Assembly (NCBI GenBank): GCA_902580335.1
Contig: CACHKE010000002.1
Coordinates: 1-64,000, forward strand
DNA length: 64,000 nucleotides
From: an uncultured Pelagibacteraceae bacterium
GTDB taxonomy: Bacteria > Pseudomonadota > Alphaproteobacteria > Pelagibacterales > Pelagibacteraceae
Reading direction: 5' to 3'
The position numbers and the translations under genes were made by a program. Each line of letters starts with the position of its first letter. Position 1 is the stretch's first letter. Below the pieces are notes generated by a model. That model worked only from the letters and a program-made list of their open reading frames with translations, had not been told where the DNA came from and searched no databases. Below, in pieces: positions 1-64,000 of the stretch.

Positions 1-111
1 TATTTTGAAAATAAGTTGACCCAAAAGAGTATAAATGAAATTGAAATTATTGACTTCACAAGAGAAAAAATTCTTACAAACGATTTTAAAATTATAGATA
101 ACGAAAAATAA
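1..111 (+). CDS. C-terminal end of a truncated upstream CDS (possibly FtsL-like, by position before ftsI)
   Basis: Frame 1 is open from base 1 to TAA at 109-111 (...YFENKLTQKSINEIEIIDFTREKILTNDFKIIDNEK*). The FtsL idea is positional only. Confidence 0.45.
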   Translation, partial: YFENKLTQKSINEIEIIDFTREKILTNDFKIIDNEK

Positions 112-115
112 CAAT

Positions 116-1786
116 ATGAAGTTTATTCTCCAAGAAAACAATGAAGAATTTAAATTTAAAAGCGACAAAAAAAACTTTGATATTAGATTTAATAGAGTTG
201 CATTTATTTTTTTTATTTTTTTTCTTATTTCTGTAATTTATTGTATTCATCTTATTCATCTGGGATCTAGAGATTTAAATTACAATATCTCAGAAAATTA
301 TGGTTCTTTTAATAAAATTCAGAGAGCAAATATTTTAGACCGAAACAATCATTTTTTAGCAAAAACAGTTAATTCTATAGATATTGGAATAAATCCAGTT
401 GAAGCGATAGATAAAAAAAAATTGTTACTTAATTTAAAATATATTTTTCCTGATAAAGATTTTGAATTAATCAATTCTAAACTTTCAAAAGATAAATTTT
501 TTTGGTTTGAAAAAAAAATTTCGGAGGAGAATTATGAGAAAATTATGATGTTGGGTGATAAATCAATAAAACCACATGAAAATCTTATAAGAGTTTATCC
601 CCAAAAAAATTTGTTTAGTCATATAATTGGACAAATAGATGACGATAACTTAGGTATTTCTGGGTTAGAGAAATCATTAGATTTAGATTTAAAAAAAAAC
701 GATAAATCTATCCAACTTACTGTCGATAAAGATATTCAGTTCCTAATAAGAGAAGAGTTAAAAAGGTTTAATAAAATATTTAAAACTAAGGGTAGTGCCT
801 CAATCTTGATGGATATTAATAATGGTGAGATATTATCAATTATTTCGTTACCTGATTTTGACCCAAATCAAAGACAAAATATTACAGATATAAATTATAT
901 TAATAGAGCAACTAAAGGTGTTTATGAATTAGGTTCTGTTTTTAAAACTTTTACCTTGGCAGCAGCTTTAAATGAAAAGATAATAGAGACAAATACTGAA
1001 TTTAAAAATTTAGAAAAAAGTATTATTTGTGGAAAAAATAAAATAAGTGAATATGACAAAAAAATTCCCTCTAACTTAACTGCTGAAGAAATACTTATCC
1101 GTTCAGGCAATATAGGTTCGGTAAGAATCGGCCAAGCTGTTGGGATTGAAAAATATAAAAAATTCTTAAACGATCTAGACTTAATTAAACCAATACAATT
1201 TGACATACAGGAAATTGGTAAACCAATATCCTTTAATTGGGGAAAATGTAAGCTTGCAACTACCTCGTATGGACATGGAATTACCACTACAATTTTACAA
1301 TTAACTAGTGCTTACTCTACTATCGCTAATGGTGGTTTTAAGATTAATCCTACTCTTATAAAAAAAGAAAAATATACCAGAGGAGATAGAATTTTAGATG
1401 AAAATGTTTCAACAAATCTAGTCACAATATTGAGAAAAATTGTAACTACAAAGGAAGGAACCGCAACATTAGCTAATGTAGAGGGTTATGAAGTTGCAGG
1501 AAAAACAGGCACTGCTGAAAAAATCTTAGAAGGTGGATACTCTAGAAAAAAAATTAATACCTTTGCTTCCATATTTCCTGCCTCTAATCCTAAGTATAGC
1601 CTAGTTGTGATGTTGGATGAGCCTAAAACAAATAGTGAATATGTTTATAATTATAGAGATGGATCAGGAATAAAATACAAAGGAACTCCTTTTAATACTG
1701 CAGGTTGGACTTCGGTCGAAGTTGTTGGTCAAATTATAGAAAAGATTGGGCCTATTTTAGCCACAAAATACGCGGAAGTTAATTAA
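116..1786 (+). CDS. ftsI: Peptidoglycan D,D-transpeptidase FtsI (PBP3)
   Basis: 556 aa, N-terminal TM; transpeptidase motifs (GSVFKTFT, SGN, KTGTA); first gene of the dcw order. Confidence 0.93.
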   Translation: MKFILQENNEEFKFKSDKKNFDIRFNRVAFIFFIFFLISVIYCIHLIHLGSRDLNYNISENYGSFNKIQRANILDRNNHFLAKTVNSIDIGINPVEAIDKKKLLLNLKYIFPDKDFELINSKLSKDKFFWFEKKISEENYEKIMMLGDKSIKPHENLIRVYPQKNLFSHIIGQIDDDNLGISGLEKSLDLDLKKNDKSIQLTVDKDIQFLIREELKRFNKIFKTKGSASILMDINNGEILSIISLPDFDPNQRQNITDINYINRATKGVYELGSVFKTFTLAAALNEKIIETNTEFKNLEKSIICGKNKISEYDKKIPSNLTAEEILIRSGNIGSVRIGQAVGIEKYKKFLNDLDLIKPIQFDIQEIGKPISFNWGKCKLATTSYGHGITTTILQLTSAYSTIANGGFKINPTLIKKEKYTRGDRILDENVSTNLVTILRKIVTTKEGTATLANVEGYEVAGKTGTAEKILEGGYSRKKINTFASIFPASNPKYSLVVMLDEPKTNSEYVYNYRDGSGIKYKGTPFNTAGWTSVEVVGQIIEKIGPILATKYAEVN

Positions 1787-1788
1787 TA

Positions 1789-4632
1789 ATGTTATTAGGC
1801 AATTATTTTAGCAATATAGATATTAGTAAAAAAAAAACTTTTTTCTCAGGAATTTCATTCAATACAAAAAATATTAAAAAAGATAATATTTTTTTTGCTA
1901 TAAAAGGGAACCATTTTGATGGGAATAAATTCATTTCTACTGCAATAAAAAAAGGCTCTAAAATTATTATTAGCGAGAAAAGAATTCGAAATTTTCAAAA
2001 GAATATTTTATTCATTCATACTAGAAATATTAGAAAACTTTTAGCAGAAACCGCTTTTAAAATTTATAAGAATAAACCAAATAATTTAATAGCTGTAACT
2101 GGAACAAATGGAAAATCATCTGTTTCAGATTTTTATTTTCAATTATTAAATCTTAATAAAGTAAAAGTAGCCTCAATCGGAACATTAGGAGTAAAATCAA
2201 AAAATTTTAGATCTAATTTGCCAAACACAACCGCAGACCCAATTCGATTAGGTCAAATATTATCTAAATTAAAATTTCAAAAAATTAACAATGTAATTAT
2301 GGAAGCCTCTAGCCATGGCCTAAGTCAGCATAGATTAAATGGTTTAAAGTTTTCATCAGGTATTTTCACAAATTTATCTCAAGATCACCTAGATTATCAT
2401 AAAAATTTTAAAGAATATTTCAGAGCAAAACAGTACCTATTTGAAAATTTGATAGGAAAGAAAGGAAATGTAATAACTGATGAAACATTACCAGAATTTA
2501 AAAGAATAAAAAAAATTGCAATTTCTAGAAAATTAAAATTGCAGGTTTTAAATAATAGTAAAAATCAATTTCAAATTTTATCTCATAGTTATAGAGGTGA
2601 GAAACAAATATTAAAAATAAAATATTATAATTTAATGAGAGAAATACATTTAAATCTTATTGGAAAAATACAATTAAAAAATATTTTAATGGCGATTATT
2701 GCAGCAAAAAATAGTAATATAAGTTTAGTCAAGATTTTAAATGTTTTACCACAACTTAAGCCAATAGACGGAAGACTTGAAAAAATAGGTAAAATCAAAA
2801 ATAAATCTAAAGTAATACTTGATTATGCACATACACCAGATGCACTAAGAATATGTCTTTCAAACCTTAAAGAGCAATTTCCAAATAAAAAGATTGTTGT
2901 ACTTTTCGGTTGTGGTGGAAATAGAGATCAAAATAAAAGATTTAAAATGGGAAAGATTGCATGTGATTATGCTAACGAAATTTATTTAACTGATGATAAT
3001 CCTAGATTCGAAGATCCAAGAAAAATAAGAGATGATATTAAAAAGGGTATGCTAGACGCCTTGATAAAAGAAATTCCTGATAGAAAAAAAGCTATTTCGG
3101 AGGCCATCAAAAATTTAGATACAGGTGACATTTTGTTGGTTGCTGGAAAAGGTCATGAAAAAACACAAGATTTTGGTAAAAAGAAAATTTATTTTTCAGA
3201 TAAAAAAATTATTTTAGATTCTATTAAACTTAAAAATACAAACTTATCAAAAAACTTAAAGATTAATATTATTAAAGAAGTATCTAAAATTAAAAATAAA
3301 ATTTCTTTAATAAAATTAGATAAAGTAAGAATCAACTCCAAAGAAGTAAACAAGAATGATATTTTTTTTGCTATTAAAGGAAAAAAAAATGATGGAAATA
3401 AATTCATTGCAGAGGCATTTAAAAATAAAGCTTCATTAGTTGTATTAAATAAAATTCAAAATAAATTTGATAGCAAACGACAAATAAAAGTAAGAAATAC
3501 ACTAAAATTTATGACTGAAATTTCAAAAATATTTAGAAAAAATATCGACACAAACATAATAGCTATTACAGGAAGTTGTGGAAAAACTACTCTTAAAGAA
3601 TTATTGGGCAATGTGTTAAGAAAGATTTCTAGTGTTAGTATTTCTCCAAAATCATATAACAATAAATTTGGAGTTCCATTAAGTTTGCTCAACCTAAAAC
3701 ATCATGATGAATTTGGAGTTTTAGAGGTTGGTATGGATAAAAAAGGAGAAATAGATAATTTAACAAATATTATAAAACCGAATGTTGGTTTGATAACTAA
3801 TATCAACTATGCACACGCAAAAAATTTCAAAAATATCAAACAAATTGCTTTAGCTAAAGCTGAGATAATTAAAAATATATTACCCAATGGTTTTGTTGTC
3901 TTGAATGCAGACGATAGTTTTTTCAAATTACATAAAAAAATTGCTGAAAATAATAATATTAATGTGATTTCTTTTGGGATTAAAACTAAAAAAGCAAATG
4001 TTAAGTTGTTTAATATTAAAAAAGTTAAAAAAGCATTTAGAATTAAAGTTAAACTTAATGATAAGTTTAAATATTTTATAATTTCAAATAATTTTCAAAG
4101 TAATATTTATAATATTTTAAGCGCTTTAAGTGTAATGAGTATTTACAAAGATGTGCTTAAATTTAATGAAAAAATTTTCTTAGATTTTAGAAGTCCAGCA
4201 GGAAGAGGAGATCATTCTACAATAAAGATAGGTAACAAAAAAATAAACTTAATTGACGAAAGTTATAATTCTAATCCTCTATCTTTAAAATCAGCTTTAA
4301 AAAATTATGATAATATAGATAAAAAAAAATATCGTAAATATCTCTTGCTTGGAGATATGATGGAACTTGGTTCACATTCGAAAAAACTTCACCAATCAAT
4401 AGTTCCTTTAATAAATGAGACAAATATTGATAAAGTATTTGTTATGGGAAAAATGGTAAGAGAAATATTTGATAATATTGTGAAAGTAAAAAGAGGAAGA
4501 ATTTTAAAGAATAAATCAGGAATTTTTGAATTAATTAAGAAAGATTTTAAAAATAATGATTATTTAATGATTAAAGCCTCAAATGCGACAGGTTTCAATA
4601 GTATAGTAAATAACTTGAAGGGTTTAAATTAA
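1789..4632 (+). CDS. murE-murF: Fused MurE-MurF (UDP-MurNAc-tripeptide synthetase / UDP-MurNAc-tripeptide-D-Ala-D-Ala ligase)
   Basis: 947 aa single ORF with two Mur ligase modules: GTNGKSSV and DNPR (meso-DAP type MurE) in the first half, GSCGKTTLKE (MurF) in the second. Confidence 0.93.
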   Translation: MLLGNYFSNIDISKKKTFFSGISFNTKNIKKDNIFFAIKGNHFDGNKFISTAIKKGSKIIISEKRIRNFQKNILFIHTRNIRKLLAETAFKIYKNKPNNLIAVTGTNGKSSVSDFYFQLLNLNKVKVASIGTLGVKSKNFRSNLPNTTADPIRLGQILSKLKFQKINNVIMEASSHGLSQHRLNGLKFSSGIFTNLSQDHLDYHKNFKEYFRAKQYLFENLIGKKGNVITDETLPEFKRIKKIAISRKLKLQVLNNSKNQFQILSHSYRGEKQILKIKYYNLMREIHLNLIGKIQLKNILMAIIAAKNSNISLVKILNVLPQLKPIDGRLEKIGKIKNKSKVILDYAHTPDALRICLSNLKEQFPNKKIVVLFGCGGNRDQNKRFKMGKIACDYANEIYLTDDNPRFEDPRKIRDDIKKGMLDALIKEIPDRKKAISEAIKNLDTGDILLVAGKGHEKTQDFGKKKIYFSDKKIILDSIKLKNTNLSKNLKINIIKEVSKIKNKISLIKLDKVRINSKEVNKNDIFFAIKGKKNDGNKFIAEAFKNKASLVVLNKIQNKFDSKRQIKVRNTLKFMTEISKIFRKNIDTNIIAITGSCGKTTLKELLGNVLRKISSVSISPKSYNNKFGVPLSLLNLKHHDEFGVLEVGMDKKGEIDNLTNIIKPNVGLITNINYAHAKNFKNIKQIALAKAEIIKNILPNGFVVLNADDSFFKLHKKIAENNNINVISFGIKTKKANVKLFNIKKVKKAFRIKVKLNDKFKYFIISNNFQSNIYNILSALSVMSIYKDVLKFNEKIFLDFRSPAGRGDHSTIKIGNKKINLIDESYNSNPLSLKSALKNYDNIDKKKYRKYLLLGDMMELGSHSKKLHQSIVPLINETNIDKVFVMGKMVREIFDNIVKVKRGRILKNKSGIFELIKKDFKNNDYLMIKASNATGFNSIVNNLKGLN

Positions 4633-5718
4633 ATGCTTTATCAATTTTTACTAAATTTTGTTGATACTTTTAGTTTTTTGAATGTATTTAAATATCTAAC
4701 ATTTAGGACTGGTTTATCTTTTTTTACTTCATTAGTTATTGTTTTAATTATTGGAGGAACGTTTATAAATTTTTTTTCAAAACAAAAAATTTTAAATCCT
4801 ATCCGTAATGATGGTCCAGAAGATCATATAGTTAAGAAAATAGGAACTCCGACTATGGGTGGAGTAATTATTTTGTCTGGTTTGTTAATATCAGTACTAT
4901 TCTGGGCTGATTTATCGAATTTAAATGTTTTATTTTGTTTATATATCGCAATTTCTTTTGGTCTACTTGGGGCATTCGATGATTATAAAAAAATAAAGTT
5001 TAGTAACTCTTCAGGTATCTCATCAAAGTTAAAATTAACCCTTCAAATAATATTAGCAATAATTGGTGTGAGTTTTTATGTTTACTTTAACGACTATCAA
5101 GATTTAACAAATTTATACTTTCCTTTTTTTAAAAACCTTATCATTAATCTTGGATGGTTTTTTATACCTTTCTCAATATTTGTGATTATCGGTTCATCAA
5201 ATGCAGTAAATCTTACTGATGGATTAGATGGTTTAGCTACGGTACCAGTAATACTTGTAGCAGCTTGTTTTGCATTTATAAGTTATGTTACAGGTAACAT
5301 TGTATTCTCAAATTATTTACAAATTCCCTACATAGAGGGAACTGGGGAAGTTTCAATTTTTTGTGGAGCAATCATTGGCTCTTGTTTAGGCTTTTTATGG
5401 TTTAACGCGCCTCCAGCAAAAATTTTTATGGGAGATACTGGATCTTTGTCTTTGGGTGGCTCTCTAGGAGCAGTTGGTATAATAACAAAACATGAAATAG
5501 TTTTAGCAATTACTGGAGGTTTATTTGTTCTTGAAGCAGTTTCAGTGATTGTGCAAGTAATATCATTTAAAATTACTGGTAAAAGAGTTTTTAAAATGGC
5601 ACCAATCCATCATCATTTTGAGAAGAAAGGTTGGCCTGAATCAACAGTTGTAATTAGATTTTGGATAATTTCTATTATTTTAGCAATGATAGGACTTGCT
5701 ACATTAAAACTAAGATAA
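4633..5718 (+). CDS. mraY: Phospho-N-acetylmuramoyl-pentapeptide transferase MraY
   Basis: Polytopic; NLTDGLDGLA, MGDTGSL, PIHHHFEKKGW motifs. Confidence 0.97.
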   Translation: MLYQFLLNFVDTFSFLNVFKYLTFRTGLSFFTSLVIVLIIGGTFINFFSKQKILNPIRNDGPEDHIVKKIGTPTMGGVIILSGLLISVLFWADLSNLNVLFCLYIAISFGLLGAFDDYKKIKFSNSSGISSKLKLTLQIILAIIGVSFYVYFNDYQDLTNLYFPFFKNLIINLGWFFIPFSIFVIIGSSNAVNLTDGLDGLATVPVILVAACFAFISYVTGNIVFSNYLQIPYIEGTGEVSIFCGAIIGSCLGFLWFNAPPAKIFMGDTGSLSLGGSLGAVGIITKHEIVLAITGGLFVLEAVSVIVQVISFKITGKRVFKMAPIHHHFEKKGWPESTVVIRFWIISIILAMIGLATLKLR

Positions 5719-7028
5719 TGAGTGATAATTCACAAATCTTCTTTAATAAAAAAATTTTAATTTATGGATTAGGAAAAAGTGGCATTTCATCGTTTAATTT
5801 TTTAAGAAATAAAAATGATGTTTATTTATTTGATGATAACCCAAATCTTAAAATAAATAATTCGATTAAAAAAAAAACTCTCAACTTTAAAAAATTATTA
5901 AAAACTAAATTTGATTTAATTATATTGAGTCCAGGAATTGATATAAAAAAATGTAAACTCAAAAATTTACTTAAAAAAAAAAATAAGAATATCTACACAG
6001 ATCTAGATGTTTTTCACTCATTTTTTAGAAATATCTCTTTTACAATAACTGGTACAAACGGAAAGTCTACCACATGCAAACTTCTGTATGATATCTTAAA
6101 AGACCAAAAAAAAGATGTAAGATTAGTGGGGAACATTGGTACACCAATACTATCTATAAATAAGATTTCAAAAAAAACAATTTTCGTAATTGAGGCTTCA
6201 TCTTATCAATTAGAGTATAGTAAAATTTTTTCATCAAAATTTGCTGCTATCCTTAATATTGCACCTGATCATTTAGAAAGACATGGTAATCTAAATAATT
6301 ATATAGAGGCAAAATTTAAAATTTTTAATAATCCAAAAAGAGGAGCAATAGGATTTGTAAATAAAGATGATCATCTAATTCAAAAAAAAATTGAAAAAAA
6401 AAATCATAAGATCAAATTGGTAAATGTAGATACGAAGTTAAATAATTCTATTTTGAAAAAAATCACAAACAAATATTTTTTATCAAAGTCAAATCAAGCA
6501 AATCTCTCGTTTGTTTTAGAAATGATAAAAAAATTTAATATTAAATCAAATGAATTAATAAATAGTGTAAATAAATTTAAAGGATTAAATTATAGGCAGA
6601 AAATTATCTATAAGAAAAATAAATTAATCATAATTAATGATTCTAAGTCAACAAGTTATTCTTCTTCGAAAGAATTATTAGAAATGTATGAAAATATTCA
6701 TTGGTTAATTGGTGGTATTCCAAAAAAAGATGATAAATTATTGCTACCAAAAAAATATTTTAAAAATATTAAGATTTATGCCTTTGGTAAAAACTTTAAA
6801 AAATTCTCAAAAGACTTAAGGCAAAAAGCAGAGTTTAGAAGGTTTAAAAATTTAAATCTTGCACTGACAGCAATTTTTAAGAATATTCATAAAAAGAAAC
6901 ACTCAATTAATACGATCCTATTTAGTCCCGCTTCTGCATCATTTGATACTTTTAAAAATTTTGAGGAAAGAGGTTTATATTTTAATGAATTAATAAAAAG
7001 ACATTTGGATGAAAGAAAAATTATTTAG
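5718..7028 (+). CDS. murD: UDP-N-acetylmuramoylalanine-D-glutamate ligase MurD
   Basis: GTNGKSTTCKLL motif and cluster order. Start reassigned from 5661 to ATG at 5718 (TAATG overlap with mraY). Confidence 0.92.
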   Translation: MSDNSQIFFNKKILIYGLGKSGISSFNFLRNKNDVYLFDDNPNLKINNSIKKKTLNFKKLLKTKFDLIILSPGIDIKKCKLKNLLKKKNKNIYTDLDVFHSFFRNISFTITGTNGKSTTCKLLYDILKDQKKDVRLVGNIGTPILSINKISKKTIFVIEASSYQLEYSKIFSSKFAAILNIAPDHLERHGNLNNYIEAKFKIFNNPKRGAIGFVNKDDHLIQKKIEKKNHKIKLVNVDTKLNNSILKKITNKYFLSKSNQANLSFVLEMIKKFNIKSNELINSVNKFKGLNYRQKIIYKKNKLIIINDSKSTSYSSSKELLEMYENIHWLIGGIPKKDDKLLLPKKYFKNIKIYAFGKNFKKFSKDLRQKAEFRRFKNLNLALTAIFKNIHKKKHSINTILFSPASASFDTFKNFEERGLYFNELIKRHLDERKII

Positions 7029-8136
7029 CTATATTTCTTTTTATCAATGGTGGAAAAGTATTGATAAACCTATTTTATCATCGATTTTACTTTTATTTTT
7101 GGTGGGTTTATTTTTTTCACTTGTTTCAACTTCTCTAATTGCATCAGATAAATTAGATACGAATACATATTTCTTTTTTTTTAAACATACAGTCTTTGTT
7201 ATTTTTGGCTTCTTTGTGATTTTTTTGCTTTCTTTTATACCTGAAAAAGAAATATATAGAATCTCTGTAATATTTTTCTGCTTATCATTAGTTTTGTTAT
7301 TACTTGTTCCCATAATTGGAGTAGAGATTAAAGGTTCAAAGAGATGGATTGATTTGCTGATATTGCCAAGATTACAACCTATTGAGTTTGTAAAGCCTTT
7401 TTTAATAGTAATAATAAGTATGATAATTTGCTCTCAAAAATATACCAATTTAAATTTGAAGTACCTCTTATCTTTTTTATTAACTATATTGATATCGAGT
7501 CTTTTGATACTTCAACCAGATATTGGTCAAACTTTACTAATTGGTTTTAGTTGGTTAGTTTTGATTTTTATTTCTGGTATTAACATATTTTTTTTGAGCC
7601 TATTTTTTTTTATTTCTTTAGCTGGAATAGTTTTCATCATTATTTACTTTCCACAATTTAAATATATAAAAGATAGATTATTCTCTTTTTTTAATCCTGA
7701 GATGGGTACTCATAACTTTCAATCAGATAAGGCGTTAGAAGCTATAATAAGTGGAGGCTTTTTTGGAAAAGGTATTGGAGAAGGGACATTAAAAAACAGA
7801 GTCCCTGAAGCTCATACTGACTACATTATTTCAGTAATTTCAGAAGAGTTTGGAGTAATTTTCATAATGCTAATTTTATTGACTTACCTAGTATTAATAT
7901 TTTCAGTTCTGAAAAAAGTCTACAAAGAAAATGATAAAACGATCAAATTAATACTAACTGGATCTATTAGTTTAATACTTATGCAAGCAATGATTCACAT
8001 AGGAGTAAATATTAGATTATTCCCAACTACAGGAATGACTTTACCATTTTTAAGTTATGGGGGATCATCGATTATAAGTATATCTATTATATCAGGTATA
8101 ATTTTGAATTTAACGAAAAGAAAAATAATTAAATGA
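7009..8136 (+). CDS. ftsW: SEDS-family lipid II polymerase FtsW
   Basis: 375 aa polytopic; KGSKRWID, LPFLSYGGSS SEDS signatures; located in dcw cluster. Confidence 0.93.
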   Translation: MKEKLFSYISFYQWWKSIDKPILSSILLLFLVGLFFSLVSTSLIASDKLDTNTYFFFFKHTVFVIFGFFVIFLLSFIPEKEIYRISVIFFCLSLVLLLLVPIIGVEIKGSKRWIDLLILPRLQPIEFVKPFLIVIISMIICSQKYTNLNLKYLLSFLLTILISSLLILQPDIGQTLLIGFSWLVLIFISGINIFFLSLFFFISLAGIVFIIIYFPQFKYIKDRLFSFFNPEMGTHNFQSDKALEAIISGGFFGKGIGEGTLKNRVPEAHTDYIISVISEEFGVIFIMLILLTYLVLIFSVLKKVYKENDKTIKLILTGSISLILMQAMIHIGVNIRLFPTTGMTLPFLSYGGSSIISISIISGIILNLTKRKIIK

Positions 8137-9197
8137 AAAATATATTAATCTCAACAGGAGGATCAGGTGGACATGTACTGCCAGCAAAAATTTTACGTGA
8201 ACATTTGCAATCAAATTTTAACATTTTTATTTCTACTGATTTAAGAGGGCTAAAATATTTTAATGATAAAAAAAATGATATTATTTTGATAAATACTCCA
8301 AAATTAAATCTCAATATATTTTTTATCTTTAAAATATTCCAAGTAATTTATTTAGTGATTAAAACACTCTTATTATTAAAAAAAAATAAGATTAATATTG
8401 TTTTTTCAACAGGAGGATATATGTCATTGCCTGTCTGTATTGGTGCAAAATTATTAGGAATAAAGATATACTTATTAGAACCCAATATTGTTTTAGGAAG
8501 AGCAAATAGACTCTTTTTGGGTTTTTGTAACAAAATTTTTACTTATACAAAAAACTTAAAAAACTTTCCTGAAAAACTTAAATATAAAATTCAAATAATA
8601 TCCCCACTAGTTAAAAAAAGTTTTTATGAAAAAAGAGAAATTAAAACAGAAGATAATGTATTCCGTCTTTTAGTTGTTGGCGGGAGTCAAGGAGCAAAAA
8701 TTTTTGATAATGTAGTAAAAAATGTAGTCGTAAATTTGTCAAAAAAAAATAAAATTGAGATCATCCAACAAACTCATAAAAGTAATACTGATAATTTAAA
8801 GAATATTTATGATAAGGCTGAAATTGAAAACAACATTTTTGATTTTGAGGAAAATTTAACAGATTTGATTAATCAATCAGACCTATGTATTACTCGTGCT
8901 GGTGCATCCACTTTAGCAGAATTATCAATTATGAATAAACCATTTCTAACAATTCCTCTAGTTTCAGCAAAAGACAATCATCAATTTGAAAATGCAAATT
9001 TTTATCAAAATTTAGGTTGTTGTTGGATTATGAATCAAAAAGACTTTAATGAGGTTAGCTTAGAAAAATTTTTAGATCATATAATTATGAATAAGTCTGA
9101 GTATAATATGAAAAAAAATAACTTAGAAAAACATAATTTCCAAAACTCATGGAATGATATAAACCAAAAAATATTGGAAACTATTAATGAAAATTGA
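8133..9197 (+). CDS. murG: UDP-GlcNAc:undecaprenyl-PP-MurNAc-pentapeptide GlcNAc transferase MurG
   Basis: STGGSGGHVLPA N-terminus, GGSQGAKIFD, ITRAGASTLAE. Confidence 0.95.
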   Translation: MKNILISTGGSGGHVLPAKILREHLQSNFNIFISTDLRGLKYFNDKKNDIILINTPKLNLNIFFIFKIFQVIYLVIKTLLLLKKNKINIVFSTGGYMSLPVCIGAKLLGIKIYLLEPNIVLGRANRLFLGFCNKIFTYTKNLKNFPEKLKYKIQIISPLVKKSFYEKREIKTEDNVFRLLVVGGSQGAKIFDNVVKNVVVNLSKKNKIEIIQQTHKSNTDNLKNIYDKAEIENNIFDFEENLTDLINQSDLCITRAGASTLAELSIMNKPFLTIPLVSAKDNHQFENANFYQNLGCCWIMNQKDFNEVSLEKFLDHIIMNKSEYNMKKNNLEKHNFQNSWNDINQKILETINEN

Positions 9198-10581
9198 ATT
9201 AGCTAAAAAAGAAATTATCCATTTTATAGGTATTGGTGGAATAGGTATGAGTGGTCTTGCATTGATTATGAAGGCAAAAGGTTTTCAAATCCAAGGAAGC
9301 GATATTACTAAGAACAAAAATATTGAAAAATTAAAAAAACAGGGTGTCAGAATTTTTATTGGTCAAAAAAAACAAAATATAAAAAACGTTACAATTGTGG
9401 TGACATCTTCTGCAATAAAAAAAAGCAATCCAGAATTACTAGAGGCCAAAAGAAAAAAATTACCAGTGATAAAAAGAGGAAAGATGTTAGCAAATCTTGT
9501 TTCTTTATTGAAAAATATTGTTGTTGTTGGCTCTCATGGTAAAACAACAACTACATCTTTAGTAAGTTCTATTTTTGAAAATACAAAGTTAGATCCTACA
9601 ATAATCAATGGAGGCATAATAAATTCAATAAAGAGTACTGCAAAATTAGGTAAAAGTGACTGGTCTATATTAGAGGCAGATGAGTCAGATGGCAGTTTTA
9701 CTCATATTTCTCCTACATATTCAATTATAACAAACATAGATAGAGAACACATGGATTTTTATAAATCTATGAAGGATTTAAAAAATCATTTTCTACACTT
9801 TGTTAAAAAAGTTCCATCGTTTGGAAAATCTTTTATTTGTATTGATGATAAAATCAACAATGAATTAATAAAAGATATCAAAAATAAAAATTTTTTTACT
9901 TATGGAGTCAAGCCTAACGCTAATTTTCTTATCAAAAATATAATTCAAGATAAACTTTTCTCAAAATTTGATTTATTTATTAATTTACCAAATAAAAAAA
10001 AAAATATCTTAAAAAACTTTCAGATCCCATTATTAGGTGTTCATAATATAAGAAACTCTACAGCTGCAATTGCTGTAGCTCTTACTATAGGAATTCCAGT
10101 GTCTAATATTAAAAAAGGTCTAAAAAATTTTAAAGGTGTCCAGCGAAGATTTAATAAGATATTTACATTTAATGGAGTTGATTTTTATGATGATTACGCA
10201 CATCATCCAACAGAGATAAAATCTGTGTTAGAGGGAGTAAAAAAAGTTTTTGATAAGTTTGAAAGAGTGTGTATTTTTCAACCGCATAGAATATCAAGAT
10301 TAAAAGATTTAAAAAATGAATTTACTCATTGTTTTAGAGATGCAGACACAATTATATTATGTCCGATTTTTACAGCTGGAGAAAAAATAAAATTGGGGTT
10401 TAATTATAATGATTTTGCAAAAGGAATAATAAAAAATTCTAGAGTAAAACTATTTATGATTAGAAATAATATTGAATTAGCTAAATTTCTTAAACAAAAC
10501 ATATATGGAAAAAAAATCGTTATAGGAATGGGTGCTGGATCAATTTCAAATTGGATGAAAAAATTACCTGAATTAATGTAA
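9187..10581 (+). CDS. murC: UDP-N-acetylmuramate-L-alanine ligase MurC
   Basis: HFIGIGGIGMSGLA, GSHGKTTTTSL, DDYAHHPTEI. Confidence 0.96.
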   Translation: MKIELAKKEIIHFIGIGGIGMSGLALIMKAKGFQIQGSDITKNKNIEKLKKQGVRIFIGQKKQNIKNVTIVVTSSAIKKSNPELLEAKRKKLPVIKRGKMLANLVSLLKNIVVVGSHGKTTTTSLVSSIFENTKLDPTIINGGIINSIKSTAKLGKSDWSILEADESDGSFTHISPTYSIITNIDREHMDFYKSMKDLKNHFLHFVKKVPSFGKSFICIDDKINNELIKDIKNKNFFTYGVKPNANFLIKNIIQDKLFSKFDLFINLPNKKKNILKNFQIPLLGVHNIRNSTAAIAVALTIGIPVSNIKKGLKNFKGVQRRFNKIFTFNGVDFYDDYAHHPTEIKSVLEGVKKVFDKFERVCIFQPHRISRLKDLKNEFTHCFRDADTIILCPIFTAGEKIKLGFNYNDFAKGIIKNSRVKLFMIRNNIELAKFLKQNIYGKKIVIGMGAGSISNWMKKLPELM

Positions 10582-11489
10582 TGCAAATACAACAGCTTAA
10601 GAATTTACTAAAGGATTTTGAAAAAAATATAATTTATGGTCAAGATTTAAAGAAAAAAAATTGGTTTAATATTGGAGGAAAGTCAAAAGTTTTTTATAAG
10701 GCTGAAAATTTAAAGGATTTAATCAAAATTTTGAAGTTGCTCGATAATAAGGAAAAGATATTTGTTATCGGTGCAGGATCTAACACTTTAATTTCTGACA
10801 ATATTTTTGACGGAGTTGTAATAAAGCTCAGTAAAAATTTCAATAGAATATCCTTATTGAGAGAAGATGTGATAATTTCTGGCAGTGGTGTTTTAGACAA
10901 AAGTTTATCTGAGTTTGCCATGGAAAATCATTTGAGCGGGTTTGAATTTTTATCCTGTATCCCTGGGTCAATTGGAGGTGGAATTAAGATGAATGCTGGA
11001 TGTTTTGGCAGAGAATTCAAAGATATTCTTCTTTCAATTCAAGCAATTGACCAAAAAGGGAATTTAATAACAATTCCGTCAAATGAAATAAATTTTGATT
11101 ATAGAAACAACAATTTGCCTGAGGACCTAATTTTTTTAAGCGCTTCTTTTAAAGGGGTAAAAAGTGATTTTAATAAAGTAAATACCGAAGTTAGAAAAAT
11201 GAAATCTTTGAAAGAAAAAAACCAACCAATGAGAATTAAAACTGGTGGGAGCACTTTTAAAAACCCAATAAATCAAACGAATAAAAAAGTTTGGGAGTTG
11301 ATAAGAGAGTCAGTTTCTATTGATACTAAGTTTGGTGATGCACATATCTCAGAAAAACACTCAAATTTTTTTGTGAATAAAGGTAATGCAACGTTTAATG
11401 ATATGAAAAAATTAATTGATTTTGTTTCCAAAAAAGTTTTAGAAAAAACTGGCATTAAATTAGATAAAGAAATTAAGATATTGGAATAA
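10581..11489 (+). CDS. murB: UDP-N-acetylenolpyruvoylglucosamine reductase MurB
   Basis: NWFNIGGKSKVF, IGAGSNTLISD, IPGSIGGGIKMNAG. Confidence 0.95.
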   Translation: MQIQQLKNLLKDFEKNIIYGQDLKKKNWFNIGGKSKVFYKAENLKDLIKILKLLDNKEKIFVIGAGSNTLISDNIFDGVVIKLSKNFNRISLLREDVIISGSGVLDKSLSEFAMENHLSGFEFLSCIPGSIGGGIKMNAGCFGREFKDILLSIQAIDQKGNLITIPSNEINFDYRNNNLPEDLIFLSASFKGVKSDFNKVNTEVRKMKSLKEKNQPMRIKTGGSTFKNPINQTNKKVWELIRESVSIDTKFGDAHISEKHSNFFVNKGNATFNDMKKLIDFVSKKVLEKTGIKLDKEIKILE

Positions 11490-11490
11490 T

Positions 11491-12405
11491 TTGAAAAAAA
11501 AAATTTTAATAATTTCTGGTGGTATTTCTAAGGAGAGAATTATCAGCTTAGAGACTGGAAAACAGGTTGCTAAAGAACTGAAGAAGCATAATTATCTGGT
11601 AAGAACATGCGAACCAGATAAAGATTTATTATTAACAATAAAAGACTTCAAACCTAATTGCATCTTTAATGCTCTACATGGTCAGTTTGGTGAAGATGGA
11701 TACATACAAACAATATTAGAAACAATAGGAATACCTTACACACATTCGGGTGTTATTGCCTCTGCTAAGGCAATGGACAAAGAAATTTCAAAAAAAATAT
11801 TCTTAAAAAATAAAATTTTGACACCTAAATATTTTGTTTATAATTTTGATAAAACTAATAAGGAACTTATAAGTTTTGTAAAAAAGAAATTCAATTTTCC
11901 AGTTGTAATTAAACCAATTAATGAGGGCTCTAGTGTTAATGTCTATATATGCACAAAAAATGATCTATTAAAAAACTTAAAATTTTTAAAAGATTACAAA
12001 AAAGTAATGATAGAACAATTTATTCCTGGACGAGAAATTCAATCAGCTATAATTGGAAAGAAGAAACTTGGAGCAATCGAGCTAAAACCAAAGAGAAAAT
12101 TTTATGATTATCAAGCAAAGTATAACTCTAATGCAAAGACCGAACATATTATTCCAGTCGATTTATCAAAAAAAAAATACAAAACTCTTATGAACATAAC
12201 TTTAAAAGCACATAATTTGATGGGATGTAGAGGAGTTACAAGATCAGATTTTAAATATTTTAATGGTAAATTTTATCTTTTAGAAATTAATACACAGCCT
12301 GGAATGACAAAACTATCTTTAGTTCCAGAGATATCAGCGTATATTGGAATTAATTTCATAAATTTAATTAAATTAATTTTAAAAGATGCATCTATTGATA
12401 AGTAA
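11491..12405 (+). CDS. ddl: D-alanine-D-alanine ligase (TTG start)
   Basis: ATP-grasp ligase: ALHGQFGEDGYIQ, EINTQPGMT; dcw position. Confidence 0.94.
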   Translation: MKKKILIISGGISKERIISLETGKQVAKELKKHNYLVRTCEPDKDLLLTIKDFKPNCIFNALHGQFGEDGYIQTILETIGIPYTHSGVIASAKAMDKEISKKIFLKNKILTPKYFVYNFDKTNKELISFVKKKFNFPVVIKPINEGSSVNVYICTKNDLLKNLKFLKDYKKVMIEQFIPGREIQSAIIGKKKLGAIELKPKRKFYDYQAKYNSNAKTEHIIPVDLSKKKYKTLMNITLKAHNLMGCRGVTRSDFKYFNGKFYLLEINTQPGMTKLSLVPEISAYIGINFINLIKLILKDASIDK

Positions 12406-13060
12406 AAAAATTACAATTTACTTATTAATGTTTTGTTTTCTTGTATCAATTAACAATATTTCATTAATTAATATCAGTTTTCCAAAAATCGAAAATATAG
12501 AGATAGTTGGTTTAAATATAAATGAGAGAAAAAAAATTGAAAGTATGGTTAATGAAGCAAATTTTAAAAATATTTTTTACGTAGATAAACAATATTTACA
12601 AAAAAAAATTAATTCAATTAAAATCATAGAGCATTTTGAAATATTCAAAAATTATCCTTCAACTCTAAAAATATTTATAAAGGAAGCAAAAATACTTGCA
12701 CAAACGAAAAAAAATAATTCCAATTATTTTATTGGATCAAATGGAAAATTAATTCTGAATGATTATTCAAATTCTAATCTGCCATTTGTGTTTGGTGATT
12801 TAGATGTTAAAGAATTTCTTAAATTTAAGAATGAAGTTGATAAATCAAACTTTGATTTTAAAAAAATAGTAAAACTATATTATTTCAAATCAAAAAGATG
12901 GAATATTGAAACACCAGAAGGATATTTGATAAAATTGTCGAGAAATGATGTCAAAAAAGATCTAAACTTATTTGTTCGTTTATCTAATGAAGATAAATTT
13001 AAGAATGAATTAGTAATTGATTTCCGTCAAAAAGATCAAATAATATTATATGGTAAATAA
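12386..13060 (+). CDS. ftsQ: Cell division protein FtsQ (POTRA domain)
   Basis: 224 aa; N-terminal TM then POTRA-like IENIEIVGLNINERKKIESMV; position between ddl and ftsA-like. Confidence 0.82.
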   Translation: MHLLISKKITIYLLMFCFLVSINNISLINISFPKIENIEIVGLNINERKKIESMVNEANFKNIFYVDKQYLQKKINSIKIIEHFEIFKNYPSTLKIFIKEAKILAQTKKNNSNYFIGSNGKLILNDYSNSNLPFVFGDLDVKEFLKFKNEVDKSNFDFKKIVKLYYFKSKRWNIETPEGYLIKLSRNDVKKDLNLFVRLSNEDKFKNELVIDFRQKDQIILYGK

Positions 13061-13751
13061 TTCAGAAAATAAAATTTTTCTTTTTTTAGGGATTAATAAA
13101 TTTTCGATTGTTGCAATAAATTCCATTAATGAGTTTGTTTATAAAGAAGAAAAATTCATAAGTAATCAAAATAATCAAATCGAGTTAGATTTTTTAGATA
13201 GTTTCCTAAATGAAAATATTTTTAAGATAGAAAAAAAACTCAATGAATTTGTCGAAAATATTTTTTTGATTATTGATCATCAGAATATTTTTTCAATTCG
13301 TTTATCTATCAAAAATAAATTTGATAATATTATTATTAATTCAAATTCTATACATAAATTGATATTAGAAGCAAAAAGTTGCTGCAACAAAACCTTAAAA
13401 GATCTTGATATTCTTCATATGAAGATTGATAAGTTTTATATTGATGGAACTTATTTTGAAACTTTACCAGAAAAAAAAAATTGTAATAATCTTTCTATTG
13501 AAGTCAGTTATTTATGTATACCAAAAAGGATCTCAAAAACTATTGAAGATGCTCTCAGAAAATACCAAGTATCTTTGGATAAAATATTGAGCCTAAATTA
13601 TTTAAATAGTTTTTTAGATGATAAAAACGATAATTTATATGTAATGGCACAAAAAATCTTAGATGGTTTTAATGAAAATGAGGTGCTTGTCACTAATAAA
13701 TACTCAAAAAAAATGGGATTTTTTGAGAGATTCTTCAATTTTTTTAACTAG
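13050..13751 (+). CDS. ftsA: Short, divergent FtsA-like protein (1A/1C-like region retained, 2A/2B region absent)
   Basis: Position after ftsQ; DLDILHMKIDKFYIDG resembles the FtsA 1C segment, SYLCIPKRISKTIEDALRKYQVSLDKILS resembles the following FtsA segment; only 233 aa. Confidence 0.65.
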   Translation: MVNNSENKIFLFLGINKFSIVAINSINEFVYKEEKFISNQNNQIELDFLDSFLNENIFKIEKKLNEFVENIFLIIDHQNIFSIRLSIKNKFDNIIINSNSIHKLILEAKSCCNKTLKDLDILHMKIDKFYIDGTYFETLPEKKNCNNLSIEVSYLCIPKRISKTIEDALRKYQVSLDKILSLNYLNSFLDDKNDNLYVMAQKILDGFNENEVLVTNKYSKKMGFFERFFNFFN

Positions 13752-13814
13752 CTCGTATTTTCTTGTAATATTTGTTGTTTTTAAATTTAAAGATTACCAG
13801 ACTAAAAGTTTTGA

Positions 13815-14735
13815 GTGTCTTTATTAAACCAAAAAACTATCAAAAATTCTGTATCTTTTAGTGGAATAGGTCTTCACTCTGGAAAACCAGCTAAGATTTG
13901 TGTCAAACCTTCAAGTCCAGATAGTGGCATTGTATTTAAAAGAATAGATTTAAAAAACAACAATCTAATTTACCCAAATTTTATGAATGTGACTAATACA
14001 GCTTTGAATACTACTATTAGTAATAGTAATGGAGTGAAAGTTTCAACTATCGAGCATTTAATGGGGGCTTTGTTTGGAATTGGAATCGATAATGCATTGA
14101 TTGAAATTGATAATGAGGAAGTTCCAATTTTAGATGGTTCAGCGAAAGTTTTTATTGAGAAAATATTAACAGCAGGTTTAGAGCTTAGTAATAAACCTAT
14201 TAAAATAATTAAGATTAAAAAAAAAATTGAATTTAAAAACGGTGATAAATTTATTTCAATTGAGCCTTCAAAATTAAGTTTGGACATCGATTTTGAATTA
14301 AAATATCAAAATAAAATAATTGGGAATCAAAGAAATAAGATTAATGTCTACGAGGATGATTTGACAGAAGTTTTTAATTCTAGAACTTTTTGTTTGTATG
14401 AGGATATCGAAGCTATCAAGAAAAAAGGTTTAGCAAAAGGTGGGAGTTTAGAAAATGCTATAGTGGTCAAAAGTGATAATGTGTTAAATCCCGAGGGTTT
14501 AAGAAATTCAAAAGAGTTTGTTAATCACAAAATTCTTGATTGTATTGGCGATTTATATACTACAGGTTATAGGATTATAGCTAGTGTAAATTGCTCTCAA
14601 GGGGGCCATTATCTAACGAATAGTTTGTTAAGGAAAGTATTCGAAAATAAAGATAATTTTTCTATCATCGAAATTCAAGAAAGAACACTACCTCATACGC
14701 TAATCAATAGAAGTTTATTGAGATCGATAGCTTAA
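13815..14735 (+). CDS. lpxC: UDP-3-O-acyl-N-acetylglucosamine deacetylase LpxC (GTG start)
   Basis: FSGIGLHSGKPAKI, EHLMGALFG, EVPILDGSA, NHKILDCIGDL. Confidence 0.96.
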   Translation: MSLLNQKTIKNSVSFSGIGLHSGKPAKICVKPSSPDSGIVFKRIDLKNNNLIYPNFMNVTNTALNTTISNSNGVKVSTIEHLMGALFGIGIDNALIEIDNEEVPILDGSAKVFIEKILTAGLELSNKPIKIIKIKKKIEFKNGDKFISIEPSKLSLDIDFELKYQNKIIGNQRNKINVYEDDLTEVFNSRTFCLYEDIEAIKKKGLAKGGSLENAIVVKSDNVLNPEGLRNSKEFVNHKILDCIGDLYTTGYRIIASVNCSQGGHYLTNSLLRKVFENKDNFSIIEIQERTLPHTLINRSLLRSIA

Positions 14736-14767
14736 CTTAATAATCATCTTTATAGTTTAAATCTAGC

Positions 14768-15616
14768 TTGTATACTTTATTAATGTGCAAAATGAAGATA
14801 ATTTTATTTTTTATCTCTTTATTATTAATTCTTTCTTGTAGTAATGAAGTAAAAAAAGTGTCCCTTATAAAGGAGACTAATCAAAAAGTAGAAATGATTT
14901 CAGCATACGAAAAAGGTATGAGTTTAATGGAAGTTGGAGACTACTTTGCAGCTAGTAAAAAATTTTTAGAAGCAGAGATTTTATTTCCACAATCTGATTG
15001 GGCACCAAAATCAGTCCTGATGGCGTCATACTCTTATTACATGCAAGATTACTATTCATTAGCAATTCAAAATTTAAAAAGATACTTTCAAACTTATCCC
15101 AAAGATACTAACAAAGCTTATGGTCATTATCTTTTAGCAATGTGTTATTATGAGACTATTGAGGGTGAAAAAAAAGATCTAGCTCCTTTACTTTTATCCA
15201 AAGAAGAACTCAAATTTATAATTGAAAATTTTCCTAATACTGATTATGCTTATGACGCTAGATTTAAAATTGATTTAATAAATGATATTTTAGCTGCTAA
15301 AGAAGTTTATATAGGAAGACATTACATAAAAAAAGAAAAATGGATACCTGCTCTAAATAGATTTAAAAATGTTTTAGAGGAATATGAAACCACAGTCCAT
15401 GTGGAAGAAGCAATACATAGATTAGTTGAAATTTATTACAAATTAGGCATGGAAGAAGAGTCTCTTAAATATGCGTCATTGTTGGGATATAATTATAACT
15501 CTGGTACATGGTATAAGGAAACATATAAAATATTTAATAAAAAATATGAGGTTGAAATCCCAAAAAATAAAAAAGAAAATAGTAAGATTTTGAGTAAAAT
15601 AAAAAGTCTTTTTTAG
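14768..15616 (+). CDS. bamD: Outer membrane assembly lipoprotein BamD (ComL)
   Basis: Lipobox LLILSCSN; TPR-like repeats; position after lpxC. Confidence 0.87.
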   Translation: MYTLLMCKMKIILFFISLLLILSCSNEVKKVSLIKETNQKVEMISAYEKGMSLMEVGDYFAASKKFLEAEILFPQSDWAPKSVLMASYSYYMQDYYSLAIQNLKRYFQTYPKDTNKAYGHYLLAMCYYETIEGEKKDLAPLLLSKEELKFIIENFPNTDYAYDARFKIDLINDILAAKEVYIGRHYIKKEKWIPALNRFKNVLEEYETTVHVEEAIHRLVEIYYKLGMEEESLKYASLLGYNYNSGTWYKETYKIFNKKYEVEIPKNKKENSKILSKIKSLF

Positions 15617-15620
15617 AAAA

Positions 15621-17642
15621 ATGATTGATGAAAAAATTAATCAAAAGTACATAAAAAAAATAAAACTATTTCAAAAATATAATAAACATTATTACAACTT
15701 AAACAATCCGCTAGTAGAGGATCATGTATTCGATGAATTGAAGTCAGAAATACTTAATTTAGAGAAGCAACATGATTTTTTATATCACAAAAGTTCCCCT
15801 AAAACCTCAGTAGGTTTCAAACCCTCTAAATCTTTTAAAAAAGTTAAACACAGCGTGCCAATGTTGTCATTAAGCAATGCATTTAACAAAGATGATTTAT
15901 TAAACTTTGAGAAAAAAATTTTAAATTTTTTGAATAAAGAAACAAACTTTTTGATTGAATATAGTGCTGAGCCTAAAATAGATGGAATATCTGCATCATT
16001 AATTTTTAAAAAAGGTAAATTTATAGCTGGTTTGTCTAGAGGTGATGGAAAGGAGGGAGAGGACATTACAGAAAATTTAAAAACAATTAAAGATATACCA
16101 AAATTCATAAATTTAAAAAATTTTCCTGATGAAATTGATATAAGGGGGGAGGTATTTATTAAAAACAGTGATTTTAAAAAATTAAGAGATAAGTTTGCAA
16201 ATCCAAGAAATGCCGCCTCAGGATCCTTAAGGCAAAAAGATCCTAACGAAACAAAAAAAATTCCTTTAAAATTTATTGCTTATACGTTTGGTTATGAAAA
16301 AGGATTAAAAGTAAAAACACAAAGTGAATATTTGGAAGAATTAAAAAAATGGGGCTTTAAAACAAATCCTTTAAATAAAAAAATAAAAACGATAGATGAT
16401 TTGATAAAAAATTATAATGAGATCGAAAAAAGAAGAGGAGAGATAGATTTTGATATCGATGGAATTGTATACAAAATAAATGATTTTAAATTACAAAAAA
16501 GACTAGGTAATGTTGCTAATGCACCAAGATGGGCTATTGCACATAAATTTTCAGCAAATAGTGCAGTTTCAAAAATAGAAAATATTGAAATTCAAATAGG
16601 GAGAACTGGTGCCTTAACTCCCGTTGCAAAAATTAAACCTGTGAATATTGGAGGTGTTGTGGTTTCAAATGCCACCCTTCATAACGAGGAGGAAATAAAT
16701 CGAAAAGATATTAGAATTGGAGACACTGTTTTAATTGAAAGAGCTGGAGATGTTATACCACACGTAATTTCTGTGGATTTTAAATTAAGAGAAAAAAATT
16801 CAAAAAAGTTTATTTTTCCTCAAACCTGCCCATCATGTGGTTCTAAAACTGTTAAAGACTATAATATAACTACTAAAAAAGAGGACGCGGTAAGAAGATG
16901 TTCAAGCGAAGGTTTTGAGTGTGAAAAAATGGCTATCGAAAAGATAAAACATTTCGTTTCAAAAGAAGCATTTAATATTGAGGGTTTTGGAAAAAAGATT
17001 GTGGAAAATTTTTGGAATCTAAAATTAATCAGACTTCCCCAAGATATATTTAAGCTTGATTTTGTTAAGATTGAGAGATTAGATGGATGGGGTAAACAAT
17101 CTGTAGCTAATTTAAAATATTCAATAAATTTAAGGAAAACCATTCCTTTTGACAAATTTATATATTCATTAGGGATTAGGCATATTGGTTTAGAGAATGC
17201 CAAAACAATTTCAAGGAATTTAAAATCTTTGAAAAATTTCATAACATTTTCAAAAAAGAATACTTTTGATAATTTAATTAATATTGATGGAATTGGGGAG
17301 ACTCAAATTAATTCAATAAAAAATTTTTTTAAAAATGATACAAATTTAAATATTCTATATGATCTAGAAAAAATACTTAAGGTTAAAAATACTGAAATAA
17401 AAAGGACTGATGGATTACTAAATAATAAAACATTTATGTTTACAGGCAAATTGTTAAATATGAGTCGCTCTGAGGCAAAATCAATAATTGAGCAAAATTC
17501 AGGTTCAATAGTAAGCAATGTCACTAAAAAACTAGATTATTTAATTGTTGGTGAGAAACCAACAAGCAGAAAAGTTAATACAGCAAAAAATTTGAAAATT
17601 AAAATTTTAGATCAGTCTGCTTGGTTAGAAATGCTTAAATAA
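15621..17642 (+). CDS. ligA: NAD-dependent DNA ligase LigA
   Basis: AEPKIDGISASL (KxDG), Cys-rich Zn finger CPSCG, HhH and C-terminal BRCT (FTGKLLNMSRSEAK). Confidence 0.96.
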   Translation: MIDEKINQKYIKKIKLFQKYNKHYYNLNNPLVEDHVFDELKSEILNLEKQHDFLYHKSSPKTSVGFKPSKSFKKVKHSVPMLSLSNAFNKDDLLNFEKKILNFLNKETNFLIEYSAEPKIDGISASLIFKKGKFIAGLSRGDGKEGEDITENLKTIKDIPKFINLKNFPDEIDIRGEVFIKNSDFKKLRDKFANPRNAASGSLRQKDPNETKKIPLKFIAYTFGYEKGLKVKTQSEYLEELKKWGFKTNPLNKKIKTIDDLIKNYNEIEKRRGEIDFDIDGIVYKINDFKLQKRLGNVANAPRWAIAHKFSANSAVSKIENIEIQIGRTGALTPVAKIKPVNIGGVVVSNATLHNEEEINRKDIRIGDTVLIERAGDVIPHVISVDFKLREKNSKKFIFPQTCPSCGSKTVKDYNITTKKEDAVRRCSSEGFECEKMAIEKIKHFVSKEAFNIEGFGKKIVENFWNLKLIRLPQDIFKLDFVKIERLDGWGKQSVANLKYSINLRKTIPFDKFIYSLGIRHIGLENAKTISRNLKSLKNFITFSKKNTFDNLINIDGIGETQINSIKNFFKNDTNLNILYDLEKILKVKNTEIKRTDGLLNNKTFMFTGKLLNMSRSEAKSIIEQNSGSIVSNVTKKLDYLIVGEKPTSRKVNTAKNLKIKILDQSAWLEMLK

Positions 17643-19332
17643 ATGTGGCAAGCCATTTTTTTTCATTTTTTTTTAAATAGGGTGATAGTTTTGAATAGAC
17701 TTCAATATGATAATTAAAAAGATAATTTTTTTCTTTATTTGTTAAAAGTCTAAAATTGATTAAATCTTTATCTATAGGTGCCAAAGTTAAGTTTGTAAAA
17801 AATAATTTTTTTTTTGCCTCATTTACATAAACTAAATTTTCAATGCGAATTCCAAATTTATTTTTTTTATAATAACCAGGCTCATTACTTAGAATCATAC
17901 CCTTTTGGATTTTTACTGAATTAAATTTAGAAATAGCTTGAGGACCTTCGTGAACATTAAGAAAAAAACCTACTCCGTGCCCAGTACCATGATTATAATC
18001 AAGTCCTTTTCTTTTAAGAAATTTTCTCGCCTCTATGTCAATTAACTTTCCTGTATTTTTTTTATTAAGATTAGTTTCTGCAACAGCGATATGTCCTTTT
18101 AAAACATTTGTAAAAATATTCTTTATATTATTTTTTTGATTTGAAAAACAAATTGTTCTTGTAACATCTGTTGTTCCAAATTTATATTGCCCACCAGAGT
18201 CGCATAGAAATATTTCATCTTTTTTAAGAAATTTAGTTTTATGTTTTGTAGCTCTATAATGAACAATTGCCCCGTTTTTGCCGCTGCCAGCTATTGTATT
18301 AAAACTTGGAAATAAATAATTTGAACTCATTTTCCTGATTTTTTCCAATTTATTTTGAGCATCCACTTCAGTTATGTCCAATTTTTTTTTATTTTTAATC
18401 CAATAAATAAATTTTGTTAAAGCAATTCCATCAAGAATATGAGTATTAATCATATTTTTAATTTCGGTTTTATTTTTAATTGATTTTAGAAGATAAATTG
18501 GATCTTCTTTCTTAATTATTTTAAATCTTTCTTTTAATAACTTTTCGAAATATAATGAACAAGTTTGTTCATCTATTGAAATGCTTCCTTTTTTCAGTTT
18601 TTTAAAAAAATTATAAAAATTTTTTGGATCAACAATTTGTTTTTTTTTGAGTTTTTTTTCACTAACTAGTTTCAATGATTTAATATTTTCAACAATTAAA
18701 TAAAACTGCTTATCTTTATCTAGAATAAGATTACAATTGGGGATGGGACTATTTGGGTTATCATATCCTCTGATATTCAACAACCACGCAATATTTTCTG
18801 GTGCAGTAATATATAAATAATCAAGCTTATTTTTTTTTAAATAGGAAGAAACTTTTGAAATTTTTTGAATATGATTTTCACCTGCTATTTTTTTATCAAT
18901 AGAATAAAAAGGAAATTTTTTTTTATTTTGAGTTTTAAAAATTTCATCAATAAGATTTTTTTTAATTATAGTTATCCGATTATGTTTTAAAAAAAAATTT
19001 TTGATTTGTTTTGAAGTGAAAAGTTTTGGGTCAATTCCCAAATTTAAGTGTTTAAAAACATTGGTATTAATAATCTTAAAATAATCTTTTATCTTAAATT
19101 CTTTTGCACTTTCAATTTTTGCTTGAATTGTATATCTTCCATCAACAAATAGGTAATTTCTATCTTTTAAAATTATCGCTAAACCTGCAGACCCTGAAAA
19201 GTTTGAAATAAATTTAAGTCTATCTTGATTTGAATACTCAGAGAAGAACTCATCATTTTTTGGCACCACATAACCATCAATGTCATAATGTTTAAAGAGA
19301 CTTCTGAGTTTAACTATTCTTTTTTTAATCAT
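17635..19332 (-). CDS. pepP: Xaa-Pro aminopeptidase (M24, aminopeptidase P family)
   Basis: Creatinase N domain plus M24 motifs (CDSGGQYKFGTTDVTRT, GTGHGVGFFLNVHEGPQ, EPGYY). Confidence 0.9.
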   Translation of the reverse strand: MIKKRIVKLRSLFKHYDIDGYVVPKNDEFFSEYSNQDRLKFISNFSGSAGLAIILKDRNYLFVDGRYTIQAKIESAKEFKIKDYFKIINTNVFKHLNLGIDPKLFTSKQIKNFFLKHNRITIIKKNLIDEIFKTQNKKKFPFYSIDKKIAGENHIQKISKVSSYLKKNKLDYLYITAPENIAWLLNIRGYDNPNSPIPNCNLILDKDKQFYLIVENIKSLKLVSEKKLKKKQIVDPKNFYNFFKKLKKGSISIDEQTCSLYFEKLLKERFKIIKKEDPIYLLKSIKNKTEIKNMINTHILDGIALTKFIYWIKNKKKLDITEVDAQNKLEKIRKMSSNYLFPSFNTIAGSGKNGAIVHYRATKHKTKFLKKDEIFLCDSGGQYKFGTTDVTRTICFSNQKNNIKNIFTNVLKGHIAVAETNLNKKNTGKLIDIEARKFLKRKGLDYNHGTGHGVGFFLNVHEGPQAISKFNSVKIQKGMILSNEPGYYKKNKFGIRIENLVYVNEAKKKLFFTNLTLAPIDKDLINFRLLTNKEKNYLFNYHIEVYSKLSPYLKKNEKKWLATFI

Positions 19333-21365
19333 TTAATTCTCTTTTGATATCGTATCCATCCAGGGCTTCTTTTGGTGTCATCATCTAATTCAAAATCTTG
19401 GTTAAAATCGAAATCCTCAAATGTGTCTTTAATTTCCCCAAAATCAGAATTTTTTTCTAAGTTAATTTCCGGAAGCTCATCTACAAATCTAGATGCTATA
19501 CTATCTATCCAATCTCCTTGATAAAATCTATTCATAGAAAATGAGATGATAGCATTACTTTTGGCTCGAGTAATTCCTACATAAGCCAATCTTCTTTCTT
19601 CTTCCAAACCATTCTGGCCTTTCTCTTCTATAGATTTTTGGTGTGGAAATAAACCTTCCTCCCAACCAGGTAAGAAAACCACATCAAACTCTAATCCTTT
19701 AGCTGCATGCATTGTCATCATGTTTATTTTTTCACCCTCCCAATTTTGATCTATTGAAGTCGCAAGTGATACATGATCTAAAAAACTTTCTAAGTTATCA
19801 AATTCTTTCATAGCACTTAGTAATTCTTTAATATTTTCTAGTCGATTTTCATTTTCAAGATCTTTCTTATTTTTTAACATCGCAGAATATCCAGATTCAT
19901 CTAAAAGATTTTGTAATAATTTTACGTGATTAAACTTTTTTATCTTTAAATCATATCTCCATTTAGAAATTAGATCTAAAAATAAATTCAAACCTATTTT
20001 TGCTTTTGGCTTAATCAAATTTTTCTCTATCATTTTTCTTGCAGAGATTTCTAAATTAATTTTATTTTTTTTTGAGTATTCATGGATCATTTTAATTGTG
20101 CTTTCACCTATAGATCTTTTAGGAATATTTACTATTCTTTCAAAAGCCAAATCGTCTTTTTCTTGATAAATTAATCTAAGGTAGGCTACACAGTCTTTAA
20201 TCTCAGCTCTTTCGTAAAATTTAATACCACCTAAAATTCGATAGGGCATACCAATTCTTAAAAATCTTTCCTCAAATTCTCTTGTCTGATAAATAGCTCT
20301 TACCAATATAGCAATATTATTAAGTGAGTATTTTTTTTTTATATTTTCTATTTCATCTGAAACACCGATTGCCTCATCTTTTCCATTTTTAAAACAATTA
20401 AGTTTTATTAGATCACCTTCTTCCATTGTTGATCTCAATGTTTTTTTAACTCTGTTTTGATTATTTGAAATTAAAGACGATGCAACAGCTAAAATATTTT
20501 TTGAAGATCTATAATTTTGCTCTAATCTTATTACTTCTGTGTTTTTATAAATTTTATCAAATTCTAAAAAATTTTTAATTTCAGCTCCTCGCCAACTATA
20601 AATTGATTGATCATCATCTCCAACACAGCAAATATTCTTATGTTTTTCTGCTAATAAATTAAGCCACTGACTTTGAATGAAGTTTGTGTCTTGATATTCA
20701 TCTACAAGTATATATTTAAAATTTTTTGAGTAAATTTTTCTTATATCATCATTATTCTCAAAAATTTTAACAGAATGTAAAAGAAGATCTCCAAAATCAC
20801 AGGCGTTTAATTCAATAAGTTTTTGTTGATAAATTTTGTAAACTGGTAAGATCGTTTTTTCATAAATATCTTTAGAATTTATCTTTACCTCACTTGGATA
20901 AAACCCTTTATTTTTCCACTTGTCTATTATTGCTATAATGAATCTTGGCGATATTTGTTTGACATCAATATTTTCAGCTTTACATATATTTTTAATTAAT
21001 CTTGTTTGATCATCAGTATCAATAATTGTGAAATTTGAATTTAAACTGACTGCTGATGCATGTTTTCTAAGTAATTTAGCACAAATAGAATGGAAAGTTC
21101 CAAGCCATGATAATCCAACCGCTGAAGAACCTAAAATCTTACATACTCTGTTTTGCATTTCATTTGCAGCTTTATTTGTAAACGTGACAGCTAGAATTTG
21201 ATTAGGAAAGGCTTTTTTATTTTTTATTATATGAGCAATCCTGCTTGTCAAAACCTTGGTTTTTCCTGAACCAGCGCCTGCAACGATTAATAAAGGGCCA
21301 TCTAGACACAATACGGCTTTTTTTTGAGCGTCATTTAGATTTTTAAGATAATCAGAGTTTACCAT
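19329..21365 (-). CDS. uvrD: SF1 DNA helicase UvrD/PcrA/Rep family
   Basis: LNDAQKKAV, VAGAGSGKTKVLTSRI, DEYQDTNFIQ, GDDDQSIYSWRGAE, TMHAAKGLEFDVVF. Confidence 0.93.
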   Translation of the reverse strand: MVNSDYLKNLNDAQKKAVLCLDGPLLIVAGAGSGKTKVLTSRIAHIIKNKKAFPNQILAVTFTNKAANEMQNRVCKILGSSAVGLSWLGTFHSICAKLLRKHASAVSLNSNFTIIDTDDQTRLIKNICKAENIDVKQISPRFIIAIIDKWKNKGFYPSEVKINSKDIYEKTILPVYKIYQQKLIELNACDFGDLLLHSVKIFENNDDIRKIYSKNFKYILVDEYQDTNFIQSQWLNLLAEKHKNICCVGDDDQSIYSWRGAEIKNFLEFDKIYKNTEVIRLEQNYRSSKNILAVASSLISNNQNRVKKTLRSTMEEGDLIKLNCFKNGKDEAIGVSDEIENIKKKYSLNNIAILVRAIYQTREFEERFLRIGMPYRILGGIKFYERAEIKDCVAYLRLIYQEKDDLAFERIVNIPKRSIGESTIKMIHEYSKKNKINLEISARKMIEKNLIKPKAKIGLNLFLDLISKWRYDLKIKKFNHVKLLQNLLDESGYSAMLKNKKDLENENRLENIKELLSAMKEFDNLESFLDHVSLATSIDQNWEGEKINMMTMHAAKGLEFDVVFLPGWEEGLFPHQKSIEEKGQNGLEEERRLAYVGITRAKSNAIISFSMNRFYQGDWIDSIASRFVDELPEINLEKNSDFGEIKDTFEDFDFNQDFELDDDTKRSPGWIRYQKRIK

Positions 21366-21396
21366 TTAAATAATTTAATTATAAGTTTCATAATTT

Positions 21397-22968
21397 ATGT
21401 CTAATCAAAATTTATTTAAAAAAAAATTTCAAAAATTAGTATTATCAATAAATAGATTAATAGGAAGTTTTTTTGATAAATTCAAAAGCCCAAATAGGCA
21501 CACACCCTTAAAAAAAAAATTTATTTATTTAGATAATAAATTAGAAAATTTTTTCGATACATTTAGAAGTATTAAGAAATACAATCAGGGCAAGAAAAAG
21601 TTTTATTATCTCAACAATAAGATAGCATTATCAGTTGCACTGATAATTATATTGTCATTAAGTTATTTTTTGATCCCAGTATTTTATAACAAAGAAGAAA
21701 TTAAGATTTTGTTAAAAAAACAAATATCAAATAAATATGAATTAGATATTAGTTTTAATGAAAAAATTAAATATGCATTATTTCCGAAGCCATTTTTTTA
21801 CACAAAAAATTTAGACATAAATCATAAAAATAAAGTCTTGGGCAGTTCTGATTATGTAAAGTTCTATATTTCTTTCAATAATTTTTTTACTTATAAAGAA
21901 CCAAACATTAAAGATATAATATTTCAAAATACAGAGTTTGATATAACTTCAAATGATATTGATTTTTTTAAAAAAACTTTAAACAATACAGAAATTAAAG
22001 ATAAAGTTTTCTTTAAAAAAGTTAAAGTTTTTTTTAAAGATAAAAATGAGGAACTGTTATTTTTATCCAAAATGAAAAAATTAACTTTCTTTTTTGATGA
22101 GAAAAAACAGGAGCAAATATTAAGTACTAAGTTTGAAATTTTTAATACTCCATTTAATTTGAATATAAAGAAAAACAATTATGATAAAAAAAAAAATATA
22201 AAATTATCATCAAAAAAAGTTCGTTTAAATATTGAAACTTTGGTAGAGCATAACAATTCAAACATTGAAGGAGTTTTTGATTTGCAATTTATAAACAAAG
22301 AAAATTTATTTAATTACAAAATTGAGGACAAAACATTAGTTTTTTCATCTGAAGATGAAAATTTTGAGGGTGTGCTGAATTTTAAACCATTTTATTTATC
22401 AACAGATTTAAATTTTAATTACATTAGTCAAAAAAAGATTTTTAATAACGAATCATTAATAATTGATTTATTTGATTCTGAATTGTTAAATAACCCAAAT
22501 TTGAATGCAGTCTTTAATATTAGAATTGATAAAATAGATAAATTTGAATATTTGACAGATTTTATTTTAAGAATTCAATTGGATAATGGAAGAATTTTTA
22601 TGAATAATTTTGATGCACAATGGAATGAGTCAGTAATAATAAGATCGAGAGAAATCGAGTTTTTGAGCGACCAAGAAGAAAAAAAATTAGTTGGAGAAAT
22701 TATATTTTCTTTTGATGATGTAGAAAAATTTTTCAGATATTTCCAAATTAAAAGAAATTATAGAAATGTTTTTGAGGAAATTAAATTAGATTTTGTTTAT
22801 GATTTTATTCAAAACAAAATCACATTAAATAATTTAAAAATTGACGATAAATCAATTAAAAAACTTAATACTTTTATAAATCAATATAACCAAAAAAATA
22901 AAAATTTATTTAATAAAGTAACATTAAGAAATTTTGTTAAAGAATTTTTTCTTACTTATGCTGGATAA
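21397..22968 (+). CDS. AsmA-like membrane-anchored protein
   Basis: TM near residue 75-95 preceded by a long basic N-terminus, then LKKQISNKYELDISFNEKIKYALFPKPFFYTKNLDI resembling the AsmA N-terminal region. Confidence 0.6.
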   Translation: MSNQNLFKKKFQKLVLSINRLIGSFFDKFKSPNRHTPLKKKFIYLDNKLENFFDTFRSIKKYNQGKKKFYYLNNKIALSVALIIILSLSYFLIPVFYNKEEIKILLKKQISNKYELDISFNEKIKYALFPKPFFYTKNLDINHKNKVLGSSDYVKFYISFNNFFTYKEPNIKDIIFQNTEFDITSNDIDFFKKTLNNTEIKDKVFFKKVKVFFKDKNEELLFLSKMKKLTFFFDEKKQEQILSTKFEIFNTPFNLNIKKNNYDKKKNIKLSSKKVRLNIETLVEHNNSNIEGVFDLQFINKENLFNYKIEDKTLVFSSEDENFEGVLNFKPFYLSTDLNFNYISQKKIFNNESLIIDLFDSELLNNPNLNAVFNIRIDKIDKFEYLTDFILRIQLDNGRIFMNNFDAQWNESVIIRSREIEFLSDQEEKKLVGEIIFSFDDVEKFFRYFQIKRNYRNVFEEIKLDFVYDFIQNKITLNNLKIDDKSIKKLNTFINQYNQKNKNLFNKVTLRNFVKEFFLTYAG

Positions 22969-24344
22969 ATCATCTTTTTTGGATTAACAATCTTGTCGTA
23001 GTCTTTTTCAGTTATTAAACCAGATTTTAGAGCTTCATGTTTTAAAGTAGTTTTATTTTTGAGGGCTTTTTTTGCGATTATAGCCGACTTATCGTATCCA
23101 ATATGTGGAGCAAGTGCAGTAACTAACATTAAAGAGTTATCCAAATAATCTTTGATTTTATTTTTATCAGCTTTCAATCCTTTAATACAATAACGTGAAA
23201 AATTTTTTATGCTATCAGCCAGTAGATTAATAGATTGTAAAATATTATGAGCAATCAAAGGCTTAAATACATTTAACTCAAAATGACCGTGTGAACCGGC
23301 CATTGTAATACCATTATGATTACCAATAACTTTAACACAAACCATTGTGACAGCTTCTGATTGAGTAGGATTAACTTTACCTGGCATTATCGATGAACCT
23401 GGTTCATTTGCAGGTAGGATTAATTCTCCATAGCCTGCCCTAGGCCCAGACCCTAAAAATCTGATATCGTTTGCAATTTTCATTAAACTTACTGCTGTCG
23501 TATTTAGTGTACCTGAGAAGTTTACTATTTCATCATGAGCTGCAAGAGCTGCAAATTTATTTTTTGTTGGTTTAAACGGTAAATTAGTTATACTTTTTAT
23601 TTCTCTTATTATTTTTTGATCAAAATTTTTCTTACTGTTTATACCAGTTCCTACAGCAGTACCACCTTGAGCAAGGAAATAAATTTCATCTAAAGCCTTA
23701 GTTACTCTTTTGATGCAATCTTCAATTTGAGATTGATAACCAGAAAATTCTTGGCCTAAAGAAAGCGGTGTTGCATCTTGTAAATGAGTTCTTCCAACTT
23801 TAATTATGTCCCTAAATTGTGAAATTTTTTTTTTAAGTTCTTTATTTAATAATATCAGAGAAGGCATTAATTTTTTTTTTGTTTCAATCGCAATAGCAAT
23901 ATGCATTGCTGTAGGAAATACATCATTTGTAGACTGAGATTTATTTACATGATCATTTGGGTGAACAGGTTTTTTTGAACCTTTTTTACCACCTAAAATT
24001 TCTATAGCTCTATTAGCTATCACCTCATTAACGTTCATGTTGGTTTGAGTTCCTGATCCAGTTTGCCAAACTTTCAAAGGAAAATGATTATCCAATTTTC
24101 CTGAAATGATCTCGTTGGAGGCAGTAATTATTGCTTTTGAAATTTTTGGAGCAATTTGTTTTTCTTTTTGATGTACTTTTGCAGCAGCTTTTTTAATTAT
24201 TGCAATTGATTTTACTAAAATCGGCCTTACTAAAAAATCACCAATATCAAAATATTTCTTTGATCTTTGAGTTGAGGCTCCCCAGTACTTGTCATTAGGA
24301 ACGTTTATTGAACCAATACTGTCAAATTCTTTTCGAAATTTCAT
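22956..24344 (-). CDS. fumC: Class II fumarate hydratase
   Basis: GSSIMPGKVNPTQSEA signature; DSIGSINVPNDKYWGASTQRS N-terminus. Confidence 0.97.
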   Translation of the reverse strand: MKFRKEFDSIGSINVPNDKYWGASTQRSKKYFDIGDFLVRPILVKSIAIIKKAAAKVHQKEKQIAPKISKAIITASNEIISGKLDNHFPLKVWQTGSGTQTNMNVNEVIANRAIEILGGKKGSKKPVHPNDHVNKSQSTNDVFPTAMHIAIAIETKKKLMPSLILLNKELKKKISQFRDIIKVGRTHLQDATPLSLGQEFSGYQSQIEDCIKRVTKALDEIYFLAQGGTAVGTGINSKKNFDQKIIREIKSITNLPFKPTKNKFAALAAHDEIVNFSGTLNTTAVSLMKIANDIRFLGSGPRAGYGELILPANEPGSSIMPGKVNPTQSEAVTMVCVKVIGNHNGITMAGSHGHFELNVFKPLIAHNILQSINLLADSIKNFSRYCIKGLKADKNKIKDYLDNSLMLVTALAPHIGYDKSAIIAKKALKNKTTLKHEALKSGLITEKDYDKIVNPKKMIYPA

Positions 24345-24397
24345 TGATAGTTTATTACTATGTATATATTAAAAATCTAATAACTAACAGGAGCAAA

Positions 24398-24769
24398 ATG
24401 ACAAATTTTGAAAAAGTAGGTAGTTTTATGAAAACTTTTGGTCAGGAGGTTAAATCAAAACCTTCATTAAGCACTGATAAGATAAATAATCTCAGATTGA
24501 GTCTTATAAAAGAGGAACTAGAAGAACTAAATGATGCAATGAAAAAAAAAAATTTACTCGAGATAGCAGATGCGTTGACTGATATTTTATATGTAACTTA
24601 TGGTGCTGGCCACGCTTTTGGAATAAATTTGGATAGATGTTTTGATGAGGTTCAAAGGTCTAATATGAGCAAATTGGGTGCAGATAGCAAACCTATTTAC
24701 AATGAAAATGGAAAAGTGATGAAAGGACCAAATTATTTCAAACCTGACTTAAGTAAGTTTATCAAATAA
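24398..24769 (+). CDS. Phosphoribosyl-ATP pyrophosphohydrolase-like (MazG-superfamily) protein
   Basis: KEELEELNDAMKKKNLLEIADALTDILYVTYGAGHAFGINLD; RBS AGGAG before ATG 24398. ORF track start 24308 is an upstream extension. Confidence 0.8.
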   Translation: MTNFEKVGSFMKTFGQEVKSKPSLSTDKINNLRLSLIKEELEELNDAMKKKNLLEIADALTDILYVTYGAGHAFGINLDRCFDEVQRSNMSKLGADSKPIYNENGKVMKGPNYFKPDLSKFIK

Positions 24770-24773
24770 TTTT

Positions 24774-24896
24774 TTAAAAACCCATATTTGACCAATTGTC
24801 TTTGTCATTATATTTTTTTAGCTCTTTTTTTGAAATAGGTCTAAACAAAATCCAAGCCACTAAAATTACCAAAGAAATAAAAATAAATAATTCCAT
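24774..24896 (-). CDS. Small single-TM protein (40 aa), not in the ORF track
   Basis: Reverse-strand ORF MELFIFISLVILVAWILFRPISKKELKKYNDKDNWSNMGF*: hydrophobic N-terminus and basic tail. Confidence 0.45.
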   Translation of the reverse strand: MELFIFISLVILVAWILFRPISKKELKKYNDKDNWSNMGF

Positions 24897-24939
24897 TTGA
24901 TTATAACTAAATTAATAATATTTTAACACACTGCGACTT

Positions 24940-25215
24940 AAGATCATTTTAAGGGGCGTTCTGTTGCCAGGTGCCCCAAGCCCCGTTTACCTAATTAACA
25001 AAGTTAATTAAGCAGCAAGTGCGTAACTTTCGTTAGCAATTATAATTAGCCCTTCACGGAGGAACAATTCCGAACGAAAGAATAGCCTTTAGTCACTCGT
25101 CGAATCTAGTTCACCCCCATAAGTTGTAAATGGTGGAGGTGGTGGGTACTGCCCCCACGTCCGCAATGGTTATTACGAAATTCGTTTATCGTCATAGTTG
25201 GAAATCCAACTTTAT
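24940..25215 (-). ncRNA. ssrA: Circularly permuted (two-piece) tmRNA, alphaproteobacterial type; ends approximate
   Basis: Minus strand reads CGGACGTGGGGGCAGTACCCACCACCTCCACCA (T-arm, acceptor 3' strand, CCA), a short spacer TTTACAACTTAT, then GGGGGTG, which pairs with CACCTCC with G-U at the third pair. Downstream lies GCTAACGAAAGTTACGCACTTGCTGCTTAA = ANESYALAA*, followed by hairpin TAATTAAC-TTT-GTTAATTA. Confidence 0.93.
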
Positions 25216-25252
25216 TAATATAAAAGGAATTGCAAGAGATTCAATAACATTC

Positions 25253-26200
25253 ATGAAATTAACTATAGAACAACAAGAAGATATCAAAAATCAACAATCA
25301 CAAAGCAATTCAACAAAAAGAGTAACTTCAACTGAATTAGAAAAAATTCTTTATGAGGCGTTGCCCGCTCTTGATCATGGTTTTGTAAGAGTTGTTGATT
25401 ACATGGGAGATGATACTTCAATTGTTCAATCAGCTAGAGTTTCGTATGGCAAAGGGACAAAACAAGTTTCTACAGATGCAGGGTTAATAAAATATTTAAT
25501 GCGTCATTGGCATAGTACGCCATTCGAAATGTGTGAAATAAAATACCATATTAAACTTCCAATTTTTATCGCTCGTCAATGGATTAGACATAGAACTGCA
25601 AATGTTAATGAATATTCTGCAAGGTATTCAATTTTAGATAAAGAATTTTATTTACCAACTCAAGAAAATCTGGCTGCTCAATCAACATCCAATAGACAAG
25701 GCAGAGGTGACGTTTTAGAAGGAGAGCAGGCTAAAGAAGTTTTAGAACTTTTAAAGAATGACGCCGAAAGAACATATTCAAATTATGAAATGATGCTCAA
25801 TGAAAGGTATGACGGATCTACTATAGATGAAAATAAAAAAGGTTTGGCCAGAGAACTTGCAAGAATGAATCTTACATTAAATACTTATACTCAGTGGTAT
25901 TGGAAAACAGATTTATTGAACCTTATGAACTTTTTAAGATTAAGAGCAGACCATCATGCACAATATGAAATTAGAGTTTATGCAGACATAATGTTGGATA
26001 CATTAAAAAAATGGGTTCCAATAACCTATGAGGCTTTCATGGATTACAGAGTTGGTGGAACCGAAGTTTCTGCTAAAGGAAAAATAATTATTCAAAAACT
26101 AATCAAAGGTGAAAACATTTCCATGGAAGACTCTGGTTTATCTAAAAGAGAATGGAATGAACTTATGGAAGCTTTTGATCTTAAAGATAAGCTGATTTAA
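25253..26200 (+). CDS. thyX: FAD-dependent thymidylate synthase ThyX
   Basis: [19 protein letters not shown] (ThyX RHRxxS-type motif). Start set at ATG 25253 because 25130-25252 overlaps the tmRNA. Confidence 0.95.
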
Positions 26201-27005
26201 TTTTGTTTGCGAAATTTAGATAAATTTTTGATATCTCATTGTTTGGATTGTCTTCAACAATAGGTTTACCTTTATCACCTGATTTTCCAACTTCAGGATT
26301 GATTGGAATTTCCCCCAAAAATTCTTTATTAAATTCTTCTGCGGTTTTTTTAACCCCGCCTTCCCCAAAAATATTATATCTTTTATTATCGTCTCCCAAA
26401 AAATAACTCATATTATCTACTAAACCTAAAATTTGTACTCTAAGTTTATCAAACATTTTTATTCCTCTTTTTACATCCAATAGAGCAACTTCTTGTGGTG
26501 TTGAAACTATAATTGCACCATCCATCTTAATCTCCTGGGAAAAAGTAAGTTGGGTATCTCCAGTTCCAGGAGGCATATCAACAATTATAAAATCCAAATC
26601 TTTCCAATTAACTTTTTGTGTGAAAGTTCTAATCGCACTTGTAACCATTGGTCCTCGCCAAATCATAGGAGTTTGTTGATCAGTTAAGAAACCTATAGAC
26701 ATACACTGAATATCATACTTGACTATTGGATCTAATTTTTGCCCATCACTTTTAGGTTTTTCATCAATCCCCATCATTTTTGGGATAGATGGACCATAAA
26801 TATCTGCATCTAATAAACCAACTTTACATCCAATAGTTTTTAGAGCCAAAGCTAAGTTTGCAGCAAAAGTGGATTTTCCAACTCCTCCTTTTGCACTTGA
26901 AATCGCAATAGTAAACCTTGTGCCTATAATTGGATTTTTCTCTGGTAATTTTCTACTCATTTTAGCTCTCATTGCGTCACTTAATTCTGGTTTTTCCTTT
27001 GGCAT
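26181..27005 (-). CDS. mrp: Mrp/ApbC/NBP35 family Fe-S carrier ATPase
   Basis: [20 protein letters not shown] deviant Walker [16 protein letters not shown]. Confidence 0.93.
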
Positions 27006-27056
27006 AATTAGATCTTAACTTGTTTTTCCATATAAAGACATTATATAGATTGCCAT

Positions 27057-28172
27057 ATGTCAGATGATTTTAGACAAAGTGGTGGAAGTCCTTGGGGAAC
27101 ACCTCCAGGGGGAAGCGGTGGCGGAGGTGGCAATGGCTCAGGTCGAGGCCCAACCCCCCCAGATGTAGATAAAATCATTCGAGAGTTTCAAGAAAAAATA
27201 AAGAAATTTTTACCTGGTGGAAGTTCCTCAGGTGGTAAACAAGCAATTTTAGTTTTAATAATTTTAGGATTTGTTTGGTTGGCTAGCGGACTTTATAGAG
27301 TTTTACCTGATGAACAGGGTGTAGTTTTAAGATTTGGTAAGTTTGTAAAAACAACTCAACCAGGATTAAATTATCATATACCTTTTCCAGTGGAATCTGT
27401 GCTTACCCCAAAAGTTACGAAAGTTAATAGAATTGATATTGGCTTTAGATCTGAAAGAGATAGTGGTTTTACATCTCAAGGTGGAGTGGCTGATGTACCC
27501 CAAGAAAGCTTAATGTTAACAGGAGATGAAAATATTGTTAACATCGATTTCTCAGTTTTCTGGGTAATAAAAGATGCAGGAAACTTTTTATTCAAAATTC
27601 AAGATCCGGAAGGAACAGTTAAAGCAGCAGCAGAAACTGCTATGAGAGAAGTAATAGCAAGATCTGATATTCAGCCTATTTTAACTGAAGGTAGATCAGT
27701 CATAGAGACAGACACTCAAGAAATTATTCAAAAGATTTTAGATGAATACACTAGCGGTATTCAGATAACACAAGTTCAAACACAAAAAGCAGACCCACCT
27801 GATCAGGTAATTGATGCTTTTAGAGATGTACAGGCTGCAAGAGCAGATATGGAAAGATCAAAGAATGAAGCTGAAGCTTATGCAAACGATGTAATCCCAA
27901 GAGCACGTGGGGAAGCAGAAAAAATTTTACAAGCTGCAGAAGCGTATAAAAAAGAAGTTGTAGCAAAAGCTGAAGGTGAAGCCAGCAGATTCTTAGCAAT
28001 TTATAATGAATACAAAAATGCAAAATCTGTAACACAAGAGAGAATGTATTTAGAGACAATGGAAAAGGTTTTAGCTGATATTGATAAAGTAATTATAGAA
28101 AAAAATGCAGGTTCTGGTGTAGTGCCATATTTACCATTACCTGAATTACAAAAAAAGAAAGTGACAAACTAA
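27057..28172 (+). CDS. hflK: FtsH protease activity modulator HflK
   Basis: Gly-rich N-terminus, TM, SPFH/band-7 domain (RVLPDEQGVVLRFGK); followed by hflC. Confidence 0.94.
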   Translation: MSDDFRQSGGSPWGTPPGGSGGGGGNGSGRGPTPPDVDKIIREFQEKIKKFLPGGSSSGGKQAILVLIILGFVWLASGLYRVLPDEQGVVLRFGKFVKTTQPGLNYHIPFPVESVLTPKVTKVNRIDIGFRSERDSGFTSQGGVADVPQESLMLTGDENIVNIDFSVFWVIKDAGNFLFKIQDPEGTVKAAAETAMREVIARSDIQPILTEGRSVIETDTQEIIQKILDEYTSGIQITQVQTQKADPPDQVIDAFRDVQAARADMERSKNEAEAYANDVIPRARGEAEKILQAAEAYKKEVVAKAEGEASRFLAIYNEYKNAKSVTQERMYLETMEKVLADIDKVIIEKNAGSGVVPYLPLPELQKKKVTN

Positions 28173-28173
28173 T

Positions 28174-29043
28174 ATGAACGCTGGAAAAATTACCGCTGGA
28201 ATTATAGTTCTTTTAGCAGCAATCGCATTCTTTTCAATCTTTATAGTTAAAGAAGTTAATCAGGCAATTGTTCTACAATTTGGTGATCCAAAAAGAATAA
28301 TTTTAAAACCAGGATTAAACTTTAAACTACCTTTTATTCAAAACGTTGTATTTTTAGATAAAAGAATTCTTAATTTAGATACACCACCAGAAGAAGTGAT
28401 CGCCTCAGATCAAAAGAGATTGATAGTTGATGCTTTCGCGAGATTCCAAATAGTTGATCCCCTAAAGTTTTATATTTCAGTTGGGAACGAGAGAGTTGCA
28501 AGATCTAGATTAGCAACGATTATTAATTCAAGAATTAGGAACGTTTTAGGACAACAAGAACTTCAAACACTTCTTTCAGAAGACAGAACTAAACAAATGG
28601 CATTAATTCAAGAGGGTGTAAATAATGAGGCTGAAAATTTTGGTATAAAAATAGTCGATGTTAGAATTAAAAGAGCAGATCTTCCCCAAGCAAACAGTGA
28701 CGCGATATTTAGAAGAATGCAAACTGAAAGGGAGAGAGAAGCGAAAGAATTTAGAGCAAGAGGAGCTGAAATGGCAGTAACAATTACATCGACTGCTGAT
28801 AAAGAAGTTACTGTTATTTTAGCTGAGGCTCAAAAAAAATCAGAAATTATGAAAGGTGAAGGAGATGGTAAAAGAAATAATATTTTTGCTGCAGCATTTG
28901 GACAAGACCCAGAATTCTTTGCATTTTATAGAGCAATGCAAGCTTATGAAAAAGCTTTAATAGGTGGAGAAACATCTCTAATTCTATCTCCAGACAGTGA
29001 ATTCTTTAAATTTTTTGGAAATATAAAACAACAATCAGAGTAA
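28174..29043 (+). CDS. hflC: FtsH protease activity modulator HflC
   Basis: SPFH domain, FIVKEVNQAIVLQFGDPKRII; pairs with hflK. Confidence 0.94.
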   Translation: MNAGKITAGIIVLLAAIAFFSIFIVKEVNQAIVLQFGDPKRIILKPGLNFKLPFIQNVVFLDKRILNLDTPPEEVIASDQKRLIVDAFARFQIVDPLKFYISVGNERVARSRLATIINSRIRNVLGQQELQTLLSEDRTKQMALIQEGVNNEAENFGIKIVDVRIKRADLPQANSDAIFRRMQTEREREAKEFRARGAEMAVTITSTADKEVTVILAEAQKKSEIMKGEGDGKRNNIFAAAFGQDPEFFAFYRAMQAYEKALIGGETSLILSPDSEFFKFFGNIKQQSE

Positions 29044-29049
29044 AATTTG

Positions 29050-29235
29050 ATGAAAGAATTGATCATTGCATTTGGTCTATTCTTTTTTATTGAGGGAATT
29101 TTATATGCCTTATTTCCATCAAAAATGAAGAATATGTTAAAAAAGCTTGAGTTAATCAAAGATAGTCAATTACGTACTGGTGGATTAATTTTTGCTTTAA
29201 TAGGATTTATAATTATTTATTACGCTAAAAATTAA
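29050..29235 (+). CDS. DUF2065 (YjeT-like) small membrane protein
   Basis: 61-62 aa, two TM; typical location between hflC and degP. Confidence 0.8.
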   Translation: MKELIIAFGLFFFIEGILYALFPSKMKNMLKKLELIKDSQLRTGGLIFALIGFIIIYYAKN

Positions 29236-29236
29236 A

Positions 29237-30649
29237 ATGATGAAAATAAAACCAATATTTATCTGTTTATTATTAGTATTTAGTTTTTCATCAACATCAA
29301 ATTCTCAAAATATTCCCAATTCGTTTGCAGATTTAGCTGAAAAATTAATGCCTTCAGTGGTGAATATTTCAACTACCCAGACTGTTGTTGAGAGAAGCAA
29401 TCCCTTCCCGAATTTTCAATTTCCTCCAGGATCACCATTCGGAGATATGTTCAAAGAATTTGGAACTCCTCAAGAAAGGCAATCTTCGGCACTTGGCTCA
29501 GGATTTATTATAGATGAAAAAGGAATACTAGTAACAAATAATCATGTGATTGAAGGAGCAGAAGATATTGTTGTTCAAGTAAATGGTGAAAAAAAATTTA
29601 AAGCAAAAGTTATTGGGGCAGATCCCCTTTCAGATATTGCAGTTTTAAAAATTGAGTCAAAAGAAAAGTTTTTACCTGTAAGATTTGGTGATTCAGATAA
29701 AGCAAGAATAGGTGATTGGGTTATAGCTATTGGAAATCCATTCGGTTTAGGTGGAACAGTTACCTCAGGAATAATTTCTGCAAGAAATCGATCAATCGGT
29801 TTATCTAGATATGAAGATTATATTCAAACAGATGCATCTATAAACTCTGGGAACTCAGGTGGTCCTTTATTCGATATGAATGGTAATGTGATTGGAATTA
29901 ACACGGCTATACTTGGTAGAAGCGGAAATGTAGGAATAGGTTTTTCAATACCATCAAATAGTGCAAAGATTGTAATTGATCAATTAATTGAATTTGGAGA
30001 AACAAAAAGAGGATGGCTAGGAGTAAGAATTCAAGATGTAACCAAAGAAATTGCAGATGTTGAAAAATTAGATGAACCAAGAGGAGCTTTGGTTGCAAGT
30101 GTTGCACCAAATAGTCCATCAGAAAAAGCTGGAGTTAAAAGTGGAGATATTATTCTAGAATTCAATGGAGAAAAAATAAAGCAAATGAAAGAGCTTCCTA
30201 TAATTGTTGCAAGAACTGAAGTTGGAAAAAAAGTAAAAGTTAAAATCTGGAGAAACAAAAAAGAAATTATCAAAACGATTACACTCGGAAGACTGGAGAC
30301 ATCTGAGGATTTTAAAATTTCTGAAAAAAAAGAAGAACTACCAAAAGAAACTTTAATTGAAAACCTTAAAATAAAAGTAAGAAAACTTTCCAGCCAAGAT
30401 ATTAAAACAAGAAATTTACCTAACCAAACAAATGGTTTAGTGATTACAAGTATTGAAAAAAATAGTCCTTTAGCTGGTTCAATAGAGGTGAATAGCATCA
30501 TTCTAGAGGCTCAGAAGAAAAAGATAAGAAATGTTGAGGACTTAAATCAAGCTTTAAAACAAGTTTTAAATAGTAACCAGAAGACTATTTTACTTGTGAT
30601 CTATAATAGTCAAAATCAAAAAAGATATATAGGCGTTAAATTAGATTAG
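29237..30649 (+). CDS. degP: Do-family serine endoprotease DegP/HtrA
   Basis: Signal peptide; NHVIEGA, GNSGGPLFD catalytic motif; two PDZ-like domains. Confidence 0.94.
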   Translation: MMKIKPIFICLLLVFSFSSTSNSQNIPNSFADLAEKLMPSVVNISTTQTVVERSNPFPNFQFPPGSPFGDMFKEFGTPQERQSSALGSGFIIDEKGILVTNNHVIEGAEDIVVQVNGEKKFKAKVIGADPLSDIAVLKIESKEKFLPVRFGDSDKARIGDWVIAIGNPFGLGGTVTSGIISARNRSIGLSRYEDYIQTDASINSGNSGGPLFDMNGNVIGINTAILGRSGNVGIGFSIPSNSAKIVIDQLIEFGETKRGWLGVRIQDVTKEIADVEKLDEPRGALVASVAPNSPSEKAGVKSGDIILEFNGEKIKQMKELPIIVARTEVGKKVKVKIWRNKKEIIKTITLGRLETSEDFKISEKKEELPKETLIENLKIKVRKLSSQDIKTRNLPNQTNGLVITSIEKNSPLAGSIEVNSIILEAQKKKIRNVEDLNQALKQVLNSNQKTILLVIYNSQNQKRYIGVKLD

Positions 30650-30652
30650 TTT

Positions 30653-31561
30653 ATGGATTTAAAATCCAAAATTATTTTAATTTATGGACCAACAGCATCT
30701 GGAAAATCTAAGTTTGCATTAAAGTTAGCAAAAAAATTTTCAGGGCAGATTATAAATGCCGATAGCATGCAAGTTTACAAAGAATTAAAAATTTTAACCG
30801 CGAGACCATTTAAAAAAGATCATCAAAAAATTAAGCATCATTTATATGGATTTCAAAGTGCCAAGAAAAATTTTTCTACAGGGGATTGGCTTAAGTTAGC
30901 TAATCAAAAAATTTTGCTATGCAAAAAAACAAAACAAACCCCAATCTTAGTAGGTGGTACTGGTCTATATTTTAAAGCTTTAACTGATGGATTAGTGAAT
31001 ATTCCAAAAATTCCTTTAAGTTTTAGAAATAAAGTGAGAAATTTACATAAAAAGATTGGTCAAAAAAAGTTTTTTTTAGAGTTGCTAAAAATAGACCCTC
31101 TAATCAAAAATCAAATTAATAATTTAGATACTCAAAGGTCTATAAGAGCATATGAGATTAAGTCTTATACAAAAAAATCTATAACAAGTTGGTTTAAAAA
31201 TACAAAGTCAGATTATGATAAAACAGATTTTTTTAAAATTTGTATTGATTTTCCAAGGAAAGATTTAATCGAGAGAATAAACCAGAGATCTAAAGAGATG
31301 ATTGAGTCAGGCGCTATATTAGAAGTGAAAAAATTTATTAAATTGAGAGTTCCAAAAGAAAAAAGTTTAACCAAAGCTATAGGTATTAACGAGATTAAGG
31401 AATATCTTCAAAAAAAAATTCAAATTGAACAATTAATTGAGAAAATATCAATAAAGACAAGGCAATATGCCAAAAGACAGAGCACCTGGGCCCGAGGAAA
31501 TATGAAAGATTGGAATAAAGTTAATCCAGAAGATTTGGATAAGCTTTTAAAAAAAATTTAG
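30653..31561 (+). CDS. miaA: tRNA dimethylallyltransferase MiaA
   Basis: IYGPTASGKSKFALKLAKK, NADSMQVYKEL, GGTGLYFKALTDGL. Confidence 0.96.
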   Translation: MDLKSKIILIYGPTASGKSKFALKLAKKFSGQIINADSMQVYKELKILTARPFKKDHQKIKHHLYGFQSAKKNFSTGDWLKLANQKILLCKKTKQTPILVGGTGLYFKALTDGLVNIPKIPLSFRNKVRNLHKKIGQKKFFLELLKIDPLIKNQINNLDTQRSIRAYEIKSYTKKSITSWFKNTKSDYDKTDFFKICIDFPRKDLIERINQRSKEMIESGAILEVKKFIKLRVPKEKSLTKAIGINEIKEYLQKKIQIEQLIEKISIKTRQYAKRQSTWARGNMKDWNKVNPEDLDKLLKKI

Positions 31562-31614
31562 ATATTCTGTACTTAGTCTTGACCAATTAGCACAACTTCA
31601 GCTAGATTGCTTGA

Positions 31615-33380
31615 ATGTCTAAATTATATACTGGAGCAGAAATTGTATTCAAATGTCTTGAGGATCAAGAGGTTGAATATATTTTTGGTTATCCAGGTGG
31701 AGCAGTTTTACCAATATACGATGAACTTAAAAATCATTCATCAATTAAACATATACTTGTTAGACATGAGCAAGGAGCAGGCCATGCAGCAGAAGGATAT
31801 GCAAGATCATCAGGTAAGCCTGGAGTAGTTTTGGTAACATCAGGTCCAGGTGCTACCAATGTTGTTACAGCTTTGACTGATGCTTATATGGATTCAGTTC
31901 CTTTAGTTTGTATTTCTGGGCAAGTACCTACACACTTAATAGGCACTGATGCTTTTCAAGAATGTGATACCACTGGAATTACAAGACCTTGCACAAAACA
32001 TAATTGGTTAGTTAAAGATATTAAAGAATTACCAAAAATAATGCATGAGGCTTTTAAGGTTGCAACAACTGGAAGACCTGGACCTGTATTAATTGATATT
32101 CCTAAAGATATCCAATTTGCAAAAGCCAGTTATACAAAATTTAAAAAAGAAAAAAAATTGAATGGAATAGCGCATAATAAGTTTTCTCAAAATGAAATTG
32201 ACCAATTGATTGATTTAATTTCAAAAGCAAAAAAGCCAGTTGTTTACACAGGAGGTGGGGTAATAAATTCGGGCCCTCAGGCCAGTGAAACTTTAAAAGA
32301 ATTTGTAAGACTCATCGGTTTTCCAATCACATCAACCTTGCAAGGCTTAGGTGCATTTCCAGGTGATGATAATCAATTTATTGGAATGTTAGGTATGCAT
32401 GGAACTTATGAAGCTAATAATGCAATGCATGATTGTGATTTGTTAATTAACATTGGTGCAAGATTTGACGATAGAATAACTGGTAAGATTGATGAGTTTT
32501 CACCAAAATCAAAAAAAGTTCATATCGATATTGATCCATCGTCAATCAATAAAATTATTAAAGTAGATCTTGCAATAGTTGGAGATGTTAATGAAGTAAT
32601 AAAGTCAGCTATTAAGAAAATAAATAAAAAACAAAATGGATTAAAAGACTCGAATAAACAAAGAATTTCAAAATGGTGGGAACAAATCCAAAAGTGGAGA
32701 ACGAAAGACTCTTTGGGATTTATCAATAGTGATAAAGAAATTAAGCCTCAGCATGCTGTAAAAAGATTATATGAGCTAACAAAAAATCAAGATACATTTA
32801 TCACAACTGAAGTTGGTCAGCATCAAATGTGGGCTGCTCAGCATTATAAATTTAACAAACCCAATAGATGGATGACATCTGGAGGTCTAGGAACTATGGG
32901 ATATGGACTTCCAGCCGCAGTTGGTGTTCAAATTGCTCATCCAGATAAACTTGTGATCGATATTGCAGGAGAAGCATCTGTATTAATGACAATGCAAGAA
33001 ATGTCTACAGCAGTTCAGTACAATTTGCCTATAAAGATATTCATTTTGAATAATCAGTACATGGGAATGGTTAGACAGTGGCAAGAACTTTTACATGAAA
33101 AAAATTATTCAGAAAGTTATTCTGAGGCTTTACCTGACTTTGTAAAGCTAGCTGAGGCTTATGGATGTAAGGGTATCAAAGCCGATAATCCTGAAGAATT
33201 AGATTTTAAAATTAAAGAGATGATAGATTATAATGGTCCAGTAATATTTGACTGTCACGTAGATCCAAATGAAAATTGTTTTCCAATGATACCATCTGGA
33301 AAACCACATAATCAGATGATTTTAGGTCCTAATGACAAAGAGGAAAATAAGATTACTGGTAAAGGGAAATCATTAGTTTA

Positions 33381-33381
<1 letters not shown>
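31615..33381 (+). CDS. ilvB: Acetolactate synthase large subunit
   Basis: TPP enzyme: FGYPGGAVLPIYDEL, RHEQGAGHAAEGYARSSGKPGV, MGMVRQWQEL. Confidence 0.97.
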
Positions 33382-34971
<1,590 letters not shown>

Positions 34972-34991
34972 TATAAATATAAAAATTGTTT

Positions 34992-35702
34992 ATGGAACAA
35001 ATTCAAAATCTTACTAAAGGAGATTTAAACTTTTTTATAAATCAAAATGTTCAGATTGATATTCCAAATTTTGTTTTAAGTTTAATTTGTGCTGTCATTT
35101 TAAGTTTTTTTGTTCAATTATTTTATATTAAATTTTCATCATCTTTATCTAATCGTAAGGAATTCTCTAAAAATTTCGTCATTTTGGCTGTTACTACTTG
35201 TATTGTAATTATGATAGTAAAAAGTTCTTTAGCATTATCTCTTGGCTTAGTAGGAGCTTTATCTATTGTAAGATTTAGAGCTGCGATCAAGGAGCCAGAG
35301 GAATTAGTATACTTATTTTTAATCATCGCAATAGGTTTAGGATGTGGAGCAAATCAATTAGTTATAACAACAGTAGGTATTGTATTTGCACTAATTTTAA
35401 TCATTTTTTATTCAGGTTATATGAAAAGATCTAAAAAAAATATTGAAGAAACTATAAATCTTGGGATTATCATTGATCAAGATATTACTGATACGCAGAT
35501 TAACAACCTTATCAATGAAATAAAAAAAGTTTCTTCCGAGTTAAAATTTATATCTATGTCAAGAACTGAAAATAATACGACTATAAATTTTGATGTTAAA
35601 CCAAAAAAATTTGAAAAGCTGTCTATGTTGTCAGGTCAAATTAAGAAAAGATTTAAAAATTCAAAGGTTGTATTAGCATATAATGATGACTTATCTATAT
35701 GA
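34992..35702 (+). CDS. DUF4956-domain membrane protein
   Basis: Multi-TM; LSLGLVGALSIVRFRAAIKEPEELVYLFLIIAIGLGCGANQ is typical of DUF4956. Start may be TTG 34986 or ATG 34992. Confidence 0.83.
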   Translation: MEQIQNLTKGDLNFFINQNVQIDIPNFVLSLICAVILSFFVQLFYIKFSSSLSNRKEFSKNFVILAVTTCIVIMIVKSSLALSLGLVGALSIVRFRAAIKEPEELVYLFLIIAIGLGCGANQLVITTVGIVFALILIIFYSGYMKRSKKNIEETINLGIIIDQDITDTQINNLINEIKKVSSELKFISMSRTENNTTINFDVKPKKFEKLSMLSGQIKKRFKNSKVVLAYNDDLSI

Positions 35703-38299
35703 TAATAAAAAAAGAGGAAAGAAGAAAAAAAAATAGTCTTTTTAAATTCACAACGTTTTTATATATTTATTTTTTTACAAGTGTAATTGGAGTATCTATT
35801 CTTGCAATTGCAATTTTTCAATCTCAAGTATTTACTCAAAAAAAAGATAAATTTTTAGATTACTTATCAAATGGGGGTAGGTATGAATATTTATATTTAC
35901 CAGTAATTGTTTTTAAAGCTATAAAAAGTAATTTTTACAACTTGGAAAATGTTGACTTAGAAATTCCATTTGAAAAAACAATAATTTTAGAAAATTTGAG
36001 GAAGGATTCAATATCCAATGGAAGTTTACCTCCGGCAGACAAAATGCCAAGGGTTAAAACTAAAATAATTTATAATGGAGAGGAATTTGACGCAGAAATA
36101 AGACTTAAAGGAGATAGGAAAGCTCATTTTATAGATAAAGATAAGTCGTCTTATAAATTAGAGCTAGATAGAGACCAATTCATTTTTGGTATCAAAAAGT
36201 TTTCAATTCAAAAACCAAGAGTACGAAACTATGTTCATGAATGGATTTTTCATGAAATATCTAAAAATGAGGGCATTATAAAAATTAAATATGATTTTAT
36301 TAATCTTTCAATTAATGGTGATGACAAAGGACTTTACGTTATTGAAGAAGGTTTTGGAAAAGAATTAATTGAGAGAAACAAAAGAAGAAATGGACCAATT
36401 TTTAGCATTGATGAAGATATTTATGGATTTTACGATAAACCTGTATTTGAAATTTATAATAAAAAATATTGGCAGAAACCTGAAAATAATTTAATTGCAA
36501 ATATAGCTTCTCAAAAATTACACGATTTCTTTGATAAAAAAACTTCAGCAAGTGAAGTCTTTGACTTAGATAAATGGGCTGCATACTTTGCAATTATTGA
36601 TTTAACCGCTAATTATCATGGAGCTTTTTTAAAAAGTGTAAAACTTTATTATAATCCCTTAAATGGTTTATTCGAGCCTATACCATTTGATGGTCATAGA
36701 CTTAAACCAAATTATAACAAATATAATTTAAATTATGATAATAGGATTTTAATAGACATTGTCCAAAATTCACCTAATTCAGAGTCTAGTGGTTTCTCAT
36801 GGTTAAAAAAATTTTTTTATGAGAATGGGAAATTTAATCAAAAGTTCTACAATCTTTACGCATCATATCTCAAAAAAATTAGTTCAAAAAAATATATAGA
36901 TAATTTTTTGTCTGAAAACTTAGATGAAATAGAAATGATAAATTCTCATATCTATGCTGATTATTTTTTTTATGATAATAGTAGAAATTATGGAGTAGGA
37001 TTATATTATTTTTTAGTAAGTGATTTTAGACATCATGCCCAAAATATAAGAAATAAATTAAAGTCTAAAGATCAGATACAACTTCTGAAAATAGACGATA
37101 AAAATTATTTATTTAAGCCATATTACAAAAATTATGATCTACTGATTGCTGATAAATTTATTTGTTCTAACGAAAGCGCGGAAATAGAAATCAAAGTATC
37201 TCAAAATATTAAAAACTTTGAGGACACAAATATTTCTTTACATAATTTAGATAAACCAAATTTTAAATGTAATACTCTGGTCTTGGTAGATAGACTTTCT
37301 AATGAAAATAAATTTCTTAAAGTCGACCATCTAAATTCTTATTTTTTTTATGAAAATTTCATTAAAAATTATTCAAAAAATTTGAGAGATTTTTTTGATA
37401 AAGAAGATGACAAATTAGTTTTGAAAAATGATGAGACAAAAATTGACAAAAATGTATATATTCCAGAGGGCTTCAATGTTGTTATAAAGCCAGGTCAAAA
37501 AATAATAATTACAAATAAAGCGTTTATAATTTCAAACTCACCTTGGCAAATTGGAGGTGAGAACAAATTAGTTCTTATTTCTGGAGAACGTGAAAATTTA
37601 GGCGGTGGAATTTTAATAAGCGATACAAAAGAGATATCTTCAATTGAAAATACTGAATTTTCATATTTAAGTGGTTATGATTTAGAAAAAAATTTTGAAT
37701 ATATAATCCTGGGATCAATTAATTTTCATCAGACAAAAGTTAATATTAAAAATGTGTATTTTAGAAATATTTTTTCTGAAGATGCAATAAATATATTTAG
37801 GTCAAAATTTAAAATTATTGATGCAAAATATAAAAACATATTTTCTGATGCAATAGATGTTGATTTTAGTGAGGGAAAAATCATTAAATCAGATTTTGTG
37901 AATATTAATAATGATGCAATAGATTTTTCTGGATCAAAAGTATCTGTTAATCATGTAAATTTTGACAATGTAAATGATAAAATAATAAGTGCTGGGGAAG
38001 ACTCAAAAATAAATGTTGATGAAATTACTGGGACAAATTCTTATGCAGGTATCATTAGCAAAGATGGATCAGAAGTTTATTCTCAAAATATAAAATTTGA
38101 TGGTGTCAAAATTCCATTTGCAGCTTATCAAAAAAAAAAAGAATATGATTTTCCATTTCTTGATGCAAAAAAATATAAGATTAGAAATTTTTCAGCCAAG
38201 TCAATTAAAGATAAAACAGCAAAACTATCCATAGAAGATGAAGTTATTGTAATGAAATCTGAAAAAATTATTTCTTTAATGTATGAAAAAAAAGATTAA
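35699..38299 (+). CDS. CotH-like protein with C-terminal right-handed beta-helix region
   Basis: N-terminal TM; ARIRLKGD-like EIRLKGDRKAHFIDKDKSSYKLELD, IKKFSIQKPRVRNYVHEWIFHEI, LYVIEEGFGKELIERN; C-terminus of short beta repeats. Confidence 0.78.
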   Translation: MIIKKEERRKKNSLFKFTTFLYIYFFTSVIGVSILAIAIFQSQVFTQKKDKFLDYLSNGGRYEYLYLPVIVFKAIKSNFYNLENVDLEIPFEKTIILENLRKDSISNGSLPPADKMPRVKTKIIYNGEEFDAEIRLKGDRKAHFIDKDKSSYKLELDRDQFIFGIKKFSIQKPRVRNYVHEWIFHEISKNEGIIKIKYDFINLSINGDDKGLYVIEEGFGKELIERNKRRNGPIFSIDEDIYGFYDKPVFEIYNKKYWQKPENNLIANIASQKLHDFFDKKTSASEVFDLDKWAAYFAIIDLTANYHGAFLKSVKLYYNPLNGLFEPIPFDGHRLKPNYNKYNLNYDNRILIDIVQNSPNSESSGFSWLKKFFYENGKFNQKFYNLYASYLKKISSKKYIDNFLSENLDEIEMINSHIYADYFFYDNSRNYGVGLYYFLVSDFRHHAQNIRNKLKSKDQIQLLKIDDKNYLFKPYYKNYDLLIADKFICSNESAEIEIKVSQNIKNFEDTNISLHNLDKPNFKCNTLVLVDRLSNENKFLKVDHLNSYFFYENFIKNYSKNLRDFFDKEDDKLVLKNDETKIDKNVYIPEGFNVVIKPGQKIIITNKAFIISNSPWQIGGENKLVLISGERENLGGGILISDTKEISSIENTEFSYLSGYDLEKNFEYIILGSINFHQTKVNIKNVYFRNIFSEDAINIFRSKFKIIDAKYKNIFSDAIDVDFSEGKIIKSDFVNINNDAIDFSGSKVSVNHVNFDNVNDKIISAGEDSKINVDEITGTNSYAGIISKDGSEVYSQNIKFDGVKIPFAAYQKKKEYDFPFLDAKKYKIRNFSAKSIKDKTAKLSIEDEVIVMKSEKIISLMYEKKD

Positions 38300-38957
38300 T
38301 AGATTTGAGAGAAAATGGTTATTTAGAAGTAATAATTATTTAGCTTTAATAAATTCATTAACAAGATCTAAATTTTTTTTTAGAACACAGTTCCCCTTAA
38401 GAAAAGTAAATTCAATATATTTTGATACACAAGATTATGCTTCAATAAGACAAAATTTAGACGGTGTGAGTAATAAAAAAAAGATTAGAATAAGGTGGTA
38501 TGGAAATAAGGACATTATTAAAAAGCCAATAATTGAAATTAAAAGTAAAAAAGGATTTGAGACCAAAAAAGAAAGCTTTAATATAAAAGGATTAGATAAT
38601 TTAAATCTTTTAAGTATTGATAATTTAAAAATAATTAAAGAAATTTTAAACTTACAACTCAAACAAAAAAAAGTGATTTACCCAGTTTTAACAACGCATT
38701 ATGAGAGAGAATATTTTATCTCTTCAAATGGAAAAATTAGAGCAACTATTGATTACAATTTGCAAAGTATTTTCCTCAATAACTTAAGTCAAATCGATAT
38801 TGTTAAAAATTTTAAAAATATATGTATATTAGAATTTAAGTATTCAACGAGCTTAGATGGATATGTTAGAAAAAATTTGAGTGATATCAGTCTCAGGTTG
38901 TCAAAAAATTCAAAGTTTGTTAATTCAGCTTTTGAAAAACCTAAATTCTTTTCATAA
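38283..38957 (+). CDS. VTC-domain (polyphosphate polymerase-like) protein
   Basis: FERKWLF, VNSIYFDTQDYASIRQNLDG, KKIRIRWYG, PIIEIKSKKG: conserved basic and acidic tunnel residues of VTC domains; follows the CotH-like gene. Confidence 0.82.
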   Translation: MKKKINRFERKWLFRSNNYLALINSLTRSKFFFRTQFPLRKVNSIYFDTQDYASIRQNLDGVSNKKKIRIRWYGNKDIIKKPIIEIKSKKGFETKKESFNIKGLDNLNLLSIDNLKIIKEILNLQLKQKKVIYPVLTTHYEREYFISSNGKIRATIDYNLQSIFLNNLSQIDIVKNFKNICILEFKYSTSLDGYVRKNLSDISLRLSKNSKFVNSAFEKPKFFS

Positions 38958-39034
38958 GTGTCAAATTGGGGCTAAAATTAGTTATTTATTTTGCAATCTA
39001 ACCGATAGGTTGTATATTCCATAATAATTTTTTT

Positions 39035-41646
<2,612 letters not shown>

Positions 41647-41651
41647 GAAAG

Positions 41652-42872
41652 ATGGCTGAAAGCAGAGATGATTTTATTATTGCGATTAGATCTGCTTTTT
41701 TAAAAAAAAGCACTAAACAAAAATTTTCTTTATTAACTTTAGTTTTTTTTTCGGTTTTTATAATTGTTTTATCTAATTTTAATTTTAAGGCAATAAGTGT
41801 TACTAAATCGATTATAAAGGAAATTGTTTATCGCTCTTCCTTTATAGTTTCAATTCCAGAAAATTTTATTAAATCTTCTTATTTAAATTTAACTGAATAC
41901 ACTAATTTTTATAAGAAGTTTAAAATAACTAAAGAGGAGTTAGAACAATTAAAATCCGAAAATATTTCAACAAATATAATTAAGAGTGAAAATGATGAAC
42001 TTAAAAGTCTAATTGATGGTTATACCATTACTTCAAATAAGATTTTAGCAAAGGTAATTGTCGATCACGAAAGTCCTTTTTTAAGATCAATTATAATTAA
42101 TAAAGGGAGTAAAGAGAAAATAAAAATAGGAACAAATATTTATGATCGTAGCTATCTTGTAGGAAGAGTGATTGAAGTTAATTATACAAATTCAAGAGTA
42201 TTATTATTGAGTGACTTAAATTCAAATATTCCTGTTTCTATTACACCTGGCAATGTTCAGGCAATTATAGTCGGTAATGGGGATAAAAAAGGTGAAATTA
42301 AATATATCAAAAACGATTTAATAAACAAAATCAATGACAAAGGAATTGCATATACATCAGGAACTGGTTCAATCTTTAAAAGTGGAATTCCTGTAGGCAC
42401 AATTGATTTAAAAGATGAAAATGAAAAAATATTAATTAACTTTTACAGTGATTTTACTCAATTAAAATATGTTTTTGCAGAGATTGACGAACTCATTCCC
42501 ACATCTGTTGAAACTAAAGAAGATGATCAAACAGAGGTCTCTTCAAATACCGAACAAATAAAATTAAATCTAATAAGTGATGAATTGCAAATTTTAGAAG
42601 AAAGTAACACTAAATTTCTAGAGGAAAACAAGGAGTTAAATTCTCTAACTAACGAATTAAATAAACAAATTGAGATATTAAAAGCAGAAAATGATTTTCA
42701 AAAAAATCTTATTCGACAACATAATTTAGATCAAGAAGAGTTAGAATTTTTAAGATTAAATTTAATCTATAGCTCTAAGTGTCAATCGAAAAAACTCTTT
42801 AGCACTGGTTTTAAAGTAGGCACACCAGAATATAAAGAATGCATTATGAGAAAAGGAAAGATAAGTGATTAG
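41652..42872 (+). CDS. mreC: Rod shape-determining protein MreC
   Basis: TM, coiled coil, then beta-rich domain (RSIIINKGSKEKIKIGTNI...LVGRVIEVNYTNSRVLLLSD); between mreB and mreD. Confidence 0.9.
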   Translation: MAESRDDFIIAIRSAFLKKSTKQKFSLLTLVFFSVFIIVLSNFNFKAISVTKSIIKEIVYRSSFIVSIPENFIKSSYLNLTEYTNFYKKFKITKEELEQLKSENISTNIIKSENDELKSLIDGYTITSNKILAKVIVDHESPFLRSIIINKGSKEKIKIGTNIYDRSYLVGRVIEVNYTNSRVLLLSDLNSNIPVSITPGNVQAIIVGNGDKKGEIKYIKNDLINKINDKGIAYTSGTGSIFKSGIPVGTIDLKDENEKILINFYSDFTQLKYVFAEIDELIPTSVETKEDDQTEVSSNTEQIKLNLISDELQILEESNTKFLEENKELNSLTNELNKQIEILKAENDFQKNLIRQHNLDQEELEFLRLNLIYSSKCQSKKLFSTGFKVGTPEYKECIMRKGKISD

Positions 42873-43371
42873 ATTTCAAAAGAAAAATTTATTGTACAAG
42901 GTTTATACTTGGTTACCAATTCTTGCTTTATTTATATCCATATTTAATGAATTTGATTTTAATTATCTAAACATTGACTACTTTTCATTTAATTTTCCAT
43001 ATATATTAATTTTTTATTTTGCTCTAAAAGCCTACCAAAAGTTTGATTATTTTTTAGTTTTTTTAGCTGGATTATTTAATGATGCTGTTGTTGGTTTACC
43101 ACTAGGGATTAGTTCTTTGTCATATATTTTAATTTGCATCTTTGCGACTTATCTTCGAAATATAACACTTAGTCCAAATTTAATAAAAGATTGGTTTTAT
43201 TTCCTCTTTATAATCAGTTTAATTAATTCAATTAATTTTTCAGTTCTATTTTTATTTTTCTCTTACGAGCTAGATATTACACTTTTCATTGTGAATAACT
43301 TTTTTACATTTTTATTTTACATAATATTTTCAATCTTTTTTAAGAGGTATTTAAAAAGTTTAGATGATTAA
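42865..43371 (+). CDS. mreD: Rod shape-determining protein MreD
   Basis: 168 aa polytopic; position between mreC and mrdA. Confidence 0.83.
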   Translation: MIRFQKKNLLYKVYTWLPILALFISIFNEFDFNYLNIDYFSFNFPYILIFYFALKAYQKFDYFLVFLAGLFNDAVVGLPLGISSLSYILICIFATYLRNITLSPNLIKDWFYFLFIISLINSINFSVLFLFFSYELDITLFIVNNFFTFLFYIIFSIFFKRYLKSLDD

Positions 43372-45238
43372 TATAAGTGATAGTGCAAATAAATTAAATT
43401 CATTAAATCGAAGAATGTTTATTTTGGCAGCTGCTAAGATTATTATTTTAGGTGGGATAGTTAGTAGATTATTTTTTTTACAAGTTAAAGAGAATAAAAA
43501 GTATTTAACACTTTCAGATAAAAATAGAATTCGAGAATGGAAATTACCTCCTATCAGAGGAGAATTTCAAGACTATTTTGGAAACACTATTGCTGGAAAC
43601 TTTGAGGCTTATCAACTTCATATTATACCAGAGGAAGTAGAGGATTTTAGATATGTAATTTTTCGAGTGAAAGAATTATTAGAATTAAGTGAAAAACAGT
43701 TTAAAAAAATTGTAAAGAAAAAGAATGAAATAAAACCATGGGAAACATTAATTGTAGCAGATAATTTAAGTTGGGAAAAATTTTCAAAAATAAATAACCA
43801 CCTGTATGACCTTAATGGGGTTAAACCAGTTATTTCAATATCAAGAGATTATCCATATAAGGAGAATTTTACTCATGTTTTGGGCTATGTTAGTCAAGCA
43901 AATGAAAATGACCTTTTAACAAATGAAAATATAAAAGAAAAATTTGTCCCTGGATTAAAGGTTGGAAAAACAGGTTTAGAAAAATCATTTGAACAGAAAT
44001 TAATTGGATCAAATTCTGTAGAGCGATATGAGGTTAATGCTTATGGTAGAAGGATTAGTCAATTAGCATTTCAAACAGGGGATAAAGGAGAAACAATCAA
44101 GCTTACTATAGATACTAAAATTCAGGAATTAACTAATGAATTACTAAAAGAAAGAGCGGGATCTATATGCGTAATGGATATTTACACAGGTGCAATAATT
44201 GCAATGCATTCTTCTCCATCTTTTGATCCTAACTCTTTTGTATTCGGAATAAGTCAAGATGAATGGCAACTAATAAGGAATAATCCAATGAAACCTTTAG
44301 TTAACAAATCACTATCAGGTAATTACTCACCAGGATCAACCATAAAACCTATTGTTGCCTTATCAGCTTTAGAAAATGAAATTATTAGTCCAGATTTTAC
44401 AGTCCAGTGCAAAGGACATAAAAATCCATTGGAATTGTATGGGCAAACTTATCATTGTTGGAAAAAAGAAGGACATGGATTCGTAAATTTAAGAGAAGCA
44501 ATGAAACAATCATGTGATACATATTTTTATGAAGTTGCAAGGAGGTTAGGTGTAGATAGATTAAGCGTTACTGCAAAAAAATTTGGATTGGGGCAGAAAG
44601 TTTTTAGAAATATATTTGATAATGAAAAGAAGGGATTAATTCCCAATACAGAGTGGAAAAAAAATGCATTAGGAAGAAATTGGGTACTTGGCGAAACAAT
44701 AATTACTGGTATTGGTCAAGGTTTTATTCAAACAACCCCGATACAATTATGTTTGATGACTGCTCAAATAGCTAATGGTGGATATAAAATTTATCCTAAA
44801 ATAGTAGTAAATGATAACAACCTATATGCAGATAAGTTTACGCCATTATTTAAAAAGTCTCGAAATATCAAAATTATTCAAGACGCCATGTTTAGTTCAA
44901 CTAATGAAGTAAGAGGAACTTCTTACAGATCTCGTTTGGATGATCCTAAATATCAATTTGCTGGAAAAACTGGAACTTCGCAGGTGAAGAAAATTACCGA
45001 AAGAGATCGTGAGTTAGATCTTAAAACACTTCAAATTCCCTATGAAGAGAGAGATCATGCTTTATATATAGCTTTTGGGCCATACAAAAATCCAAGATAT
45101 GCAATTAGCATAATTATAGAACATGGTGGTTCTGGTGGAACTATTGCTGCTCCATTAGCAAAAAAATTATTTAAAATGATTATTGATAGACATGAAATTA
45201 GAAAAAATTACGGCAACAAAAAATATTTGGATATCTAA
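43364..45238 (+). CDS. mrdA: Penicillin-binding protein 2
   Basis: NYSPGSTIKPIVAL (SxxK), SCD, KTGTSQ; next to rodA. Confidence 0.95.
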   Translation: MINISDSANKLNSLNRRMFILAAAKIIILGGIVSRLFFLQVKENKKYLTLSDKNRIREWKLPPIRGEFQDYFGNTIAGNFEAYQLHIIPEEVEDFRYVIFRVKELLELSEKQFKKIVKKKNEIKPWETLIVADNLSWEKFSKINNHLYDLNGVKPVISISRDYPYKENFTHVLGYVSQANENDLLTNENIKEKFVPGLKVGKTGLEKSFEQKLIGSNSVERYEVNAYGRRISQLAFQTGDKGETIKLTIDTKIQELTNELLKERAGSICVMDIYTGAIIAMHSSPSFDPNSFVFGISQDEWQLIRNNPMKPLVNKSLSGNYSPGSTIKPIVALSALENEIISPDFTVQCKGHKNPLELYGQTYHCWKKEGHGFVNLREAMKQSCDTYFYEVARRLGVDRLSVTAKKFGLGQKVFRNIFDNEKKGLIPNTEWKKNALGRNWVLGETIITGIGQGFIQTTPIQLCLMTAQIANGGYKIYPKIVVNDNNLYADKFTPLFKKSRNIKIIQDAMFSSTNEVRGTSYRSRLDDPKYQFAGKTGTSQVKKITERDRELDLKTLQIPYEERDHALYIAFGPYKNPRYAISIIIEHGGSGGTIAAPLAKKLFKMIIDRHEIRKNYGNKKYLDI

Positions 45239-46362
45239 TGTACCAATATAGAAGATTTAACAACAAAAATGGTTTTTTCCAAAAATTTGGAAATTTAGAT
45301 TATATACTTTTGTCATGTCTTTTAATCTTAGGATTTATTAGCCTTGCAACGATGTACTCTACCGATGGAGGTGAAGTATTATTTCATACAAAAAGTCACT
45401 TTATCAAATTTATTGTTTTCTTCTTAATGATGATTGTAATTTCGTTTATTAACATAAAATTCTGGTTCTCTCTTGGTTATTTATCTTACGCAGTTATTTT
45501 AGGAATGTTAATTTGGACTATAAATTTTGGAATTACTGCTTCAGGATCTAAAAGATGGATTGATTTATATTTCTTAAATATTCAGCCATCTGAATTAATG
45601 AAAATTTTTATCATTTTATGTTTAGCAAAATATTTTCATAGAATGAAGTCACAACATGTTAACTCTTTTTATAGTATTTGTTTCTCTTTAATAATCATAT
45701 TCGTTCCAATGAGTTTGGTAATTATACAACCAGATTTAGGTACCTCGTTACTTATTGCGATAAGTGGAATAGTTGTTTTGTGGTTTGCTGGACTAAATCA
45801 TAAATATTTTTTTTATTCTTGTTTGCTATCAATCATTTCATTGCCAATTATCATTTCTTTTCTAAAACCTTATCAAAAACTTAGAGTATTAACTTTTCTA
45901 AATCCAGATAGAGATCCCTTAGGAGCTGGTTATCAGATAATCCAATCTAAAATTGCAGTTGGATCAGGGGGTTTTACTGGTAAAGGTTTTCTAAAAGGAA
46001 CACAAAGTTATCTAGAATTTCTTCCAGAGAAACATACAGATTTTATATTTACCCTTTTTTCGGAAGAATTTGGTTTTATAGGGTCAGTTTTGTTACTTTT
46101 AATTTATAGCATTATAATTTACCGAGTTATACGAATAGGTGCTCTATCTAGAAGTTATTTTGCAAAATTATTTTGTTACAGCTTTGGAACATCAATCTTT
46201 ATATATGTTGTAATAAATATGAGCATGGTTTTAGGTCTACTTCCTATTGTAGGTTCACCTTTACCGATAATGTCATATGGTGGTTCATCAATGTTAGCCA
46301 CGATGATAGGATTTGGAATTGTGATGAGTGCCAAAACTCATAGTCAACAATCCATTGCATAA
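45238..46362 (+). CDS. mrdB: SEDS peptidoglycan glycosyltransferase RodA
   Basis: SGSKRWIDLYFLNIQPSELMK; SPLPIMSYGGSSMLATM. Confidence 0.95.
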   Translation: MYQYRRFNNKNGFFQKFGNLDYILLSCLLILGFISLATMYSTDGGEVLFHTKSHFIKFIVFFLMMIVISFINIKFWFSLGYLSYAVILGMLIWTINFGITASGSKRWIDLYFLNIQPSELMKIFIILCLAKYFHRMKSQHVNSFYSICFSLIIIFVPMSLVIIQPDLGTSLLIAISGIVVLWFAGLNHKYFFYSCLLSIISLPIIISFLKPYQKLRVLTFLNPDRDPLGAGYQIIQSKIAVGSGGFTGKGFLKGTQSYLEFLPEKHTDFIFTLFSEEFGFIGSVLLLLIYSIIIYRVIRIGALSRSYFAKLFCYSFGTSIFIYVVINMSMVLGLLPIVGSPLPIMSYGGSSMLATMIGFGIVMSAKTHSQQSIA

Positions 46363-46412
46363 GTATAATTTGTCGCTTAATCTTAATTAAGATTTCATTA
46401 TATAGTCTTTCG

Positions 46413-47651
46413 ATGAATAAACTTAAAGTAGGTATAGTTGGAGCTGGTATTCAAGGTATTTCTAATGCTTTATTTTTACAGAAAAAAGGTTTTGATGTAA
46501 CGATATTTGATAGAGAAAATCCAGGAAGCCCTGTAGCATCTTACGGAAATGCTGGTCATTTTTCTCCCTATGCTTCATTATCTTTAAATAGAACTGACAT
46601 TTTACTAGATGTTCCTGCAATGTTAATGAGCTCAAAAGGACCCCTTGCTCTTAAATGGAATTATATTCCAAAAATGATCCCTTGGTTTATGAAATTTATA
46701 TTGAACACCACAAAAAATAAAATGATGCATACTGCAAAAAATATGCACCAAATTTTAGACTTAGCCTTACCTGCTTACGATGAGTTATTTGATGAAGTCG
46801 ATATTGAAGGTTTAGTTGAAAACAAAGGTATTTTATATATTTGGAATGATCAAGATTTAAAAAGTAGAGAATTGGAGATTAATGTTAGGAAGGAACTAGG
46901 AGTTCAGCAACAACTTGTGAATAAAAAAGAAATTCACGATCTTGAGCCTAACATAAAACCTTTTTATCATGCTGGTGTTTATTATCCTTACGCGAGACAT
47001 GCAAGGAACCCAAAAAAAATTCTATTAAAATTTTTTGATTTATTTCTTAAAAAGGGTGGGCGATTTAAAAAAACGGACATTAAAAGTATAGACTTTCAAG
47101 ATGAACAACCAATATTAAAAACCGGGTCTGAAAAATTTTTATTTGATAAAGTGGTAGTAGCCTGTGGAGCTTTTTCAAAAAAATTGACTGATAATTTAGA
47201 TGAAAAAATACCTTTAGATACCGAGCGTGGTTATCATGTTCACTTTAAAGATTGTGACCATCTTTTACAAAGGCCAGTTATTTTTTCAAATCGAGGATTT
47301 GGGATTACTCCAATGGAACAAGGATTAAGAGTTGTAGGAACAGTCGAGTTTGGTGGATTGAAAAATCCTTTATCAAAATCTCGTATTAAAAATTTGATTA
47401 ATAACGCTAAGTATATGTTGGGAGATTTACCTGATCATGAAGATGAATGGTTAGGATTTAGACCAACATTACCTGATTTTTTACCTGTCATGGGTCCGTC
47501 AAAAAATCATAAAAATGTATTCTATTGTTTCGGTCATCATCATTTAGGATGGACATTAGGACCAATATCTGGAAAGATTGTCTCTGGAATGATAGCTAAA
47601 GAAAACACCAATTTAAATTTAGCCCCTTATAGCTCAACAAGATTTAATTAG
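46413..47651 (+). CDS. FAD-dependent D-amino-acid dehydrogenase-like oxidoreductase
   Basis: VGIVGAGIQGISNALFLQKKGFDVTIFDRE (FAD), C-terminal GHHHLGWTLGPISGK. Confidence 0.87.
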   Translation: MNKLKVGIVGAGIQGISNALFLQKKGFDVTIFDRENPGSPVASYGNAGHFSPYASLSLNRTDILLDVPAMLMSSKGPLALKWNYIPKMIPWFMKFILNTTKNKMMHTAKNMHQILDLALPAYDELFDEVDIEGLVENKGILYIWNDQDLKSRELEINVRKELGVQQQLVNKKEIHDLEPNIKPFYHAGVYYPYARHARNPKKILLKFFDLFLKKGGRFKKTDIKSIDFQDEQPILKTGSEKFLFDKVVVACGAFSKKLTDNLDEKIPLDTERGYHVHFKDCDHLLQRPVIFSNRGFGITPMEQGLRVVGTVEFGGLKNPLSKSRIKNLINNAKYMLGDLPDHEDEWLGFRPTLPDFLPVMGPSKNHKNVFYCFGHHHLGWTLGPISGKIVSGMIAKENTNLNLAPYSSTRFN

Positions 47652-47655
47652 TAAA

Positions 47656-48549
47656 ATGCAAAATACCAAAGCATATATCATGCTGGTATGCGCTACTTTA
47701 TTCTGGGCTGGTAATTTTATGGTTGGAAAATATGCCTTCTTGGTTGAGATACCTCCTTTAACTTTAGTGTTTTATCGTTGGCTACTTGTTTGGATTATAT
47801 TGTTACCTTTTACTTTTAAAGAAATAATTAAATATAAAGATACGATTTTAAATAATTTACCTTTATTATTCTTTTTGGGTTTTACAAGTGTTGGTTTGTT
47901 TAATTCTTTTACTTACTTATCTTTAATTCATACTCAAGTCATTAACGCATCTCTTTTTAATACGGCTATTCCAGCTATAATAATTTTACTTTGTTTTTTA
48001 TTTAAAGTTGAACAAACTAATAAGTATCAAATTTTAGGTCTTATCATTTCAGTGTGTGGTATTCTGGCGATTATTACCAGACTAAAGTTAGACATTTTGT
48101 TTTCCCTTAATTTTAATAAAGGCGACTTGATAATGATAGGAGGTGTTGTCACGTGGGGAGTTTATTCAACTCTCTTAAAGAAAAAAAAATTTACTATTCC
48201 GTTATTAACTTTAGTTCATGTTATTTGTACATTTGGTTTGATAACTGTATTGCCTCAATTTTTATATGAGTACTCTAATGGAGAATTAATTAAGTTAGAT
48301 ATAAATATAGTCTACACTTTGATATTCTTGGCTCTTTTTCCAAGCATAGGATCTTACTATTGTTGGGCGGGTGCTGTTTCTATCATTGGTGCAAATAGAG
48401 CAGGTATTTTCTTATCCTTAATTCCGTTGTTTAGCACCATAATGGCAATACTCTTTTATAACGAACAATTTAAATTTTTTCACTTGATTGGTGCAATTTT
48501 AATTATATTAGGTTTATTTTTATCAAATAAGGAAATTAAAAATGCTTAA
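47656..48549 (+). CDS. EamA/DMT-family transporter
   Basis: About 10 TM, two EamA halves. Confidence 0.88.
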   Translation: MQNTKAYIMLVCATLFWAGNFMVGKYAFLVEIPPLTLVFYRWLLVWIILLPFTFKEIIKYKDTILNNLPLLFFLGFTSVGLFNSFTYLSLIHTQVINASLFNTAIPAIIILLCFLFKVEQTNKYQILGLIISVCGILAIITRLKLDILFSLNFNKGDLIMIGGVVTWGVYSTLLKKKKFTIPLLTLVHVICTFGLITVLPQFLYEYSNGELIKLDINIVYTLIFLALFPSIGSYYCWAGAVSIIGANRAGIFLSLIPLFSTIMAILFYNEQFKFFHLIGAILIILGLFLSNKEIKNA

Positions 48550-49492
48550 AGTTGCTATTCTAGATGATTACCAAAATGTCTCTCAACAATTTGTTGATCT
48601 TGAAAAATTAGCAGGAAAGTATGAAATTAAAATTTTTAGTGAGCCTTTTGAAGATGAAGCAGATGCTCTTGATAAACTAGCTGATTTTGAGGCTTTATTA
48701 ATTATGAGAGAAAGAACTCCAATAACAAAAAATTTAATTGAAAATTTAACTAAATTAAAATTTATAATTACTAGCGGATTAACAAATAAGTCTATTGATC
48801 TTGAGGTTGCAAAAAAAAGAAAAATAATTGTTAGTGGAACGGACAGCAATCAAAATTCAGTTCCTGAGCTTACTTGGGCATTAATTCTTGGATTATCAAG
48901 AAATTTAAAAGAAGAAATTGATAATATGTACCAAGGTTATTGGCAGACTACTATTGGAGTAGAATTAAAAGGAAAAATACTTGGTTTGATAGGTCTAGGA
49001 AAGATTGGATCTCAAGTTGCTAAAATTGGAAAAGCATTTGGTATGCAAGTGATGGCATGGAGCGAAAATCTTAATTTAGATACCTGTAAAGAATTAGACG
49101 TTTTACCCTGTAGCAAAGAAGATTTAATTAAGAACTCAGATTTTTTATCTATTCATGTTCAAGGTGGTGAGAGATACAAAAACTGTATTACAATTAAAGA
49201 GATGGATAAAATGAAAAAAACTGCTTTTTTGATTAACACCTCAAGAGGACCAATAATAAATGAGGATGATTTAATAATTGCATTATCCACAAATGAAATA
49301 GCTGGAGCAGGCTTAGATGTTTATGAGAAGGAACCTTTACCTGAAAATAATAAACTCAGATTTTTACCAAATGTATTATTAACTCCTCATATTGGATATG
49401 TGACCGCTGAAAACTATCAAATTTTTTACAGTCAAATGATTGAGTCACTTGAAGCCTGTGTAAATGGTAAACCAATTCGTGTCATTGAATAA
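48542..49492 (+). CDS. D-isomer-specific 2-hydroxyacid dehydrogenase
   Basis: LGLIGLGKIGSQVAKIGKAFGM (NAD), NTSRGPIINEDDL, LTPHIGYVT. Confidence 0.92.
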   Translation: MLKVAILDDYQNVSQQFVDLEKLAGKYEIKIFSEPFEDEADALDKLADFEALLIMRERTPITKNLIENLTKLKFIITSGLTNKSIDLEVAKKRKIIVSGTDSNQNSVPELTWALILGLSRNLKEEIDNMYQGYWQTTIGVELKGKILGLIGLGKIGSQVAKIGKAFGMQVMAWSENLNLDTCKELDVLPCSKEDLIKNSDFLSIHVQGGERYKNCITIKEMDKMKKTAFLINTSRGPIINEDDLIIALSTNEIAGAGLDVYEKEPLPENNKLRFLPNVLLTPHIGYVTAENYQIFYSQMIESLEACVNGKPIRVIE

Positions 49493-49494
49493 CA

Positions 49495-50388
49495 ATGGAA
49501 TTACCAGTCGTTAACCATAAAGATTATTTTGCAAAAATTGGTGATGACCATAAATTTCCAATAAACAAATTTGGTGATCTTGCAGATTATTTAATAAGCA
49601 ATAAAATTGTAAAAAAATTTCATGAACCCTACCCCTGTTCAGTAGAAACTTTAAAAAGAGCTCATTCAGAGGAATATATTAATCATATTAAAAACAAAAC
49701 TTTGGATGAAATTGGTGTAAAAAAAATAGGGTTTCCATTAGTGGATAGTGTAGTTCAAAGATCTTTTATAGCAACTGGTGGTACAGTGTTAGCTTCTAAG
49801 TTAGCAATCAATTATGGTGTAGCTTGTAATACAGCCGGCGGTAGTCATCATGCAAATTATCAGGGTGGTGCTGGTTATTGTGTTTTTAATGATGTAGCAG
49901 TAGCATCACATTATTTATTAGATAGAGGATTAGCTGGAAAAATCTTGATTGTAGACTTAGATGTTCATCAAGGAAATGGTAATTCAGATATTTTTAAAGA
50001 TAATAGAAATGTTTTTACTTTTAGTATGCACTCTAAATCAAACTATCCTGCAAAGAAATCTATTAGCGACTGCGATGTAGAACTAGAAAATGATTTAGAA
50101 GATAAAGAATATTTAAAGATACTAAAACTTTATCTAAATCAACTAAATCAAGAAAATTTTGATTTTGTATTTTATATTGCAGGTGTTGATATTCATTTTA
50201 ATGATAGACTAGGAAAATTAAAAGTTTCTGATGAAGGTATTAAAAAAAGAGATCAAATTGTTACAGAAAATTTTTTTTCAAAAGGAATTCCCCTTTGCGG
50301 TGTTTTAGGAGGTGGTTACAATAAAGATAATAAAAAACTTGTTGAATTACATTCTTATTTACATCAATCATGTGCTAAATTATTTTAA
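49495..50388 (+). CDS. Histone-deacetylase-family (arginase fold) amidohydrolase
   Basis: GGSHHANYQGGAGYCVFNDVAVA, IVDLDVHQGNGNSDIF, GGGYN. Confidence 0.9.
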   Translation: MELPVVNHKDYFAKIGDDHKFPINKFGDLADYLISNKIVKKFHEPYPCSVETLKRAHSEEYINHIKNKTLDEIGVKKIGFPLVDSVVQRSFIATGGTVLASKLAINYGVACNTAGGSHHANYQGGAGYCVFNDVAVASHYLLDRGLAGKILIVDLDVHQGNGNSDIFKDNRNVFTFSMHSKSNYPAKKSISDCDVELENDLEDKEYLKILKLYLNQLNQENFDFVFYIAGVDIHFNDRLGKLKVSDEGIKKRDQIVTENFFSKGIPLCGVLGGGYNKDNKKLVELHSYLHQSCAKLF

Positions 50389-50392
50389 TTAT

Positions 50393-50761
50393 ATGAATAA
50401 AAAAAATTCTAATTTAACTGCAGAACAAAAATTAGTTATGTTCGAAGAAGGAACTGAACCACCTGGTTCAAGTGAGTTGAATAATGAAAAAGGTGAGGGA
50501 AGTTATTATTGTGCAAATTGTGAAGTAAAGTTATTTGACTCAAAAACTAAATATGAAAGTGGTTCAGGTTGGCCATCATTTTTTGAGTCATTACCAGACG
50601 TGTTTGAAACAAAAACAGATCATTTGTTAGGTTATGCGCGCACAGAGTATCATTGTAAAAATTGTAAAGCACATCATGGTCATGTTTTTGATGATGGACC
50701 GCAACCAACTGGTAAAAGATATTGTAACAATGGAATTTGTTTGATTTTTAAAAAAGAATAA
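50393..50761 (+). CDS. msrB: Peptide-methionine (R)-S-oxide reductase MsrB
   Basis: CANCE..., GSGWPSFFES, RTEYHCKNCKAHHGHVFDDGP, RYCNNG; ATG 50393 (track start 50312 lies in the upstream gene). Confidence 0.93.
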   Translation: MNKKNSNLTAEQKLVMFEEGTEPPGSSELNNEKGEGSYYCANCEVKLFDSKTKYESGSGWPSFFESLPDVFETKTDHLLGYARTEYHCKNCKAHHGHVFDDGPQPTGKRYCNNGICLIFKKE

Positions 50762-50763
50762 AA

Positions 50764-51018
50764 TTATTTTAATAAATCTTTAAGTTTATTTTCTTTTTCT
50801 AAAGCTCTAACTTCATCATATCCACCTATATGCTGATTATCAAAAAAAATTTGTGGTATTGTTCTTTTTCCATTAGCTTTTTTTATCATTTCATCCATTG
50901 CTCCATTTACCTCTGCTATATTTATTTCTTTAAAGACTGCATTGTTTCTCTTGAGCAATCGTTTTGCAGCATCACAATAATTACAAAAAGGACCAGTATA
51001 AATTGTAATATTTTTCAT
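50764..51018 (-). CDS. grxC: Glutaredoxin (GrxC type)
   Basis: TGPFCNYCDAAKRLLKR, TIPQIFFDNQHIGGYDEVRAL. Confidence 0.93.
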   Translation of the reverse strand: MKNITIYTGPFCNYCDAAKRLLKRNNAVFKEINIAEVNGAMDEMIKKANGKRTIPQIFFDNQHIGGYDEVRALEKENKLKDLLK

Positions 51019-51021
51019 AAA

Positions 51022-51318
51022 TTATAAATAATCACTTTTTCTAAATTTACTAGAAATTTGTTTTCTAGAGTATTCAAATTTTTTTCTATGTTTTATACTT
51101 TTTTCATGAACTCTTTTTCTCCATAATCTAAAAGAAGATGGTTTTAGAGATTTACGCATAATTTTAATAACATCAGATTCTTTATAACCCGTTTTTTTTT
51201 TTATTTCCTCAAAGGTGATCCTGTCAGCCCAGGCAGCCCAAATGACCCAATCTGGATCTTCAACTTTTGGCTCTGGATTCTTAACTCTAGTTATAGGCCT
51301 GTGACTATTTTTTTTCAT
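51022..51318 (-). CDS. DUF2805/TIGR03643 family protein
   Basis: DPDWVIWAAWADRITFEEIKKKTGYKESDVIKIMRKSLKPSSFRLWRKRV. Confidence 0.82.
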   Translation of the reverse strand: MKKNSHRPITRVKNPEPKVEDPDWVIWAAWADRITFEEIKKKTGYKESDVIKIMRKSLKPSSFRLWRKRVHEKSIKHRKKFEYSRKQISSKFRKSDYL

Positions 51319-51334
51319 AAATCCTTTATATTTG

Positions 51335-51471
51335 AAAAAAATTGATAATGCATTTTTTTTGGAATCTGATATATTAATGCTGATAGTCCTTCTTAGCCAT
51401 CTTTAGCTCCCGGTTTTTAAGGACTATCTTCTAAAAACTGAATTTAAGATATCCGATTTAAAAGCATTATC
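51335..51471. ncRNA. Candidate structured RNA element with nested inverted repeats
   Basis: Perfect GATAGTCCTT(51382-51391)/AAGGACTATC(51419-51428); AATCTGATAT/ATATCCGATT (9 of 10); outer GATAATGC(51344-51351)/GCATTATC(51464-51471). On the minus strand the outer arm is followed by AATTTTTTTC. Confidence 0.5.
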
Positions 51472-51875
51472 CCAAAATATTTAAAAACATCAGAATTATA
51501 AAAAATAAATCATTTTATTTTATGATTTAAATTTTTGATCATCAGACTGGTGTATTAAGAAAATGTGAATTATCCTCAGTTATTTCTTTTTGGTATTAAA
51601 TAAATTTCCAAATTTATTGAAAATTTAAAAAATTTGAAAAGTTCGATGCACTCATTAATTTGTCAAAGGTAAAGAAAGTTCTTTAAAATTCTTCATGAAA
51701 TATGAATCAACTAAAGTTAGAAAAATGTTTAAAAATGTACGTAATTTGTGTTGTATTATTGCAACATTTTAATTTTTTAAGAAAGAAATCTTTGAATATG
51801 AGAATATTTTCTTAAAAAAATTGTTTTTTAGTGGTAAAAACTGCAAAAATTAACTTTTAAACAAAAAGGGTATAT

Positions 51876-52574
51876 ATGAAAAAATTTTTAATAACAGCCA
51901 TTGTTATGCTGTTCGGTTTTGTCTCTAGTGCACAAGCAGAGATGAAAATCGGTGTTACTGCAAAAGCAGGCGGATTTGAAGTAGATGATGCTTCAGAGAC
52001 GTTTTCTGGTTCCCACTCAAGTGGATCAGCTGTAGGTGATGTGACTGTAAAAGCATCAGCAGAGGGTGATGAAGCAGAAGGTGCATTCATTTATGGTTCA
52101 GTCTTCCTTGAGAAACAAGTAAATGAAAAATTTTCACTTGGAATAGATTACGTACCAATGGCAATGGAGTCTGAAACAACTGAAAACACAGTTAACCATC
52201 AAGCACCAGGTACTGGTAATGATGCACAAGGAACTAACACTGTTCAGGTTGATTTTGAAGATCTAACTACTATCTACGCACTATTACACGCAAATGATAA
52301 CGTTTATCTAAAAGTTGGTTACATGGAAGTTGATGTACAGACAAACGAAAGTTTAGCTACAGGTGGTGCATACGGTAATACTACTTTAGAAGGTTACACT
52401 GTTGGTCTTGGATATGACCATGATATGGATAGCGGTGTTTTTGTAAGATTAGAAGCAACCTACATGGATTTAGAAGGTGCTACACTAACAAACGCAAATG
52501 ACTCAACTAAAAGCGTACATGCTGATGGTATAGTTGGTTATGGTGCTGGAATATCAATAGGAAGAGCGTTTTAA
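51876..52574 (+). CDS. Outer membrane beta-barrel protein
   Basis: Signal peptide MKKFLITAIVMLFGFVSSAQA; alternating beta pattern; C-terminal ...ISIGRAF with terminal Phe. Confidence 0.8.
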   Translation: MKKFLITAIVMLFGFVSSAQAEMKIGVTAKAGGFEVDDASETFSGSHSSGSAVGDVTVKASAEGDEAEGAFIYGSVFLEKQVNEKFSLGIDYVPMAMESETTENTVNHQAPGTGNDAQGTNTVQVDFEDLTTIYALLHANDNVYLKVGYMEVDVQTNESLATGGAYGNTTLEGYTVGLGYDHDMDSGVFVRLEATYMDLEGATLTNANDSTKSVHADGIVGYGAGISIGRAF

Positions 52575-52605
52575 ATAAAGATAAAAAAGTTTAATTAGTT
52601 AATTT

Positions 52606-52637
52606 AAACCCCCTCTTAAAAGAGGGGGTTTTTTTTT
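52606..52637 (+). terminator. Strong intrinsic terminator after the outer membrane protein gene
   Basis: AACCCCCTCTT-AA-AAGAGGGGGTT followed by a T tract. Confidence 0.94.
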
Positions 52638-52687
52638 ATTTTGAATTTTATAAAGAATTTTTATTCAAATTAAATTATTATTATCTT

Positions 52688-53446
52688 ATGAATTTAGGCT
52701 TTATAGGAACTGGTAACATTACGTCAGATGTAGTTTCTGGAATTAGCAAATCAAAAATTTCATATAAAAAGATTATTCTTTCACCTAGAAATATAAAAAA
52801 AGCCCAATTTCTAAAAAAGAAATTTAAGAAAATATCTATAGCTAAAAATAATCAAGAAGTAATAAATGCATCAGATTGGATATTTATTGGAGTTCTACCT
52901 AAAGTTGGTGAAAAGATATTATCTAAACTTATCTTTAAACAAAAACAAATTGTAATCAGTTTTATGTCTACAACAAAGCACGCAAAATTAAAAAAATTAA
53001 TTAAAAAAAAATTAATTATTATAAGAGCTATTCCAATGCCTCCAATTAGAGCGGGTAAAGGACCAATAGCAATATTTCCCCCAAATAAAAAAGTTAAGAA
53101 TTTTTTCAACAAAATTGGTACAACACTTGAAATAAAAAATGAGAAATTATCAAAAAATTTTTGGGCTATTTCAGGAACTATGGCTTCATTTTATGAATCA
53201 TTGAATATTTTGTCTAATTGGTTAATTAAAAAAAATGTTAATAAATTAGATGCTCAAAAATACGTAACTTTACTATATTCGGCTTTAGCCGAATTAGCTC
53301 TGACCAACTCACATAAACCGTTAAAAAATTTAGTCAATGAACAAACCCCAGGAGGATTAAATTGGCAAGGCGTGAATGATTTAAGAAGATTAGGTTATTA
53401 CAGATTATTGGAAAAATCTCTTAGAAAAATTTATAAGAGATTATAA
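52688..53446 (+). CDS. proC: Pyrroline-5-carboxylate reductase-like protein
   Basis: MNLGFIGTGNITSDVVSGI Rossmann; P5CR dimerisation-type C-terminus NEQTPGGLNWQGVNDL. Confidence 0.8.
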   Translation: MNLGFIGTGNITSDVVSGISKSKISYKKIILSPRNIKKAQFLKKKFKKISIAKNNQEVINASDWIFIGVLPKVGEKILSKLIFKQKQIVISFMSTTKHAKLKKLIKKKLIIIRAIPMPPIRAGKGPIAIFPPNKKVKNFFNKIGTTLEIKNEKLSKNFWAISGTMASFYESLNILSNWLIKKNVNKLDAQKYVTLLYSALAELALTNSHKPLKNLVNEQTPGGLNWQGVNDLRRLGYYRLLEKSLRKIYKRL

Positions 53447-53458
53447 TCTTACTTAGTA

Positions 53459-54244
53459 ATGCAAGATAATATTTTAGAAATAAAAAACTTATCAAAATAT
53501 TTTGGAGGATTGGCTGCTGTTTCTAATTGTTCTTTAAAAGTAAAGGAAGGAACTATAACCGGTATAATAGGACCCAATGGTTCTGGAAAAACAACTTTAT
53601 TTAATTTAATTGCTGGAAATTTAAAATCATCTGGTGGAAGTGTTTTATTTAATAATAAAGATATTACTGATGTTCCGTCTTACAAATTATTTTCAAAAGG
53701 ATTATTAAGAACTTTCCAAATAGCTCATGAATTTACAAATTTATCAGTATTAGAAAATTTGATGATGGTACCAGGCAATCAATCTGGAGAAAAACTGATG
53801 AATGCTTTGCTTAAGCCTGGATTAGTTGCAAAAGAAGAGAGTCGAATAAAAGAAAAAGCAATGGAAGTAGTGGATTTTCTAAATTTAAGTCATTTAAAGA
53901 ATGAATTAGCTGGAAATCTATCTGGAGGACAAAAAAAATTATTAGAATTAGGAAGAACAATGATGGTGGATGCTAAATTGGTTTTATTAGATGAAGTTGG
54001 TGCAGGAGTAAACAGAACTTTATTAAAAGATTTAGGTACAGCTATAGAGAAGTTAAACAAAGAGAAAGGTTATACTTTTTGTATGATTGAGCACGATATG
54101 GATTTTATAGGAAGATTGTGTGATCCAGTAATTGTCATGGCAGAAGGATCTGTTTTATTTGAGGGTTCGGTAGAAGATGCAAAAAAAGATGAAAGAGTAA
54201 TTGAAAGCTACTTAGGCAGAGGTTCAAAAATAAAAGATAATTAA
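53459..54244 (+). CDS. livG: Branched-chain amino-acid ABC transporter ATPase LivG
   Basis: GPNGSGKTTLFNLIAG, LSGGQKKLLELGR; livFHM follow. Confidence 0.92.
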   Translation: MQDNILEIKNLSKYFGGLAAVSNCSLKVKEGTITGIIGPNGSGKTTLFNLIAGNLKSSGGSVLFNNKDITDVPSYKLFSKGLLRTFQIAHEFTNLSVLENLMMVPGNQSGEKLMNALLKPGLVAKEESRIKEKAMEVVDFLNLSHLKNELAGNLSGGQKKLLELGRTMMVDAKLVLLDEVGAGVNRTLLKDLGTAIEKLNKEKGYTFCMIEHDMDFIGRLCDPVIVMAEGSVLFEGSVEDAKKDERVIESYLGRGSKIKDN

Positions 54245-54246
54245 GT

Positions 54247-54954
54247 ATGGCATTTTTTGAAGGAAACAACATGACAGGTGGATATGGCAAGGGTCCAGAT
54301 ATAATTCATTCATGTACTGTTAACGTTGAGAGAGGAGAAATAGTTTCTATTCTTGGTCCTAACGGAGCTGGAAAATCTACAGCAATGAAAGCTATGTTAG
54401 GTTTATTAAATTTAAAATCAGGCTCTGTAATTATTGATGGTAAGGATATCTCAAAACTTTCTCCACAAGATAGAGTTAAAGAGGGAATTTCATTTGTACC
54501 TCAAACAAAGAATGTTTTTGCAGGAATGACAGTTGAGGAAAATTTAGAAATGGGAGCTTTCTTAGTCAATGAAGATTCCAAAAATGTAATAGATGAAATT
54601 TATAATCTTTTTCCAATTTTGACTGAAAAAAGAAAACAATTTGTGGGAGAATTGTCAGGAGGCCAAAGACAACAAGTTGCTTTAGGAAGAGCTCTGATGA
54701 TCAAACCATCTGTACTTATGTTAGATGAACCCACTGCTGGAGTTTCTCCAATAGTGATGGATGAACTTTTTGATCATATTATTAAAGTAAAAAAAACAAA
54801 TGTTGCAATCTTGATGGTTGAGCAGAATGCTAAACAAGCTCTCAATATTTCTGACAGAGGATATGTATTAGTCACTGGTGAAAATCGTTATTCAGGAACA
54901 GGAAAAGAACTACTAAACGATCCAAGAGTAAGAAGTTCTTTTTTAGGTGGTTAA
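54247..54954 (+). CDS. livF: Branched-chain amino-acid ABC transporter ATPase LivF
   Basis: GPNGAGKSTAMKAMLG, LSGGQRQQVALGRALM. Confidence 0.93.
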   Translation: MAFFEGNNMTGGYGKGPDIIHSCTVNVERGEIVSILGPNGAGKSTAMKAMLGLLNLKSGSVIIDGKDISKLSPQDRVKEGISFVPQTKNVFAGMTVEENLEMGAFLVNEDSKNVIDEIYNLFPILTEKRKQFVGELSGGQRQQVALGRALMIKPSVLMLDEPTAGVSPIVMDELFDHIIKVKKTNVAILMVEQNAKQALNISDRGYVLVTGENRYSGTGKELLNDPRVRSSFLGG

Positions 54955-55965
54955 ATGGATTTTCTAAACGCGTTAGTTCTTTTATTAAATTATATTTTTG
55001 TTCCTGCTCTTGCCTATGGATCTCAATTAGCTATTGGAGCTATATTTGTAACTTTGATTTATGGAATATTGCGCTTCGCAAATTTTGCAACTGGAGACAT
55101 GATGTCATTTGGTACAATGGTTGCTATACTTTTTACATGGTACTTTCAGTCAATGGGTTTAACACTCGGTTTTTTACCCACCGCACTTTTAGCAATACCT
55201 TTTGCAATTCTGTTTATGGGTTTATATATGCTAATTATTGATAAGTTTGTATTTAAATATTACAGGTTAAACAAAAGTCCGCCTGTTCAATTAGCAATGG
55301 TAAGCATAGGGGTAATGTTTGTTACTCAAGCAGTAGTAAGAATTATAATTGGGCCATCGGATAGAAGATTTTTTGATGGTGAGAAATTTTTGATTAAAGC
55401 CAATGAGTTTAAGGAAATGACAGGTTTAAATGAGGGACTTGCTATTAAGTCAACTCAAGTAATTACAATTGTTGTTACTATAATTCTAGTTTCAACTCTA
55501 TTCTGGTTTTTAAACAAAACTAAAACTGGAAAAAGTATGAGAGCTTATTCTGACAATGAAGATTTAGCATTACTTTCTGGAATAGATCCAAAAAAGATTG
55601 TTATGATAACTTGGATGATTGCTGCAATTTTAGCGACAATAGGTGGAGTTTTATATGGTTTAGATAAAAGTTTTAAACCATTTACTTATTTCAATAATAT
55701 GCTCCCAATTTTTGCTGCCGCTATAGTTGGGGGAATTGGTAATCCTTTTGGAGCTTTCCTAGGAGGTTATGTTATTGCCTTTTCAGAAATACTGTTGACT
55801 TATGCATATAAGAAATTCTTTATGTATGTATTACCAGAAAGCATGGAACCTGATGGTTTAATTCAGTTGCTTTCAACTGATTATAAATTTGCAGTATCTT
55901 TTTCGATATTGGTAATTGTATTGCTTTATCGTCCATCAGGAATATTTAAAGGAAAGATATTGTGA
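54955..55965 (+). CDS. livH: Branched-chain amino-acid ABC permease LivH
   Basis: LivH-type permease, AAAIVGGIGNPFGAFLGGY. Confidence 0.92.
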   Translation: MDFLNALVLLLNYIFVPALAYGSQLAIGAIFVTLIYGILRFANFATGDMMSFGTMVAILFTWYFQSMGLTLGFLPTALLAIPFAILFMGLYMLIIDKFVFKYYRLNKSPPVQLAMVSIGVMFVTQAVVRIIIGPSDRRFFDGEKFLIKANEFKEMTGLNEGLAIKSTQVITIVVTIILVSTLFWFLNKTKTGKSMRAYSDNEDLALLSGIDPKKIVMITWMIAAILATIGGVLYGLDKSFKPFTYFNNMLPIFAAAIVGGIGNPFGAFLGGYVIAFSEILLTYAYKKFFMYVLPESMEPDGLIQLLSTDYKFAVSFSILVIVLLYRPSGIFKGKIL

Positions 55966-57332
55966 GAAAAAATTTAAATGTAATTGCAGCTTACAGTATT
56001 ATGATGGGATTAATTATCCTTGTGGGTATATTCCAATCTTGGAATATTGCTTTATCTATCTTTAATCTTTGTTTGATCTCAGCTGTTATGACGATGGGTG
56101 CTAATATTCAATGGGGTTATGCAGGTTTAATTAACTTTGGAATAATGGGCTTTACGGCATTAGGCGGTCTAGCTGCAGTTTTAATTTCTGTAAATCCAGT
56201 TCAAGAGGCTTGGAGTGCAGGGGGCACCAACATTCTTTTGAGTCTATTTCTTATTATTGGAATTATTTTAGCTGTTAGATTTGTTCTTAAAAAATATCAA
56301 AAATCCAAAATTAGAAATTATATAATTGCTGCAATTATCATTTCAGGAATAATCATTATACGACTTGTCTCTGAACCTGGTATTGAAGCAATTGAGGAAG
56401 TAAATCCAGCAAGAACTGGATTTCTAGGTGGGCTAGGGCTTCCAATAATTTTTTCTTGGATTGTGGGTGCTTTCTTTGCAGGGGGATTAGCTTTTGTCAT
56501 TGGTAAGGTAGCATTAGGTTTAAGAGCTGATTATTTAGCAATAGCTACATTACTAATATCAGAAATAGTAATAGCAATTATCAAACATGAAGATTGGCTA
56601 ACTAGAGGTGTTAAAAATGTGATTGGTTTAAAACGTCCTGCTCCATATGAAGTAAACTTACAAGAAACAGAATGGTTTATAAATCTAGTTGAAAAATTTA
56701 ACTCTGGAAAATTAGCTTTAATTTCTGATCTGTCAGAAAGACAAGCAGCTCTTAATCAATTTGTAATTGAAGGATCATCAGTATTTGTGAAACTTTGTTA
56801 TTCAGGTTTGTTTTTAGTCGTGGTGATTATTCTTTTAATCTTAACTCAAAAAGCTCTTTACTCTCCATGGGGAAGAATGATGAGAGCTATTAGAGACAAT
56901 GAAGAAGCTGCCAACGCTATGGGGAAAAATGTAGTTAAACAGCATTTGTTAATTTTTGTTTTAGGATCTGCTATTGTTGGTATTGCAGGAGCTATGCTCG
57001 TAACTCAAGATGGACTATTTACACCAGGAAGCTATAGACCTTTAAGATATACTTTTTTAATTTGGGTAATGGTTATTGTTGGTGGAAGTGGTAACAATTT
57101 TGGAGCAATTCTTGGAGGTTTTGTAGTTTGGTTCTTATGGATTGAGGCAGCACCGATCGGATTGTATCTAGTCAATTTAACAACAGCAGGTTTAGAAGAC
57201 ACACATTTTTTAAAAGTTCATTTAATTGAAAGTGTTCCTTATTTCAGATTTTTAATGATGGGAATAGGTTTATTATTAATTATGAGGTATAGACCAAAGG
57301 GTATACTTCCTGAAAAAATAGAAATAAAATAA
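55962..57332 (+). CDS. livM: Branched-chain amino-acid ABC permease LivM (GTG start)
   Basis: GLRADYLAIATLLISEI, VGGSGNNFGAILGGFVVW. Confidence 0.92.
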   Translation: MRKNLNVIAAYSIMMGLIILVGIFQSWNIALSIFNLCLISAVMTMGANIQWGYAGLINFGIMGFTALGGLAAVLISVNPVQEAWSAGGTNILLSLFLIIGIILAVRFVLKKYQKSKIRNYIIAAIIISGIIIIRLVSEPGIEAIEEVNPARTGFLGGLGLPIIFSWIVGAFFAGGLAFVIGKVALGLRADYLAIATLLISEIVIAIIKHEDWLTRGVKNVIGLKRPAPYEVNLQETEWFINLVEKFNSGKLALISDLSERQAALNQFVIEGSSVFVKLCYSGLFLVVVIILLILTQKALYSPWGRMMRAIRDNEEAANAMGKNVVKQHLLIFVLGSAIVGIAGAMLVTQDGLFTPGSYRPLRYTFLIWVMVIVGGSGNNFGAILGGFVVWFLWIEAAPIGLYLVNLTTAGLEDTHFLKVHLIESVPYFRFLMMGIGLLLIMRYRPKGILPEKIEIK

Positions 57333-57336
57333 AATT

Positions 57337-57408
57337 ATGAAATATATTATCACAGGTGCTGCAATAGCTTGGGCTTTATATATGGCAGATAAATATTTAT
57401 TTTTTTAA
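57337..57408 (+). CDS. Possible 23-aa hydrophobic small ORF
   Basis: ATG...TAA encoding MKYIITGAAIAWALYMADKYLFF between livM and the terminator; single TM-like. Confidence 0.35.
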   Translation: MKYIITGAAIAWALYMADKYLFF

Positions 57409-57409
57409 A

Positions 57410-57452
57410 AAAAAACCCCCAACATCAAAGATGTCAGGGGTTTTATTTTTTT
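57410..57452. terminator. Bidirectional intrinsic terminator between convergent livM and livK
   Basis: AAAAAAAAACCCCCAACATCAAAGATGTCAGGGGTTTTATTTTTTT: hairpin with A tract on one side and T tract on the other. Confidence 0.88.
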
Positions 57453-57463
57453 AAGATAAAAAA

Positions 57464-58645
57464 TTATCTTTGTTTTTTAGTTTTGAATTTTCCGCCTTTA
57501 ACTTCTTGTTCTAAGAAAGAACCTTCAGCCTCTCCGACGCTAGTAAAAGTAACTCCAGTTGCACCTTCGTAGTCAACTTTTTTACCTTTAGCTAATAAAT
57601 CTAAACCTTTTTTAAGCTGACCTGGATAGATTTTTGTTCCAGGACCATTAGCTACATCCATCACATTTTTTGCAATTGAAGCTCTATCAGCTGAGTTACC
57701 TGCTTGCATAGCTAAAACTATTAAAGCGGCAGCATCATAAGATTCTCCTGTGTAAGGACCAGAACTATCTATACCAGCAGCACTTGCTACTTTAGCAAAT
57801 ACTCCAGCTCCTTTTCCAGTTGAACCAGGTAATGAGCCAAAAGATTTATTTAAATCTTTTCCAAATGCATCAACTAAAGATTGACCAATCATACCATCTG
57901 ATAAAATAAATCTATCAAATGCACCAGAGTCTAAAGATGCTTGAATAATACCTTTACCACCTTGGTCTAAGTAACCTATTACCGCTACCGCATCTCCACC
58001 TGCTGAAGCAAGCGTTGCTACTTCAGAAGAGTAGTCTGCTTTACCATCTTCATGTGCAGTTACTGTAGTAACTTTAATACCATGAGCCTCAACAGCTGCT
58101 TTATAAACATCTGCTAAACCTTTTCCATAGTCGTTGTTTGTATAAGTAATCGCTACACTTTTAATTTTTCTGTCTTTGGTAACATCAGCTAAGATTTGGC
58201 CACCTCTTGCATCTGAAGGAGCTGTTCTAAAAAAGTATCCTTTATCATCAAGAGTTGTTAAACCTGGAGATGTTGCTGAAGGTGAAATCATTACAACACC
58301 GTTTGGCACCGCAACATTAGATGCAATCGCACCTGTTACACCTGAACAATCAGCTCCCATAATTGCTGCAACACCTTGTGCAATTACACCTTCGGCTGCT
58401 GCAGTAGCTGCCGCTGAGTCAACACAAGTTGAGTCCGCTCTTACAACTGAAATTTTTTCACCACCAAGTAATGATCCAGAATCTGATGCTTCTTTAAAAG
58501 CAAGTTCAGCAGATGCTGCCATAGCTGGTGTTAGGGATTCAATTGGACCAGTAAATCCTAATATAATTCCCATTTTTACTTCTGCAAAAACATTTGTTGT
58601 GAAAGTAGAAACAAATATAAATGCAGCCACAAATAGTTTTTTCAT
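57464..58645 (-). CDS. livK: Branched-chain amino-acid ABC substrate-binding protein (LivJ/K type)
   Basis: Signal peptide; KMGIILGFTGPIESLTPAMAASAELAFKEA; GYDGxx-like ITYTNNDYGKGLADVYKAA. Confidence 0.9.
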   Translation of the reverse strand: MKKLFVAAFIFVSTFTTNVFAEVKMGIILGFTGPIESLTPAMAASAELAFKEASDSGSLLGGEKISVVRADSTCVDSAAATAAAEGVIAQGVAAIMGADCSGVTGAIASNVAVPNGVVMISPSATSPGLTTLDDKGYFFRTAPSDARGGQILADVTKDRKIKSVAITYTNNDYGKGLADVYKAAVEAHGIKVTTVTAHEDGKADYSSEVATLASAGGDAVAVIGYLDQGGKGIIQASLDSGAFDRFILSDGMIGQSLVDAFGKDLNKSFGSLPGSTGKGAGVFAKVASAAGIDSSGPYTGESYDAAALIVLAMQAGNSADRASIAKNVMDVANGPGTKIYPGQLKKGLDLLAKGKKVDYEGATGVTFTSVGEAEGSFLEQEVKGGKFKTKKQR

Positions 58646-58720
58646 TATTATCCTCTTTTATTGTTAACAATTTTTAAAAACCAAATTAAATCTGATTTAT
58701 AAAAAGTTGCAATAAGCAAA

Positions 58721-59578
58721 TTATTTAATTTTGTGTAGAAAAAACACTGAAGTAATTACTATTATCCCACCCAATATGAACAAAATAGTCGACACTTCAC
58801 CAAAAACTAGATAAGTGAGAATAATTCCAAATATTGGAAAAAGAGAATAAAAAGGAAAAATCTTACCAACAGTATAAAATTTATATAGATAAAACATTAG
58901 CAGGTGGGCACATAAAGATACAATCACTGCTTGATAAGATATGAGCATCCATGACTCAAAATTTATTTGTTCAATATTTTTCTGAACATTTCCTTCAATG
59001 AAAACTGAAATAATTATGAGTATTATAAAACCAAAAATACCGGTGCTAGCATTTATCATACTTATTGGTAGTTCTTTAAGTTGCCTAGAATAAACTTGAG
59101 CTAGTCCAAAAAATAAGGCCATAAGACTAGCAAAAAATAAACCTAAATAGTTTTCTGTTAATTTAGGGTCAAAAAAAATTATGACTATTCCAAGAAAAGA
59201 CGTAAAAATCAAAATCCATTTATTTTTACTTATATTTTCATTTAAGAGAAAAGCACTTGCAAGTATTCCAAAAGGTATCGCAAGTTGAGATCCTAAAATT
59301 ATAGGAGCAATTATTGAGGAATGAAATAATGATAGATTCATAAATACATAAACTAAAACACCCATAGATATCGAAAATAAAATCAATGGTTTAAAAAATT
59401 TTTTATTTGGTAATTTAAATTGCCAAAAAGGTATTAGTAACAAAAAGACCAATCCCATTCTTAATGAGGCCATTAAGATGGGTGGAACAGAATTATTAAG
59501 AGCTAACTTAGCTACAGGAAACGCACTCCCATGAGCTATCATTATAAAAATTAAAATGAGTAAGTGTTTAAGTGGCAA
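58721..59578 (-). CDS. EamA/DMT-family transporter
   Basis: About 10 TM, two EamA halves. Confidence 0.87.
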   Translation of the reverse strand: MPLKHLLILIFIMIAHGSAFPVAKLALNNSVPPILMASLRMGLVFLLLIPFWQFKLPNKKFFKPLILFSISMGVLVYVFMNLSLFHSSIIAPIILGSQLAIPFGILASAFLLNENISKNKWILIFTSFLGIVIIFFDPKLTENYLGLFFASLMALFFGLAQVYSRQLKELPISMINASTGIFGFIILIIISVFIEGNVQKNIEQINFESWMLISYQAVIVSLCAHLLMFYLYKFYTVGKIFPFYSLFPIFGIILTYLVFGEVSTILFILGGIIVITSVFFLHKIK

Positions 59579-59587
59579 TTTTTTTGA

Positions 59588-60199
59588 TTAGAAGTATTTT
59601 TTAAAGGTTTCATTAATTGATAAAACACCATAATCATTTAACCCGCCAATAATCAACTGTAAAGCAACAAGCAAAATAAAACCTAAACCAATATAGGCAA
59701 TCCAAAGATGTCTTTGTATATAATTAGCTAGATAGGTAGCTAATGCACCAGTAAGAACAACTGACAAGATAAGTCCAAACATCATGTACCCAAAATTTCC
59801 TTTTGCAGCACCCACAACCCCAATGACGTTATCAAAACTAATAGTTATGTCTGCAAAAAGGACTTTATAAATACTTTTAATAAAAGAGGGCTCTTTTGAT
59901 TTTTTAGTAGGTGATTTGATCTTTTTAATTTCAAATAAATCTTTTCTTAAATCATTAACAATCCAGATTAAAAGAAGACCACCAATTATTTTAACCCAAT
60001 AAAATTGAAAAAGGTAAGTAGCAAAAACAGCAAATAAAACTTTAAAGACAAGTGCGCCGACTACACCCCAAAAAATGATTAATTTTCTATTTTTAGGTAC
60101 AAAATTTGCAGCGATTAAACCAATTATAATTGCATTATCTGCGGCCAAGATAATATCAATAAATATGATCTGTAAGAGTATGAGTGATTCTTCTAACAA
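59588..60199 (-). CDS. TerC/YjbE-family integral membrane protein
   Basis: DIILAADNAIIIGLIAANFV and ADITISFDNVIGVVGAAKGN repeats. Confidence 0.9.
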   Translation of the reverse strand: MLEESLILLQIIFIDIILAADNAIIIGLIAANFVPKNRKLIIFWGVVGALVFKVLFAVFATYLFQFYWVKIIGGLLLIWIVNDLRKDLFEIKKIKSPTKKSKEPSFIKSIYKVLFADITISFDNVIGVVGAAKGNFGYMMFGLILSVVLTGALATYLANYIQRHLWIAYIGLGFILLVALQLIIGGLNDYGVLSINETFKKYF

Positions 60200-60261
60200 G
60201 GTAATATCATTTTAAAAAAAACAATTATAATTGTTAGTTTCCTGTTGTCTATTAATAGTAA

Positions 60262-60750
60262 TTAATATTTGGATTTTTCACCAGCTATAACTGCTTTTAA
60301 CTGGTCATATTCTTTACAATTACAATCTTTTAAAACCTCAAGTCTTTCAACTGCAAGATTATGTCTATTCGTGGCTACGTATAGTTCACCAAGGTATTCA
60401 TTTATACCAGTATGCTTTGGATCAATTTTTAATCCTTGTAGATAAAATTTTTCCCCATTCTCAAAATCACCAAGCTTTCGAGTTGTAAAACCAAGATAAT
60501 TTAATGTATCAGCTTTATTCGGAAAATTTTTATTAGATTGAACCAATAATTTTTGCGCTTTCAAATAACTTTTTTTTGCTTTTTCTAACTTATCTTTTTT
60601 TTCAAAGTTTTTTGCTGCTTTAATATGTGTAACAGCCATATCATATTTTGTTTTAGTTTTAGAGGAACCACTATCGCTCGATCCTGCAGCATATGAGCTT
60701 GAGACAACTAAAGTAGATATAAATAGTGAAATAAGTAAATTTTTAATCAT
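60262..60750 (-). CDS. Secreted TPR-repeat protein
   Basis: Signal peptide; ADTLNYLGFTTRKLGDFENGEKFYLQGLKIDPKHTGINEYLGELYVATNRH. Confidence 0.82.
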   Translation of the reverse strand: MIKNLLISLFISTLVVSSSYAAGSSDSGSSKTKTKYDMAVTHIKAAKNFEKKDKLEKAKKSYLKAQKLLVQSNKNFPNKADTLNYLGFTTRKLGDFENGEKFYLQGLKIDPKHTGINEYLGELYVATNRHNLAVERLEVLKDCNCKEYDQLKAVIAGEKSKY

Positions 60751-61526
60751 ATAAATTTTTTCATTTTATTTAATGTTTCTAGTTTTAGTCCATTATCCAG
60801 TAAATTTTTTCTTATAGATTTAGCTGTTTCTAATGAACTAATATTATCGCCATGTATACATACAGAATCGATTTCACAAGGTATTTGTTTTCCACTGTGA
60901 CAATTAAGTGACTGAGTTTGTACCATCTTTAATACGTGTTTTTTTGCTTTTTCTGGGTCAGTTATTAAAGCATGAGGTTTTTTTCTTGATACAAGATTTC
61001 CATCATCTTCATAATTTCTGTCAGCAAATATTTCACAAGCAATTTTCATATCTAATTTTTTAGCAGCTTGTTCCATTTTAGATCCAGTCGGCACTAAATA
61101 AATTAACTCTGGATTTATTCTTTTAATTACTTTTGCTAAAGTCGTTGCTAAATCAATATCCTCACATGCCATATTATTTAAAGCTCCGTGAGGTTTTATA
61201 TGAGTTACATTTTCACCATGGTTAGACGAAATTGTTTGAAGAATTTCATATTGATCAGTTATTAATTTTTCTAATTCAGAAGAGGATAAATTCATTCGTT
61301 CTCTCCCAAAATTTTCAGGATCATTAAAAGATGGATGTGCTCCAATACTGACACCATTTTTTTTTGATATTTCTACAACTTGATTCATAGTTTCCTCATC
61401 ACCTGCATGATAACCACATGCTATATTTGCTGAATTAACTATTTCAAGTAAGTCAGGATCATGCTTGTTAGAATGATGTTTAGATTTCTCGCCTAAATCA
61501 CAATTTATATTAATTTCAATACTCAT
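60747..61526 (-). CDS. pxpA: 5-oxoprolinase subunit PxpA (LamB/YcsF family)
   Basis: ININCDLGEKS, SANIACGYHAGDEETMNQVV, HIKPHGALNNMA. Confidence 0.94.
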   Translation of the reverse strand: MSIEININCDLGEKSKHHSNKHDPDLLEIVNSANIACGYHAGDEETMNQVVEISKKNGVSIGAHPSFNDPENFGRERMNLSSSELEKLITDQYEILQTISSNHGENVTHIKPHGALNNMACEDIDLATTLAKVIKRINPELIYLVPTGSKMEQAAKKLDMKIACEIFADRNYEDDGNLVSRKKPHALITDPEKAKKHVLKMVQTQSLNCHSGKQIPCEIDSVCIHGDNISSLETAKSIRKNLLDNGLKLETLNKMKKFI

Positions 61527-61547
61527 TATTCTTCAGTATAACATGGC

Positions 61548-62222
61548 ATGATAAAAAATATATCAAATCTTGGTGACGCAGCTTTATATTGTGATTTTGG
61601 TAAAGATGTAAATAAAGACATTAACACACAAGTAATCAAATACTTTAAAACTATTCAAAAAAAAAATATTTTAGGGGTAAACAATATTATTCCATCTTAC
61701 AATAAATTAATTATTTCTTTTGATCTTAAAAAAATCAATTTTAATAAACTTAAAAAGATAATTGATAATATTGAGATTATCAAAGGTGATAGTATTCAAA
61801 ATAAAAAATTTGAAATTCCTGTTTGTTGTGAGAAAGAATTTTCTCTAGACATAAAAAGATTAGAAGAAAAACTAAAGATGAAAGAGGAAAAAATATATGA
61901 AAGTTTTTTTGAAAAAGAATTTTTTTGCTATATGACAGGTTTTATTGCAGGAATGCCTTTTCTTGGAGATTTAGATGAAAATCTTAGAGCAAAACGTCTT
62001 GATACTCCTAGGGTTAAAGTTCCAAAGGGTTCAATTGGTTTGACTGAGCAATTCGCTAATATCTATACTTTTGAAAGCCCTGGGGGATGGAATATCATTG
62101 GAAATACTCCATTAAATATTTTTGATAACACTAAAGAAAAAGAACCCAATTTAATTAATCCGGGCGATTTAGTTACATTCAAAAGAATTAGTAAAGAAAA
62201 ATATCAAAATTATCATGAATAA
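61548..62222 (+). CDS. pxpB: 5-oxoprolinase subunit PxpB (KipI-like)
   Basis: GFIAGMPFLGDLDE, RLDTPRVKVPKGSIGLTEQFANIYTFESPGGWNIIGNTPL. Confidence 0.93.
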   Translation: MIKNISNLGDAALYCDFGKDVNKDINTQVIKYFKTIQKKNILGVNNIIPSYNKLIISFDLKKINFNKLKKIIDNIEIIKGDSIQNKKFEIPVCCEKEFSLDIKRLEEKLKMKEEKIYESFFEKEFFCYMTGFIAGMPFLGDLDENLRAKRLDTPRVKVPKGSIGLTEQFANIYTFESPGGWNIIGNTPLNIFDNTKEKEPNLINPGDLVTFKRISKEKYQNYHE

Positions 62223-63159
62223 AAATTATTTTGAAATTATAAGGGCAGGTATTAATTCAACTTTCCAAGATCTTGGAAGGAGCAATCTCTATCATATAGG
62301 AGTCCCATTCAGTGGAGCTATGGATAATAGAAATTATTTATTGGCTAATAAACTTGTTGGAAATGATCATAATGATCCAGTGATAGAATTTGCTTATCAA
62401 GGCCCTCATTTGAAATATCATGGAGATAAAATTAATATTGCTATTACTGGCGATGTCAGTTTCAAAATTAAAAAAGGTGATAATTTAATTGATGGAGAAT
62501 GTTATCAATCATTTATTTTAGAAAATTATGACGAGCTAGATATTTTATCAACTAATAAATCCGTTTATGGATATATAGCAATCAGTGGTACATTTGATTT
62601 ACAATTTCAATGGTCTAGTTGTTCAACTAATACTAAAGCAAAGTTAGGATCCAATAATGGAGAAAAGTTATCTGTTAACCAAAAAATTAATGTTAAAGAA
62701 ATTAATAATAACTTTGTGCTTAGAAAACTAAATTATGTTAATACAAAGATAGAAAATATTAGAGTAATTAAAGGCACAAATTTCAATTATTTTTCTGAGG
62801 AGGGTAAGAAAATTTTTTTTAAAAATGAATTTAAAGTTTCTAAATTATCTGATCGTATGGGAATGAGATTAGAGGGAAAAAAAATAGAAAATATAATTGA
62901 TACTAATATTAGATCTGAGGGCTTAATTAAGGGGGTGATACAAGTGCCGGCTGATGGTAATCCAATAATCATGCTTTCAGATCATGGAACTATAGGGGGA
63001 TATCCTAAAATCGGCGTCGTTATAAGTGCTGATTATGATAAATTAGTTCAATTAACTCCTGGCTCCAGAGTCAAATTTCAGGAGGTCGATTTAAGTAGTG
63101 CAGAAACTCTTTTTAAATTGTATGACTTAGAGACTCAAAATTTAATTTCACAAATTTAA
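62215..63159 (+). CDS. pxpC: 5-oxoprolinase subunit PxpC (KipA-like)
   Basis: STFQDLGRSNLYHIGVPFSGAMDNRNYLLANKLVGN; SDHGTIGGYPKIGVVISADYDKLVQLTPGSRV. Confidence 0.93.
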   Translation: MNKNYFEIIRAGINSTFQDLGRSNLYHIGVPFSGAMDNRNYLLANKLVGNDHNDPVIEFAYQGPHLKYHGDKINIAITGDVSFKIKKGDNLIDGECYQSFILENYDELDILSTNKSVYGYIAISGTFDLQFQWSSCSTNTKAKLGSNNGEKLSVNQKINVKEINNNFVLRKLNYVNTKIENIRVIKGTNFNYFSEEGKKIFFKNEFKVSKLSDRMGMRLEGKKIENIIDTNIRSEGLIKGVIQVPADGNPIIMLSDHGTIGGYPKIGVVISADYDKLVQLTPGSRVKFQEVDLSSAETLFKLYDLETQNLISQI

Positions 63160-64000
63160 TGAATATTTTAAAAAGTTTACCCGGTCCATTACTGATATTT
63201 TTTGGTGCTCTTAGTTTAAGCTTTGGTGGACTAATAGTAAAATCTTTTGAGGGAGCAACATTATGGCAGATATTATTTTGGAGATCCTTATTTTTCTCCC
63301 TTACTGTTTTAACTTTTTTGATAATCACTTATAAAAGCAAAGTTTTAAAATCTTTTTATGACTCTGGATTACCAGGTTTTATTGGTGGGTTAATATTATC
63401 TATTGGTTTTTGTGGTTATGTTTTTGCCATGTATAATACTACAGTTGCAAATACTAATTTTATTATATCACTTCAAATTTTATTTTTAGCTATATTTGGT
63501 TTCTTTTTCTTAAAAGAAAAAATTAACTTAATAACGTTGATCTCAATTGTTTTAGCAATGTCTGGCGTACTGTTAATGGTTGGAAATTCCTTATCTCCAG
63601 GAGAATTATCTGGAAATTTAGCAGCTTTCACAATGCCAATTACATTTGCAGTTTTGATAATGATTGTTAGAAAATTTCCATCTGTAGATATGGTCCCAGC
63701 ACAATTTGTTGCAGGTATAAGCTCATGTCTTATCGGTTTATCTCTTTCACCCACAATAATGATTTCACCTCATGATATTTTTTTAGGTTTTTTGGCTGGT
63801 TTTTTTCAAATAGGTTTTGGTTTTATATTTATTACAATTGGCGCAAGAACAACTCCTTCTGCAATGGTCGGAATAATCATGTTATCCGAATCTGTTCTCG
63901 GTCCTATTTGGGCTTTTCTTTTCGTTAACGAAATACCTTCATTGTATGGATTGATAGGAGGAGCAATAATACTATTTGCTGTATTACTACAGTTTTACAC
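63159..64000 (+). CDS. EamA/DMT-family transporter, truncated by window end
   Basis: ATG at 63159 overlaps the pxpC stop; MNILKSLPGPLLIFFGALSLSFGGLIVKSFEGATLWQILFWRSLFFSLTV...; open to base 64000. Confidence 0.85.
   Translation, partial: MNILKSLPGPLLIFFGALSLSFGGLIVKSFEGATLWQILFWRSLFFSLTVLTFLIITYKSKVLKSFYDSGLPGFIGGLILSIGFCGYVFAMYNTTVANTNFIISLQILFLAIFGFFFLKEKINLITLISIVLAMSGVLLMVGNSLSPGELSGNLAAFTMPITFAVLIMIVRKFPSVDMVPAQFVAGISSCLIGLSLSPTIMISPHDIFLGFLAGFFQIGFGFIFITIGARTTPSAMVGIIMLSESVLGPIWAFLFVNEIPSLYGLIGGAIILFAVLLQFY

Follow-up and report, generated by a model that had tools for sequence, protein, structure and literature searches.

The window analysed here, 64,000 nucleotides of contig CACHKE010000002.1 from an uncultured Pelagibacteraceae bacterium, carries between ftsQ and lpxC a gene for a protein of 233 residues, which starts with ATG, overlaps the 3' end of ftsQ by 11 nt at its own 5' end and stops 63 nt before the start of lpxC (Table 1). 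The identities of the neighbouring FtsQ, LpxC and Ddl are backed by Pfam, and the placement is in agreement with a first-pass annotation made from the sequence, which had reported an FtsA-like gene here and whose quoted FtsA-like segments are all found in the translation. The order ftsQ-X-lpxC, the usual position of ftsA in the dcw cluster, is present in every readable locus, with short and with full-length genes. The named relatives, SAR11 Pelagibacteraceae represented by single-cell genomes and MAGs, have an LpxC that is 73-97% identical. The ftsZ gene is located around 15 kb upstream of ftsA (about 15.5 kb in relatives; positions 1513-2454 of contig C13 in genome G000), ahead of the murein genes and not after ftsA, so that the usual ftsA-ftsZ pair is split in Pelagibacterales. 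The GC content is 20% for ftsQ and 22% for ftsA, against 28.5% for the window. Contig ends fall inside ftsA much more commonly than nearby, with 19 of 80 contigs beginning at most 700 nt upstream of lpxC and eight ftsA copies cut by contig ends in a survey of the order; low GC may be the cause, though other stretches are equally low.

Table 1. Genes and protein segments at the ftsQ-ftsA-lpxC locus (positions in the window).
Feature	Position	Strand	Basis
ftsQ, 224 aa, adjoining short ftsA upstream	12386..13060	+	Pfam POTRA_1 2.1e-08, FtsQ_DivIB_C 7.8e-06
Short ftsA, 233 aa: subdomains 1A and 1C plus membrane anchor	13050..13751	+	Profile searches, hhalign, AF2 model, Foldseek, tail HMM
Subdomain 1A, first part, residues 8-75; phosphate-1 position FLFLGINKFSI without Asp; conserved E61-K62	13071..13274	+	AF2 secondary structure, column conservation; approximate boundary
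Subdomain 1C (SHS2-like), residues about 78-157	13281..13520	+	Register to E. coli 1C, AF2, Foldseek; approximate boundary
Return to 1A, residues 159-187: helix, strand, short helix	13524..13610	+	hhalign (stops at residue 189), AF2
Excision junction, residues about 188-195; ~140 residues of 2A+2B absent	13611..13634	+	Tail HMM and comparison with full-length model
Last 1A helix, residues 196-204; homologue of helix 329-343 in full-length FtsA of HTCC1062	13635..13661	+	AF2, tail HMM
C-terminal amphipathic helix MGFFERFFNFFN, putative membrane-targeting sequence; invariant F225, F229	13713..13748	+	Sequence, AF2, homology to full-length C-terminus
lpxC, adjoining short ftsA downstream	13815..14735	+	Pfam PF03331 2.4e-94

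The 233-residue protein gave no domain match in Pfam, and the NCBIfam FtsA model TIGR01174 matched it at 15.3 bits (E 0.0078), below the equivalog cut-off of 175.85 bits, along a single diagonal that pairs residues 71-189 with model positions 71-189. The same cut-off is also missed by most full-length FtsA proteins of the order, 2 of 61 genomes passing it, and the model matches 9 of 12 short members with a best E-value of 2e-10. When a profile of 12 short sequences was compared with all PDB sequences, the four distinct FtsA sequences took the top four places, in register, including residues 72-195 of E. coli FtsA. Using hhalign, the short form was aligned to full-length FtsA of the same genus with 99.9% probability (E 8e-35), over residues 5-190 only. 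The AF2 model, computed from a 22-sequence alignment, reached a pLDDT of 85 and a pTM of 0.79 and has the fold of FtsA domain 1; its first 19 Foldseek matches are all FtsA, followed by PilM and GspL, and the best is the FtsN-bound FtsA chain of V. maritimus (7q6i_B; TM 0.67, RMSD 2.9, 187 columns). Model and Foldseek matches both contain the 1C (SHS2) subdomain inserted in 1A. An identity as PilM or GspL was rejected, as the FtsA matches outrank both and the locus is one of division genes. The 233-residue reading frame is a derivative of FtsA, as the first-pass annotation had suggested and as profile comparisons and the model agree.

To delimit the absent part we compared the short form with the full-length FtsA of HTCC1062 (we take genomes G066 and G067 to be HTCC1062 and HTCC7211, and G012 to be probably HIMB5), whose AF2 model (pLDDT 83) is that of a complete FtsA with a last helix at residues 329-343. 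An HMM of the last 45 residues of 32 short forms finds residues 326-369, the extreme C-terminus, of sister-clade full-length FtsA with an E-value of about 1e-16, and recovers the same place (8e-05) when the amphipathic helix is left out; between the short protein of G073 and the full-length one of G141 the last 44 residues are 59% identical. A MAFFT placement of the short tail on a strand of 2A was ruled out by this HMM. Since the short tail matches the full-length C-terminus, the missing piece corresponds to residues about 187-326 of the full form; on the HTCC1062 model this covers the entire stretch that separates the final helix from the last 1A helix ahead of phosphate-2, namely 2A and 2B. 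Residues 159-187 of the short form stop where phosphate-2 and 2A start in full-length FtsA; the 1C limits in Table 1 follow those we presume for E. coli 1C. The segment for 2A and 2B has been excised in frame, and domain 1 (1A with its last helix, and 1C), a linker and the membrane-targeting helix remain.

Domain 2 is thereby absent from short FtsA in sequence and in model and present in HTCC1062, and with it are absent phosphate-2, the adenosine site and the FtsZ-tail pocket. The phosphate-1 Asp, found in 24 of 25 full-length proteins, occurs in none of 32 short forms, so that neither phosphate motif of the ATP site is left; Arg18 is likewise found in 0 of 32, while E61, K62, H123 and Y184 are held at 94-100%. 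By sequence and by homology to the full-length protein, the short form keeps the amphipathic C-terminal helix, a putative membrane anchor. Lacking domain 2 and the ATP site, features that define FtsA, it is an FtsA-derived variant and not a bona fide FtsA. The internal loss of 2A/2B with retention of the anchor had been proposed in the first-pass annotation, and tail HMM and model bear this out; its statement that phosphate-2 and everything beyond are missing holds for phosphate-2 and has to be corrected for the last ~44 residues, which comprise the final 1A helix, the linker and the amphipathic helix. The retained 1A helix, the loss of the phosphate-1 motif and the frequency of the short form in Pelagibacter go beyond that annotation.

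The distribution of the short form was assessed in an order-wide sample of 197 genomes, with slot sizes counted from the listing. In the genus of the window, 67 frames measure 220-245 residues and 31 measure 368-401; eight more genes are cut by contig ends and two are frameshifted (G012, G184). Among the listed matches, those from other genera of the family and from the sister family are full-length, at ~380-420 residues, except G078 (216 residues) and G089 (320 residues), both at contig ends. In the 60 genomes with a whole dcw cluster the slot falls into two separate size classes, 220-244 and 368-410 residues, the frameshifted G012 reading as 75+174. HTCC1062 has the full-length FtsA and HTCC7211 the short form. 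Still shorter forms (76-179 residues) are all cut by contig ends, and an apparent second full-length FtsA in G033 proved to be a chance match in a frame for a DacC-like D,D-carboxypeptidase. Eight genomes of the genus gave no ftsA match; six of them also lack LpxC, which indicates a contig gap, and two (G071, G082) have it. Among 80 LpxC-anchored named SAR11 loci, the short form occupies every readable slot but one, which is frameshifted. That some contigs stop inside the gene might suggest an assembly artefact, or a deletion confined to one genome; nevertheless, the short form is present in single-contig genomes (G067, G062, G063) and in dozens of single-cell genomes, and its occurrence in 67 independent genomes and nearly all of the named loci means that it is not an assembly error, leaving this explanation with a negligible probability. 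The conservation of the intact frame likewise rules out a frameshift, in line with the earlier view that no random frameshift is involved. Full-length FtsA in close relatives, which the first-pass annotation would have read as a sign of an assembly error or local pseudogene, does occur in the HTCC1062 clade, but it does not overturn the finding, since dozens of species from three lineages carry the short form intact.

In 11 close pairs of clade A (see below) the NG86 dN/dS of short ftsA has a median of 0.18 (range 0.14-0.22), against 0.21 for ftsQ and 0.07-0.10 for lpxC, ddl, murC and ftsW in the same pairs. These substitution patterns indicate that short ftsA is under purifying selection, a fast-evolving but functional gene; conservation across syntenic SAR11 loci and selection had been proposed as checks on the first-pass annotation, and both uphold it. 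A dispensable remnant of a stepwise loss of FtsA in Pelagibacter would also evolve fast, and identity between clades is about 30%, the short ftsA of G012 and AG-916-A16 are frameshifted, and the full-length ftsA of G010 has an in-frame stop at its domain border. We consider such decay improbable, given a dN/dS in close pairs similar to that of ftsQ, 67 intact frames of near-constant length, the retention of E61, K62, H123, Y184 and the membrane-targeting sequence, and an excision that leaves the domain intact; the frameshift of the HIMB5-like G012, moreover, falls within a T7A8 run, a context in which indel errors are frequent. The two frameshifts may reflect sequencing error, slippage or decay. 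The G010 stop (locus L031), a single TAA at codon 184 of an otherwise full-length gene, falls exactly at the border of domains 1 and 2, and may mark the onset of domain loss or be an error.

A tree of nine concatenated dcw proteins places the short forms in three groups: A (23 species, including HTCC7211 and the window), B (G073, G110, G009, G139) and C (five species), with the full-length HTCC1062 clade as sister of A at 100% SH-aLRT. Monophyly of all short forms is rejected on this tree (p-AU 3e-5), as is that of A+B (2e-4), and it is rejected too by FtsZ, LpxC and FtsQ (0.0014), a set that partly overlaps the nine proteins; a single origin by vertical descent is therefore ruled out by the flanking genes, and the excision must have recurred or spread by recombination. 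Of two ftsA domain-1 trees, one unites the short forms (95/95) and the other is undecided, and neither rejects a grouping of A with the HTCC1062 clade (p 0.09 and 0.15), which keeps transfer by recombination in play. Between murC/ftsW and the ftsQ-ftsA-lpxC stretch, dS in close pairs shows a steep increase resembling that at the border of a recombination or hypervariable tract (positions 12386-14735 of the window, and loci L275-L331 in synteny); for G133/G087 it is 0.16 in MurC, 0.68 in Ddl, 0.95 in FtsQ, 1.15 in FtsA and 1.78 in LpxC. This rise makes recombination credible. The trees thus suggest either two to three parallel excisions with a near-identical outcome, or fewer excisions together with recombination of the ftsA allele.

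The C-terminal peptide of FtsZ, EIPAFLRRQ, is unchanged in 28 of 28 short-form and 25 of 26 full-form genomes, one full-form genome having EIPAFLRKQ; no co-evolution of the tail with the form of FtsA was seen. Profile searches of 21 genomes gave no match for ZipA and none above cut-off for SepF. The sole SPOR-domain protein detected (L337, L335-L345) is an RlpA-like lipoprotein of ~250 residues, which rules it out as an FtsN partner of the 1A-1C cleft; with the SPOR matches so explained, the complete Pelagibacter genomes, of either form, yielded no recognisable bitopic FtsN. The extracellular domain of FtsX was not found, a result that is uninformative for alphaproteobacteria because the FtsX_ECD profile fails in the Caulobacter control too. 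Diverged SAR11 proteins may escape the SepF, ZipA, SPOR and FtsX profiles. A domain 2 encoded by a separate gene was also rejected, the other TIGR01174 matches in G000 and the complete genome G012 having MreB-like (~350 residues) and DnaK-like (~650 residues) lengths.

The site for the FtsZ tail is in subdomain 2B of FtsA (structure 4a2a). In characterised FtsA, the longitudinal filament contact joins IIA and IIB, the lateral contact of double filaments is made by IC, and the FtsN tail is bound in the IA-IC cleft (PMC7613929). Short FtsA would accordingly have lost ATP binding at the canonical site, the canonical longitudinal polymer contact and the 2B pocket for the FtsZ tail. As the parts for membrane attachment, lateral contact and tail binding are kept and those for ATP, the longitudinal polymer and FtsZ are gone, we favour, at a probability of roughly 55%, a nucleotide-free membrane adaptor. 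Such an adaptor, monomeric or laterally associating through 1C-1C contacts, would offer the 1A-1C cleft and the face of 1C to the cytoplasmic tails of membrane proteins in the divisome, and FtsZ tethering would have passed to another protein that still reads the unchanged FtsZ peptide. Against this reading stands the search for a ligand of the cleft, which turned up only the RlpA-like SPOR lipoproteins described above.

The main alternative, which we hold to be possible at clearly lower odds, is that short FtsA still tethers FtsZ through a newly acquired surface of 1A/1C or of the linker, having dropped only ATP control and polymerisation. The invariant FtsZ tail of all short-form species fits this reading as well, the other known tethers (ZipA, SepF) were not found by our profiles, and the membrane-targeting sequence is kept; against it, the known tail site is gone with 2B, and full-form species conserve the tail just as well. 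Since FtsZ tails have other binding partners too, this conservation is not specific. It is quite unlikely that the missing half is made up by partnering, with lateral 1C self-association or joining with MreB restoring an actin-like filament: 1C is a lateral contact in FtsA double filaments (PMC7613929) and MreB-length profile matches are present, but the added interface has neither sequence nor structural sign, and, judging from column conservation, the surface that once faced 2A/2B appears eroded.

Among known systems, canonical FtsA (TIGR01174, PF14450/PF02491) shares with the short form the slot after ftsQ in the dcw cluster, the 1A+1C fold and the C-terminal amphipathic helix, with synteny establishing orthology to full-length FtsA of the same genus; the short form differs in having ~60% of the length, a score under the NCBIfam cut-off and neither 2A/2B, the phosphate-2 and adenosine motifs nor the phosphate-1 Asp. 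PilM, the FtsA-like type IV pilus protein bound to the PilN tail and the next fold match after FtsA, resembles the adaptor proposed here in using a 1A-1C cleft as the site for the cytoplasmic tail of a bitopic partner, but it keeps 2A/2B and ATP, its fold match is weaker, and the short-ftsA locus has no pilus genes. The cytoplasmic domain of GspL/EpsL (type II secretion) is an FtsA/PilM-related adaptor of about 225 residues that, to our knowledge, does not act as a polymerising ATPase; it differs in domain composition, is part of a bitopic protein and reaches a Foldseek TM of only 0.38, and there is no such secretion system here. Laboratory deletions of the membrane-targeting sequence or 1C in E. 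coli FtsA show that the parts of FtsA are separable; among those we found, however, none drops 2A and 2B while keeping domain 1 and the membrane-targeting sequence.

Polymerisation, ATP turnover and 2B-based FtsZ tethering by FtsA are regarded as central to how FtsA-using bacteria divide. In our search no publication on SAR11 FtsA was found. Short FtsA is a naturally selected FtsA without the structural bases of all three; it occurs in the ocean's most abundant group of bacteria, where sister species with the full-length protein serve as controls. Rather tentatively, at somewhat below even odds, we propose that much of Pelagibacter divides with an FtsZ ring that has neither an actin-like ATPase polymer nor a known FtsZ tether, FtsA having been cut, perhaps repeatedly, to a nucleotide-free domain-1 adaptor while another protein reads the FtsZ tail. 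The loss of this half of FtsA in many Pelagibacter species calls into question whether the division ring of bacteria has to be fixed to the membrane by an actin-like polymer. Two cultured strains, presumably HTCC1062 with the full and HTCC7211 with the short protein, lend themselves to direct comparison, which makes it testable whether the indispensable function of FtsA is the 1A-1C adaptor or the polymer, and by what other means FtsZ may be held to the membrane.
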